Assembly: GCA_003233305.1 (NCBI GenBank)
Contig: QILI01000064.1
Span: 1-64,000 of the forward strand
From: Mizugakiibacter sp.
Lineage (GTDB): Bacteria; Pseudomonadota; Gammaproteobacteria; Xanthomonadales; Rhodanobacteraceae
Reading direction: 5' to 3'
Length of the DNA stretch: 64,000 nt
The notes beneath the pieces were generated by a model. It searched no databases. It was given only the letters and a program-made list of their open reading frames with translations, and was not told the origin of the DNA. Positions within the stretch are counted from its first letter, which is position 1. Every line of letters starts with the position of its first letter. Position numbers and translations under genes: made by a program. Below are positions 1-64,000 of this stretch, one piece after another.

Positions 1-560
1 GCGTCCCCTATTTCGGTATCTGCTACGGCATGCATGCCGCGGTGGTTGATTTTGCCCGGCATGTTGCGAATCTACCTGGGGCCGACTCCAGCGAGAACGA
101 TCCACGTACCGATCATCCAGTGATTGCCCTGGTCACCGAATGGACCACTCATGCCGGCGAGGTCGAACAACGCAGTGCCGAGTCCGATCTTGGAGGTACC
201 ATGCGCCTGGGGGCGCAGGAATGCCGGCTCAAACCCGGCACGCTGGCGCATACGCTGTATGCCGAGGATGTCATCCGGGAGCGGCATCGGCACCGTTACG
301 AATTCAACAATCGCTACCGACAGCAGTTCGAGGATCTTGGCCTGGTGATTGCCGGCAAGTCCATGGACGATCTGCTGGTGGAGATCATCGAGTTGCCGCG
401 TAGCGTGCATCCCTGGTTTCTGGCCTGCCAATTTCACCCCGAGTTCACCTCGACCCCGCGGGATGGCCAGCCGCTGTTTATCGGTTTCATCCGGGCCGCT
501 CGCGAATACCGGCGCTTACGCGAAGGGCCACGGCTGGCACAAGCCGAGGGCGTGACATGA
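1..560 (+). CDS. pyrG: CTP synthase, C-terminal glutamine amidotransferase part (5' truncated by window edge)
   Basis: Reads [19 protein letters not shown]... and [25 protein letters not shown], typical GATase class I end of CTP synthase; followed by kdsA-eno-ftsB as in other gammaproteobacteria. Confidence 0.95.
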
Positions 561-1399
561 AGCTGTGCGGTTTCGAGGTCGGTCTGGATCAACCCTTGTT
601 CCTGATTGCCGGGCCCTGCGTGATTGAATCCCGGCAGTTGGCGCTGGATACGGCCGGCGAACTGCAGGCCCTTACCCGCCGGCTGGGTATACCGTTTATC
701 TACAAGAGTTCGTTTGATAAGGCCAATCGCACCTCACTCGCCGGGCATCGCGGTCTGGGTATCGAACAGGGCCTCAAAATTCTGGCTGAGGTCAAGCGCC
801 AGATCGGCGTCCCCGTGCTGACCGATGTTCATGAATACACGCCTCTCGATGAAGTGGCGGCGGTTGTCGATGTGCTGCAGACTCCGGCTTTTCTGTGTCG
901 GCAGACCGATTTCATCCGTAATGTTGCTGCCGCAGGGCGGCCAGTGAACATCAAGAAAGGCCAGTTCCTGGCACCGTGGGATATGCAGCACGTGGTTGAA
1001 AAAGCCCGCTCGACGGGTAATAAACAATTGCTGGTGTGTGAACGTGGAGTTTCGTTCGGCTACAACAATCTGGTCTCCGATATGCGCTCGCTGGCGGTCA
1101 TGCGCAATACCGGTTGCCCGGTGGTGTTCGATGCGACTCACTCGGTGCAGTTGCCGGGCGGGCAGGGTACGGCATCAGGGGGCCAGCGTGAATTTGTACC
1201 GGTGCTGGCCCGTGCCGCCGTAGCCGTAGGAGTGGCGGGAATCTTCATGGAAACTCACCCTGACCCTGAGCAGGCACTCAGCGATGGCCCCAATGCCTGG
1301 CCATTGGCAAAAATGGAAGCCCTGCTTGCGACCCTGAGTGACCTGGATCGCATCACTAAAGCCAGCGGCTTTCCCGAGGTATCATTGCCGGAGGTGTAA
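557..1399 (+). CDS. kdsA: 3-deoxy-8-phosphooctulonate synthase
   Basis: [35 protein letters not shown] motifs; overlaps pyrG stop by 4 nt. Confidence 0.97.
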
Positions 1400-1401
1400 C
1401 C

Positions 1402-1503
1402 ATGAATTCTACCCAGCCCACTGATGCTCCCCGAGTCCCCACGCCGACCTTGGTGTCGGCAATGGCGAGAACGCGAACAGGTGGTCCTCGCCTCACTGCC
1501 TGA
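1402..1503 (+). CDS. candidate 33-aa small ORF between kdsA and eno (MNSTQPTDAPRVPTPTLVSAMARTRTGGPRLTA)
   Basis: ATG preceded by GGAGGTGTAACC (strong SD-like sequence overlapping kdsA stop); not in the supplied ORF track because of length. Confidence 0.3.
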   Translation: MNSTQPTDAPRVPTPTLVSAMARTRTGGPRLTA

Positions 1504-2808
<1,305 letters not shown>

Positions 2809-2822
2809 GCTGGCAAAAAATC

Positions 2823-3131
2823 ATGTTGCGCTGGATTGCCCTCGTCCTGATCGTTTTGGTGATACTGCTGCAAGGTCGCCTGTGGTGGGGACAGGGCGGT
2901 ATGCGGGAAGTGCATTCACTACGCAACCAGGTGACCCGGCAGGCTGTACAGAATGTCCGCTTGCAACAGCGCAACCGTCTGCTGGAGGCTGAGGTCAGGG
3001 ATCTGAAGCGCGGCCACCAGGCCATTGAAGGGCGGGCCCGGGCTGAACTGGGTTTGATCAAGCCTGGCGAGACCTTCTATCAAGTCGTCGAACCGCCCAA
3101 ACCGCACAGCAAGAATGCTCATGGTCACTGA
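2823..3131 (+). CDS. ftsB: cell division protein FtsB
   Basis: Short N-terminal TM followed by coiled coil; position between eno and ispD. Confidence 0.93.
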   Translation: MLRWIALVLIVLVILLQGRLWWGQGGMREVHSLRNQVTRQAVQNVRLQQRNRLLEAEVRDLKRGHQAIEGRARAELGLIKPGETFYQVVEPPKPHSKNAHGH

Positions 3132-3837
3132 CCTGGAACTCTGTGCCTGGTGCGTGGTGCCGGCGGCGGGCCGCAGTCGCCGCTTTGGCGGTGCAATACC
3201 CAAACAGTACGCGCTGATCGCCGGTCAACCGATGTTGTGGCATACCCTGGAGCGGTTGACCGGGCATCCGCGTATTTTGGGTGTGCTGGTGGTGCTGGCC
3301 CCGGACGACCACGAATGGCCGGTACCGACCCAGATCCATGACAAGCCGGTGTGTACGGTGAGTGGCGGTGCCGAGCGTTCCGATTCGGTACGGGCGGGTC
3401 TGGATGCGTTACCTGCCGAGGTTGCCGCCGAGGACTTTGTTCTGGTTCACGATGCGGCTCGCCCCTGTGTGGTAAGCCTTGCCATTACCCGTCTGCTGGA
3501 TTGTGCGGGTGTGGGTGATGGCGGGCTTTTGGCCATTCCCCTGCATGACACCCTGAAGCGGGCCGATGCGGAAGACCGGGTGTTGCGGACCGAATCCCGG
3601 GCTGGATTGTGGTTGGCACAGACCCCGCAGATGTTTCGGCGTGGGGCCTTGTCTGAGGCCCTGGCCCTGGCCCAGGCCCAGGGCGATGCGGAAATTACCG
3701 ATGAAGCCTCGGCCATGGAACGTTATGCAGGGATTCATCCCCGTATCGTTGCCGGGCACAGTAGTAACCTGAAGGTCACCACTGCGACTGATCTGCTGAT
3801 TGCCGCAGCTATCTTGACGGGAGAGAGTAGCCAATGA
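3121..3837 (+). CDS. ispD: 2-C-methyl-D-erythritol 4-phosphate cytidylyltransferase
   Basis: [42 protein letters not shown] motifs; start may be 3115 or 3121. Confidence 0.96.
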
Positions 3838-4319
3838 TGTCTTGTCGAGTCGGTCAGGGCTATGACGTGCATGCTTTCGGCCCAGGGGATCATCTGTTTC
3901 TGGGGGGGGTACGTATCGAGCACCCGCAGGGCCTGATTGCACATTCCGATGGCGATGTGGTCATTCATGCCTTGTGTGATGCCATGCTGGGGGCACTGGC
4001 GCTGGGTGATATTGGCATGCATTTTCCGCCGTCGCAGGCTCGCTGGAAGAATGTCAGCAGTATTGAATTGCTGAGTGCGGTGACGGTCATGTTGCAGCAG
4101 CGTGGCTATGTGCTCGGCAATGCCGATATCACGGTCATCTGTGAGGCCCCGCGTATTGCTCCGCATGTGCAGGCCATGCGTGAGGTGCTGGGGCAGACTA
4201 TGCAGGTTGCCATGGATGCGGTCAGCGTTAAGGCCACTACTAGCGAGCGACTCGGGTTCACCGGTCGAGGTGAAGGTATTGCCGCCCTGGCGACAGTGCT
4301 ACTGAGTCGGCACTCATGA
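3834..4319 (+). CDS. ispF: 2-C-methyl-D-erythritol 2,4-cyclodiphosphate synthase
   Basis: [51 protein letters not shown]. Confidence 0.97.
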
Positions 4320-5326
4320 GCGCACCGCTGGCCTGGGCCCACGGTGGCCCACCATTGCAGGCCAAAATCCGCCTTGAACCTGAGGATTTTGTGGTCGAGG
4401 AAGTGCTCGGTTATGCCGCTGACGGTGAAGGTGAGCACGTGCTTCTGGAAATTCGTAAGCGTGATGCCAATACGGCCTGGGTGGCCACTGAACTGGCCCG
4501 CTTCGCTGCGGTGCCGGCGATGGCGGTCAGCTATGTCGGGCGCAAGGATCGCCATGCCATCACCACCCAGGCTTTTAGTGTGCACTTGCCGGGACGCCCC
4601 GATCCTGACTGGCAAAGTCTCGGGCTTCCAGGGATCGAGATTCTAACCGCTCAACGGCATCGGCGAAAACTGCATCGTGGGGCCCTGGACGGTAATCGAT
4701 TCCGCCTGCGGCTGCGGGCCGTGCAGGGTGACCGGGAGGTGGCCGAGCGGGTTCTTGGAGCGCTACGCAAAGACGGAGCACCCAATTACTTTGGTGAGCA
4801 ACGCTTTGGTCGTGAGCAGCACAACCTGGCTGCCGCTGAGGCCATGTTTGCGGGGCGCAAGGTACGCCGCTCGGAACGGGGCCTGTTATTGTCCGCTGCG
4901 CGTTCTGCCCTGTTTAATGCAGTCCTGGATGTCAGGGTTGCCGCGGGCAGTTGGAATCAGGGTTTGCAGGGTGAGATCTGGGCGCTGGCCGGATCGCGGG
5001 CCTGGTTTGGCCCGCAGGCTTTGGATGATGAGCTGGCGGCACGGCTGCAGATTTTTGATATTCATCCATCGGGACCCTTGTGGGGTCGGGGCGAGAATCC
5101 CACGGCCGCTACGGTGCGAGCACTGGAAACCGAACGAATTTCGGCCCTGGCTGCACTGGCCAAGGGACTGGAAGAGGCGGGACTGCGCCAGGAACGACGG
5201 GCTCTACGCCTGGATCTACGCGAGCTGCATTGGCAATGGCAGGACGATACCCTGGAATTGGCCATGAGCCTGCCGGCTGGTGCCTATGCCACAACCGTGG
5301 TGCGCGAGCTTGCCACGACGGAGTAA
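4316..5326 (+). CDS. truD: tRNA pseudouridine(13) synthase TruD
   Basis: [39 protein letters not shown] motifs. Confidence 0.96.
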
Positions 5327-5374
5327 CCCCGGATCCAGCGAGCGGTCGGGGTAGCATCTACGGTTATCGTTGAC

Positions 5375-5399
5375 ACAGTCAGCCAAAGGAGCTGACTGT
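5375..5399. repeat. perfect 9-bp inverted repeat (ACAGTCAGC-caaagga-GCTGACTGT) downstream of truD
   Basis: Read directly; no clean T-run follows, so terminator function uncertain. Confidence 0.6.
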
Positions 5400-5458
5400 C
5401 CACCGTTACATAACCTCAAAAAAAGTGGATACCTACTGCGTGGTCATAAGCTTCTTTA

Positions 5459-5487
5459 CTGGATTCCCGCCGCCGTGGGAGTGACGA
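5459..5487. repeat. REP/NEMIS-like dispersed element core (TGGATTCCCGCCGCCGTGGGAGTGACG) in truD/smr convergent intergenic region
   Basis: Resembles the widespread 'TGGATTCCCGCNNNCGCGGGAATGACG' type of intergenic palindrome; single copy in this window. Confidence 0.4.
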
Positions 5488-5514
5488 GTGGTGGCAGTCG
5501 ATATGCCACCGTGG

Positions 5515-6066
5515 TCAGCCCGGACGCTTGAGCAGCACGATTGCCGCTCCGGTGCCACCGTGTGCGGGACGTGCTGAAGCAAACGCCACCACATCCTGGG
5601 TACGGCGTAGCAAGTAGTCGGTTAATCCTTTGAGAACCGGCCCGCGTGGACTGGATCCTAGACCCTTGCCGTGGATGATTTTTACACAGCGCAGACCATG
5701 GCGGCGACTGTCTTCAAGAAAATTGTGAATCGCCGCATTGGCGGTGCTGACGTTCAGGTCATGCAGGTCCAGTTCGTTCTGGATGCTTAGCTTGCCGCGC
5801 TTCAGTCGTCGCAGGATCTTGGGCGAATAACCGGCCCGCAGAAAGGCTAATTCCTCTTCTACCTCGATTTGCTCAGGATTGAAGTCAGCGATGTACGGCG
5901 CAGCATAAACGTCCTCCACAGCGGCTTGCAGCCGCCTTGGCTGTGGTGCCGGTCGGGGTTTTTCCAGTGGGGTTGAGCTGGGGTTGCGTAGACGCCGAAT
6001 CTTGCCCACCGACTCACGAAAAAGCCGGGTGTCCTCGTCGTTGATTGGGGGCGGTGGATCATGCAT
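5515..6066 (-). CDS. Smr domain protein (SmrA/SmrB-like putative endonuclease)
   Basis: ELDLHDLNVSTANAAIHNFLEDSRRHGLRCVKIIHGKGLGSSPRGPVLK motif; ORF extends to 6150 but MHDPPPPINDEDTRLFRESVG is a likely start. Confidence 0.9.
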   Translation of the reverse strand: MHDPPPPINDEDTRLFRESVGKIRRLRNPSSTPLEKPRPAPQPRRLQAAVEDVYAAPYIADFNPEQIEVEEELAFLRAGYSPKILRRLKRGKLSIQNELDLHDLNVSTANAAIHNFLEDSRRHGLRCVKIIHGKGLGSSPRGPVLKGLTDYLLRRTQDVVAFASARPAHGGTGAAIVLLKRPG

Positions 6067-6170
6067 GGAGCAAAGCCAGTAATCTGTAGGACTATGAACC
6101 TGTCGGGTTTGGAGGGTCGTAGCGAGGCGAATAGTGGTTCTATTTAACAATAAAGACCAAAAACATAAAC

Positions 6171-6224
6171 CGATTTTCTACTGTCACAGTAGATCCTACC
6201 CCAGCCCGACAGGCTTCTGGGGGA
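6171..6224. repeat. dispersed dyad module, copy 1 (contains 17-nt perfect dyad TCTACTGT-C-ACAGTAGA at 6177-6193)
   Basis: Aligns with 32182-32235 upstream of parC, including the 20-nt identical run CGATTTTCTACTGTCACAGT. Confidence 0.7.
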
Positions 6225-6249
6225 GATTGTAACCAGAAGGTACCTCTAG

Positions 6250-6375
6250 TAAGCCTACTGCGTGGTTCGATTGCTGCGTTGCGTCCTCACTCACCCCACA
6301 CCTGTCTACGTGATAGGTCCCGGAGATTCACTCCGGGGCGCCGGTTACTCGAACCGCTCGCTACGTTTTTTATAG
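6250..6375 (+). repeat. about 125-bp dispersed intergenic repeat, copy A
   Basis: Aligns nearly gap-free (about 70% by eye) with the reverse complement of 12170-12295; shared blocks CCTACTGCG, ATTGCTRCGTTG, TCCTCRCTCAC, GATTCACYCCGGRGCGCC, GCTCGCTAC. Confidence 0.65.
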
Positions 6376-6603
6376 GTAGCAAAGAGAGTGGGATGTTGAG
6401 ACAGATTTTTTATGGTTTTGAGATGAATGACGATGCTATTTTCGATCATTCGTGGAAATTCGAGACTCTGTCCTGCGTGCGCAACCGATTCATCTATCTT
6501 CCAACAGGTAAGCTGTCTGCAGATCCGATTCCGTTAAACTGGTTCGGTCAAGGCAAGCTTGGATTCATTTTTTCACTGTTCGCCCCCCCCTTTTGGGAAA
6601 ATT

Positions 6604-7389
6604 ATGTACGCACTGGTCAGCAACGACGACGGCGTAGATGCCCCAGGTATCCACGTTCTGGCAAAACACCTGGTGACCCTGGGCCGGGTCACTGTAGTGG
6701 CGCCCGATCGAGACCGATCCGGGGCCAGCAACTCGCTGACTCTCGATCAACCCATACGGGTGCTGTCGATGCAGGACGATTGCTACCGTGTGGCTGGGAC
6801 CCCGACGGACTGTGTTCATCTGGCCTTATCCGGGCTGCTCGAAAAAGAACCCGATATTGTCGTTTCGGGGATCAACAACAGCTCGAATCTTGGCGATGAT
6901 GTGATTTATTCGGGAACCGTGTCGGCAGCAATGGAAGGACGCTTTCTTGGCTTGCCCGCCATGGCGGTTTCCCTGGTCACCGAGTCAGACCAGGTCGAAC
7001 ACCATTACATCTCGGCCGCTACGGCGGTCATGCGGCTGATTCGCCATCTTCAGTGCGACCCACTTCCGGCCGACACCATCTTGAATATCAATGTCCCCAA
7101 TCGTCCCTGGCGGCAAATCTCCGGTTTCGAAGTCACCCGTTTGGGTAAGCGCCATCGGGCTGCGCCATGCATCCGTGATACTGACCCGCGCGGACGTGAA
7201 ATCTGGTGGATCGGCCCGGCCGGTGCCGCCGAGGACAATGGACCGGGAACCGATTTCGATGCGGTACGTCGCGGTTTTATTTCGGTGACGCCGATTCATG
7301 TCGATCTGACCCGTTTTCAGGCTCTGGAAAAGGTTGCCGCCTGGGTGGGTGCTTTGCAGACTGATGAGTCTGGAGCTTCGGTAGCATGA
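6604..7389 (+). CDS. surE: 5'/3'-nucleotidase SurE
   Basis: [55 protein letters not shown]. Confidence 0.96.
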
Positions 7390-8069
7390 GCCGATATCGC
7401 ACTTTTGTTTCAGCACAAGATACCCATGGCAGTTGCTTAACCTCGCAGCTGGCCCGCGATCGTCTGGTAGCGTTGTTGCGCGAGTCCGGTATTCGCCACC
7501 CGCAGGTATTGGAAGTTTTACGTACTTTACCTCGTCATTTGTTTCTGGATGAGGCCCTGGCTTCGCGTGCCTATGAGAATATTTCTTTGCCCATAGGGCT
7601 TGGACAGACCATCTCTCAGCCTTGGGTTGTGGCCAGGATGAGTGAGGTACTACTGGAGCGGCAACCCCGCAAGGTACTCGAGATCGGTACCGGTTCCGGC
7701 TATCAGGCCGCAGTGCTGTCGCGTCTGGTCGAGCAGGTGTATACCGTTGAGCGTATTGAGGATCTGCTGCGTCAGGCCCGGCGCCGTTTCCGGGCACTCA
7801 AGTTACAACACATCCGTTCCCGCCATGACGACGGGCGCCTGGGATGGCCGGACGAGGCTCCTTTTGACGCCATTATTGTTACTGCGGCGGGTGAGAGCGT
7901 ACCGCCGGAATTGTTGGCCCAGTTGTCATCAGGAGGGGTGTTGCTGGGTCCATTTGGGCCCCCCGGTGACCAGAAATTGATGCGCTATACCCTTGATAAT
8001 CAAGGTCAGGTCCAGGGCGAAGAACTTGCCAGTGTCAGTTTTGTGCCCTTACTGGGAGGGGTACTCTGA
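7386..8069 (+). CDS. pcm: protein-L-isoaspartate O-methyltransferase
   Basis: [49 protein letters not shown]. Confidence 0.96.
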
Positions 8070-8674
8070 TGCGCTTGTTCGGATCAATGTATGCACACGC
8101 ATTAGTCTGGGCACGACATCCGCATGCTGAGTGTTTTCTTGGTGGACTCAGTTTTATTGAGGCCTTTGCCTTTCCGATTCCGCCGGAACTGATGTTGGCA
8201 CCGATGTGTATCTCGCATCCGAAAAAAGGCTTGCGCTACGCTACGATCAGTCTGGGGTTTTCGCTGCTTGGCTCACTGGTGGGTTATGCCCTGGGCTATT
8301 TTGCCTTCGCTGCCCTGCAGCCATTATTGCTGAAGCTGGGCTGGATCCATGCGCTTGACTCCATTGTGCTGCAGTTGCGGGGGGATGCCATTCATCATCC
8401 CTGGACCATGTTCTGGCTGCTGGTGCTGGCCGGGTTCACGCCGGTCCCGCTGAAGCTGTTTACCTGGGCTTCCGGTATCGTCGGTATACCCTTGGGTGCC
8501 TTCGTTGCCGGCATGTTGGTCGGGCGTGGCAAGCGGGTCTACCTGCTGGCCATACTGTTGCGCTGGATGGGGCCGCGTGCCAAGGATTTTCTACATCGCT
8601 GGATTGAGTGGATTGGCTGGGTTCTGCTGGCCCTGCTGGCCATTCTGGCGTTGTGGTGGTTCGGTCTGCACTGA
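8069..8674 (+). CDS. YqaA/DedA-type inner membrane protein
   Basis: SFIEAFAFPIPPELML, GFTPVPLKLFTWASG; position between pcm and nlpD. Confidence 0.88.
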   Translation: MRLFGSMYAHALVWARHPHAECFLGGLSFIEAFAFPIPPELMLAPMCISHPKKGLRYATISLGFSLLGSLVGYALGYFAFAALQPLLLKLGWIHALDSIVLQLRGDAIHHPWTMFWLLVLAGFTPVPLKLFTWASGIVGIPLGAFVAGMLVGRGKRVYLLAILLRWMGPRAKDFLHRWIEWIGWVLLALLAILALWWFGLH

Positions 8675-8683
8675 AGCTCGGCT

Positions 8684-9553
8684 ATGCTTGAACCCATGCG
8701 CCGTACCTTTTTCTTTCGATTACTGCTGATCGCGATTTTGGCCGGTTTTCTTGCCTCCTGTGCAAGTGAGCCCCGAGTTGTTTCGGTGCGCAGCTACTAC
8801 CCTCCCGAAGCGTTGGCTCGGGTCTATCCACCGGTGGCGCGTGGACATTACCGAGTGAGGATTGGCGATACCCTTTACAGCATCGCCTTTCGGCATGATA
8901 TGGACTATCGAGATCTGGCTCGAATCAACAATATCAACACGCCCTACACAATCTATCCTGGGCAGGTTTTAAGCCTGCATACCCGGCCGGGTTCTAAACG
9001 GCTATCTACTTCGCCTGCCCATTCACCCACTGTGGTACACCGGCGGCGCTCCTCGCGCCCGGCACCGGTAATATCCACCCATCCAGCAGCGAGGGTCAGC
9101 ACCGGCTCGGCTCGGGTGGCTGCTCCGGTATCGGTTGCCTCCAATGTGTCAGCAGCCTTGGGTCCGGGCCGCCGTAAGGACGGGGTCGTGTGGTATTGGC
9201 CGTTGAAGGGTCCGATCCTGTCCGCTTTCCGGGCCAATGATCCCGGTCGGCAGGGTATCGATATTGCTGGCAAGATGGGTGAACCGGTGCATGCTGTGGC
9301 CAGCGGGGTGGTGGTCTATAGCGGCAGCGGCCTGATCGGTTACGGTGAGTTGATTATCATCAAACATTCCGATACCTATCTGTCTGCCTACGGCCACAAC
9401 CGGGTGCGGCTGGTCAAGGAAGGCGATCGGGTCAAGGCCGGTCAGGTGATTGCCGAGATGGGTTCTTCGGGGGCGCCCCGTGTCGAATTGCACTTCGAGA
9501 TCCGCCGCAATGGCAAGGCCGTTAATCCGCTAAATTATTTGCCAAAGTATTGA
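8684..9553 (+). CDS. nlpD: murein hydrolase activator NlpD (lipoprotein, LysM + M23 domain)
   Basis: Lipobox LASCASE, LysM YRVRIGDTLYSIAFRHDMDYRDLARINNI, M23 tail VELHFEIRRNGKAVNPLNYLP. Confidence 0.92.
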   Translation: MLEPMRRTFFFRLLLIAILAGFLASCASEPRVVSVRSYYPPEALARVYPPVARGHYRVRIGDTLYSIAFRHDMDYRDLARINNINTPYTIYPGQVLSLHTRPGSKRLSTSPAHSPTVVHRRRSSRPAPVISTHPAARVSTGSARVAAPVSVASNVSAALGPGRRKDGVVWYWPLKGPILSAFRANDPGRQGIDIAGKMGEPVHAVASGVVVYSGSGLIGYGELIIIKHSDTYLSAYGHNRVRLVKEGDRVKAGQVIAEMGSSGAPRVELHFEIRRNGKAVNPLNYLPKY

Positions 9554-9610
9554 GGCCAGTGTTGAGAAGATGCATTGTCGAGGCGGCGACCTTCCCTCTG
9601 CCTGTGAATG

Positions 9611-11680
9611 CTAGGGCGATCGGAGAACCATTGCGCTCCATGCCGGTAGGGTGCCGTTCAAACACGTTCCACTGGCACAGGTGGTGATGGTAATGGCGCT
9701 GCTGCTACCGCTGCTCAGCAGATTCCCGGCCGTCCCGGTAGGTAATCCCGTAATTGGTACGCCTCCCACTTGGCCGGGTAGTTGTTTGAGCGTAACCGCT
9801 TGCCCCGTGGCATTGATGGCTACCAGCACACTTTGTGACCCACTGCCGCGCTGGTAGATATAGACATTGGGAGCACTGCTACCGGGAACGAACAGAGCCG
9901 TGTAAGTACCGGTCTGCAGGCTGGTCTGGCTGGTGTGTACAGCGGCGAGTGACTGTAGCCAGGTGTAATAGCCTTGCACTCCGGCAGACTGTCGCTGGGC
10001 TGTAGTCCACAGGCTCATATCCCTGCGGTTGTTGTTTGTAGGCTGGCCTTTGGAAACAGCCTGATACGGATCATCGCTGCCGCTCATGCCTACTTCGTCG
10101 CCGTAATAGATCATGGGGATGCCGGGGAGAGTGAAGCTCAGCGCCTCGGCGATTTTCCAGCGGGCCAGGATCGCTCCTGTGGCAACGCCGTTGTTGGCAA
10201 GTAGGCTGACTAGGCGGGGCATGTCCTGGTCGTCGATGAAGTTGACCATGCGATAGGGATCGGCATCCTTGAGCAGATTCTGCTGCACCGCGTAATCAAC
10301 TGCCGCAAGGTTGGAATACCCGTAGTAGGACGATTGCCCCGGCACCAGACCCGACTGGGTAATTGCAAAATACAGAGGATAGTTTTCCGTACCGGCAAAT
10401 CCGACCCCAGGTTGGGTGAAGCCGCCCACGAAGTCCGGTGCGCCATTGAGAACTTCGGCAAAAGCAAAGGGCCCGAGACCCTGGCCTTGCAAAAATGAGA
10501 AATACTGTGACCAGAAGCGGTTTGGTACATGTTGAGCGGCATCCAGACGGATGCCATCCAACCCGAAATTGCGCAGCCAACTTGCCGTGGCCTGGTCCAG
10601 ATAGGTTTGTACGGCAAGGTTATCGGAATTGAAATCAGGCAAGCCGCTCAATGGACAGTCGATGGTTGTGTCATAGCTTCCCGCATACGGCTCACATTGT
10701 CCCGTGGCCGAATTGGGGTGGTGAAACCACAAGGTTTGTAGTGCTGTGGCGCTGTTATCCAAGGCTATTTGTCCTGCAGTAATTGCGTTTTCTTCCCGGC
10801 TGTAGAGTAGGTATCCATAGCCGGCATCGTTGACGATCTGGCCGAGGATGACCGCCAATCCGGCCGTATGCGCATCGTTCACCAGAGTCTGCAGGGTGGC
10901 TGCGTTACCAAAGTGTGGATCGACGTTGACAAAATCGGCGGGCCAGTAGCCATGGTAGGGAAAGCTCTTCCAACCATTAGGATTGTTGCTACTGGGGCCG
11001 GGCTGGGCCGGGCCCTGCAGATAGGCCGGAGTCATCCAGATTGTGCTCACGCCAAGTTGGCGAAAATAGCTGGACTGAATACGCTCGATGACCCCCTGCC
11101 AGTCGCCGCCGTGCCAGCCCATCGGGTTCTGCACGTCAGCGACCTCGGTATCGCCGGGGCCGCCGTTGTCATTGGATGGATCACCGTCGTCAAAACGATC
11201 CGGTAGCAGGAAATAGATTACCGAGCCAGGCCAGTTCACAGCCGAAAGAGGCTGTGGTGGATGGGTAGATACTGCAGCTACCGTGACCTGAGTGCTAGCA
11301 CGGGCCGAGGTCGTCCCAGCCGCACCGGTGGCAGTGAGTGTGAATGTATAGGTCTGCGTCGAGGTGCTCGTATTGGCGGGCAGTACCAGCACCACCTGGG
11401 GCTTGGTGGTCGGAGCAGTCGGTAGGCCATTGACGCCAGTGGTCGGACTAACCTGCACGGTATAGCTGTTCGCATTGGCAGCCTGCCAGTACAGCACTTC
11501 CGGTCCACCCCCGGCATTGATACTGGGTGAAGTCGCAGCGAAGCTAGCAATCGATGGTGCCGGGGCTGGAGGTGGGGGCGGTAAGGTAGATGTCGAGCCA
11601 CCCCCGCCACCGCCGCAGGAGGATAGTATCAATAGCAACAACAGCAGAAGCAGCTTGGATAGCTTGTGCATAATGATCAT
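9611..11680 (-). CDS. alpha-amylase family (GH13) lipoprotein with proline-rich linker and Ig-like N-terminal segment
   Basis: Lipobox LSSCGGGGGG; GH13 regions GIRLDAAQH, FAFAEVLNG, FIDDQDMPR, GIPMIYYGDEVGMSG. Confidence 0.9.
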   Translation of the reverse strand: MIIMHKLSKLLLLLLLLILSSCGGGGGGSTSTLPPPPPAPAPSIASFAATSPSINAGGGPEVLYWQAANANSYTVQVSPTTGVNGLPTAPTTKPQVVLVLPANTSTSTQTYTFTLTATGAAGTTSARASTQVTVAAVSTHPPQPLSAVNWPGSVIYFLLPDRFDDGDPSNDNGGPGDTEVADVQNPMGWHGGDWQGVIERIQSSYFRQLGVSTIWMTPAYLQGPAQPGPSSNNPNGWKSFPYHGYWPADFVNVDPHFGNAATLQTLVNDAHTAGLAVILGQIVNDAGYGYLLYSREENAITAGQIALDNSATALQTLWFHHPNSATGQCEPYAGSYDTTIDCPLSGLPDFNSDNLAVQTYLDQATASWLRNFGLDGIRLDAAQHVPNRFWSQYFSFLQGQGLGPFAFAEVLNGAPDFVGGFTQPGVGFAGTENYPLYFAITQSGLVPGQSSYYGYSNLAAVDYAVQQNLLKDADPYRMVNFIDDQDMPRLVSLLANNGVATGAILARWKIAEALSFTLPGIPMIYYGDEVGMSGSDDPYQAVSKGQPTNNNRRDMSLWTTAQRQSAGVQGYYTWLQSLAAVHTSQTSLQTGTYTALFVPGSSAPNVYIYQRGSGSQSVLVAINATGQAVTLKQLPGQVGGVPITGLPTGTAGNLLSSGSSSAITITTCASGTCLNGTLPAWSAMVLRSP

Positions 11681-11834
11681 TCCCCACCGGCCTGATCTTT
11701 ACTCAGAGTAATCGTAAAGTGACCCTGGGTAAGCGGTACGCATACGTATTCACGCACGATCTGCCGTGGAGAATCAGGGCATTCCATACCTGAGTGCAGA
11801 TTGCGGTTGTGTGGAAATAACCGGAGAGGCCGAA

Positions 11835-11860
11835 TTCCAACATACTCGGGAATGTTGGAA
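11835..11860. repeat. perfect 9-bp hairpin (TTCCAACAT-actcggga-ATGTTGGAA) downstream of tRNA-Leu
   Basis: Read directly. Confidence 0.55.
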
Positions 11861-11923
11861 ACGATGGTTGCCGATGCCGAATGCGGCAGTATGTAACCAC
11901 CCCTACACGTATGCGTGCCAGGA

Positions 11924-12010
11924 TGGTGCCGGAGGAGGGACTCGAACCCTCACTGTGTCACCACAAACGGATTTTGAGTCCGTCGCGTCTACCAGTTCCG
12001 CCACTCCGGC
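11924..12010 (-). tRNA. tRNA-Leu (anticodon CAA)
   Basis: Reverse complement GCCGGAGTGGCGGAACTGGTAGACGCGACGGACTCAAAATCCGTTTGTGGTGACACAGTGAGGGTTCGAGTCCCTCCTCCGGCACCA: cloverleaf with long variable arm and encoded CCA. Confidence 0.97.
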
Positions 12011-12169
12011 GCAGAAAGCGAAGTATGCTTGAATTGGTTGCTGCGGTCGAGAGTTGATTGCCATGTGTGTGGTTTTTTCGGTGGGCAGCAGTCTTTGTAT
12101 ATCCGGCTAGGAGGATCTGCGGGGTTGGTACCAATACCCACTCAACGGGTCAGGCTTGGGGACGTCCTG

Positions 12170-12295
12170 AAAAACTGTAGCGAGCAGTTTGAGCGTAAGG
12201 CGCTCCGGGGTGAATCGCAGAGACATATCGATTGATAAGCAGTGAGTGAGCGAGGATACAACGTAGCAATTGGGTCGCGCAGTAGGTTTATCGAG
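12170..12295 (-). repeat. about 125-bp dispersed intergenic repeat, copy B (inverted relative to copy A)
   Basis: See copy A at 6250-6375. Confidence 0.65.
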
Positions 12296-12301
12296 ATATT
12301 C

Positions 12302-13420
12302 TCAGGTGGTGTCCGGGATCTCTATGGTATCCAGATAGCTACGGATCGCCGCTCCAAAACGTTGGGTATCGACCAGAAAGGCATCGTGGCCCTGGGGTGA
12401 GTCCAGAGCTACAAATTGAACCCGTGCTCCGGCTTCTGTAAGGCCGTCAGCAATAATCTTCTGTTGCTCGACCGGAAACAGAATATCGGTATCTACACCG
12501 ATGACCAAGGCACTTTCGATTTGTATACGCTGCAGCCCACGCTCGATACTACCGTGGCCGTATTCGGCCACATCGAACCAGTCGCTGGCGCGTGACAGGT
12601 ACAGATAACTGTTCGGGTCGAAGCGACGAACAAACCTTTTGGCATGGGCTTCGAGATAAGATTCGACTTCAAATTCAAGGCTGAATGGCTGGTCTTCACG
12701 ATGGTTCGATTCGAGACGGATGCGTCCGAAACGGCCGCTCCATTCCATGGCTGAGCGATAAGTGATGACGCCTAGTTTGCGGGCAATACGCATCCCGGCT
12801 TCAGGATAGGACGCTTCACCATAACGACCTTTGTTCCAGGCGGGGTCAAGGCGGATTGCTTCACGCTGCAGGGAGCGAATGGCAATCGCGAACGGCTGGG
12901 CCTGGGGTGCAGTGGAAATGCTGATATGGCCACGGGTGCCGTGTGGGTGCAACAGCATGTAGGCCAGCGCGGTCATACCTCCCATGGAGCAGCCTATCAG
13001 CATGGCTAGACGGTCAATACCCAGATGCTGAACCAGGGCGTGGGCGGCATCGGCAGCATCTTCCAGGGTCAGGTCGGGAAAATTCAGGCCGTATGCTGCA
13101 CCATTGTCGGGGTCGATGGAAGACGGGCAGGTTGAGCCCATGCAACTGCCCAGGGTGTTGACGCAAATCACCTGCCAGCGGTCGGTGTCGATGGCCCGGC
13201 CTGGGCCGATGATGGCTTCCCACCAGCCAGGATTGGGATCCTGCTCACTGCAAGCAGCATGGGCACTGGGTGAAAGCCCGGTAAAAATTAGCACCGCGTT
13301 ACTGCGGGAGGCGTTTAATTTACCCCAGGTTTCGTAGGCGAGTTGTGCTTGATGTAATACCCCACCTCGCAGCATGGGAAAGGGGTCGGGCAGAGGAAAA
13401 TAGCGTCTAGCGTCAGTCAT
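12302..13420 (-). CDS. metX: MetX-type O-acyltransferase (homoserine or serine O-acetyl/succinyltransferase)
   Basis: LAYETWGKLNASRSNAVLIFTGLSPSAHA, GSCMGST, LIGCSMGGM nucleophile elbow, DSPQGHDAFL. Confidence 0.9.
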   Translation of the reverse strand: MTDARRYFPLPDPFPMLRGGVLHQAQLAYETWGKLNASRSNAVLIFTGLSPSAHAACSEQDPNPGWWEAIIGPGRAIDTDRWQVICVNTLGSCMGSTCPSSIDPDNGAAYGLNFPDLTLEDAADAAHALVQHLGIDRLAMLIGCSMGGMTALAYMLLHPHGTRGHISISTAPQAQPFAIAIRSLQREAIRLDPAWNKGRYGEASYPEAGMRIARKLGVITYRSAMEWSGRFGRIRLESNHREDQPFSLEFEVESYLEAHAKRFVRRFDPNSYLYLSRASDWFDVAEYGHGSIERGLQRIQIESALVIGVDTDILFPVEQQKIIADGLTEAGARVQFVALDSPQGHDAFLVDTQRFGAAIRSYLDTIEIPDTT

Positions 13421-13468
13421 GAGAGTGATCGGAGTAAGGACGTGCCCAATTTAGCAAACATAGTGGGT

Positions 13469-13495
13469 AGCCCATATCATTCCGGCCCATGGGCT
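13469..13495. promoter_or_regulatory. inverted repeat (AGCCCAT-N13-ATGGGCT) in the metX upstream region
   Basis: Read directly; lies 49 nt upstream of metX start. Confidence 0.35.
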
Positions 13496-13563
13496 TGTGT
13501 AGTAACGGCTATCTGGGTTGACCTGTGGGTGGTAGTCAGGACGATTAGGCTTAGGGGTGCCGC

Positions 13564-13935
13564 TCAATCGTGAGTGTTGGCAGGTGTGTTGGGTGTACTG
13601 CAGTACACCGTATACAGAGTTTCCAAGATGGCCTGGGCAGGTCCTCCGGTGAGTGCGTAGTAGATTGTTTGTGCTTCCCGCCGGGTTGTGACAACACTTT
13701 GTTGGCGCAAAATAGCCAGGTGCTGGGATAGCGCGGACTGACTCAGGGTGACCTGCTCGTTGATCTGCCCAACGGACAGCTCGCCCGCGACGAGCAGACA
13801 CAAGATACGCAGTCGTTGTGGGTTGGCGAGAGCCCTCAGCATGTGGCTGGCCTGGCCGACATGATTCTGAATTCGTACAACATCGAACTCCAGCCCCGAA
13901 TTTTCGGTGCCCTCCAGGTTGGACTTGACCTTCAT
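13564..13935 (-). CDS. ArsR/SmtB-family transcriptional regulator (BigR/SqrR/YgaV-like)
   Basis: ASHMLRALANPQRLRILCLLVAGELSVGQINEQVTLSQSALSQHLAILRQQSVVTTRREAQTIYYAL; Cys residues in LRILCLL and near the C terminus; ORF extends to 14001. Confidence 0.88.
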   Translation of the reverse strand: MKVKSNLEGTENSGLEFDVVRIQNHVGQASHMLRALANPQRLRILCLLVAGELSVGQINEQVTLSQSALSQHLAILRQQSVVTTRREAQTIYYALTGGPAQAILETLYTVYCSTPNTPANTHD

Positions 13936-14016
13936 GACTAGACCTCGATGCTTGGTATAGGCAACACCTCTTGCAGGTTCGTAGCAAGAAGTGAGACACA
14001 CTAATAGTACACCTTT

Positions 14017-14031
14017 AACCTAAATTAGGTT
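14017..14031. promoter_or_regulatory. operator-like perfect dyad AACCTAA-A-TTAGGTT between arsR and the efflux cluster
   Basis: 15-nt perfect dyad about 17 nt upstream of a TATACT -10-like hexamer at 14048-14053. Confidence 0.6.
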
Positions 14032-14184
14032 TAACTAATTTATATGGTATACTCATTGCCTCGACGATGCGCGGGGTGACCTGTGGTGGGTTTTGTTACC
14101 GCTAGATGGGTAGACTCGCTCACCTGGCAGTACCGAGGATTTGCGCAGCGTTACACCCTATTGATTCGGATAAGGAGTGATTGT

Positions 14185-14388
14185 ATGAACGTTGATCGTC
14201 TTGTTCTAGCCATTGCCGGCATTTTTATACTGGTCAGTTTGTTGCTGGCCGTGTATATATCGCAGTGGTGGTTGCTGTTTACGGCCTTTGTCGGCCTAAA
14301 CCTGTTGCAGGCGTCGTTTACGGGATTCTGCCCATTGGCGAAAATCCTCGGCAAGGTGGGTTTCAAACCCGGTTGTGCTTTCCACTGA
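14185..14388 (+). CDS. YgaP-type transmembrane protein (DUF2892)
   Basis: [23 protein letters not shown]...[29 protein letters not shown]. Confidence 0.88.
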
Positions 14389-14402
14389 ACGAGGGCGTGA
14401 CG

Positions 14403-15488
14403 ATGTACCGGATGCGTGGGTGGATACTGGTGGCTGTACTGGCCCCGACTCTGGTTTTGGGTGGCTGCAGTAGTGAAAAACCTACTGCCAGGGAATCGGC
14501 CAAGGTTCCGTTTGCAACGCAGGTGGTCAAGCAACAAGTGACCCCACGTGAGCAGGTCTGGGACGGTACGGTTCAAGCCGTGCATCGGGCGACTCTATCG
14601 GCCCAGACTGCTGGGCGGGTGATCAAATTACCCTATGAGGTCAACGATTACGTGCCAAAAGGTGCCGTGGTGGTCCGCTTTACCGACGTCGAGCAGGGTG
14701 CAGCAGTTCGCGCGGCGCAGGCTAAGGTACGGGCCGCCCAGGCAGCCTATGCCGAGGCGCAGGCGCAGTACCGGCGTATTGCCAAAGTCTATGCCCGGAG
14801 CTTAGTTTCAAAGTCGCAGATGGATCGGGTTACAGCCCAACGTGATACCTCCAGGGCGGCACTGGACTCGGCCCGACAGAACCTTCGGGCAGCCTCACAG
14901 ACCAAGGATTACACCGTTGTGCGGGCTCCGTATGCGGGCATTCTTACGCGGCGCTTCGTGCAAGTGGGTGAGGCGGTACGCCCCGGCCAGCCATTGATCT
15001 CCGGACTATCCCTGGACCAGCTGCGGGTCGAGGTACAAGTGCCGCAGAGCGAGGTGGTTCTAATTCGTAAATACCACCGGGCCTGGGTAGTGCTGGGTGG
15101 GGGTGCCAAGCGGATCGAGGCGAGCAAAGTCATCGTGTTTCCCTATGCCGATCCGCAAACCCATACTTTTACGGTGCGCTTGGTATTGCCGACGGTAGCC
15201 ACGGGATTGAACCCGGGTGAGGTGGTACGTGTTGCCTTCATGGTCGGTTCAAGGCCCAGGCTGCTGATTCCCGGCTCATCGATCATGCATCGGGGTGAAA
15301 TTGTGGGGGTGTATGTCGATCACGACAATCAGGTTATCTTGCGGCAGATCCGCCTTGGTGACCGTTTTGGAGATGCCTACGAGGTTCTTTCGGGACTTGA
15401 TCCCGGTGAGCGAATTGCCAAGAATCCAATTGCGGCGATGGATTATCTGATCACCCGGCATCAGGGTGGAGCCAAGCGGTATGACTGA
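14403..15488 (+). CDS. RND efflux periplasmic adaptor subunit (HlyD/MFP, lipoprotein)
   Basis: Lipobox LVLGGCSS; biotinyl-lipoyl-like QTAGRVIKLPYEVNDYVPKGAVVVRF, coiled coil. Confidence 0.92.
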   Translation: MYRMRGWILVAVLAPTLVLGGCSSEKPTARESAKVPFATQVVKQQVTPREQVWDGTVQAVHRATLSAQTAGRVIKLPYEVNDYVPKGAVVVRFTDVEQGAAVRAAQAKVRAAQAAYAEAQAQYRRIAKVYARSLVSKSQMDRVTAQRDTSRAALDSARQNLRAASQTKDYTVVRAPYAGILTRRFVQVGEAVRPGQPLISGLSLDQLRVEVQVPQSEVVLIRKYHRAWVVLGGGAKRIEASKVIVFPYADPQTHTFTVRLVLPTVATGLNPGEVVRVAFMVGSRPRLLIPGSSIMHRGEIVGVYVDHDNQVILRQIRLGDRFGDAYEVLSGLDPGERIAKNPIAAMDYLITRHQGGAKRYD

Positions 15489-18400
15489 TGGAAAGAAGTT
15501 GGGGATCGCCGGCCGTATCGCTCGGGCTTTCCAGGCCTCGCAGCTCACGCCGTTGCTGGCTATTGCCGGCTTGTTGCTTGGCATTGCTGCTGCCGTTATC
15601 ACCCCGCGCGAGGAAGAGCCTCAGATCAGGGTGACCATGGCCAATGTCATGGTGCCCTTTCCAGGGGCGTCGGCCCATGATGTGGAGAACCTGGTCAGCT
15701 TTCCTCTGGAACAGAAGCTTTCGGAAATACGTGGGGTCAAACACGTCTTTTCAGTCAGCCGTCCCGGCATGGCTATTATCACCGTAGAGTATTACGTTGG
15801 CGTGCCCCGCCAGCAAGCACTGGTACGGTTGTACAATAAGGTGTACTCCAACACCGACTGGATGCCGCAGGGAGTAGGGGTCGGCAAGCCTTTGATTAAG
15901 CCGATGGGCATCAACGATGTGCCTATCATGACGCTGACGCTGTGGTCCGATCAGGCCAGCCGGCTGCAATTAGCGGAAACCGCGCATACGCTGGAGACCG
16001 ATCTCAAACGCATTCGTGGAACCCGCGACGTGTATACCGTCGGTGCGCCCGAGCGAGCGGTGATGGTTGAAATCGAGCCCGGCAAGCTAGCCAGCTACGG
16101 TTTGACGCTCAGTGAATTGGGCCATGCGCTTAAGGCTGCCAATCTTGCTACCGATGCGGGCCACCTGGTCGGCAACAATACCAATGAGCCGGTCAAGGCC
16201 GGCACCTTTTTCATGAATGCCCAGGCGGTTTCCCAACTGGTCATCAGTCTGCACGACGGCAATCCGGTCTATTTGTCCGATATTGCCAAGGTTGTCGGAG
16301 GGGTCAATTACCCCAAGCACTACGCCTGGTACGGCACCCCTGCTACCAAGGGTGGGCCGGCGACCGGCCTGGCTCCCGCTGTCACCATTGCCATTGCTAA
16401 AAAGCAGGGCACCAACGCGATTGATATCACCCGCGCAATCCGGGCTCGACTCGTCGCACTTCGAGGGGTGGATATCCCCTCCGGAGTGCATGTTGCGGTA
16501 ACCCGCGATTACGGTCGGACAGCGAATGACAAGGCTATGGAATTGCTGGAGCATTTAGCACTGGCGACGGCTGCGGTGATCCTGCTGGTACTGCTGACCC
16601 TGGGCTGGCGCGAGGCCATTGTGGTGGGTACTGCCGTAATCATCACCCTGGCATTAACGCTGTTCGCATCCTGGGCGATTGGTTTCACCATCAATAGGGT
16701 TTCATTGTTTGCGTTAATTTTCTCGATTGGCATTCTGGTTGATGACGCGATTGTGGTGATCGAGAACATTCATCGACACATTGCGCTGGGTAACCACAAT
16801 CTATTGCAGACCATTCCCCAGGCTGTGGACGAGGTGGGGGGGCCCACGATTCTGGCCACTCTGACGGTGATTGCCGCATTGCTGCCGATGGCCTTTGTGG
16901 GTGGTTTGATGGGACCGTATATGCGCCCGATACCCATCAACGCCAGTGCCGGTATGTTGATATCGCTGATCGTGGCGTTTGTGGTGACGCCGTGGATGGC
17001 TTTGCACTTGCTGCGCAAGGTGGCCAAACGGCATGAGGATCATGCCACCGGGGCGGGTCATGCCCAGGAGTCCAAGCTCGACCAGAAGTTGTATCAGCTA
17101 TTCCATTATGTAATGACGCCGTTTCTCAGCAGTCCCAAGGCACGTCGGAATCGCCGTCGCCTGTTCATGACGATGGGTATGCTGGTAGTCCTGGCGGCGA
17201 GTTTGGTGGTCGTCAAGGGAGTGATTCTGAAGATGCTCCCGTTCGGCAACAAATCGGAATTCCAGGTGGTCTTGAACATGCCGGCTGGAGCTACCTTGGA
17301 GCAGACCAACCGGGTGCTGCTCGATATGACTCGTGTACTGGACAAAGTGCCGGAAGTCACCAATTACGAGGTGTATGCCGGCACCTCTGCACCCATCAAC
17401 TTCAACGGACTGGTGAGGCAGTATTACCTGCGCTCATTGCCCTACCAGGGTGATATCCAGGTCAATTTGCTTAATAAACATGAGCGCAAGCGACAAAGCC
17501 ATGCCATTGCCATGTCGGTACGTCCGGCCATCGCGCGGATTGCCAAGCGCTTCGGTGCCCATGTGCAGGTCGTTGAGGTACCTCCCGGGCCACCGGTAAT
17601 GGCACCCATCGTAGCTGAAATATATGGTCCAAATTATCAGCAACAACAAAAGGTTGCATTACAACTCGAAAATTTATTCGAGAAAACGCCCGGTATTGTC
17701 GATATCGACAGCAGTGTCGAAAACCGCAAAGCCCGGCGTAAGCTGGTGATCGTGGATAGAACCCGGGCAGCGACGCTGGGGGTCTCCCAAGCGCAGATCG
17801 TCAAGGCTATTCAGGCCGGTATGCATGGTGATCCGGTTACCTATCTCGAAGATAGCCATGCCCGTTATCCGGTACCCATCATTCTGCGGCTTCCGGAGCG
17901 CAGCCTGGGCTCGATGAACAACGTATTGAATTTACGGGTTCGCTCCCGTTTCGGCCAGCTTATTCCCTTGTCTGAAGTGGTGCGGGTGGTGAGTGCCCCA
18001 CTCGATCAGGCGATTTACCACAAGGATTTGTTGCCCTATACCTTTGTTACCGCAGACGATGCAGGTAGCGAAGATAGCCCCTTGTATGGGATGTTCCGCC
18101 TGGTGAGCGAAATTGCCGGGCGCACGTTTGCCGGCTATCACCTCGACCAGTACTTCATTGGTCGGCCTGCTAATGGTGCGCATTTTTCCATTCACTGGAG
18201 TGGCGAATGGACCATCACCTATGAGACCTTCCGTGACATGGGTATCGCCTATGGATTTGGCTTGATCCTGATCTATCTGCTGGTGGTCGCGCAGTTTCGA
18301 AGTTATCTTGTGCCGTTAATCATCATGGCCCCGATTCCACTGACCATCATTGGCGTGATGCCCGGACACTGGTTGCTTGGAGCACAATTTACGGCGCCTT

Positions 18401-18735
18401 CAATGATCGGCATGATCGCTCTGGCCGGTATCATTGTGCGCAACTCAATCTTGTTGGTGGATTTTATCAATCATGCGGTGCAGTCCGGCAAACCTCTGGA
18501 TACGGCGGTGATCGAATCCGGTGCGGTACGGGCGAAACCCATCATTCTGACGGCCATCGCGGCGATGTTGGGGGCGTTCTTTATCCTTGGGGACCCCATC
18601 TTCCAAGGTCTTGCCGTGTCGCTGATCTTCGGTGTGTTTATTTCCACCATACTGACCCTGCTGGTTATTCCGGTGCTGTATTTCAGCTACCTGCAGCATC
18701 ATGGTGGCCGGGTGCCGGGGATGGTAAAAGCCTAG
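15481..18735 (+). CDS. RND efflux transporter permease (AcrB/HAE family)
   Basis: About 1085 aa; FSIGILVDDAIVVIENIHRH, GMIALAGIIVRNSILLVDFINHA, FPGASAHDVENLVSFPLEQKLSEI. Confidence 0.95.
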   Translation: MTDGKKLGIAGRIARAFQASQLTPLLAIAGLLLGIAAAVITPREEEPQIRVTMANVMVPFPGASAHDVENLVSFPLEQKLSEIRGVKHVFSVSRPGMAIITVEYYVGVPRQQALVRLYNKVYSNTDWMPQGVGVGKPLIKPMGINDVPIMTLTLWSDQASRLQLAETAHTLETDLKRIRGTRDVYTVGAPERAVMVEIEPGKLASYGLTLSELGHALKAANLATDAGHLVGNNTNEPVKAGTFFMNAQAVSQLVISLHDGNPVYLSDIAKVVGGVNYPKHYAWYGTPATKGGPATGLAPAVTIAIAKKQGTNAIDITRAIRARLVALRGVDIPSGVHVAVTRDYGRTANDKAMELLEHLALATAAVILLVLLTLGWREAIVVGTAVIITLALTLFASWAIGFTINRVSLFALIFSIGILVDDAIVVIENIHRHIALGNHNLLQTIPQAVDEVGGPTILATLTVIAALLPMAFVGGLMGPYMRPIPINASAGMLISLIVAFVVTPWMALHLLRKVAKRHEDHATGAGHAQESKLDQKLYQLFHYVMTPFLSSPKARRNRRRLFMTMGMLVVLAASLVVVKGVILKMLPFGNKSEFQVVLNMPAGATLEQTNRVLLDMTRVLDKVPEVTNYEVYAGTSAPINFNGLVRQYYLRSLPYQGDIQVNLLNKHERKRQSHAIAMSVRPAIARIAKRFGAHVQVVEVPPGPPVMAPIVAEIYGPNYQQQQKVALQLENLFEKTPGIVDIDSSVENRKARRKLVIVDRTRAATLGVSQAQIVKAIQAGMHGDPVTYLEDSHARYPVPIILRLPERSLGSMNNVLNLRVRSRFGQLIPLSEVVRVVSAPLDQAIYHKDLLPYTFVTADDAGSEDSPLYGMFRLVSEIAGRTFAGYHLDQYFIGRPANGAHFSIHWSGEWTITYETFRDMGIAYGFGLILIYLLVVAQFRSYLVPLIIMAPIPLTIIGVMPGHWLLGAQFTAPSMIGMIALAGIIVRNSILLVDFINHAVQSGKPLDTAVIESGAVRAKPIILTAIAAMLGAFFILGDPIFQGLAVSLIFGVFISTILTLLVIPVLYFSYLQHHGGRVPGMVKA

Positions 18736-18871
18736 TTATCAGACTGGGCAGTCTTGAGGGTGCGGGCCCAGGCTGGTTTTGAGTAAGGGGGCAGTTCTAG
18801 TCGCTGCCATCGGACGGGCAGAGTGCTATGCTTGATTTTCGCTTCACATTTCAAGCTAAGAGTATTGTTAT

Positions 18872-19450
18872 ATGTCTGCCTCCTCATCACACGGTGGCGC
18901 CCGGCCCGGAGCCGGGCGCAAACCAGCCCGTGAACCGACCCGGCAAGTCCGGGTTCCGCTAAGCCAGGTTCCCATCGTCCGGGCCTATATCGAGGCCAGT
19001 CGCCAGCCTGCGCTGGCACGTGATCCACAGCCGGTTAGCCTGATTCCTTCTACGGTCGCTCTGACTGTGTTTGCCAGCCGAGTCCCGGCAGGCTTTCCCA
19101 GTCCGGCCGATGATTATGTTGAAGATGTGATCGACCTGAACCGGCATCTGATTATTCAGGGGCATGAACCGGCCACCTTCATGGTGCGGGTAGAGGGTTG
19201 GTCGATGATCGGCGCAGGCATTCATGACGGCGATGAAATCATGGTTGATCGGGCCTTGACCCCCCGTCAGGGCGACATTGTTGTGGCCATCGTTAATGGT
19301 GATCTGACCGTCAAACGGCTTGGTAAAGTGGGCAATGAGCTGGCGCTACTGCCGGAGAATCCGCATTTTAAACCCAAAGTTTTCAAGGGCGAGGAAACAT
19401 TGGAAATCTGGGGGGTGGTGACCCGTTGCCTGCGGAAGTTACGCCGATGA
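18872..19450 (+). CDS. umuD: UmuD-like S24 peptidase (DNA polymerase V subunit) with extended N-terminus
   Basis: [48 protein letters not shown]; adjacent to umuC. Confidence 0.93.
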
Positions 19451-20754
19451 GCGGCACGCCTCCAGGGCGTATCGCGCTGGTCGATGTGAATAACTTCTAT
19501 TGCTCCTGCGAACGGGTTTTTCGCCCGGATCTGGAAAATGTACCGCTGGTGGTGTTATCGAACAATGACGGTTGCGTGGTCGCCAGGAGTGCCGAGGTCA
19601 AAACCCTGGGGGTGTCGGTAGGGACCCCATGGTTTCAATTGCGCGATTTGGCTAAAAAGCATGGCATCCTGGCCTTCAGCTCGAATTACACGTTCTATGG
19701 CGACATGTCCTCAAGAGTCATGCGTATCGTCGGCCAGTTCAGCCCGGACCAGGAGATCTATTCGATCGACGAGACTTTTCTCGATTTTGCTCGACAGCCG
19801 CACTTGGAATTAGTGGCCACCGGACGGGCTATCAGGGCCCGTATTCAGCAATGGACCGGATTGCCGGTATGCGTCGGTTTCGGCTATACCAAGACCCTGG
19901 CTAAACTCGCCAACCACGTGGCAAAAAAATATCCGGAATGGCAGGGCGTTTGTGATCTGGGCACATTACCGCCCCGGGATCGGGAGGCCCTGCTGGCCAT
20001 GATTGAGGTTCGTGAGGTCTGGGGGGTGGGGCGGCGCTTGGCAGCGCAGCTGATTGCCGCCGGGATACCCAGTGTTGCGGATTTGCAGGCTTGTGATCCC
20101 AAGTGGATCCGGGCCCGTTTTTCAGTCGTGCTCGAACGTACGGTCAGAGAGCTGCAGGGCCGGACTTGCCTCGACCTGGAAACCATGGGCCCGGCCAGGA
20201 AGGAGATTATTGCCTCCCGCAGTTTCGGCAGTCCCGTCTACCGACTCGACGAACTTGCTGAGGCCATACGGGAATATATGGCCCGCGCTGCGTGCAGGTT
20301 GCGTCAGCAGGGCAGTGTGGCTGCCAGCGTCGGAGTATGGATCGAGACCAACCGGTTTCGTAAGCAGGATTCACAATATTCCCCGTCGGCAACATTACCT
20401 CTGGTGGTGCCGACGGACGATACCCGGCTACTCACTCAGACCGCTCAAGCGGTGCTGCGGACAGTCTTCCGTTCCGGCTATCGTTATGTCAAGGCTGGCG
20501 TCATGCTGCTTGATTTGCGGGCGCGTAGGGATCTCCAGCAAGGTGACCTGTTTGGGATCGAGTCAGCGGTCATGACGGCACGGCGTGCGGCACTCACGGC
20601 AACCCTGGATCGGGTCAATGCCAAGTGGGGGCCGGGTACTCTGGGAATCGGCAGTGCGGGCTTGCAGCGTGACCGGCGCTGGATGATGGCCCGGGGCAAG
20701 CTGTCGCCGGCGTATACCACCAAGTGGTCGGAACTGCGCCGGGTAAGGGCGTAA
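19447..20754 (+). CDS. umuC: DNA polymerase V catalytic subunit UmuC (Y family)
   Basis: [69 protein letters not shown]. Confidence 0.96.
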
Positions 20755-20987
20755 ACCGGAGTTTGGTCTGATGTCAAAGACTCGAAAGCACCGTCACATA
20801 TCTTGGTGAGGTACGGTTTCCAACGGAGTTCCAGCCTACCCGGACTATTCCATTTACTGGCAAGCAAAGAAAAAGCGTGCCGGATAGGCAATGTCCAAGT
20901 GCAGACCGACATTAACATTTTTGTAAGTTGTGCAGTATCCCCGATTTCGCTAGTTTGACCGCTTACAGGACGTTGCTAGGGGAATAC

Positions 20988-21491
20988 GTGGATCGAAGTT
21001 GCGTGATACGTGGCCGGTACTTGCTAAGGTCCATGGTATTGGCTGGTGCGGTGACGATGATGTCGTGCACAGCGTCTGCGCCACCTGCCGTGGCGGTGCC
21101 GATTACTCCATTACCCGTCAGCGTCCACACGTCTTCACTGTCCCTGCGTGCCGACACTCGTGAATTGACGCCCCGCAGTGTCAATCTACTGGTGCGATTG
21201 TTCGCCACTGCTAACCTCACAAATATCAGTGTTACGGTCAATTCGAGAGATCCACGCCTGCATATTGCTCCACCGCGTTGTTTCTTCCGGGTGCTCTCAC
21301 TGCCTACGGTACGCCCCCCCCATCGTTCACGATTACCGTACCCGCTACCAGCGATACCGTTGTGCAGTGTTGTACTCAGGGCTCGTGATGGGGGCCAGTA
21401 CCCGCTTACCTTGCGGGTCCGTGATACGGCAGGCAGCGATTTGATCGTACCTATTCATACCTTTGTCTTGATCCAAGGAGGATCGTCATGA
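20988..21491 (+). CDS. hypothetical probable lipoprotein/surface protein, likely with compensating frameshifts
   Basis: Lipobox-like MVLAGAVTMMSC; overlaps the downstream BNR gene start; see frameshift finding. Confidence 0.5.
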   Translation: MDRSCVIRGRYLLRSMVLAGAVTMMSCTASAPPAVAVPITPLPVSVHTSSLSLRADTRELTPRSVNLLVRLFATANLTNISVTVNSRDPRLHIAPPRCFFRVLSLPTVRPPHRSRLPYPLPAIPLCSVVLRARDGGQYPLTLRVRDTAGSDLIVPIHTFVLIQGGSS

Positions 21492-24400
21492 ATCGAATTT
21501 CATTCTGGGCTGCCGTTGCTATCATGGGCCTGGCAGCAGCGGCAGCGATGGCAGCCACCCGTCCGCAACCCATTGCCAAGCATCAGCATGAGGCCGCCAG
21601 GTACCGACAGCGGATGCTGACGGGTCCCAATGGACAGTTTGACGGTCGCCAGTACCAGAATGCTCTGCGGGCTCGGACCCGGATGCTGGCCCAGCACGCC
21701 GCCGCGACGCGCTCCTGGCTATCGGCTGGAGCAACCCCTAGGGCAACGGCAGCATCAGTCATCAACTGGACCGAAATTGGCCCGGGCAACGTGGGTGGGC
21801 GCATCAATGCTATTTGGATCGATCCCAAGAATGCCCAGCACATGATTGTCGGCGCCGCCGGTGGGGGTCTTTGGCAAAGTAATGACGGCGGATCGAGTTG
21901 GACGGCCATTGCCGAATTCCCCGGGGCACTGGCGGTGGGTGCTATTGCGCAACTGCCCAATGGCACTCTACTGGTAGGTACAGGAGATCGTTTTGGTGAG
22001 GAACAACCGGGTGATGGCATGTTCATGTCCACCGATGGCGGTACCACCTGGACCCCCATTGCCAGCACGGCGCCGCGGTCCAATAGAGGGACTTGGAGCG
22101 TTATCGAGTCGATTGGCGTTTCATCCACTGGCATCGTACTGGCCGCGACGTGGGGAGGTGTCTACCGCAGTGCGGATGGAGGCAAGATCTGGTCTAAGGT
22201 TGCCCGCCCTAGTGGTGCCAAGGGTATCAGTCAGGATATTGCTTTTGATCCCAATAACTCGATGCTGGCGATCGCCGATACGGGTGACGGCTCGGTTATG
22301 TATTCGACCGATAGCGGAGTGACCTGGGTCATGGCATCCGGGTTACCAGGAACTAGTGGTGCGCGCACCTCGTTGGCGTTTGATCCGAGTGTCGCCGGCT
22401 CCGCGTATGCCCTCGTCGATAACAATGCTGGCAGCAGCCCTAGTGGAGAAGTTTTTCATTCCACCGATGGTGGCCAGACCTGGAGCCTACTTGCGGGGAC
22501 TGGGGCTTTCGTCAACCAGGTTTCCGGTAGCGCAGCCGGGGCCCTTTGTGACAACTCCTTTTCAGGTTCTCCTGAGTGTCAGGGCTGGTATGACAACGTG
22601 ATCGGGGTGTTTCCTCAAGCCACCGGCAAGCCGCCGGTGATTGTGGTCGGTGGCATCGATATCTTCAGTTCCACCGATGGGGGCAGTACCTGGACTGAAA
22701 CCGGATCTGCCTATGGCTCTGCCAATGCCATTCATGCCGATCAGCACAGCTTTGCGTTTGATGCGATGACCGGAACATTGTTTGCAGGCAATGATGGGGG
22801 GTTATTCAAAGCCCCAGTTTCCGGGGGGAAATGGACGACATTGAACAATGGCTTGGCCATTACCCAGTTTTACAGTGCCTCGGGACATGCCAGCGCGACG
22901 GCATCCAAAAATAAGGTCGCCGGAGTTCCTATTACGCCCATTCTTGCAGGGGCCCAGGACAATGGAATGCTACTGTATGAAGGCTACTCGGCAACGGCAG
23001 CTCCCCAGCCCAATAACTGGGTTGCTGCCTTTGGTGGGGATGGCGGGTTTGCACTTGTTGATCCTGCGGATGGAAATGATCTGTATGGCGAATATGTGTA
23101 CTTGCAACCCGAATATTCGGTGAGTGGCGGCCCATCCTTGAATTTCTTTACTTCGAGCCCTCCTGATAATGCATCGAGCTCCGCTAATTTTATTGCTCCA
23201 CTAGCTCTGGTTCCCAATGGGTCCCAGGCGGCCGCCCAGATGCTGGCGGGGGGGGCTTCCCTGTGGTTAGGTTCCAGTATCCAAAGTGGATCGCCCACCT
23301 GGTCTGCCATCAATGGTTCAACACTTCCCATTGGTAGTTCCAACAACTACATCAGCGCTATTGGTGTAGATCCGGCGAACAGCGGGGATGTCTGGGTCGG
23401 ATTCAACAACGGCCAAGTGTGGCACAGCAGCAAGGCACTCTCGAGTAGTGTGACATGGGCCCAGATGGGTGTTGGAACCCTCCCCTCCAACATGGCGGTT
23501 ACCAGTTTTTGGGTCGTTCCTGGAAGCCCGAATACTGTCTATGTAACGCTTGGTGATTTCGCTGGTATCTACAACCAGAGCACAACCTCGTCCAACAATG
23601 TCTTTGTCAGCCATGACGGTGGCCAGACCTGGAATGCCATAGGCACCGGTCTACCACCTGGCCCGGTGTATTCTTTGCTGACCAATCCGAGCTATCCACA
23701 GATCCTTTACGTCGGCACCCTGACCGGTATCTATACCAGTATCGATGGGGGTCAGAGCTGGTATGCCAGCAGTCAGGGGCCGGCCAATATCTCGGTCAAC
23801 CAGCTCAGCTGGTTCGATACCTCCAATCCGCAAGCACCGGTGTTGTTGGCGGCCACCTATGGGCGCGGCGCCTGGCTGGGTTCACCTGTCTATAACCCGA
23901 CGCCGGTTCTTACTGCCATCACCCCGACACAAGTTATGGTGGGTGCGGCGAGCACCACGATCACCCTAACCGGCACAGGCCTCAGCAACGGTAGTGCAGT
24001 GACCCTGGACAACGCTTCAATAAGCTCAACTTACCTGTCCTCAAGTCAATTACAAGTAACGGTTCCTGCGGTGACCTTAAGCACCATAGGCACCCATACC
24101 TTTGTTATCACCAATCCCATCCCGGGCGGTGGCACGTCTGCGGGGGCCAGCCTTGCAGTGGCCTATCCGGCGCCTACGGTAGCGTCACTCTCACCGGCTT
24201 CCGTGGTGATGGGGGCGGCTGGTTTTACCATCACTGTTACCGGTAGCGGGTTTCAGCCGGTATCAACCGTGCAGTGGAACGGCAAGGCACTGAGCACAAG
24301 CTATGTATCGGGAACCAGCCTGACCGCTACGGTGCCCGCAGCAGATCTCGTCGCCGGAGGCAATGCCACGGTCTCGATAGTCACGCCTTCTCCCGGCGGC

Positions 24401-24817
24401 GGCACCGCCACAGCAACCTTTGCGGTGGACTACCCGATGCCAACGCTGACGCGTATCTCGCCGACCTCGGTGCAGAACGGGTCTGCATCCCTGGTGATTA
24501 CCGCGACCGGTAGCGGTTTTGTAGCAACGTCAACCATCAATTGGAACGGTGTACCGTTAAGCACCACCCATGTTTCGACCACCCGGATGACCGCAGTGGT
24601 ACCTGCGGGTGATTTCACTGCTGCAAGTAGTGCGACGGTCACCGCGGTAACCCCGGCTCCTGGTGGCGGCACCACCCGGGCCGTTACGTTCTCGGTCACC
24701 GCTCCACCACCGCCCGGAGGTGGTGGCGGGGCACTTGGTGAAATCACCCTACTCTTACTGGCCGGGTTCAACCTCATCATGGCGCAAAGTAGAAGACGCC
24801 TGCGGATGAATGAATGA
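21488..24817 (+). CDS. secreted BNR/Asp-box (sialidase/sortilin-fold) protein with three C-terminal IPT/TIG domains and a C-terminal Gly-TM-Arg sorting-like tail
   Basis: Signal peptide; repeated S.DGG..W Asp boxes; three repeats PTPVLTAITPTQ.../PAPTVASLSPAS.../PMPTLTRISPTS...; tail PPPGGGGGALGEITLLLLAGFNLIMAQSRRRLR. Confidence 0.88.
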   Translation: MNRISFWAAVAIMGLAAAAAMAATRPQPIAKHQHEAARYRQRMLTGPNGQFDGRQYQNALRARTRMLAQHAAATRSWLSAGATPRATAASVINWTEIGPGNVGGRINAIWIDPKNAQHMIVGAAGGGLWQSNDGGSSWTAIAEFPGALAVGAIAQLPNGTLLVGTGDRFGEEQPGDGMFMSTDGGTTWTPIASTAPRSNRGTWSVIESIGVSSTGIVLAATWGGVYRSADGGKIWSKVARPSGAKGISQDIAFDPNNSMLAIADTGDGSVMYSTDSGVTWVMASGLPGTSGARTSLAFDPSVAGSAYALVDNNAGSSPSGEVFHSTDGGQTWSLLAGTGAFVNQVSGSAAGALCDNSFSGSPECQGWYDNVIGVFPQATGKPPVIVVGGIDIFSSTDGGSTWTETGSAYGSANAIHADQHSFAFDAMTGTLFAGNDGGLFKAPVSGGKWTTLNNGLAITQFYSASGHASATASKNKVAGVPITPILAGAQDNGMLLYEGYSATAAPQPNNWVAAFGGDGGFALVDPADGNDLYGEYVYLQPEYSVSGGPSLNFFTSSPPDNASSSANFIAPLALVPNGSQAAAQMLAGGASLWLGSSIQSGSPTWSAINGSTLPIGSSNNYISAIGVDPANSGDVWVGFNNGQVWHSSKALSSSVTWAQMGVGTLPSNMAVTSFWVVPGSPNTVYVTLGDFAGIYNQSTTSSNNVFVSHDGGQTWNAIGTGLPPGPVYSLLTNPSYPQILYVGTLTGIYTSIDGGQSWYASSQGPANISVNQLSWFDTSNPQAPVLLAATYGRGAWLGSPVYNPTPVLTAITPTQVMVGAASTTITLTGTGLSNGSAVTLDNASISSTYLSSSQLQVTVPAVTLSTIGTHTFVITNPIPGGGTSAGASLAVAYPAPTVASLSPASVVMGAAGFTITVTGSGFQPVSTVQWNGKALSTSYVSGTSLTATVPAADLVAGGNATVSIVTPSPGGGTATATFAVDYPMPTLTRISPTSVQNGSASLVITATGSGFVATSTINWNGVPLSTTHVSTTRMTAVVPAGDFTAASSATVTAVTPAPGGGTTRAVTFSVTAPPPPGGGGGALGEITLLLLAGFNLIMAQSRRRLRMNE

Positions 24818-24934
24818 GATTTGGTGAAGAAAGCAGCCGGGGGTGATCAAAGCGGTGGATAGCGCTCCCGGTTGCTGCAATTACCTTAGATCACAAATCC
24901 TGATTGCCGTGGCTGTGGGAAGAATGCCGCTGAG

Positions 24935-25663
24935 TTATCGTTTACCACTTTCTGCGGTTTTTTGAGGTCCTCTGGTAAATATCCCGGAATCGTTGAGTTT
25001 GAAATCGGTGTACTGGAAACGTCCGTCACGAAGTAACGATTCGCCACGTTGCAGTGATAGAGGTTTACGAAACAGCGGCCCGGCATAGCTGAGGGTGTGA
25101 AATTCCCCGTGTTCCCCACAGGGATCGACCGAAGCGGGCAGTTCGGCTAATAGTTTTTCGTTGAATTCACGGCCACTGAAGCTGGCCTCGAGTTGGGTGG
25201 TGTCAACACAGGCGAGCACCGCCCGATGACCTTGGCGGATCAGCTGCCGGGCGAGTGTGGCAGTATCCTCTCCCCAGATCGGATACACGCCTTTCCAGCC
25301 GGCAGCGGCCAGTTGCCGTTCACGATAGGCCCGCACATCGTCCAGAAAAAGATCGCCGAAGGCACAGTGCTGGAGACCGGGCCAGCGCTGCTCGGCATTT
25401 TCCAGGGCCACCGATTGGGCCTTTGCGTAGGCTTCGTTACTGCTTGGCCAGCCGATTTCTGCGGTAAGCAGCGGTAAGGCCAGGGACTCCGCCTGGGCTT
25501 CGAGAACCTGGCGACGGATACCATGCATCGACACCCGATCGAAATCACGGGTGACCGTGGTGAGCAGCGCGACCAGGTTCCAGGAAGGTTCAGCACGAAG
25601 GGCTTGAAGGGCCATCAGGCAATCTTTGCCCCCGCTCCAGGCAAGTAGGATGGGTGTAGACAT
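24935..25663 (-). CDS. Diphthine--ammonia ligase-like (Dph6/MJ0570) ATP-pyrophosphatase family protein
   Basis: ILLAWSGGKDCLMALQAL PP-loop, HGIRRQVLEAQAESLALPL, FGDLFLDDVRAYRE. Confidence 0.85.
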   Translation of the reverse strand: MSTPILLAWSGGKDCLMALQALRAEPSWNLVALLTTVTRDFDRVSMHGIRRQVLEAQAESLALPLLTAEIGWPSSNEAYAKAQSVALENAEQRWPGLQHCAFGDLFLDDVRAYRERQLAAAGWKGVYPIWGEDTATLARQLIRQGHRAVLACVDTTQLEASFSGREFNEKLLAELPASVDPCGEHGEFHTLSYAGPLFRKPLSLQRGESLLRDGRFQYTDFKLNDSGIFTRGPQKTAESGKR

Positions 25664-25829
25664 GGAGTCAGCATAAACCGGACAGGTTCGGCGTGGCCAC
25701 CCGTGACCCTGGTCTTTCTCGATTTCTTCAGAGCGTGAATCAATCGTTGATCAGAGCAGGCGTAAGGGCCTGCCCCGATTCTCCTGTTCACAATCCGACC
25801 GCTGTGGCTGAACCGAGCGTTTACGCGGT

Positions 25830-27662
25830 TCAGGCAACCCGGCGTGAGGCTCGTTTGCGATCGATTTCGGTCAGGTGCTTCTTGCGCAGGCGGATGGCCT
25901 TGGGCGTGACCTCAACCAGTTCGTCGTTCTCGATAAATTCCAGGGCCTGTTCGAGTGATAGGCGGATAGGCGGTACTAGAGATAAAGCATCGTCTTTGCC
26001 GGAAGCCCGAACATTGGTCAGCTGTTTACCCCGTAAGGCATTGACAGTGAGGTCATTGTCCTTGGCATGGACGCCAACCAGCTGGCCTTCGTAAATCTCA
26101 ACTCCGGCATCAATAAGCATGCGGCCCCGGTCTTGTAGATTGAACAGAGCGTAGGCGGGCGCCGTTCCAGTCCCGTTGGAAATCATGACGCCATTGGAAC
26201 GCTTAGCGATGGCCCCCCCTGACTTGGGGGCGTAATGATCGAAGACGTGAAACATTAGCCCGGTACCGGCGGTCAGAGTCCGAAACTCGGTCTGAAAACC
26301 GATCAGTCCACGGGCGGGAATCAGATATTCAAGACGGACCCGGCCTCGACCATCAGGCTCCATATTCTTGAGTTGGCCGCGACGCTTGCCCAGACGCTCC
26401 ATGACGCCACCCTGAAATTGATCTTCGAGGTCGACCACCAGCTGCTCGTAGGGCTCCTGGGCGACACCGTTAGTTTCATGGATGATGACTTCCGGGCGTG
26501 ATACGGCCAGCTCGTAGCCCTCCCGGCGCATTGACTCAATGAGTACCGACAGGTGCAGTTCCCCCCGCCCGGAAACCTTGAACTTGTCAGGATCTTCGGT
26601 GTCTTCAACCCGCAATGCAACGTTGTGCAGGATTTCGCGCATCAGTCGGTCGCGCAACTGGCGACTGGTGAGAAATTTGCCGCCACTGACTTCTTTCTTC
26701 CCGGCGAAGGGTGATTTGTTGACCTGAAAGGTCATGCTGATGGTGGGTTCGTCGATGGCTAATGCCGGAAGTGCCTCAGGTGTGGCCGGGTCGCAGAGGG
26801 TGTCCGAGATGCTCAGTCCCTCAATGCCAGAGATGGCAACGATGTCGCCGGCTTGTGCAGCGGTGATCTCACGACGTTCCAGGCCCATGAATCCCAGTAC
26901 CTGCAGCACCTTGCCGTTACGGCGGTGTTGTTCATGGTCAATCACGGTGACCGGCATGTTGGGATGAAGGCTTCCGCGCTGAATCCTGCCGATACCGATT
27001 AGACCGACGTAACTGTTGTAATCAAGCTGGCTGATACGCATCTGCAGGGGCCCATCCAGATCCACTCGGGGGGGCTCGACATACTGCATGATCGCTTCGA
27101 ACAAAGGCGTCATGTCACCCTCTCGTGCGTCTGGATTAAGGCTGGCGTAGCCATGCAAGGCCGAGGCATAGATGACCGGAAAGTCGAGCTGTTCTTCGCT
27201 GGCACCAAGACGGTCGAACAAATCAAAGGTGGCGTTGAGTACCCAGTCCGGCCGGGCGCCAGGCCGGTCAATCTTGTTGATCACCACGATGGGCTTGAAG
27301 CCCATTTCAAAGGCTTTTTTGGTGACAAAACGGGTCTGTGGCATGGGGCCATCTATGGCATCGACCAGTAGCAATACCGAATCGACCATCGACAGCACCC
27401 GTTCGACCTCACCACCGAAATCGGCATGTCCCGGAGTGTCGACGATATTGATACGGTTATCACGCCAGCGCAGGGCTGTGTTCTTGGCCAGAATGGTGAT
27501 GCCGCGTTCCTTTTCCTGGTCGTTCGAGTCCATCACGCGATCCGTTTTCCCGGTGCGTTCATGGAGCGTACCCGTCTGCCTGAGCAGTTGGTCGATGAGC
27601 GTGGTTTTACCGTGGTCGACATGCGCCACGATGGCGATGTTGCGAAGATTTTCGATAGACAT
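25830..27662 (-). CDS. typA: translational GTPase TypA/BipA
   Basis: [66 protein letters not shown]. Confidence 0.97.
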
Positions 27663-27791
27663 ACAAAATAGGCCCGGTGGGGTCCAGGGCGCCTGCGTCA
27701 GGGTAACCGTTAATTATACATGGAATGCAGAGTAGCTGACGACTATGAATGTATGCTGTTTGCGGACAGAATTTCCGCTTACACTCCAGCT

Positions 27792-27818
27792 TAGGGTGGA
27801 TGTGGTAGCCTCACCCTA
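27792..27818. promoter_or_regulatory. inverted repeat TAGGGTG-N13-CACCCTA upstream of SDR gene
   Basis: Read directly. Confidence 0.35.
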
Positions 27819-27842
27819 GTCCCATACTATGGCGTATTGTTT

Positions 27843-28607
27843 ATGCCTGAGCCCCTGTTTGATCTATCCGCTAAGACCGCCTTGGTAACGGGCGCAAGCC
27901 GTGGTATCGGTGCGGCGATTGCCCACCTGTTGGCGGCCCATGGCGCCCAGGTGGTGGTATCGAGCCGCAAGCTTGAAGCCTCGGAGCGTATCGCCAATGA
28001 GATCCGCGAAAAAGGCGGCCAGGCTTTGGCCCTGGCTGCCCACATGGGCCAGATCCAGGCTATCGAGGGACTGTTTGCAGAGCTTGATGATCGCCAATTT
28101 ACACCGGATATTCTGGTCAACAATGCCGCGACCAACCCATACTTCGGGCCAATGCTGGATATGGACCTTGAGGCTTACGAAAAAACCGTCGCGGTCAATC
28201 TTCGTGGCTACTTTTATGCGACCCAGCTGGCGGCTCGGAGAATGCGGGCGACGGATGGTGGTTGTATTGTCAATATCGCTTCGGTCAACGCTCGCCGTGC
28301 GGCGTCCGGTCAGGGGGTGTATTCGTTGACCAAGGCGGCGGTCGTCAATATGACTGAGGGTTGGGCGAAGGAGCTTGCCGCATACGGTATACGTGTCAAT
28401 GCGGTATTGCCGGGCCTTACCGAAACCCGCTTCGCCAGTGCTTTGACCAGCAACCCGAAAATCCTTAAACCCCTATTGCGAATGATCCCGCTGGGGCGAC
28501 CGGCTCAGCCACAGGAAATCGCCCCGTTAGTGCTGTTTCTGGCATCCCCGGCGGCCAGCTATGTGACCGGCGCAGCCTTCACGGCCGATGGAGGGTATCT
28601 GGCCTGA
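27843..28607 (+). CDS. SDR family NAD(P)-dependent oxidoreductase
   Basis: TALVTGASRGIGAAIA, NNAATNPY, YSLTKAAVVNMT, FTADGGYLA. Confidence 0.92.
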   Translation: MPEPLFDLSAKTALVTGASRGIGAAIAHLLAAHGAQVVVSSRKLEASERIANEIREKGGQALALAAHMGQIQAIEGLFAELDDRQFTPDILVNNAATNPYFGPMLDMDLEAYEKTVAVNLRGYFYATQLAARRMRATDGGCIVNIASVNARRAASGQGVYSLTKAAVVNMTEGWAKELAAYGIRVNAVLPGLTETRFASALTSNPKILKPLLRMIPLGRPAQPQEIAPLVLFLASPAASYVTGAAFTADGGYLA

Positions 28608-28675
28608 TCAGCGCTTGCTGAGAGGTTTCCCAAACCGCATGGGGTGGGGGGATTGGCCTGTACCTCAGGGCCGGC

Positions 28676-29713
28676 TCAGTCGGTGGAGTCCGGTGATGTG
28701 GGAAAGGCGCGATCCAGCCAGGCTGCGACGGGAAGATCCTTGCTGCGCAGAAACTGCGGACTGAAGAGCTTGCGCTGGTAACGTATCCCCGAGTCACACA
28801 AGGCGGTTACAACGACATGGCCTGGTCCCAGCTCACGGGCCAAGCGGATGGCACCAGCGATGTTGACACCGCTGGAGCCGCCTACACACAAACCCTCTTC
28901 GATAAGTAGCCGATGGATGAGTGGTACCGATTCGGTGTCAGGTATGGAGTAGGCCGTATCTACAGGAGCGTCCTTGAAATTGGCGGTGATCCGACTTGAT
29001 CCGATCCCTTCGCTGATGGAGTTACCGCTGGTCTGAAGTTCGCCGTGCAGCACGTAGTTGGCCAGTGCCGAGCCCGTTGGGTCAGCCAAGGCAATACGTA
29101 CCCTGGGGTTATGCGCCTTCAATGCCTGAGCGACGCCGGCCAGGGTGCCGCCGGTACCGGTAGCACAGACAAAGCCATCGACTTGGCCCGCGGTCTGTTG
29201 CCAGATTTCCGGACCGGTGGTGCAAGCGTGAAAATCACGATTTGCGGTGTTATCGAACTGGTCGGCAAACCAGGCGCCATGGGGTTCACTTTCGGCCAGT
29301 TCTGCAGCCAACGCCCGGGCGATGTGTATATAGTTGCCAGGATCTTTGTAGGGTTTGGCCGGAACCAGACGCACTTCGGCACCGGTTAAGCGCAGGGCAT
29401 CAATCTTTTCCGGACTCTGGGTTTCGGGCATCACGATAATGGTTCGATAACCACGACTGTTACCGAGCAGCGCCAGACCAATGCCGGTGTTGCCTGCAGT
29501 ACCTTCCACGATCACCCCGGCGGGGTGTATCAGACCCCGGTTCTCAGCGTCTTGCAGCATGCCAAGAGCTGTGCGGTCCTTGATCGATCCTCCAGGATTG
29601 AGGAATTCTGCTTTGGCGAGAATCTCACATCCGGTGAGCTCAGAAGCATAGCGCAGGCGAAGCAGTGCAGTGTGGCCAATCATGGCCGCCAGATCGGGTC
29701 GGCTTTCCATCAA
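28676..29713 (-). CDS. PLP-dependent cysteine synthase A family protein
   Basis: EFLNPGGSIKDRTAL, EGTAGNTGIGLAL, ATGTGGTLAGVAQAL, GGSSGVNIAGAI. Confidence 0.9.
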   Translation of the reverse strand: MMESRPDLAAMIGHTALLRLRYASELTGCEILAKAEFLNPGGSIKDRTALGMLQDAENRGLIHPAGVIVEGTAGNTGIGLALLGNSRGYRTIIVMPETQSPEKIDALRLTGAEVRLVPAKPYKDPGNYIHIARALAAELAESEPHGAWFADQFDNTANRDFHACTTGPEIWQQTAGQVDGFVCATGTGGTLAGVAQALKAHNPRVRIALADPTGSALANYVLHGELQTSGNSISEGIGSSRITANFKDAPVDTAYSIPDTESVPLIHRLLIEEGLCVGGSSGVNIAGAIRLARELGPGHVVVTALCDSGIRYQRKLFSPQFLRSKDLPVAAWLDRAFPTSPDSTD

Positions 29714-29862
29714 TAACTTATCCAGTTGGGGGAATAGACGGGGAAAATTATCGTATCCGTTGCAGGGGAGTTGTGAGTGATCAGGTTACAAGACTTTAGA
29801 GGGTGCTTGCGAAGGGCATGGCCAGGTTGAGAGATCGGAACAGATTTTGGATTCCGGGTCGA

Positions 29863-32100
29863 TCAGGCGTCATAATCGATTTGCTCGACCCGCCGGAAGC
29901 CTCGGGGTAGAATCCCGCCGCGGCTGGCCCGGCTGCCCCCGTATTCGACCAGGTCTGACCATTTCAGCCCCAGCTTGCGTTGTCCTGCCCGTAAGCTCAG
30001 TTTGCCGACGCCCTCGCTGATCACCGCTACCCCAATCACCTGTACACCTGCTTCGCGGCGCAGCTTGGAGATGTCGATAAGTTTGAGGCCCTTGCCACGC
30101 TCGAGTTCTGGCAGTTCGGCGACCGAAAACATCAGCAGATGGCCGTCGCTGGTGACCGCGACCAGACGATCCCTCGCCGTATCCAGGGTTACCACCGGCA
30201 TCAATACCGCATCGTTCCGGCCCAGGCTGATTATTTGCTTGCCGGCCTTGTTGCGGCTGTGCAGGGCCCCCAGGCGGGTGACAAATCCGTAGCCCTGGGC
30301 ACTGGCTAAGACAATGCGGGTATCGGCATCACCGAGGGTCAGGGACTGGAAAGATGTCCCGGTTGGTGAACTGAATCGCCCAGTCAGTGGTTCGCCATTG
30401 CCACGTGCCGAGGACAGAGTGTGAGCGGATGTACTGTAAGCGCGGCCACTTGAATCGAAAAACACTACCTGCTGGTTGCTACGTCCGTGTGCAGACACCA
30501 GGTAGGTGTCGCCTTCACGATAATTCAGACTGCAAGGGTCGATATCGTGACCTTTGGCGGAGCGCACCCAACCTTTTTCCGACAGTACCACGGTGACAGG
30601 TTCAGATACCAGTAGAGCACTTTCGTCCATAGCCTGTGCCGCTTCGCGTTCCACAATGGGTGAGCGGCGGACATCGCCATGGCGTTCGGCGTCTTCCCGC
30701 AATTCCTGCTTGATCAGACCGCGCAATTTGGTAGGTGATTTCAACAGTACGCTGAAGCGGGCGCGTTCCTCTTCGAGCTGCGCACTTTCGGCGTTGATTT
30801 TCATCTCCTCGAGGCGAGCCAATTGCCGCAGCCGTGTTTCGAGAATGTAGTGGGCCTGTGTCTCACTGAGGGCGAAACGTTGCATCAGTACCGGCTTAGG
30901 TTCGTCCTCGCTACGGACGATATGAATAACCTCATCCAGGTTGAGAAAGGCAATACGCAGACCTTCAAGCAAATGCAGCCGTTGCTCGACCTTGTTGAGC
31001 CGGTATTGCAGACGGCGGCGGACGGTATCGGTACGAAACCGCAACCACTCGGTGAGGATGCTCCGCAGATTCTTGACTTGAGGGCGTCCGTCGAGGCCAA
31101 TCAGGTTGAGATTGACACGATGGCTTTTCTCCATGTCGGTAGTAGCGAACAAATGCTGCATTAGCACGGTGTTGTCCACACGTCTGGATCGTGGCACCAG
31201 TACCAGGCGGATCGGGTTCTGGTGATCGGATTCGTCGCGTAGGTCTTCAAGCCAAGGTAGCTTCTTGGTCCGCATTTGTTGGGCGATTTGTTCCAAAATC
31301 TTTGATGGTGAGACCTGATGGGGTAGGGCCGTCACGATGATGCGGCCGTCATCTTCATGATAGATGGCGCGGCTACGGATCGAGCCGCTACCTGAGGTGT
31401 ACATGGCCATGATTTCACTGCGCGGGGTGATAATTTCTGCTTTGGTTGGATAATCCGGACCATGGATGTGTTCACACAATTGGGTGATATCTGCATCGGG
31501 ATCATCGAGCAGGTGCAGGCAGGCGCTCACGACTTCACGCAGGTTGTGGGGCGGCACATCGGTCGCCATACCTACAGCAATGCCGGTAGCCCCATTGAGT
31601 AGTACATGTGGAACCCGTGCGGGTAGCCAGGCCGGCTCTTGCAGGGTGCCATCGAAATTGGGATTGAAGTCGACCGTACCCTGCCCCAGTTCAGCCAATA
31701 GCAGCTCCGAGAAACGGGTGAGCTTGGCTTCCGTGTAACGCATTGCCGCAAAGCTTTTGGGGTCGTCAGGTGAGCCAAAGTTTCCTTGTCCATCAACCAG
31801 CGGATAGCGATAGGAAAACGGTTGGGCCATCAGTACCATGGCCTCATAGCAAGCGCTGTCACCATGCGGATGAAATTTGCCAATGACATCGCCAACCGTG
31901 CGGGCGCACTTCTTGGGTTTGGCCGTAGCGGCCAGGCTCAACTCGCTCATGGCGTAGATGATGCGTCGCTGGACCGGCTTCAGCCCATCACCGAGAAACG
32001 GCAGGGCTCGGTCGAGCACCACGTACATGGAATAGTCGAGATAGGCACGCTCGGCGTAGTCCTTGAGCGGGATCTGTTCGTAATTGGCTTGCAGAATCAT
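29863..32100 (-). CDS. parC: DNA topoisomerase IV subunit A
   Basis: [75 protein letters not shown] open to 32214 but the natural start is [12 protein letters not shown]. Confidence 0.96.
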
Positions 32101-32132
32101 GATGGCATGGTCGTTGCTGCGACAGTTAGGGG

Positions 32133-32153
32133 ATTGTGCCGCAAGCGCACAAT
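32133..32153. repeat. perfect 7-bp hairpin (ATTGTGC-cgcaagc-GCACAAT) in the parC 5' region
   Basis: Read directly. Confidence 0.5.
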
Positions 32154-32181
32154 GAATGCAGAAAATGGGGCACTCGAAGTG

Positions 32182-32235
32182 CGATTTTCTACTGTCACAG
32201 TGGGTCCTATCCAAGCCCGGCAGGCTCCCAGGTGA
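32182..32235. repeat. dispersed dyad module, copy 2, upstream of parC
   Basis: CGATTTTCTACTGTCACAGTGGGTCCTATCCAAGCCCGGCAGGCTCCC; see copy 1 at 6171-6224. Confidence 0.7.
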
Positions 32236-32351
32236 ATGCTTGGCAGCAGCATGGGATGCTTCACATATCCTTACGACTCATCTGGATTCACGGCCGGGGG
32301 GCCTGGATATTACACTGTGATCAGCCTGTGCAGTAGATTCTCGGTGTTACC

Positions 32352-34418
<2,067 letters not shown>

Positions 34419-34581
34419 TCAAGTGGGTTATGTAAATAAAATGTAAGACTGAACCAAGCCTGCACAGCTATCCATCCATGGCCCTTGGCGGGTTTGCCAA
34501 GCGTGTGCCGGCACATCACAATAGCTTCCCGTTTGTGTGCTAAATGTACATAAGCGTTTCAATTCATCTGAGGATTCCCGA

Positions 34582-35322
34582 ATGACCAAGATTCTGCGTC
34601 CTGCATTGTTGGCGGCCGCCCTGACTACCACACTGGGCGTAAGCCTGGCTGCCCAGGCGGCATCGCCTGCCTTGAAGACTGAAAAAGCCAAGGCCAGTTA
34701 TGTGGTTGGTATGGACCTCGCCGCAGGCATTCCACCGATTGTGCGCCAGGAACTCAACCCGGCTCTGGTCGCCAAGGCTCTGGAAACAGTGCTTGCCGGG
34801 CACAAGCCGGCGATAGGCCAGGCTGAATACAAGACAGTGCGCCAACAGTTTATGAAAAAGTTGCAAGCCAAGTTCAAGCTGGAGCGTGCTGCCAAGGCCA
34901 AAAAGAATGCGGCAGAGGGTACTAAATTCCTGAAGGCCAACAAGAGCAAGCCTGGCGTAAAGGTGCTTGCCGACGGTCTGCAATACAAGGTTATCAAGAT
35001 GGGTACCGGGCCCAAGCCGACCAAAAAGGATACGGTACAGATCGACTACAGTGGTTCGCTGGTAAACGGTACAGTGTTCGATTCCTCGGCCAAGCACGGT
35101 GGTCCAGCTTCGATTCCTCTGGCTAACGTGATCGCCGGTTTCCGTAAGGGTGTCGAGATGATGCCGGTTGGCAGTCACTTCAAACTCTATATCCCGTCCA
35201 CTCTCGGCTACGGCGCGACGCCTCCTCCGGGCCCAATCGCTCCGAATGCAACCCTGATCTTCGATATCAAACTGCTGAAGATTATTCCGGTGACGACGGG
35301 CAACAAATCGGCAGGTAAGTAA
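34582..35322 (+). CDS. FKBP-type peptidyl-prolyl isomerase, secreted (Mip/FkpA-like)
   Basis: Signal peptide; DTVQIDYSGSLVNGTVFDSSAKHGGPASIPLANVIAGFRKGVEMMPVGSHFKLYIPSTLGYG. Confidence 0.93.
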   Translation: MTKILRPALLAAALTTTLGVSLAAQAASPALKTEKAKASYVVGMDLAAGIPPIVRQELNPALVAKALETVLAGHKPAIGQAEYKTVRQQFMKKLQAKFKLERAAKAKKNAAEGTKFLKANKSKPGVKVLADGLQYKVIKMGTGPKPTKKDTVQIDYSGSLVNGTVFDSSAKHGGPASIPLANVIAGFRKGVEMMPVGSHFKLYIPSTLGYGATPPPGPIAPNATLIFDIKLLKIIPVTTGNKSAGK

Positions 35323-35344
35323 GTTGTCTGCATAAATGTTGCTG

Positions 35345-35373
35345 CGGGGACGGAGTCATCCGTCCCCGTTTTT
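35345..35373 (+). terminator. intrinsic terminator after the FKBP gene
   Basis: Perfect 9-bp stem CGGGGACGG-agtcat-CCGTCCCCG followed by TTTTT. Confidence 0.92.
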
Positions 35374-35475
35374 ATGGGCAACTCTGTGATGAGTGATATA
35401 GGAACGATTTCTCTTTGAGGTCGTCTTTATTGTGATCCGGCTTGTTAGAATGGGTCTTTCCAAGAGACTTTCCCA

Positions 35476-36822
35476 ATGCGTGTAACACTGTTCGGCACCG
35501 GTTATGTCGGTTTAGTCACCGGAACCTGTCTGGCCGAAATGGGAAATCACGTTTTCTGCGTGGATGTCGACCGGGGCAAGATCGAGCAGTTACGCCAGGG
35601 CGTAATTCCGATTTACGAGCCGGGATTGGAGGCTATGGTCAAACGCAACCATGCTTCGGGATTGCTTGAGTTCAGTACCGATGCCGTGGCCGGCATTGCT
35701 CATGGCGAAGTGATATTTATTGCTGTGGGAACTCCCCCGGATGAGGATGGCAGTGCCGATCTGCGGCATGTATTGACGGTCGCTGAGACCATCGGCCAGC
35801 ATCTCGAACGCCCTGCCGTGGTAGTGAACAAGTCCACAGTCCCGGTGGGTACGGCCGTCCAAGTGCGTGAATGTATCGCGAAGATATTGGCAGAGCGTGA
35901 GGTAGAACTCGAGTTCGATGTTGTTTCCAATCCGGAATTTCTTAAAGAAGGCGATGCAGTCAACGATTGTATGCGACCGGATCGCATCATCATCGGTAGC
36001 GAGAGTGAGCGGGCGGTACAACTCTTGCGGATGTTGTATGCACCGTTCAATCGCAACCATGAGCGACTGGTGGTGATGGATACCCGCTCTGCGGAACTTA
36101 CTAAATATGCGGCCAATGCCATGTTGGCCACCAAGATCAGTTTCATGAATGAGATCGCCAATATCGCCGAACGGGTCGGGGCTGATATCGAATGGGTACG
36201 CCAGGGCATCGGTGCCGATCCACGGATCGGCTATCACTTTATCTATCCAGGTGCCGGTTATGGTGGCTCGTGTTTTCCCAAGGATGTTCAGGCCCTGCAG
36301 AGCATGGCCAGAGCCCATACCTATGAGGCGCGCATTCTTGATGCGGTCGAGATCGTGAATCATCAACAGAAGAGCAAACTTTTTGAGCTGTTCAGCAAGC
36401 ACTTTGCGGGTCATCTTGCGGCCCGCAAGGTGGCCCTCTGGGGACTTGCTTTCAAGCCCAATACCGATGATATGCGGGAGGCCCCGAGTCGCGGTCTTCT
36501 CGAACAACTATGGCAAGCGGGTGTGCGGGTGTGTGCTTATGACCCCGAGGCCACTGATGAGGCGCGTAGGATTTATGGTGATCGACCCGATTTGCAACTG
36601 GTTGATGATCCCTATGCCGCCTTGGAAGGAGTCGATGCGCTGCTTCTGGTTACCGAGTGGAAAGTATTTCGTAGCCCGGATTTCTCACGTATCGCGGCAG
36701 CTATCGCCCAGCCGGTTCTGTTTGATGGCCGCAATATCTATGATCCGGACGAGGTCGAAGCGGCCGGAATTGCCTATTACGGCATCGCCAGAGGTCGGTC
36801 CTTGTCGGCGGTGCAAGCATGA
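35476..36822 (+). CDS. ugd: UDP-glucose 6-dehydrogenase
   Basis: [61 protein letters not shown]. Confidence 0.96.
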
Positions 36823-37037
36823 GCAATCTTGAAGAGCGCCTCACCGAATTGGAAATACGCCTCAGTTTTATCGATGAGACGATCAGTGGGCTGCTTGATG
36901 TCGATGTCGATCGGGCCCGACGCATGCTGGTACTGGAGAATACGGTTGCCGAATTGCGCCGAGAGCTGGCAACCGTGCAGACCACCCTGGCCGGTGCCGG
37001 TGATGCCAGGCATGAACCACCACCGCCACATTATTAA
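36819..37037 (+). CDS. slyX: SlyX family protein
   Basis: [22 protein letters not shown]...coiled coil...PPPPHY C-terminus. Confidence 0.9.
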
Positions 37038-37047
37038 GAACTGCATC

Positions 37048-37614
37048 ATGAGTGATTCATTACGAGACCAGTTGCTGAAAATGGGCTTGGCAAAATCCAC
37101 TGCTAAGCCCATGTCAGGAAAGCTGAAGCCTGGTAAATCATCGACTCGGCACAGTGTTACGAAGATACCTGGAGCCAAGCCACGGCGTAGCCCGTCAGCA
37201 TCAAGTGCTGAGGTCGATCTGGCCAGGGCCTGGGCCATGCGTGAACGACAGGAACGCAATCAACGGGCAGCAGCCAAACGTGAGGCCGCTGAGCAGGTAC
37301 GCAAGCGCCGGGAGATACGCGACCGTCTGAAGCGCCTGGTTGATGGCCAGATTCGTAACAAACCTGCCGAACAGACTGAGTTGCAGCGCCATTTCGAATA
37401 CGGTGGCAAGATTCGTCGGGTTCATGTTGATACCGACCAGTTGCAGGCCTTAAACAGCGGAGCACTGGGGGTTATCCAGCTCTCCGGGCGCTATCTGCTG
37501 CTGGATAGAAGCCTGGTTGAGCAGGCTCGCTCTTTTGCCCCTGAGCTGGTGGCTTTGCTGGTGGATCTTGATGAGGCCGGCGAAAGGCAGGACGAGACTG
37601 AATATCACGCCTGA
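37048..37614 (+). CDS. DUF2058 (YaiL-like) family protein
   Basis: MSDSLRDQLLKMGLAKS, NKPAEQTELQRHFEYGGKIRRVHVD. Confidence 0.88.
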   Translation: MSDSLRDQLLKMGLAKSTAKPMSGKLKPGKSSTRHSVTKIPGAKPRRSPSASSAEVDLARAWAMRERQERNQRAAAKREAAEQVRKRREIRDRLKRLVDGQIRNKPAEQTELQRHFEYGGKIRRVHVDTDQLQALNSGALGVIQLSGRYLLLDRSLVEQARSFAPELVALLVDLDEAGERQDETEYHA

Positions 37615-37653
37615 ATTTCGGGCTTGGAGTGTCCGCTGCTGGATTGCTGCTAC

Positions 37654-39714
37654 TTAGGGCTGGGTGGGCGGTTCCCTCAAAGCAGGCAGATCCCAACCTT
37701 CACGGGGTTTGAAACGAGGGCCGTGGTCTTCGGCCAGCGACTCCAGTTGTGCTTTCACGCGATCGGCACCCTGACTGCGAATATACTGAATCGGACCGCC
37801 CCGAAAAGGGGCAAAGCCGGTACCGAATATGACCCCGGCATCGAGTAACTCGGCATCGGCAACCACCCCTTCAGCCAGGCAGGCAACTGATTCGTTGAGC
37901 ATAGGTAGGATCATCCGCGCTTCGAGATCCTCGGCTGCCTGGTATCCCTTGGATACTTCCGGTTTGATGGGTTTGCCCTCTTTCCATACATAGAAGCCGT
38001 GGCCATCCTTTTTGCCACGTTTGCCTGAAGCCAGCAGATGTTCGATACCTTCCGGCAGTTCCAGGCCCAAAAACGGGGCCAGTTCCCGTCCTACCGATTC
38101 GGCTACATCAAGGCCGACCGTATCGGCCAATTCGATAGGTCCCATAGGCATGCCGAAGTGGCGCGCAATGCGATCAAGCACCGCACCTGGAACACCTTCA
38201 GACAGACAGCGGATGGATTCCAGTAGGTAGGGCACCAGGATACGGTTGACTAGGAAACCGGGTGAGCCCTTGACCGGTATAGGCAGCTTGTCGATGGCCC
38301 GGCAGAAAGCCAGGGCCCGGTGTTCGGCTGCTGCGTCGAGACGAGGGTGACGGACGACCTCGACTAGCGGCATCCGGGCGACCGGATTGAAAAAGTGCAG
38401 TCCGAAGAAACGCTGTGGGTTGCCAAGGGAACGAGCCAGTTCCGCAATGGGAATACTGGAGGTATTGCTGGAGAGCAGTGCCGTGGAGGAAAGCTGTGAT
38501 TCGACATCAGCATAGATGGCCTGCTTGGCCGCGGCGTCCTCAAAGATGGCCTCAATCACCAAGTCGGCTTGGGCCGCTTCGGTACCCTCGATGTCGGCAC
38601 GCAAGCGACTTTTGGCTGCCGCAACGCGCTCAGGGCTTTTCAGACGACGCTCAAATAGTATTCCAGCACGGGCCAGCGCCGGTTCGACCAAGCGCATTTC
38701 ACGATCCTGGAGACTGACCTTAAAGCCGTGCAAAGCACACCATGCGGCAATATCTCCACCCATTACCCCGGCCCCGACGACATGCACATGCTTGATGTCG
38801 TGGGCCGTTGCACCGGCCAGACCTTTGATACGTTCCTGCAGAAAGTACACCCGGATCAGGTTGTGTGCGGTCGGGGTGGCGGCCAGTTTGACCACCGAAC
38901 GGGCTTCGAGTCGCAGACGTTGCTGCAGGTTGCCCCCACCGCGGCGCCAAACTTCGATCATGGCAAAGGGTGCAGGGTAATGCCGTGGGTTGGCTTTGGT
39001 GGCTGTTTGCTTGCGGACAATGGGTGCCAGTATCTGTCGTACCGGCCATAGATTGCTGGCCCAGGCTTGCAGGCGTTTGAAAAATAGCTGCTGCGGAGCT
39101 TTCTCAAGCAGTTGCCGAGCCTCTTCGATGAGATGCTGCGGCTCACTGATGCGATCGACCAAGCCTTGAGCACGCGCAGCTTGGGCTGACAAGGAGCGCC
39201 CGGTGAGCATCAATTGCAGGGCTGCAGGAGCACCGATCAGCCGCGGTAGGCGGGCCGTGCCCCCCCAGCCGGGATGAATTCCCAGCAACACTTCGGGCAG
39301 CCCGATACGGGTCTTAAGATCGTTGCTGGCAATACGGTAGCTGCAGGCCAGGGCGAGTTCGGTACCACCACCCATGCAGTGGCCATGGATGGCGGCGATG
39401 CTGGGGCAGGGTAGTTTGGCGAGCTTCTGCAATACCTGCTGGCCATACTCAATGGCCTCGGTGACACGGCCTTCGTGCTCGTAACGCTCGAACTCGTGGA
39501 TGTCGGCACCGGCGATAAAGCCGGTCGATTTCAGGGAGTGAATCAGCAGACCACGTGGTGGGTCAATGGCAATCCGTTCGAGGATCGCATCGAGTTCTTC
39601 CAGTACAGCCCGGGCCAAGGTATTGACGTGGTTGGCTTCACGGTCGATGCCGAGGGTGACGATGCCGTTCTCGATGGTGGTTTGCCAGTGCTTGAAGCGT
39701 AGGCCTTCGAACAT
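37654..39714 (-). CDS. fatty acid oxidation alpha-subunit-like protein (enoyl-CoA hydratase/3-hydroxyacyl-CoA dehydrogenase)
   Basis: IAAIHGHCMGGGTELALACSYRI, HVVGAGVMGGDIAAWCAL, RFFGLHFFNPVARMPLVEVV. Confidence 0.93.
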   Translation of the reverse strand: MFEGLRFKHWQTTIENGIVTLGIDREANHVNTLARAVLEELDAILERIAIDPPRGLLIHSLKSTGFIAGADIHEFERYEHEGRVTEAIEYGQQVLQKLAKLPCPSIAAIHGHCMGGGTELALACSYRIASNDLKTRIGLPEVLLGIHPGWGGTARLPRLIGAPAALQLMLTGRSLSAQAARAQGLVDRISEPQHLIEEARQLLEKAPQQLFFKRLQAWASNLWPVRQILAPIVRKQTATKANPRHYPAPFAMIEVWRRGGGNLQQRLRLEARSVVKLAATPTAHNLIRVYFLQERIKGLAGATAHDIKHVHVVGAGVMGGDIAAWCALHGFKVSLQDREMRLVEPALARAGILFERRLKSPERVAAAKSRLRADIEGTEAAQADLVIEAIFEDAAAKQAIYADVESQLSSTALLSSNTSSIPIAELARSLGNPQRFFGLHFFNPVARMPLVEVVRHPRLDAAAEHRALAFCRAIDKLPIPVKGSPGFLVNRILVPYLLESIRCLSEGVPGAVLDRIARHFGMPMGPIELADTVGLDVAESVGRELAPFLGLELPEGIEHLLASGKRGKKDGHGFYVWKEGKPIKPEVSKGYQAAEDLEARMILPMLNESVACLAEGVVADAELLDAGVIFGTGFAPFRGGPIQYIRSQGADRVKAQLESLAEDHGPRFKPREGWDLPALREPPTQP

Positions 39715-39784
39715 GACAGGTCTCCTTGGTGGTCAGACCGGCATCATCCCGACAATCGTGATCTCCGGTCAATGGTGAAAGAAG

Positions 39785-41872
39785 TCAGGCAGTCAATTTA
39801 GCGAGTAAAGAACGCTGTGCGGAATATGCTGGTTCGTTAGCGTGGGCTACGCGGTGATAATGGCTATCGCTATCCAGTATCCATGCATCGGTGTTGTCGA
39901 CCAAGTAATTGGCCAAGCTCTCGGCGTACACGCGCTGAGCAATTTCAGGATCAAGGATCGGAAAACCGATTTCGATACGGTGCAGCAGATTACGCTCCAT
40001 CCAGTCTGCACTGGCGCAAATCAATTCTGATTCACCACCATTGCCAAACCAGTAAACGCGGCTGTGTTCGAGGAACCGGCCAACGATCGAGCGTACCCGA
40101 ATAGTGTCCGAAATGCCGGGGAGTCCGGGACGCAGGGTGCAGGCTCCACGCACGATGAGATCAATCTGCACACCGGCCTGTGAGGCCCGGTAGAGGGCCT
40201 CGACCATACCTTGCTCATTGAGCGCATTGATCTTGGCAATAACCCGTCCCTGATGGCCGTTTTTGGCCAGATCAATCTCTCGATCGATTCGTTGCATTAG
40301 ACCTTTGTATAAGGTGAATGGCGAGTACAGCAGATGTTTGAGGCGAACGACTGAACCCAGCCCGGATAATTGCTGAAAAATCTTGTTGGCATCCTCGCCA
40401 ATCTCAGGATGGGCCGTCAACAGGCCGATGTCGGTATACAACCGGGAGGTAATTTGATGGTAGTTGCCGGTGGAAAGATGTACATATCGGTGCAATGTCT
40501 GATGCTCGCGGCGGATCACCAGCAGCATTTTGGCGTGAGTCTTATACCCCACCACACCGTAGATAACTTGTACGCCGGCGGCCTGCAGACGGTTGGCAAG
40601 GCGGATGTTGGCGGCTTCTTCGAAACGAGCCCGCAGTTCAATCACCACGCTTACATCCTTACCGGCATGGGCGGCTTCGATGAGCTGATCGACGACCGGT
40701 GAATCGCTACCCACACGGTACAAGGTCTGCTTGATCGCCAGTACCTGGGGGTCTTGTGCGGCCTGACGCAACAGTTCCATGACTGCCTGGAAGGATTCGT
40801 AGGGCTGATGAAGGAGTATGTCGTGTTGTGAGATCGCTTCGAAGATATTGGGATGCTGCACTAAACTTGGTGAAATCCGCGGCGTGAACGGAGCATATTT
40901 GAGATCGGGGCGATCAATTTGCTCATAGATGGTCAGTACCCGGTGCAGATTGACAGGTCCCGCATTGCGGTACACATCTTGTTCACTCAGACCAAAATTT
41001 GAGATCAGAAAATCTACGATAGGTTTGGGGCAGTTTTCGGCGATTTCGAGTCGTACCGGACGGGCATAACCACGGCCAAACAGCTCTTCGGTCAGCGCAT
41101 TGGCCAGGTTTTCGATATCCTCTTCCTCAATCGTCAACTCACTATTACGGGTCACCCGGAACTGATAAGAGTCTTTGACCGTGAAACCGGGGAACATATC
41201 GTCGGAGAACTGCTGCAATAGACCGGCCAGAAACACGAAATCGTTGGGGCCTTCCGCAACTTCATCGGGCAAGCGGATCAAACGGGGTAACGAACGCGGT
41301 GCCCGGACTAAGGCCAGGTGACCCTCACGACCGAAGGCGTCGTGGCCATCAAGCAGTACGACGATATTGAGACTTTTATTCAAAATGCGGGGAAAAGGAT
41401 GGGCAGGATCCAACCCAAGTGGTGACAGTACAGGCAGGATTTCATTACGGAAATAGCCTAACAACCAACGTTTCTGCAGATCTGTCCAGTGCTTCCGGGT
41501 CAGAAACCGGACCCCTTCATGAGCCAGTGCCGGGGCCAGTTCCTGCTTCCAGGTATGGTACTGAGCTGTAATCAGTTCGAGAGACCGTTCCCGAATGCGA
41601 GCCAGTACTTCGGTCGGTGCCAGTCCGTCGGCACCAGGCCGGGCATCGCCATACAGCAGATGCTGGCGAAGTACGGCAACCCGCAACTCAAAAAATTTAT
41701 CCAGGTTGTTGCTGGAAATACATAGAAAGCGCATACGTTCGAGTAGAGGCACCCGGGGATCACGAGCCTGGGAGAGAACCCTGAAATTGAACTCAAGTGC
41801 AGCCAGTTCTCGGTTGAGATAGAGCTCAGGTCCAGAAAGATCGATGCTCGCTGGCGGTGGTGTGTCGCTCAT
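39785..41872 (-). CDS. ppk1: polyphosphate kinase 1
   Basis: YLNRELAALEFNFRVL, HPYESFQAVMELLRQAAQDPQVLAIKQTLYRVG, GYKTHAKMLLVIRRE. Confidence 0.96.
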   Translation of the reverse strand: MSDTPPPASIDLSGPELYLNRELAALEFNFRVLSQARDPRVPLLERMRFLCISSNNLDKFFELRVAVLRQHLLYGDARPGADGLAPTEVLARIRERSLELITAQYHTWKQELAPALAHEGVRFLTRKHWTDLQKRWLLGYFRNEILPVLSPLGLDPAHPFPRILNKSLNIVVLLDGHDAFGREGHLALVRAPRSLPRLIRLPDEVAEGPNDFVFLAGLLQQFSDDMFPGFTVKDSYQFRVTRNSELTIEEEDIENLANALTEELFGRGYARPVRLEIAENCPKPIVDFLISNFGLSEQDVYRNAGPVNLHRVLTIYEQIDRPDLKYAPFTPRISPSLVQHPNIFEAISQHDILLHQPYESFQAVMELLRQAAQDPQVLAIKQTLYRVGSDSPVVDQLIEAAHAGKDVSVVIELRARFEEAANIRLANRLQAAGVQVIYGVVGYKTHAKMLLVIRREHQTLHRYVHLSTGNYHQITSRLYTDIGLLTAHPEIGEDANKIFQQLSGLGSVVRLKHLLYSPFTLYKGLMQRIDREIDLAKNGHQGRVIAKINALNEQGMVEALYRASQAGVQIDLIVRGACTLRPGLPGISDTIRVRSIVGRFLEHSRVYWFGNGGESELICASADWMERNLLHRIEIGFPILDPEIAQRVYAESLANYLVDNTDAWILDSDSHYHRVAHANEPAYSAQRSLLAKLTA

Positions 41873-41947
41873 GGGTGGGCGATCATTCGCATCGGTGTGG
41901 CCCATGAGCATGCTCTACCGCTTGGCGGTGGGCAAGCTGTACGCTGT

Positions 41948-43228
41948 TCAGGCAGAGGGTGTTTCGTTTGCAAGCATAGGTTTGAGGACGCGCTCCGGCC
42001 CGAACACTGCGGTGAATGTCGATCCACGGCCGGGTTCGCTGTCGATAACAATCTGTGCCTGATGCTGACTCAGGGCGTGCTTGACAATCGATAGTCCCAG
42101 GCCGGTACCACCGGTTTCCCGGGAGCGACTTGACGAGACGCGGTAAAAACGTTCGGTCAATCGCTGAATATGTGATTGGGGAATCCCATAACCCGTATCA
42201 ATGACCTCAAAGGCAGCCCCACCATTATCCAAGCCTCGCCAACGCAGGGTGATGTTGCCGCCACTTGGGGTGTAGCGCACCGCATTGCTGACTAGATTTG
42301 AAAAGGCACTATGGATGTCTTTCAGTGACCCATACAGGTCGGCACGGAAGGTATTTTTAAGGTGGATGGCATGCCGTCCTCTGCTCAGGGCTTCGGCTTC
42401 CCGGATCAGTGTGGCAAGTAGTACGGGAATGACAATACGCTCTTCAGAAAGGTCCGTCTGGGTCTCCAGTCGGGACAGGACGAGCAGATCCTCGACAATA
42501 CGGGTCATGCGTTGCGATTGGGTACGTAAGTCATCCAGAAGTGGTGCCAGGGTGGGGGCATCTTCAGGGTCGATCAGATCCAGATAGCCGTGAATGACCG
42601 TGAGGGGCGTGCGTAACTCGTGCGAGACATTGGCAATAAAATCACGGCGCATCTGTTCGAGTCGGGTGATGGCGGTGATATCCCGACCGAATAGTAGGTA
42701 TTGGTGTTTACCTAGAGGAATCCGGTTGATGGAGAGTCGAAGATTTACATCGCCGGGTGCCGGAACATCCACAAGAATTGTATCGGAGTCCTGTTCCAGC
42801 CATGTGCCAATGGGATGATCGGTTAGTCGATTCTTGATCTTTAGCATCCGGTCGCGCGGCCACTTCAGTCCGAACAACCGAGCCCCGGCCGGGTTGAACC
42901 ACAATGTACGGCCCTGCTCATCGAGCAGGATCACCGCATCGGGCAAGGTGGATCCTGCATCGCGCAGAGCTCGCAGTTGTGACACCAGACGCTGCGTGCG
43001 TTGATGTGTGGATTGAGTTACCGGAGAGACCGGGGATAAAGTTTTGTCGGGTACGGACAACGATTGGTCAGGCTCGACTTGCAGGCGCCAGAACATCCAG
43101 ACCAGTGCCGCCAAAGCAGCCAGAGCCAGGGCGGGAAAGACCTGCTGGAAGAGGTAGCCCAATGCGGTAACCAGCAGTAGCCAGAGCAGTAGGGTCAGGG
43201 CAAGGGATAATGTGACCGGGCGTTGCAT
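41948..43228 (-). CDS. phoR: phosphate regulon sensor histidine kinase PhoR
   Basis: RRDFIANVSHELRTPLTVIHGYLD, GTGLGLSIVKHALSQH; next to phoB. Confidence 0.93.
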   Translation of the reverse strand: MQRPVTLSLALTLLLWLLLVTALGYLFQQVFPALALAALAALVWMFWRLQVEPDQSLSVPDKTLSPVSPVTQSTHQRTQRLVSQLRALRDAGSTLPDAVILLDEQGRTLWFNPAGARLFGLKWPRDRMLKIKNRLTDHPIGTWLEQDSDTILVDVPAPGDVNLRLSINRIPLGKHQYLLFGRDITAITRLEQMRRDFIANVSHELRTPLTVIHGYLDLIDPEDAPTLAPLLDDLRTQSQRMTRIVEDLLVLSRLETQTDLSEERIVIPVLLATLIREAEALSRGRHAIHLKNTFRADLYGSLKDIHSAFSNLVSNAVRYTPSGGNITLRWRGLDNGGAAFEVIDTGYGIPQSHIQRLTERFYRVSSSRSRETGGTGLGLSIVKHALSQHQAQIVIDSEPGRGSTFTAVFGPERVLKPMLANETPSA

Positions 43229-43232
43229 CGGC

Positions 43233-43922
43233 TCAGCTCATAGCCGAAAAGCGATACCCGGCACTGCGTACGGTTTGTACCAGATTACTCAGACCGAACG
43301 GTTCAAGGGTCTTGCGCAGGCGGCGGATGTGCACATCCACGGTACGTTCTTCAACGTAGACACTGTTACCCCAGATGTGATCGAGAAGCTGCGGCCGTGA
43401 ATACACCCGGTCGGTATGGGTCATGAAAAAGTGCAGAAGACGGTATTCGGTCGGGCCTATCGGAATGCTCTCGCCATTGGCATAGACGCGGTGTGCCGGT
43501 GCATCCAGACTGAGTTGGCCGATAGCGATTTGACCATTCTCATCGGCTCCCAAGGTCCGACGCAACACGGCCCGGATACGTGCGATCAGCTCCCGTGAGG
43601 AGAACGGTTTGACTACGTAGTCGTCCACCCCGGCTTCGAGTCCGCTGATCCGATCCATTTCTTCACCACGTGCCGTGAGCATGATGATGGGGACTTCTCG
43701 GGTCATGTCATCTTTGCGCAAGCGTCGGGCGAATTCGAGGCCACTCACACCAGGCAGCATCCAGTCCAGCAGAATCAAATCGGGAACCCGGTCGGCTATG
43801 GCCATTTGGGCTGCGCGGGCATCGGCGGCATGGACTGGATCCATGTTGGCTTTGCGCAGCGCGAAGGCGACCATCTCGCGAATCGATGGTTCATCTTCAA
43901 CGATCAAGATATATTTCTGCAC
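43233..43922 (-). CDS. phoB: phosphate regulon response regulator PhoB (GTG start)
   Basis: KYILIVEDEPSIREMVAFAL, LLDWMLPGVSGLEFARRLR, LLDHIWGNSVYVEERTVDVHIRRLRKTL. Confidence 0.95.
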   Translation of the reverse strand: MQKYILIVEDEPSIREMVAFALRKANMDPVHAADARAAQMAIADRVPDLILLDWMLPGVSGLEFARRLRKDDMTREVPIIMLTARGEEMDRISGLEAGVDDYVVKPFSSRELIARIRAVLRRTLGADENGQIAIGQLSLDAPAHRVYANGESIPIGPTEYRLLHFFMTHTDRVYSRPQLLDHIWGNSVYVEERTVDVHIRRLRKTLEPFGLSNLVQTVRSAGYRFSAMS

Positions 43923-44112
43923 AGTACGTCCTTCCAGGTTGGTTATGGTTATTGCAACGTAAGGACATTGCAGGACTATGACAGCGCGATTGGTGATGTA
44001 ACACAAGCTACTCAGCCCGATCCTTGCCAAGATAACCGTTAAATCGAGTCACTATTCGCCTCAAACTCGGGAAAGCCCTGAACCGCTGTCTTTGCCTTCG
44101 CTACGATTCCCC

Positions 44113-45747
44113 CTATTGCAGAAGCTTTCTGGCTTCTTTTCTCTTATTGCGGTCGCGTTTTTGTAATTCCAGCGCGATGGGGGTGAGATAGGCAATTCGT
44201 GCATCGATCCGCGCGCGTTGGTAATAATCCAGATCCGGCCGCTTGATCAGCCTATGCAATTGATCCAGGGCATCAATAGGGTGGCCGGAGATGAACGTGG
44301 CATCAGCATAAGCTTCGGCTGCTCGCACCTTCAAACCAGCCAGCTCTGCAGCCCGCGCATAAGTACGGTATATATCCGGCTCGTTGCTGTCCTCCAGTAA
44401 AGGTCGTAGCAAGGCTTCAGCTCTCGCTCCATCATTCTTCTGGTTAGAACTAATCAGTGCCTGGGCTGCACCAAGTGCTACAGCTGGCTGCCGGGGCCAG
44501 TCGCGGATTAGATTACCGTAGTGGGCTAGAGCCGCCTTGCGTTGCCCTGCCGCCAACTCGGCATGTGCCCAAGCCAGGCGAATGGGCAGGTTGTTGGGTT
44601 GGTCGTGCAGTAGTGGGGCGAGTTCATGCATAGCTTTGCTACCCTTGCCGCTGCGAATCAGGGCGAGGGCATAGCCATAACGATTAGACGGAATTCGGAA
44701 ACCAGGATTGTTGGCCAGATTACCGGCGTAATAGCGAATCAGCCCATTGATGTCTTGGCTACTGAGTACCCGAATCCTCTCTCGCATCAGCAGGTAATAC
44801 TGTTCGGCCCGGGGGCTGCCGGGGCGGTCGATCCGAGTCAAAGTGCTGAGTTGGTTACGGCTGTGCTTGACGAAAGGCAGGGGCAGGGTAGCGTCTTGCC
44901 AACCGACGTAGTCCGGTATAGATGTTGCCGGATGGGCGCGTATCCTGGCATCGATAGTATGGGCCCGAGCCCGAGCCTGGGCAATTCGCAAAGCGGTGAC
45001 CGGATGGTTCTGAAGCATGGCGGGAACCTGATAGCCACCACTGTCGGCACGGAGCAGGGTTTCCATTCGCGAAAAGAAATCGGCCATTCCATCGGGACTG
45101 AAGCCCGCACGGGCCAGGGTCTGCATACCCACCCGATCTGCTTCAGCCTCATCTTTTCTGGTGAAATTGATCTGTCGCTGCATAGCCAGACCTTGGCCCA
45201 TAGCCATGGCTGCGACCGCAGCATTGCCTCCTGCGCCTCCCGCTCCGAGGGCGATAGCACCTAGCATGGCCAAGGCTATCAGCGGAGCTGTCTTCTTGGC
45301 ATCCTCGAAGGCTCGCTCCAGATGGTGTTGGGTGATGTGGCTGATTTCATGGGCCATCACCGCCGCAAGTTCGTCCTGATTACGTGTAGCAGTGATAAGA
45401 CCTGCATTGATACCGACATAGCCACCCGGTGCGGCGAAGGCATTGATTACATTTTCCCTGGCAATGAAAAAGGTGAAGTGTTGGGTCGGTTCAGGACTGG
45501 CGGCGACCAGACGATAGCCAAGATCATTGATGTATTCATCGGCAAGCGGATCGTTGAGGACCAGACTGAGTGCCCGCATTTTTCTAAGCATGCTAGCGCC
45601 ATAGGCCTGAGCTTCGGCGGGAGAGATTACGGTTGCTGAAGTACTACCGAGATGGGGTAGGCGCACTGTGTCATTGGCGTGCAAGGTACTCGCACTAAAG
45701 GTCAACAGCGCGATGAGCGATAACAGGAAGAAAAATCGTGTATTCAT
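44113..45747 (-). CDS. M48 family metalloprotease with TPR (BepA/YfgC-like), secreted
   Basis: Signal peptide; AVMAHEISHITQHHLERAFEDA HExxH motif; C-terminal TPR region. Confidence 0.92.
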   Translation of the reverse strand: MNTRFFFLLSLIALLTFSASTLHANDTVRLPHLGSTSATVISPAEAQAYGASMLRKMRALSLVLNDPLADEYINDLGYRLVAASPEPTQHFTFFIARENVINAFAAPGGYVGINAGLITATRNQDELAAVMAHEISHITQHHLERAFEDAKKTAPLIALAMLGAIALGAGGAGGNAAVAAMAMGQGLAMQRQINFTRKDEAEADRVGMQTLARAGFSPDGMADFFSRMETLLRADSGGYQVPAMLQNHPVTALRIAQARARAHTIDARIRAHPATSIPDYVGWQDATLPLPFVKHSRNQLSTLTRIDRPGSPRAEQYYLLMRERIRVLSSQDINGLIRYYAGNLANNPGFRIPSNRYGYALALIRSGKGSKAMHELAPLLHDQPNNLPIRLAWAHAELAAGQRKAALAHYGNLIRDWPRQPAVALGAAQALISSNQKNDGARAEALLRPLLEDSNEPDIYRTYARAAELAGLKVRAAEAYADATFISGHPIDALDQLHRLIKRPDLDYYQRARIDARIAYLTPIALELQKRDRNKRKEARKLLQ

Positions 45748-45964
45748 GGATAGGTCATAGCATGCACCTAGCAACGTTAGCGCGGTGTTGTGGGTCTTGC
45801 CAGTATTTGCCGGGATTGGTTCAGGTGCGGTTGAGTCAGTATCCCAGTCTGACTCGGCTCTACAGCAATCTTCAGGTTTGGCAGGAGCCTTAATACTTGC
45901 ATTTGGACGATATCGACCTGATGATAAACGCTTATGCTGACTTGGCACTTTACGAATGGTATCC

Positions 45965-46237
45965 ATGTCTAAAACCAATATTGAAATGTATACGACGGCA
46001 GTCTGTCCCTACTGCGTCGCCGCCAAGCGCCTGCTCAGCGAGCGCGGCTTGTCGTGGACCGAGCTGCGTGTCGATAGGGATTCTGAAGCTCGAATGACTA
46101 TGCTCAGTCGAAGTATGGGAGTACGCAGCGTCCCCCAGATTTTTATCAATGGTCAGTGGGTTGGAGGATTTGATGAGCTGGTGATCGCCGACCACAATGG
46201 TACGTTACAGACTTTGATTGAAACGGATATTGCATGA
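45965..46237 (+). CDS. grxC: glutaredoxin 3
   Basis: IEMYTTAVCPYCVAAKRLLSERG, RSVPQIFINGQWVGGFDEL. Confidence 0.93.
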   Translation: MSKTNIEMYTTAVCPYCVAAKRLLSERGLSWTELRVDRDSEARMTMLSRSMGVRSVPQIFINGQWVGGFDELVIADHNGTLQTLIETDIA

Positions 46238-46602
46238 GTGATCGTGACCTGTCGTTCGCGGCATTTCGACAGCGTCTCAACGAGCGCATTCTCGAGCACG
46301 ACAATCAGGTTATCAAGAGGTTCTTCGCCCTGGATACCCAGTGTTATCGTGAAGGTGCACTCGACCTCAAGACCAAGGAAATGTTGGGTCTGGTGGCCTC
46401 GCTGGTATTACGTTGCGACGACTGTGTCAATCACCACCTCACCAAGTGTTATCAGATTGGGGTGAATCGTGAAGAGATATTTGAAATCTTCCAGGTCGGA
46501 TTGGTGGTAGGTGGATCGATTGTGATCCCCCATTTACGCCGGGCGGTAGATTTTCTCGACCAGGTCGAACAGCAGAATCAGCCACCAAGCTCTACAGATT
46601 AA
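46234..46602 (+). CDS. carboxymuconolactone decarboxylase (AhpD-like) family protein
   Basis: LDLKTKEMLGLVASLVLRCDDCVNHHLTKCYQIGVNREEIFE; CxxC...H motif. Confidence 0.9.
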   Translation: MSDRDLSFAAFRQRLNERILEHDNQVIKRFFALDTQCYREGALDLKTKEMLGLVASLVLRCDDCVNHHLTKCYQIGVNREEIFEIFQVGLVVGGSIVIPHLRRAVDFLDQVEQQNQPPSSTD

Positions 46603-46683
46603 AATGCGCACTTGTCCGTTGTGGGATGGGTTGGGATAATGGGCTGTTTATTTGGCGCTTGGCGTCTTTGAGGAGTTCTGCCC

Positions 46684-47694
46684 ATGAGTAAGACCATTGC
46701 CGTGATCCGGGGTGACGGGATCGGCCCCGAGATCATGAATGCCACGTTGCGTGTGCTTGATGTACTGGATTGCGGACTTAGCTACGATTTTGTTGATGCC
46801 GGTATGGCGGCGATGGATCAGCACGGTGAGTTGTTGCCACAATCGACCCTGGATGCGATCAGTCATCATCGGGTTGCCCTGAAAGGTCCGTTGACAACAC
46901 CTATCGGTAGTGGCTTCAGTTCACTCAATGTTGAGTTGCGCAAGCGTTTTGATCTCTATGCCAATGTGCGCCCCGTTATCACCATGCCTGGTACCAAGGC
47001 ACGTTATGACCATGTTGACATCATCACCGTGCGTGAGAATACCGAGGGGGCTTACCGTTCTGAAGGGCAGACTCTATCCAGCGATGGTGAAACTGCGGAA
47101 TCGATTACTCGCGTCACCCGCCGAGGCTCTGAGCGTATTGTCCGGCATGCTTTCGAGCTGGCTCGGCGTCAAGCACGCCGTAAGGTTACCGTGGTGCATA
47201 AGGCCAATATCATGAAAACTACTTCAGGTTTGTTCCTGAATGTGGCCCGTGAGGTGGCTAAAGACTATCCCGAGATTGAATGCAATGAGCTGATTGTGGA
47301 TAACACCTGCATGCAGCTGGTGATGAATCCCGAGCGATTCGATGTGATCGTCACTACCAATCTTTTTGGTGACATCCTTTCCGACCTGTGTGCCGGTCTT
47401 GTCGGCGGTCTGGGTCTGGCACCTGGTGCAAACATTGGGGCCGAGACGGCCATATTCGAGGCTGTACACGGTTCAGCACCGGATATAGCCGGTAAGCATA
47501 TCGCTGATCCCTGTGCGCTGTTGCTGGGGGCATGTGCGATGCTGGATTACATGGGAATGCCGGACCAGGGCGACCGGGTGCGTCAAGCTATTCGCGATAC
47601 CCTGGCAGCCCATGACCGGGTTACCCCTGATTTGGGTGGTGAGGGTACAACTGAAAGTTTTACTGAAGCTTTGGTCGAGCGTGTGCGTGGCTAA
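46684..47694 (+). CDS. isocitrate/isopropylmalate dehydrogenase family, probable NAD-dependent isocitrate dehydrogenase
   Basis: [46 protein letters not shown]. Confidence 0.92.
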
Positions 47695-47745
47695 CCTTGC
47701 CGATTCAACCGCAGTGCTGCAAGGCATGCGGTTGTTAAACCGGGA

Positions 47746-48489
47746 TCAGGAGGGGCTGTTCCCGGTTGGGGTGTGAGGGCCGGCTGCTGCGGTATGGAGG
47801 GGGCTCGAGGGCTGTTCGGATTGTGTAGCACCGGCACCCTTGTAGATGGCAGGCAGCGTCTCGGGTGCTACCGCGCCCCCGGAAATGATGAAGGCCATGG
47901 CCTGATCCATGGTCCAGTCGGTGGGTACCAATTCATCCACCGGTACCACTTCCAGATAACCCGAGGTTGGGTTAGGAGTCGTGGGTACGTATACGGCGGC
48001 CATTTCTCGGTTACTGCCCTGTTCGCGCAACACCCGGGTCACGAAGCCAACGGCTTTCATGCCTCGCATGGGGAAATCGATCAGTACGACTCGCTGGATG
48101 CCACTGGGTTTCTGCTGCATCACCGTGGTCAGTTTCTTGGTACCGTCATAAATGGTGCGCACCAGTGGAATCTTCGATATCAGCCGATCAAAGGTCGCCA
48201 ACAGACGCTTGCCGATGACTCGTTGCGCGAACCAGCCGATGATATACAGTGATAACAAGGTGAATAGTAATGCCAGCAATGCCAGCAGCGGGTTCAACCA
48301 AGCCGGATTCAGGCTATAAAATAAAGTGGGAGACAGGCGCGACACCGTCGCCAGCAGAGCTTTGACGATCGGGGTTCCCAAGCTGGCGAGAAATCGTAAT
48401 ACAAAACTGAATACCAGCCAGGTTACCCAGAGCGGAATGATGGTAAGCAGCCCGGTAAGGAGATAGCGCTGCAGGTGGAGCGAACGCAT
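47746..48489 (-). CDS. DUF502 family membrane protein
   Basis: LTGLLTIIPLWVTWLVF, KLTTVMQQKPSGIQRVVLIDFPMRGMKAVGFVT, VYVPTTPNPTSGYLEVVP. Confidence 0.9.
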   Translation of the reverse strand: MRSLHLQRYLLTGLLTIIPLWVTWLVFSFVLRFLASLGTPIVKALLATVSRLSPTLFYSLNPAWLNPLLALLALLFTLLSLYIIGWFAQRVIGKRLLATFDRLISKIPLVRTIYDGTKKLTTVMQQKPSGIQRVVLIDFPMRGMKAVGFVTRVLREQGSNREMAAVYVPTTPNPTSGYLEVVPVDELVPTDWTMDQAMAFIISGGAVAPETLPAIYKGAGATQSEQPSSPLHTAAAGPHTPTGNSPS

Positions 48490-48598
48490 GGCAGTTACTC
48501 GTTGCTGAGGAGAGCAGGTACGCTGAGGTTATTATGGTACGCGATTGAACCGGGCGCCGCCGCTCTGCAGTATCGCCTGTCTACAGACGCTGAGCTGC

Positions 48599-49048
48599 TT
48601 ATTTGTCCCGTTTGCGACGGACATAGAGCTGCTTGTGAACCCGGGCGAAGATTTTACCCGAGGCATCCGCTACGTCTACCTCGAACCAGCGCAGAACCTT
48701 GGTGCCACCGGCGGCGGCACGACGCAGCTCTTCGATGATTTCCATATCAAGCTGAAAGTCGGCAAAGACGGTTTCCCTTCCAGCAGCGACAAAGTCGATG
48801 CGTGCAGCCTGGTCCCAGACGATGTAGTCATTCCCCAACTGCTGCATCACCAGCAGCATCCAGAAGGGATCGGTCATTGCGAACAGACTGCCACCAAAAT
48901 GGGTGCCGACAAAGTTGCGGTTATACCAGTGTCGCCGTAGTGCCACCCGGGCACTACGGTAATTCGGGGCAATATCGAGCACCCGGATCCCGGCGAACAG
49001 GAATGGTGGCCATAGATTCATCAGCCGGCCGAGAACCGCAGCACGCAT
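48599..49048 (-). CDS. DUF4442 family hotdog-fold (thioesterase-like) protein
   Basis: NLWPPFLFAGIRVLDIAPNYRSARVALRRHWYNRNFVGTHFGGSLFAMTDPFWMLLVMQQLG. Confidence 0.87.
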   Translation of the reverse strand: MRAAVLGRLMNLWPPFLFAGIRVLDIAPNYRSARVALRRHWYNRNFVGTHFGGSLFAMTDPFWMLLVMQQLGNDYIVWDQAARIDFVAAGRETVFADFQLDMEIIEELRRAAAGGTKVLRWFEVDVADASGKIFARVHKQLYVRRKRDK

Positions 49049-49051
49049 GAC

Positions 49052-49930
49052 TCAGAACAGCAGTGAGGCCATGCGCTGTCGGGCCTTCGACAGCAAAGGC
49101 GCATCGTCGATCATGGTAAAGAGCGCCAATAGCCGCTTCTTGGCAAGACCATCACTCCAGCTGCGTGCTTCAGTCAGCAGCGCCAGATAATCTTCCACGG
49201 CCTGCTCGGACTGTCCATCAAGTAAACGCCGGATAGCCCGTAGATCGCGGGCTTCGAAATCCTTGCTGTCGGCGGCGATGCGCTGCTCCAGGGTGGCTGC
49301 ATCAGGAGCCCCGGCGAGTGCATCCACAAACTCAAGCTGTTTATGCAGGCGCCGGGCACGAAGGTCATTGGCCAGATTGGCGGGTAAGTCATCCAGGGTG
49401 GCTGCTGCAGCTTCGGTCTGACCGGCACTCATTTGTGCGGTTGCCAGATCGAGTTTGAGTTCATCCCTGTCGGGTTCGGCCTCAATGGCCTTTGTGATAC
49501 GGGACAGGGCTTCACTGGGTGATTCACTGTTGGCGGCTGGCGTTGGGCTGGCTGTGGTGGCGACCGGCTCATCAGAAGTATTGTTGGGCTGGATACCATG
49601 GCCAGCCAGGAACTTGCGTACCTCCGATTCAGGCCGGGCACCCATGAAGCCATCCAGTGGTTTGCCATCCTTGAGTAGCAGAACTGTCGGCAGGCTGCGT
49701 ACCCCGAACATGCTGGCTAGGGTCGTTTCCTGATCGGCGTCGATTTTCACCAGCCGGAATGCCCCCGCATATTCATTAGCCAGTTTTTCGAGGATGGGCT
49801 TCAATTGTTGGCAAGGTGCGCACCAACCCGCCCAGAAATCGATGAGGACGGGCTGCTGGTTTGAGGCAAGCAATACCTCGGTTTCAAAATTGTCCTGGGT
49901 GACTTCGAGTATATGTGCAGGGTGAATCAT
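49052..49930 (-). CDS. cnoX: thioredoxin-fold co-chaperone CnoX/YbbN
   Basis: VLIDFWAGWCAPCQQLKPILEKLANEY, TPR-like C-terminal region. Confidence 0.9.
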   Translation of the reverse strand: MIHPAHILEVTQDNFETEVLLASNQQPVLIDFWAGWCAPCQQLKPILEKLANEYAGAFRLVKIDADQETTLASMFGVRSLPTVLLLKDGKPLDGFMGARPESEVRKFLAGHGIQPNNTSDEPVATTASPTPAANSESPSEALSRITKAIEAEPDRDELKLDLATAQMSAGQTEAAAATLDDLPANLANDLRARRLHKQLEFVDALAGAPDAATLEQRIAADSKDFEARDLRAIRRLLDGQSEQAVEDYLALLTEARSWSDGLAKKRLLALFTMIDDAPLLSKARQRMASLLF

Positions 49931-50147
49931 GGTGGATATCCAATCCGGAGATTTGCACAAGATGGCGGCAAATTCACTGGATCACAAGTCAGCCGATAGG
50001 AGCAGGGTAAAACAACAACACGGGATATGTGAGAAACTTTCCGTGGCGACTTTGGTGTGGGGCCGCGAATCGATCGTGGAGCGGACCTACAGGACTTACC
50101 TGGACTATTTTTGGTATAGATAGTTGGGTGGGTATTGGCGCCTATGT

Positions 50148-50168
50148 TGCGCTGCGATACGCTGCGCA
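50148..50168 (+). repeat. 9-bp hairpin (one mismatch) in the leuS upstream region
   Basis: TGCGCTGCG-ata-CGCTGCGCA, about 32 nt upstream of the leuS ATG. Confidence 0.4.
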
Positions 50169-50199
50169 CCTGCCCCTCAGCAATAAAGAAGAACTCGTC

Positions 50200-52917
50200 A
50201 TGCAGGAAATATATGATCCCCGCACCGTGGAGTCTGTCGCCCAACAGTACTGGACCGATAGTCATGCCTTCGAGGTCAAGGAACAATCGGGTAAAACCAA
50301 GTTTTATTGTCTGAGTATGCTGCCGTATCCTTCTGGTGCGCTGCATATGGGGCATGTGCGCAACTACACCATCGGCGACGTAATCAGTCGCTACCAGCGC
50401 ATGCAGGGCTATAACGTTCTGCAGCCCATGGGCTGGGATGCGTTCGGCTTGCCTGCCGAGAATGCCGCCATCCAAAATCACACGGCACCGGCAAGCTGGA
50501 GTTACCGCAATATTGAACACATGCGGGGGCAATTGCGAGCCATGGGTTATGCCATCGATTGGTCACGTGAGTTTGCGACCTGCCGGCCGAATTACTACGT
50601 GCATGAGCAGCGCATGTTTACCCGGCTGCTCAAGAAGGGTCTGGCCTATCGCAAAAACAGTGTCGTCAACTGGGACCCGGTGGATCAGACGGTACTGGCC
50701 AATGAACAGGTTATTGATGGGTGCGGCTGGCGTTCGGGGGCCTTGGTCGAGAAGCGCGAGATTCCACAGTGGTTTCTAAAGATCACCGATTACGCCGCAG
50801 AACTTCTGCAAGGACTGGAGCAACTGCCGGGCTGGCCGGATGCGGTCAAGACCATGCAGCGCAACTGGATCGGCCGTTCCGAAGGACTGGAAATCGACTT
50901 TGCCGTGGAAGGTGAGGTTGAGCCACTCAGGGTATTCACTACCCGCCCCGATACCTTGTTGGGGGTGACCTTCATGTCCATTGCTGCTGAGCACCCGCTA
51001 GCCAAAAAAGCGGCCCAGGGGCAGCCGGAATTGGCGGCATTTATTGAGGAATGTGGTCATGGCGGTACCTCACAGGCGGATCTGGATACCCAGGAAAAAC
51101 GCGGTATGTTTACCGGACTGCATGCCTTGCATCCAGTCACCGGTGAGCCCATGCAAATCTGGGTTGCCAACTTCGTACTGATGGGATACGGCACTGGAGC
51201 GGTTATGGCAGTGCCTGGACATGACAGCCGCGACTGGGAATTCGCCCAGCGTTACAACTTGCCGATTCGGATGGTGATCGTGAATCGTGAAGTCCTCGAT
51301 GCCTTGTTGGAGATTGGCCACGATTTGTCACAGGGACTGGGCGTAACTCCCATGCTGCAGGCCTTGACCGGGGGCGATCGTGATCTTTACGAGCCTTCGG
51401 CGGCGCTGGACGTATTGGCCGAATTCGAACGCTCGATACAGGAAGACGGCGCCATGACCGAGTATGGCTGGTGTGTGAATTCCGGTGAGCTGGACGGCAT
51501 GGAATACACTGAGGCTTTTACGGCGATGGCCCAACGTCTGGAACAAGCCGGCCAGGGACGTCGCAAGGTCAATTATCGCCTGCGTGACTGGGGAGTGAGC
51601 CGACAGCGCTACTGGGGGTGTCCGATCCCGGTGGTTTATTGTCCGCAATGTGGGGCTGTGCCGGTACCGGATGATCAATTACCGGTCTTGCTACCCGAGG
51701 ATGTTGCTTTCAGTGGTGTGCAATCGCCGCTCAAGGCCGATCCGGAATGGTGCAAGACGTCTTGTCCCACATGCGGGGGGCCCGCTGAACGTGAAACCGA
51801 TACTTTCGATACGTTTATGGAATCCAGCTGGTATTACGCCCGCTATACCAGTCCTGGTGCAGCCGATCAGGTCGATGGACGAGCCGGGTATTGGTTGCCG
51901 GTTGACCAGTACATTGGTGGCATCGAACATGCGATCCTGCATCTTCTGTACTTTCGTTTCTATCACAAGCTCATGCGTGATGCGGGCCTGGTACATAGTG
52001 ATGAGCCGGCCACCAACCTGTTATGTCAGGGCATGGTGATTGCGGAGACGTTCTACCGCCAAGATGCGGATGGTTTGAAGACCTGGATCAATCCTAGCGA
52101 GGTCGATATGCAGCGCGACGAGCGGGGCCGGGTTGTCGGTGCTGTACTCAAGGCGGACGGGCAGCCGGTACTGATCGGCAGCATCGAAAAAATGTCTAAA
52201 TCCAAGAACAACGGTATCGATCCACAGTCTATGGTGGATAAATACGGGGCCGACACGGTGCGGCTGTTCTCGATGTTTGCCGCTCCACCGGATCAGTCAC
52301 TGGAGTGGAACGAAGCCGGAGTCGAGGGCATGGCGCGGTTTCTCAAACGTCTGTGGCGCGAAGTGCATACCCATGCAGCAGCAGGTTTACCTGTGGTTGG
52401 AGGTAAAGGGACTCTGAACTCAGTACAAAAGACCCTGCGCCGTCAGTTGCACGAAACGATTGCCAAGGTCGGTGACGATCTGGGTCGGCGCTATGCATTC
52501 AATACAGCTATTGCGGCGCTGATGGAATTTATGAACGCACTCCAGCGCTTCGAGGACCATAGTCCGTGCGGCCGGGCTCTGCGCCAGGAGTCATTGGAAG
52601 CGGTGGTGTTGCTGCTGAATCCGTTTACCCCGCATATTTGCCATAGCCTGTGGCAAGCTCTGGGTCATGCTGAGCAACTGCTTGAGGATCAGCCTTGGCC
52701 AGTCGCTGACCCCGAGGCGCTACACAAGGAACGAGTTACAGTAGCAATTCAGATCAATGGCAAATTGCGTGCCACCATTGAGGTGCCCGTGGCGGCAGAT
52801 CAAGCTGAGACTCAGCAATTGGCCATGTCCATGGCCGTGGTTCACAAGCACTTGCAGGGGCGGTCCCCCAAGCGGGTGATTGTAGTGCCGGGTAAAATTG
52901 TCAATATTGTGCTGTAG
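50200..52917 (+). CDS. leuS: leucyl-tRNA synthetase
   Basis: [36 protein letters not shown]. Confidence 0.98.
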
Positions 52918-53027
52918 CAATACAGATGAGGGCTATGGTCGGTCCCGGATTTTTCTATCGCGTAGCCAAACCTGTTGTTGCGATGCCTGCCAGTTATGAT
53001 GCCGCCTTGTACCCAGGAATGTTGTCC

Positions 53028-53543
53028 ATGCGCTTATCCCGTTCTGCCATTTTGATCGTAGTGGTGCTGGCAGCATTGCTACTTAGCGGTTGCGGTTTCC
53101 ATCTCCGGCGCAGTGCGGTACTGCTGCCGGCCATGCAACGTATGGTGGTGCAGGTCAACGGGGATAGTGCTTTACGTCGTGGATTGGCCTTGGCTTTACG
53201 GGCCTCTGGGGTACATCTGGCCGATACCCCAGGACCCGGGATTGCCGTGCTCAATGTGCCGGTTGCACGATTTCAGACCCGCGCCCTGGCTGCCACCGGT
53301 TTCGCCAGGGTGGGGGAATACACCGTGCTGTACCACGTTGTGTTTGAGGTGCATAGTGCCAAGGGCAAGATCTTGTTGCCCCGAGAGACCGTCGATATGC
53401 AGCGTAGTTACACCTTCGACCGGACTCAGGTGATCGGCAGCCCGGCTGAACAGGAAGCGATTCGCCAAAGCCTGATCCGGGATATGTCCCAGGCTATTTT
53501 GTTGCGTCTGCAAGCGTTCTCGTCCGGCCAGCATCAGGGCTGA
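53028..53543 (+). CDS. lptE: LPS assembly lipoprotein LptE
   Basis: Lipobox LLLSGCGFHLRRS; between leuS and holA. Confidence 0.93.
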   Translation: MRLSRSAILIVVVLAALLLSGCGFHLRRSAVLLPAMQRMVVQVNGDSALRRGLALALRASGVHLADTPGPGIAVLNVPVARFQTRALAATGFARVGEYTVLYHVVFEVHSAKGKILLPRETVDMQRSYTFDRTQVIGSPAEQEAIRQSLIRDMSQAILLRLQAFSSGQHQG

Positions 53544-53545
53544 GT

Positions 53546-54565
53546 ATGCTGAACGCCGGATCATGGACAAAGGAACTGACGCGTAGTCCATTGCGGCCAG
53601 TATATTTGCTCATCGGTGAGGAATTGCTGGTGATCGAGGCCGGAGACGCTTTGTGTCGGCGGGCTAGGGAACTCGGTTATACCGAGCGTGTATCCATGGA
53701 TGCGGGCAGCAGGTTCGACTGGAATGAATTAGCGGGTGCCGGAGCGGCGCTGTCTTTGTTTGCCACCCGGCGGTGCTTTGATTTGCGCTTGCCCAGCGGT
53801 CGTCCGGGACGAACGGGAGCGGAGGTTATTTCCCAATGGTGCGCCAATCCTCCTGCTGATACGGTTCTACTAATCCGCTGTACTACCTGGAGTCGCAAGC
53901 ATGCAGCGGCTTGGAGCCGGGCCATCGAACAGCTTGGGGTGGCGGTACAACTGACGCCGCCGTCACCCGATAAAATGGCTGCGTGGCTGGGTGAGCGATT
54001 GCGTTTGCGGGGTCTGGATGCAGATACTGAAGCCCTGGATTGGCTGGCACAACGTACCGAGGGCAATCTGTTGGCGGCCGCCCAGGAAATCGACAAGCTG
54101 GCTATCTTGTGTCCGGCCTCCAGCCGCTTGCTCAGAACCACCCTGGAAGCCCTGGTCCTGGATAGTGCGCGTTACGATGCATTTGCCCTGGTGGATGCCA
54201 TGTTGCTGGGAGATGGCTCACGGGTGATGCGGGTATTACGAGGGCTGAGGTCTGAAGGTGAGGACCTAGTACCTCTGCTAGGTCTGTTGGTCAGCCAGCT
54301 CGGCGTAGCATCACGTTTGGCCGGTGCGGCTGATTTTTCAGCCCAATCACGTCTTGAGCATTTGTGGTCGACACGCCAGAGTCTGTTTCGTCGTGCTCTG
54401 AGCCGGCAGGGCAATGCCCAGTTCTGGCAGCGCTTGATGGTTTGGGCCGGACGCATTGATCGCATGTCCAAGGGTCGTGCTCAGGGCGATCCATGGATCG
54501 AGACCGAACGCCTGTTGACTGCCGTTTGCCAGCCGCGAGCCGCTGCCGGTCTGGCGAAGGTTTAA
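53546..54565 (+). CDS. holA: DNA polymerase III subunit delta
   Basis: PVYLLIGEELLVIEAGDALCRRA; synteny lptE-holA-nadD. Confidence 0.94.
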   Translation: MLNAGSWTKELTRSPLRPVYLLIGEELLVIEAGDALCRRARELGYTERVSMDAGSRFDWNELAGAGAALSLFATRRCFDLRLPSGRPGRTGAEVISQWCANPPADTVLLIRCTTWSRKHAAAWSRAIEQLGVAVQLTPPSPDKMAAWLGERLRLRGLDADTEALDWLAQRTEGNLLAAAQEIDKLAILCPASSRLLRTTLEALVLDSARYDAFALVDAMLLGDGSRVMRVLRGLRSEGEDLVPLLGLLVSQLGVASRLAGAADFSAQSRLEHLWSTRQSLFRRALSRQGNAQFWQRLMVWAGRIDRMSKGRAQGDPWIETERLLTAVCQPRAAAGLAKV

Positions 54566-54567
54566 AT

Positions 54568-55221
54568 ATGGCTCGGCCATTGGCCCTATTCGGCGGAACT
54601 TTTGACCCCGTACATTTGGGTCATCTGCGCGCTGTCTGGGAAGCTGCGGAGGCTCTGCAGGCCGAAGTGAAGCTGATGCCGGTGGCCCTTCCTCCGCACC
54701 GACCGCCGCCAGTCGCCAGTGCAAGGCAACGTCTGGCAATGTTGCGTGCAGTACTGACAGGTCAGGATCGTTTGGGGTTGGACACCCGCGAACTGGATCG
54801 TGAGGGCCCATCCTGGAGTGTGGATTCACTGCTCGAAGTACGACGTGAGATAGGCTCCCGACGTCCCCTGGTATTGTTGTTGGGCCGTGACGCCTTCGCT
54901 GGCTTGCCAACCTGGCATCGTTGGCGGCAACTGTTCGAACTGGCTCATCTTGGGGTACTGACCCGGCCTGGAGTCCCGATACGGGTCAGCGAGGAATTGG
55001 AAATCGAGGTCGCGGCACGTCGCAGAGATACCGTCAGTGCTCTGCTTGAGCAAGCGGCAGGTGGGGTGCTGACCATCCCCATCACTGCGTTGGACATCTC
55101 GGCTACCCATATCCGTGCTCTACTGCGAGCCGGACAGGAACCGCGATTTCTACTTCCCGATACCCTGCTGGTCGATCCCCGACTGCTGGAGGTATACCGC
55201 CATCGCGGGGATGGCTGCTGA
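54568..55221 (+). CDS. nadD: nicotinate-nucleotide adenylyltransferase
   Basis: ALFGGTFDPVHLGHLRAVWEA, DISATHIRALLRAGQEPRFLLPD. Confidence 0.96.
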   Translation: MARPLALFGGTFDPVHLGHLRAVWEAAEALQAEVKLMPVALPPHRPPPVASARQRLAMLRAVLTGQDRLGLDTRELDREGPSWSVDSLLEVRREIGSRRPLVLLLGRDAFAGLPTWHRWRQLFELAHLGVLTRPGVPIRVSEELEIEVAARRRDTVSALLEQAAGGVLTIPITALDISATHIRALLRAGQEPRFLLPDTLLVDPRLLEVYRHRGDGC

Positions 55222-55304
55222 AGACGATGGGGTCGAAGTTTTACCCGCTGTGCGGCACTGCCTATACTGACACTACGCAATTCGCGTTCCCGTGGTAAAA
55301 CCCA

Positions 55305-55688
55305 TTGTCCCAATCAGTCAAGTTTGTATCTCCCCCCTCTACCGAGCATCTGCGTGACCATGTGCTCGCTGCTCTTGAAGAACTCAAAGCCCGCGATGTG
55401 TGCGTCATTGATGTGCGTGGCAAAACCTCCATAGCCGATCTGCTGGTCATTGCTTCCGGAACGTCCTCCAGACACGTCAAATCTATCGCTAACGAAGTAG
55501 TGAAATTCGCCAAGAATGCCGGAGTATGGCCGCTTGGCGTTGAAGGCCAGCAGGAAGCCGAATGGGTATTGGTTGATCTGGGTGACATCATTGTGCATGT
55601 CATGCTGCCCCGTATCCGTGAGTTTTACGGACTGGAGAGGCTGTGGAGTGTGGACGCCGAAACCTCAGCTCACAGCGCCGTGGGCTGA
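55305..55688 (+). CDS. rsfS: ribosome silencing factor RsfS (TTG start)
   Basis: DVCVIDVRGKTSIADLLVIASGTSSRHVKSIANEV, EWVLVDLGDIIVHVM. Confidence 0.95.
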   Translation: MSQSVKFVSPPSTEHLRDHVLAALEELKARDVCVIDVRGKTSIADLLVIASGTSSRHVKSIANEVVKFAKNAGVWPLGVEGQQEAEWVLVDLGDIIVHVMLPRIREFYGLERLWSVDAETSAHSAVG

Positions 55689-55696
55689 GCAGCTCG

Positions 55697-56167
55697 ATGC
55701 GGGCAACCATCCTCAGTATCGGTGAGCGCATGCCGGACTGGATTGCTGTGGGTCTGGCCGAATACCGCAAACGCCTGGGGCGGGAACTGCCACTCGAACT
55801 GGTGACCGTCCGTTCGGGATTGCGCACCAGAAATCAGCCCATCCAGCGGGCCATTGAGATGGAGGGTGCGGCCATGTTGGCGCGTGTTTCTGCTGCCGAC
55901 CGGGTGATCGCCCTGGACGGACGGGGTCAGCCCTGGTCCAGCGAAGTCCTGGCCAAACAGTTGGCCGGCTGGCGCATGGACGGTCGTAACCTGGTGTTCC
56001 TGATCGGTGGCGCTGACGGTCTGGCCCCGGCGCTACTGGATCGGGCAGAACTACGTTGGTCATTGGGTACCCTGACCTTGCCGCACATGCTGGTTCGAGT
56101 CATCGTGGCCGAGCAGCTGTATCGCGCCATGTGTCAGTTATCCGGGCACCCTTATCATCGGGGCTGA
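55697..56167 (+). CDS. rlmH: 23S rRNA (pseudouridine(1915)-N(3))-methyltransferase RlmH
   Basis: VIALDGRGQPWSSEVLA, FLIGGADGL, LTLPHMLVRVIVAEQLYRAMCQLSGHPYHRG. Confidence 0.96.
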   Translation: MRATILSIGERMPDWIAVGLAEYRKRLGRELPLELVTVRSGLRTRNQPIQRAIEMEGAAMLARVSAADRVIALDGRGQPWSSEVLAKQLAGWRMDGRNLVFLIGGADGLAPALLDRAELRWSLGTLTLPHMLVRVIVAEQLYRAMCQLSGHPYHRG

Positions 56168-56190
56168 CTGAGATACCCCCTTACCCTACT

Positions 56191-56697
56191 TCAGCCGTGC
56201 CAGTAGCCCAGGCCAATTCCAATATTGACGTTGGGACGGTGACTGCGCATTTCCTCATTGGTCCACACGTGCGAGACCTCTACCTGAACCAGTGGGAAGA
56301 CGTAAGCAGCTTTACCAACATGGCCGGCGAAGGTGCCCTTAATACGCCCACGAATGGTTACCAGAGTTCCGGGTGGATAGTTGAGGCGTTCGACATAGCC
56401 CTGCATGATGGCAATAAATCGGCCACCTTCGGGGCCCTGTAGCTGCGGTCGCTGCGAGCTATCCAGTGGATAACCGAGTATTTCGATGTGGGTAGTGTTG
56501 GCAAGATTCTGCACTGAGATCACCCGCCCGCCCCAGATGACTGAGTGGCCGATAAAATGCTCAGGAGTTTGGGCCACGGTACTTGGTGGTACGGCCACTT
56601 CATTACCCGTGGTCTTGAATACCGGGGGAGGAGCACAAGCTGCAAGAACCGAGCTGACCAGGATCAGCAGTACCCAACGATAACGGATTAAACGCAT
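56191..56697 (-). CDS. Slp family outer membrane lipoprotein
   Basis: Lipobox VLAACAPPP; VIWGGRVISVQNLANTTHIEILGYPLDSSQRP. Confidence 0.88.
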   Translation of the reverse strand: MRLIRYRWVLLILVSSVLAACAPPPVFKTTGNEVAVPPSTVAQTPEHFIGHSVIWGGRVISVQNLANTTHIEILGYPLDSSQRPQLQGPEGGRFIAIMQGYVERLNYPPGTLVTIRGRIKGTFAGHVGKAAYVFPLVQVEVSHVWTNEEMRSHRPNVNIGIGLGYWHG

Positions 56698-56755
56698 GAC
56701 AAAATCCCTGCAGTTGGCCTGTCAAGTTTAGCGGGTTCAGGGTAAAACGGTGCGA

Positions 56756-57616
56756 TCATGATAAAGCTCGTTCATGGAGTAGCCATTCAAGCCGACTTGT
56801 ACCCGGAGTATTTTGGCCGAGACACGTGGCCAGAACAGGGAGCGTCGATTGCAGCTCCGCATCCAGTTTCCAAGGTGGGTTGAGAATAGCCATTCCGCAA
56901 CCGTTCATGCGTAATGGCGAGTTGGCGGGGCGAACTTGCAGTTCGGCAATCAGTACTGAAGTCGCTCCACAGCGAGCCAACCAACGTTGAAACGGTAGCA
57001 GATCACGATACAGTTTGATCGGGTACCAGACCGCATAAATGCCTTGTGGCCAACGCTTGAGTGCATTGCTCAAGGCCGACTGGATGAGGGAGAATTCCTG
57101 TTTTTGGGCTTCGTAGGGAGGATCAATCAGCACCCAACCCCGGCGCTCTTGCAGGGGCAGCAATGCTTGCAATGCTGCATAACCGTCCCGGTGGTGCACC
57201 TGGACCCGATGGTCTGCATGAAACAATCGTTTCAGCTCACCACAGGTCTTCGCTTCAAGCTCGCACAACACCATCCGGTCACTTGCCCGCAGGCTATGTG
57301 CGGCGAGCCAGGGTGAGCCTGGATAGCGGTGTATGGCGGTTGTGCCGACGTTATGGGTATGCACCGCATTCAGGTATTGCAGTATCTGATCCGGCATATT
57401 CCCAGGATAGCTTGCTAGTTGCTGGATACCTGATTCATTTTCGGCGGTCATGCGGGCTTGCCGGTGGCCAAGATTGTAACTACCGGCACCGGCATGGGTC
57501 TCGAAATAACAATATGGTGTGGATTTACGGTTCAATGCAGCAAGAATTGTCTGGGCGCACACGTGCTTGAATACATCTGCGAAGTTGCCCGCGTGAAAGG
57601 CGTGTCGATAATTCAT
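56756..57616 (-). CDS. rlmJ: 23S rRNA (adenine(2030)-N(6))-methyltransferase RlmJ
   Basis: MNYRHAFHAGNFADVFKHVCAQTILAALNRKSTPYCYFETHAGAGSYNL, VLIDPPYE. Confidence 0.94.
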   Translation of the reverse strand: MNYRHAFHAGNFADVFKHVCAQTILAALNRKSTPYCYFETHAGAGSYNLGHRQARMTAENESGIQQLASYPGNMPDQILQYLNAVHTHNVGTTAIHRYPGSPWLAAHSLRASDRMVLCELEAKTCGELKRLFHADHRVQVHHRDGYAALQALLPLQERRGWVLIDPPYEAQKQEFSLIQSALSNALKRWPQGIYAVWYPIKLYRDLLPFQRWLARCGATSVLIAELQVRPANSPLRMNGCGMAILNPPWKLDAELQSTLPVLATCLGQNTPGTSRLEWLLHERALS

Positions 57617-57688
57617 GCCGGTATCCGTTCGGGGTGGTTCAGTGTAGTGCCTAGACGACCCGAGTTTTGAGTTACTCACATGACACGA

Positions 57689-57703
57689 CTTACAACTTGT
57701 AAG
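57689..57703. promoter_or_regulatory. perfect 15-nt dyad CTTACAA-C-TTGTAAG upstream of the copper locus
   Basis: Read directly; 29 nt upstream of the first ORF of the copper cluster. Confidence 0.6.
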
Positions 57704-57731
57704 AAATCTTTGCCGCAGCTAGGATGTATAA

Positions 57732-58088
57732 GTGTTCTCGCCCCTCGCTCCCCGCTTTATCCTGTTGCTGGCTGTGTTGATCTGGGTCGGTACTGCTTCT
57801 GCGTCCGTATTGCCGAAACTTGGCCATGTAGACATTTTGCAGCCCGCTACACCCATTGCAGTGCACCTTGCAGGTGAAAACTGTGTGCAGAGTTCCTACC
57901 CTGACTCCCCCCCTGTCGTATCCGCGTGCGATCAATGCACCGCTTGCGTGGGTGCCGGGGTGAGTTTACTTGCCAAGGGCTATACGCCTTTCATATTTCA
58001 AGTTCCGGCATTCATCACTTTTCGTGATAGCACACCTTTTATCCACGAGCATTTCAGCATACCGCTGCTACGACCGCCCTTGACATGA
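57732..58088 (+). CDS. small secreted Cys-containing protein in the CopL position (putative metal-binding; GTG start)
   Basis: Signal peptide-like N-terminus and SACDQCTACVGAG motif; directly upstream of copA. Confidence 0.6.
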   Translation: MFSPLAPRFILLLAVLIWVGTASASVLPKLGHVDILQPATPIAVHLAGENCVQSSYPDSPPVVSACDQCTACVGAGVSLLAKGYTPFIFQVPAFITFRDSTPFIHEHFSIPLLRPPLT

Positions 58089-58191
58089 CATGACATGGCC
58101 AGTCTAGCCTGGTTTCAGGCTTGGCAGGCTTGCATCGACTTGCCTACCGCATCGTTCTTTGCGGTGAATTTACCATATGTTGGAGCGTGTC

Positions 58192-59955
58192 ATGTCTCGT
58201 ATTTGTTTTCCTGAGTTGCCATCCCTTGCTCCCGATCCTTCGCGCCGACGTTTTGTTCGCGGACTGGCTCTGGGGGGCGTCATGTTTGGTCTAGCACCGT
58301 TGTCACGGTTGGCTAAGGCCTCGCCGGTTCAGGTGTCTCCGGCTGTACTGCGGGGTACGAACTTCAATCTGGATATTGCTGATACCCCGGTGAACTTCAC
58401 CGGGCGTCCAGCCATCGCCACTGCAATCAACGGCCAGGTACCTGCACCGATCCTGCATTGGCGCGAGGGTGATACAGTGACTATCAACGTCACCAATCGG
58501 ATGAACGTATCCGCCTCAATTCACTGGCACGGTATCCTTCTTCCTGCGGATATGGATGGGGTACCCGGTCTGAGTTATCCGGGTATCGCCCCAGGGGAAA
58601 CTTTCCGATACCGCTTCAAGGTGCAGCAAGCAGGTACTTATTGGTACCACAGCCATACCGGTTTTCAGGAACAGACCGGCATGTACGGAGCGATTGTGAT
58701 CGAACCGCGTGAGCCTGAGCAGTTTCCTGGCGACCGGGACTATGTGGTGCTGCTATCGGACTGGACCGATACCGATCCGGAAATGGTATTCGATAACCTC
58801 AAGAAGATGAGCAGCTACTACAGTCAAACCGAGCCCACTGTACCGGAACTGTTTGCAGCGGCGGGCCGGGAAGGTTTCGCCAAGGCCTGGCAAGAGCGAA
58901 TGAGGTGGAATCGCATGCGCATGAGTCCCCGCGATCTATCTGATGTGACCGGTTACACCTACACCTATCTTACCAACGGGATGCCCCCGGAAGGTAACTG
59001 GACAGGCTTGTTCAAGCGTGGCGAAAAAGTGCGGTTGCGGTTTATCAACGGGTCGGCAATGACCTATTTTGACGTACGTATTCCGGGTCTGAAGATGACC
59101 GTGGTAGCTGCGGATGGGCAGAATGTCGATCCGGTATCGATTGATGAGTTTCGTATTGCCGTAGCCGAGACCTTGGACGTGATTGTCAGTCCCAGTGACG
59201 ACCGTGCCTACACTATTTTTGCCCAGGCGATCGATCGCAGTGGCTACGCTGCAGGCACCCTGGCGCCGCGCGAGGGTCTGCGGGCGGAGACCCCGCCTAT
59301 GGATCCGGTACCCAGTCTGTCCATGGCGGATATGGGTATGGATATGTCCAAGATGGCGGGTATGACGGCGGCAGGTAAACAGGGCACGCAGCCGATGACC
59401 GGTATGAAAAGTATGGGGGGTAACCAGACCGTTCCGATCAACTTTCATTATCCCACTGAATACGGTCCTTCGAATACCAACCGTATTGAAGTGGCCTCGA
59501 CTGCATTGGACGATCCGGGTGCCGGGCTACGCCACAATGGCCGACGGGTACTGAACTACGCTGACCTGCATACTATCGGTGGCCCCATTGATCTGAGGGA
59601 ACCGGAACGGGCGATTGAGTTGCATCTGACCGGTAACATGGAACGCTATATGTGGTCGTTCAATGGGGTGCCGTATTCACAGGCCAAACCGATCCTGTTT
59701 CATTACGGGGAAAGACTGCGTATCATTCTGGTCAATGACACCATGATGAATCATCCGATTCATCTGCACGGCATGTGGAGCGAGATCGAAACTGCCGAAG
59801 GCCACTTCCAGGTGCGCAAGCACGTCGTTAACGTACGACCGGCGCAGCGTATTAGTTACCGGGTGAGTGCCGATGCCCGAGGTCGCTGGGCCTATCACTG
59901 CCATTTGCTCTATCACATGGACGTGGGCATGTTCCGCGCGGTGGTGGTGGCATGA
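58192..59955 (+). CDS. copA: CopA-family copper resistance multicopper oxidase (Tat signal)
   Basis: RRRFVRGLALGGVMFG Tat motif; SIHWHGILLP, YWYHSHTGFQEQTG, HPIHLHGMWSE, WAYHCHLLYHMDVGMFR; Met-rich MADMGMDMSKMAGM segment. Confidence 0.96.
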   Translation: MSRICFPELPSLAPDPSRRRFVRGLALGGVMFGLAPLSRLAKASPVQVSPAVLRGTNFNLDIADTPVNFTGRPAIATAINGQVPAPILHWREGDTVTINVTNRMNVSASIHWHGILLPADMDGVPGLSYPGIAPGETFRYRFKVQQAGTYWYHSHTGFQEQTGMYGAIVIEPREPEQFPGDRDYVVLLSDWTDTDPEMVFDNLKKMSSYYSQTEPTVPELFAAAGREGFAKAWQERMRWNRMRMSPRDLSDVTGYTYTYLTNGMPPEGNWTGLFKRGEKVRLRFINGSAMTYFDVRIPGLKMTVVAADGQNVDPVSIDEFRIAVAETLDVIVSPSDDRAYTIFAQAIDRSGYAAGTLAPREGLRAETPPMDPVPSLSMADMGMDMSKMAGMTAAGKQGTQPMTGMKSMGGNQTVPINFHYPTEYGPSNTNRIEVASTALDDPGAGLRHNGRRVLNYADLHTIGGPIDLREPERAIELHLTGNMERYMWSFNGVPYSQAKPILFHYGERLRIILVNDTMMNHPIHLHGMWSEIETAEGHFQVRKHVVNVRPAQRISYRVSADARGRWAYHCHLLYHMDVGMFRAVVVA

Positions 59956-61058
59956 TGAGCACAACGATGCGTCCGCTTTCATTTATCCGCCAAGTCTTAC
60001 GCCCGGCAACGCTCGGTCTGGCTCTGCTTGGAGTTTCTTCCCTGGTTACGGTTACGGCCCAGACCACCGCTCCGGTGCCCGCATCGGCGGCCAGTGTTTT
60101 GCCACCAAGTCATTTGGTGATGGGACAGAAAACCCAGAACCGGGATGTCCCCATCCACCAGGTCGATGCCAAGCCGTTGCATCATCGACCCGGATCTTTG
60201 CAACAGCAGTATGACCCAAGGTCCGGGGTGACACCAAAAATGCGGTCGAAAAACCGGTCTGGCAAGTACCAGAAGGCCATGGTGATGGGCCATGATATGC
60301 AGTGCATGACCATGGAACACGGTAAAGAGTCGTCCAAGACTCCCCCGGTCGGCAGTCTGCCCCGCAGCGATGGTGCGGCACCGGGTGATTACGCAAGCTA
60401 CGGTGTAACTCTGAAACTGGATGAGAACCCATTGCTGGCTAAGGTTCAGCTTGACACTCTTGAGACTGTCCATAGCAGCCGTGGAGTCAATACCCAGCAA
60501 TGGGATGGCCGGTTCTGGGTTGGTCATGATCTCAACAAGCTTTGGATTCGCAGTGAGGGTACCCGTAGCCAGAATCGTCTCGAAGAGGGTGATATCGAGG
60601 CGCTATGGGGCCATGCGATCAGTCCATTCTGGGATGGAATGGTCGGGATACGTCACGATCTCGGAATCGGGCCAGCTAGAAACTGGGCTGCGCTGGGTGT
60701 TCAAGGTATCGCACCGTACGAGTTCGAATTCGCAGCCACCCTGTATGCAGGCTCGGCGGGGCGTAGCGCTTTCCGGCTCATAACTTCACAGGACTGGCTG
60801 TTTACACAACGGCTGATACTCACCCCCGAGCTCGAGTTTAATGCTTATGGCCATGCCGATCCGCAGCGGGATCTGGGTGCGGGTATTGCCAATGTGTCAA
60901 TGAGTCTGCGCTTGCGCTATGAGTTCAGTCGCAAGTTTGCACCCTATATCGGGTATTCGTGGGTTCGTACCCTGGGTGGCACAGCTGGTATGGCGCGTGC
61001 GGCTGGAAGACCGGTTACAGATCGGTTGATTCTGGCCGGTGTCAGGGTTTGGTTCTGA
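59952..61058 (+). CDS. copB: copper resistance outer membrane protein CopB
   Basis: LDTLETVHSSRGVNTQQWDGRFWVGHDLNKLWIRSEG, FWDGMVGIRHDLGIGPARNWAALGVQGIAPYEFE; overlaps copA stop by 4 nt. Confidence 0.93.
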   Translation: MMSTTMRPLSFIRQVLRPATLGLALLGVSSLVTVTAQTTAPVPASAASVLPPSHLVMGQKTQNRDVPIHQVDAKPLHHRPGSLQQQYDPRSGVTPKMRSKNRSGKYQKAMVMGHDMQCMTMEHGKESSKTPPVGSLPRSDGAAPGDYASYGVTLKLDENPLLAKVQLDTLETVHSSRGVNTQQWDGRFWVGHDLNKLWIRSEGTRSQNRLEEGDIEALWGHAISPFWDGMVGIRHDLGIGPARNWAALGVQGIAPYEFEFAATLYAGSAGRSAFRLITSQDWLFTQRLILTPELEFNAYGHADPQRDLGAGIANVSMSLRLRYEFSRKFAPYIGYSWVRTLGGTAGMARAAGRPVTDRLILAGVRVWF

Positions 61059-61070
61059 GGGAGGGGTGCT

Positions 61071-62120
61071 ATGAAGTTATATAAAAAAATTGTTCTTGCC
61101 AGTGGCTCTGTACTACTTCTTGGGGTAATCGGTGCCACAATTTTCATTGAGTCGGGGGTTTACAACATCGGTGCTGATGACCCGCATTGGCCGGTTACCT
61201 ACATGGTCCTGGAGAGGTTGCGTAATCGTTCTGTAGCAGTACACAGTGCCGACCTAAAGGTGCCGGATCTTAATAACCCACAACGCATTTTACGTGGGGC
61301 CGGGCAATACGCAGCCATGTGCACGAGCTGTCATCTGGCTCCCGGTATATCCAGTTCGGAGATCCGCCCCGGGCTTTATCCACAGCCCCCAATTCTCGCC
61401 CAAACAAAAATTGGTCCACGTGAAGCCTTTTGGGCCATTAAACACGGCATCAAGTTAAGTGCCATGCCGGCCTGGGGTTTCAACCATAACGATGTCACTA
61501 TCTGGGACATGGTGGCCTTCATTGAGAAGCTGCCAGGTATGACTCCGGCGGAATACCAGGCTATTGTGGCCAAAGCCCCACCGGATGAGGAGATGGCTTC
61601 GGGGCACGGTCACGCTGAGAAAAAAAGCACTCATCCCCATTCAGGTACGGCATCACCTGCTGGTAAAGAGATGCCGAAAGAGCATGACCATCCGGTACAG
61701 AAGACTGGATCATCCATGGCTGGGAAAGGGGGCCGACTCGTCAAGGCGGAAAATATGGCGGATGCTTTCCAGCAGGCACTGCAGAACGGCCATCGTAACA
61801 AGGTGATTGCCATGTTGGCATCGGATGTCCGGGTGACCGAGGGCGGTAAGGAGCAGGTCTCTCGGACTGCCTATGTCGAACATCATATGGGTGCCGATAT
61901 GCGTTTTCTGGAACACGCAAAGATACGGCTGCTGAAACGCCAAGCGCAGTTGCAGGGAGATCGTGCTGTGGTTAGCAGCGTACGTGAGCTGCGCACCACG
62001 GTTCGTGGCAAACCACAAGTCCTACTCAGTCAGGAAACACTGACTATGAAGCAGAGTGATGCTGGTTGGCACATTGTTGCAATTAGCTGGAGTTCCAAAC
62101 CGGTTTCCAACACCGAGTAA
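61071..62120 (+). CDS. membrane-anchored cytochrome c (CTSCH) fused through a His-rich linker to an NTF2/SnoaL-like domain
   Basis: N-terminal TM; GAGQYAAMCTSCHLAPG heme motif; HGHAEKKSTHPHSG...EHDHP linker; C-terminal AENMADAFQQALQNGHRNKVIAMLASDVRVTEGG...WHIVAISWSS. Confidence 0.82.
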   Translation: MKLYKKIVLASGSVLLLGVIGATIFIESGVYNIGADDPHWPVTYMVLERLRNRSVAVHSADLKVPDLNNPQRILRGAGQYAAMCTSCHLAPGISSSEIRPGLYPQPPILAQTKIGPREAFWAIKHGIKLSAMPAWGFNHNDVTIWDMVAFIEKLPGMTPAEYQAIVAKAPPDEEMASGHGHAEKKSTHPHSGTASPAGKEMPKEHDHPVQKTGSSMAGKGGRLVKAENMADAFQQALQNGHRNKVIAMLASDVRVTEGGKEQVSRTAYVEHHMGADMRFLEHAKIRLLKRQAQLQGDRAVVSSVRELRTTVRGKPQVLLSQETLTMKQSDAGWHIVAISWSSKPVSNTE

Positions 62121-62443
62121 CACTATTGAACCGGTAGCCGTTATCGATCGCCTGGCCTATTTGCAGTGCGCGCTTCCCGTTCGGTGACCCCGGATGCAAA
62201 GGGGTACCAGTGCAGAGCGATAGCACCGAAAACTGGACCGTGGAGTAGGTTTATCAAGGTCTCCTCGGCACTCTATGAAAGCCTATGGTGAAGATTAAGT
62301 TAATTCCAGGCGATTTAGTTAGCAGGGGGATGTAACGGTTGATTCAGAACTGATCCATGATGGTTACGCATATCAGTCACGCATTGCTTACTGAGCGGCG
62401 TAGCGATATGTTCCCTACCTCAGTAACATAATGGAATGCCGAC

Positions 62444-64000
62444 GATGAAGCACATACGACGGTTTTTGGTAATTCTCATCCTTCTGGTGGCCTTGCCCGC
62501 CATGAGTGCACAGGCCCACCAGAGCAAACAGGTCTATCCTAAGGCGCACCGTGACAGGATTGTTGATAGCTATTTTGGGACCCGGGTATCGGCACCCTAC
62601 CAGTGGATGGAAAAGCTCAATTCACCGAAGCTTAAACAATGGATCGACCAGGAGAATACACTCACCCAAAAGTATCTCAAGGCCATTCCTCAACGGCACT
62701 GGATCAAACAGCGACTGACTAATTTGTGGGATTATCCGCGCGAAGGCGTGCCGGTGCAGGCCGGAGATATGTTGTTTTACAGTCATAACAGTGGTCTACA
62801 GAATCAGAGCCTGGTCTACGTACAGGTCGGTGCAGGCAAACCGCGGGTACTGCTCGATCCCAATCTGCTTTCCAAGGATGGCCGTATAGCTCTGCTTAGT
62901 TGGAAGCCATCCGATCACGGCAAGTATCTTGCCTATGGGTTGTCCCAAGGGGGGTCTGATTGGCAGACCCTGCATGTCATGGATGTGGTAACCGGCAAGC
63001 AACTGCCGGATACCGTCCGTTGGGTGAAATTTTCCGGTATTTCCTGGACCCGTGACGGTCGGGGTTTCTTCTACTCGCGCTATCCACAGCCACCGAAAGG
63101 TAAGGTCATCGCCGACAAAGTGCGCATCCAGTCGCTGTACTACCATCGGCTGGGAACGCTGCAGAGTGCTGATGTGCTGATTTTACGTCGCCAGGATTTG
63201 CCTGAGTGGGTGGTGGGCGGAGATGTTAGTGAGGACGGACGTTACCTGTTCGTGACCCTGGCTCATGGCACATCCAGTCGCAATCTGCTTTATGTCGCCG
63301 ATCTTGGTCATGGTGCGCAACCGGATATACAGGCTAAGTTACAAGCCCTGTTCACCCAGGACAATGCCGAGTATCAGCCCATTGGCAACATCGGTGAGAC
63401 CGTGTACATGCTCACGACACTCAAGGCACCACGCAGCCGAATTGTCGCTTTCAATATCCATCATCCGGCTCCGCAACATTGGCGCGTGGTGGTGCCGCAA
63501 GGACGCAGTGTGATTCGTAGCGCTGTACTGGCCGGCGGGCGGCTTCTGGTCAATCGTCTGGTTGACGTAAAAAGTGAAGTGAGTGTCTATAGCACCGCAG
63601 GTCAGCCAATCGGGATGCTGCCGATACCGGCCATGGGTACTATCTATGGTATTAGTGCCCGCAATACCAGCAAGCTTGTCTATTATGGATACACCTCGTT
63701 TTTATACCCACCTTCGGTATTTCGTTATGACGTTGCAACAGCCAAGGGTAGTGTGTTCTTCAAGCCCGAGGTGTCCTTTGATGCAGCAAAATACACAACC
63801 AAGCAGGTTTTCTATCGTTCCAAGGACGGTACCCGGATACCGATGTTCCTGACCTATCGTAAAGGTCTCAAGCTGGATGGCAAAAATCCAACGCTGCTCT
63901 ACGCTTACGGTGGCTTCAATATCAGTATTACCCCGAGATTCTCGGTGACTTTACCGGTCTGGCTGGAAATGGGTGGGGTCTATGCGGTGGCTAACCTGCG
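62444..64000 (+). CDS. prolyl oligopeptidase family (S9A) protein, 3' truncated by window edge
   Basis: Open frame from MKHIRRFLVILILLVALPAMSAQAHQ, then DSYFGTRVSAPYQWMEKLNSPKLKQWIDQENTLT, PTLLYAYGGFNISITPRFS; 519 codons open to the window end, so absent from the ORF track. Confidence 0.93.

Follow-up and report, generated by a model that had tools for sequence, protein, structure and literature searches.

Near the end of the window, by which we mean the whole stretch of 64,000 nucleotides that was analysed, three genes follow one another on the + strand: copA, copB and a gene for a 349-residue protein in which a c-type cytochrome, a His-rich linker and an NTF2-like domain are joined. The features of the locus are the following.

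57732..58088, + strand: small secreted Cys-containing ORF of 118 aa upstream of copA (assigned by position only)
58177..59955, + strand: copA, CopA-type periplasmic multicopper oxidase with a Tat-type signal (TIGR01480, 871.5 bits, cut-off 479)
59952..61058, + strand: copB, outer-membrane copper resistance protein B (PF05275, 253 bits)
61071..62120, + strand: copM-like gene, fusion of c-type cytochrome, His-rich linker and NTF2-like (DUF4440) domain, 349 aa
61074..61151, + strand: N-terminal membrane anchor helix, residues 2-27 approximately (predicted helix, sequence)
61287..61523, + strand: cytochrome c domain, residues 73-151 (PF13442, E=1.3e-12)
61605..61721, + strand: disordered His-rich linker, residues 179-217 (pLDDT <50)
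61749..62105, + strand: NTF2-like domain, residues 227-345 approximately (PF14534, match to a profile of fused tails, predicted structure, conservation)

At 61071-62120 the reading frame represents a genuine gene, with an ATG start preceded by a GGAGG-like ribosome site. Only 12 nt separate this ATG from the stop codon of copB, and copB itself starts on the stop of copA (ATGA overlap), so that the close same-strand succession described in the first-pass annotation is confirmed, the identities of the two upstream genes being secured by the TIGR01480 and PF05275 matches. The Tat-type signal of the copA product also exceeds the cut-off of TIGR01409 (17.5 bits).

The 118-aa ORF occupies the place that copL has in Xanthomonas. 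It has no Pfam or NCBIfam match and no BLAST similarity to Xanthomonas CopL, and its assignment as CopL is thus unsupported. On the other side, 315 nt past position 62120, a prolyl oligopeptidase gene (PF02897, 62436-64000) begins on the same strand and runs off the window; nothing marks it clearly as a member of the copper operon. Promoter and terminator scans returned sites no more frequently than in shuffled sequence. Some further components on which a system of this kind would draw, namely a DUF411 gene, a Cu-ATPase and CcmE, are encoded on other contigs of the same genome; the presence of CcmE means that cytochromes c can be made.

Layout of the protein and spread of the fusion

The predicted structure has pLDDT values of 90 or more over most of the helix at residues 2-27, in agreement with the membrane anchor proposed from the sequence. 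The cytochrome domain scores 48 bits against PF13442 (Cytochrome_CBB3; cut-off 27) and contains a single CxxCH, the heme site CTSCH formed by C84, C87 and H88. The downstream methionine that had been picked out, M132 in the motif SAMPAWG, is invariant among 30 aligned fusions, and with this residue as the putative axial ligand the domain can be classed as a class I cytochrome c.

The linker had been described as rich in both His and Met. The first part of this description stands: of the 47 residues of the window linker, 6 are His (binomial p=0.004 relative to the rest of the protein), and in 43 out of 43 fusions the linker is richer in His than the remainder of the protein. The second part does not hold well for the window copy, whose linker has a modest Met content; the relatives have more Met.

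For the C-terminal part, the suspected NTF2/DUF4440 character is borne out. Residues 231-335 match PF14534 (DUF4440) with E=4.5e-7 and 30.7 bits, above the cut-off of 25.2, and all 30 aligned fusion members match both this family and PF13442. When the C-terminal domain was modelled in isolation with AlphaFold, an NTF2 fold was obtained with a mean pLDDT of 91.4 and a pTM of 0.84. The best PDB match of this model is 3bb9 (TM of about 0.8, E 2.5e-10), and a profile comparison with 3bb9 gives E 5e-24. This closest solved relative, Sfri_1973 of Shewanella frigidimarina, annotated as a putative ketosteroid isomerase or orphan protein, is a single-domain protein, whereas the window protein is a multi-domain fusion. 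The fold and profile are shared with DUF4440/SnoaL_3 of the NTF2-like superfamily; that superfamily is broad, while the copper-linked clade discussed below is marked by a conserved Glu and a conserved His.

With the whole protein as query, 99 further loci were gathered, giving 100 together with the window. A cytochrome and an NTF2 domain in one frame are found at 43 of these, nearly all directly after copA-copB, and most of the non-fused loci have copA-copB followed by a cytochrome with a His-rich tail only. The fusion occurs mainly in Rhodanobacteraceae (Rhodanobacter, Dyella, Frateuria, Oleiagrimonas), and also in records of Lysobacter, Thermomonas, Nevskia and Solimonas. It is therefore a standard architecture in Rhodanobacteraceae and kin and not unique to the window, and the in-frame fusion at 43 loci rules out a gene-model artefact. 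No Pfam or NCBIfam model covers it as one unit.

Two variations were seen among the loci. At some of them (L110:8107-9528 and L117:4790-6181) a shorter multicopper oxidase of about 465-475 aa replaces CopA before the cytochrome, and there is no CopB. Single in-frame stops lie within or beside some copies of the cytochrome gene (L021:5968-6993, L004, L012), which may represent either assembly errors or decay.

A simple one-step history of the fusion has to be rejected. On the cytochrome tree, 17 changes between the fused and the non-fused state are needed, at least 7 of which are forced by well supported branches. Of the 128 cytochromes compared, 45 have no NTF2 tail, and the window's own genus is itself mixed, with some copies fused and others lacking any NTF2; the tail is thus not essential to the cytochrome's basic function. 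On the NTF2 tree the window falls inside a clade (support 97) whose 21 rows are all fused, and other fusions lie elsewhere. One fusion in this clade followed by repeated loss of the tail fits the data, with many forks left open by the short alignments. The scattered pattern means that the tail is an accessory that came and went. The window cytochrome itself sits on a long branch and is not closely grouped with its own genus, for which horizontal transfer or fast change may be responsible.

CopM and a copper-linked NTF2 subfamily

The published order of the Xanthomonas operon is copLABMGCDF, in which CopM is a cytochrome (PMC11651105). A passage in PMC10924375, citing earlier work, describes copM in Xanthomonas as required for full copper resistance and upregulated by copper. 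(The Synechocystis CopM is a different protein and is not meant here.) With the CopM of the Xanthomonas and Stenotrophomonas copLABMGCDF operons the window protein has in common the place right after copAB, the cytochrome domain, the N-terminal anchor and a His-rich tail. This tail is long in Xanthomonas CopM, which stops after it, whereas the window protein carries a further, fused NTF2 domain. The window cytochrome is 44% identical over 209 aa to the cytochrome of plasmid pXpT39.1. These comparisons support the view that the cytochrome half corresponds to CopM of copLABMGCDF. In the window, neither a copL match upstream nor copG, copC, copD and copF downstream were found, so the operon is reduced, with a CopM-type protein and not the full copLABMGCDF set.

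The NTF2 domain also has a counterpart in Xanthomonas. On plasmid pLMG930.1 of Xanthomonas euvesicatoria the genes run copL, copA, copB, cytochrome c, NTF2, DUF411 (copG), a four-helix protein, copC, copD and a copF-type ATPase, and the cluster of pXpT39.1 is similar but without the NTF2 gene; these arrangements agree with the published copLABMGCDF order. The tail of the window protein is 39% identical (E 2e-23) to the separate Xanthomonas NTF2-family protein (WP_012480215.1), whose N-terminus resembles a signal sequence and which contains a short His motif. This protein, encoded between the cytochrome and DUF411 genes, shares with the window domain the operon position and the positions of a Glu, a His and an Asp; it is, however, a separate secreted protein, and it has HxHW in the last strand where the window copy has AISW. 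The pLMG930.1 gene (L101:7707-8216), located between copM and copG, has no letter in the label copLABMGCDF, and the terms NTF2, nuclear transport and SnoaL do not appear in the available texts of PMC11651105 and PMC10924375 on the cop operons; nuclear transport is also absent from a third text that was searched.

To examine the surroundings of this domain, we searched 399 genomes of the order and 399 of the phylum with a profile built from the fused tails. Copper markers were then scored by HMM around the matches, and likewise in 20 control stretches taken from these genomes. Copper genes are nearby at 101 of the 105 loci with strong matches, compared to none of the 20 controls and one of the 6 weak-match paralogs; the loci are non-independent, since many of the genomes are related, but the pattern holds across several families and orders. 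The markers at the 105 strong-match loci are copA (75), a cytochrome (75), DUF411 (65), a P-type ATPase (61), copB (52), CopC (26) and CopD (26). The NTF2 domain is fused to the cytochrome at 35 loci, has a separate cytochrome nearby at 40, and is without one at the remaining 30, where copC-copD-NTF2-MerR-ATPase is a common order. Such clusters, with a stand-alone NTF2 gene and no cytochrome, are seen for example at L114:7507-7968, L216, L219 and L220. The strong matches at L203, L208, L209 and L211, some of them on long branches, have no copper marker within about 6 kb.

The residues of the domain follow the same division. Glu257, Tyr268, His272 and Asp276 are invariant in the 30 aligned fusions, and Glu257 and His272 are retained at 97-100% in the fused, separate and cytochrome-free copper members, while the weak paralogs mostly have Ala at these positions. 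The HxHW motif of the last strand, on the other hand, is found in separate members and paralogs but has been lost from the main clade of fusions, to which the window (AISW) belongs.

The link of this NTF2 subfamily to copper looks new here: we found nothing relevant in the open-access literature that ties DUF4440, nuclear transport factor 2 or SnoaL to copper. The subfamily appears to be an overlooked, general component of copper resistance. A more specific version of this statement is one to which we give about even chances, namely that a distinct NTF2/DUF4440 subfamily is an unrecognised and widespread periplasmic copper-resistance component in Pseudomonadota that holds copper or a copper complex in a Glu/His pocket and acts either alone beside CopC/CopD or joined to CopM.

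Possible roles of the fusion protein

Considering all results together, we judge it rather probable that the protein is the CopM-type cytochrome c of a copAB operon, joined at the C-terminus to an NTF2-fold protein and working in periplasmic electron transfer and copper buffering. The classification as such, which is drawn from sequence, fold and gene order, is very likely to be correct, while the detailed mechanism outlined here is tentative and may well have to be replaced.

In this mechanism the protein would be anchored in the inner membrane and face the periplasm. The His-rich linker could loosely bind and buffer surplus copper beside the heme, which in turn would shuttle electrons between the respiratory chain on one side and copper or the Cop proteins on the other, with the outcome that periplasmic copper is held as Cu(II), its less harmful form. 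The first-pass annotation suggested that the protein could couple Cu(I) oxidation by CopA to an electron acceptor, with the tail as a metal or substrate sensor. O2 is, however, reduced by CopA-type multicopper oxidases themselves, and the cytochrome is therefore not needed as their acceptor. The NTF2 domain would probably form a dimer, as is usual for this fold, and the conserved Glu and His outline a candidate pocket for copper or for a small ligand that carries it. The domain would be an optional accessory, which can be fused, separate or absent. Since it also exists as a separate secreted protein and in cytochrome-free clusters, it is unlikely to serve the cytochrome alone.

A mechanism by which the cytochrome CopM contributes to copper resistance has been lacking for years. 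In this respect the fusion is a pointer: two neighbouring genes of one operon are joined in one protein, and their products should accordingly work together. Attention is thereby drawn to the NTF2 subfamily represented by 3bb9, a likely copper protein with Glu257 and His272 as the residues of interest, and the role of CopM and its companion becomes directly testable.

We now consider the alternatives to the electron-transfer and buffering role. The electrons could flow the other way, the cytochrome donating them to copper proteins such as DUF411/CopG and so making Cu(I) for efflux. Of the 62 loci at which the gene following NTF2 was scored, 47 have DUF411 there, more than any other gene. The window's genome has a DUF411 gene elsewhere, and a passage of PMC10924375 cites CopG as an oxidoreductase with a possible role in cycling Cu(II) to Cu(I). 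The window, however, has no DUF411 gene after the cytochrome-NTF2 gene, and the direction of flow is not readable from sequence; we regard this option as unlikely.

Another option is that the NTF2 domain has enzymatic activity of the ketosteroid-isomerase/SnoaL type, with Glu257 as general base, the cytochrome as redox partner, and a quinone, a thiol or an organic copper ligand as examples of the substrate. In the alignment to ketosteroid isomerase the invariant Glu does fall on the position of Asp38, the catalytic residue of that enzyme, and two more invariant polar residues, His272 and Asp276, could contribute to the lining of a pocket. However, the match is weak and extends over only about 40 residues (E 0.0004-0.01), stopping near residue 47 of ketosteroid isomerase, in which Tyr14 and Asp99 make up the oxyanion hole. 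The neighbourhood, moreover, is concerned with metal handling throughout and suggests no substrate. An enzymatic function of this kind is thus rather improbable.

We give a similarly low probability to the NTF2 domain being only a dimerisation or hub module that clusters the cytochrome and binds no ligand. The association (hub) domains of CaMKII are among the closest folds, and NTF2 folds commonly oligomerise. But the near-invariance of Glu257 and His272 in the copper-linked members, set against the Ala that mostly replaces them in the weak paralogs, exceeds what a scaffold needs, and the domain also stands alone in clusters where there is no cytochrome to gather.

Finally, that an ordinary respiratory cytochrome stands beside copAB by chance is very improbable and was discarded as an explanation: the domain is of the common cbb3-subunit-III type, but the order copA-copB-cytochrome recurs with tight spacing at dozens of loci in genomes and plasmids, and the tail is His-rich (11% His) in the unfused copies too.
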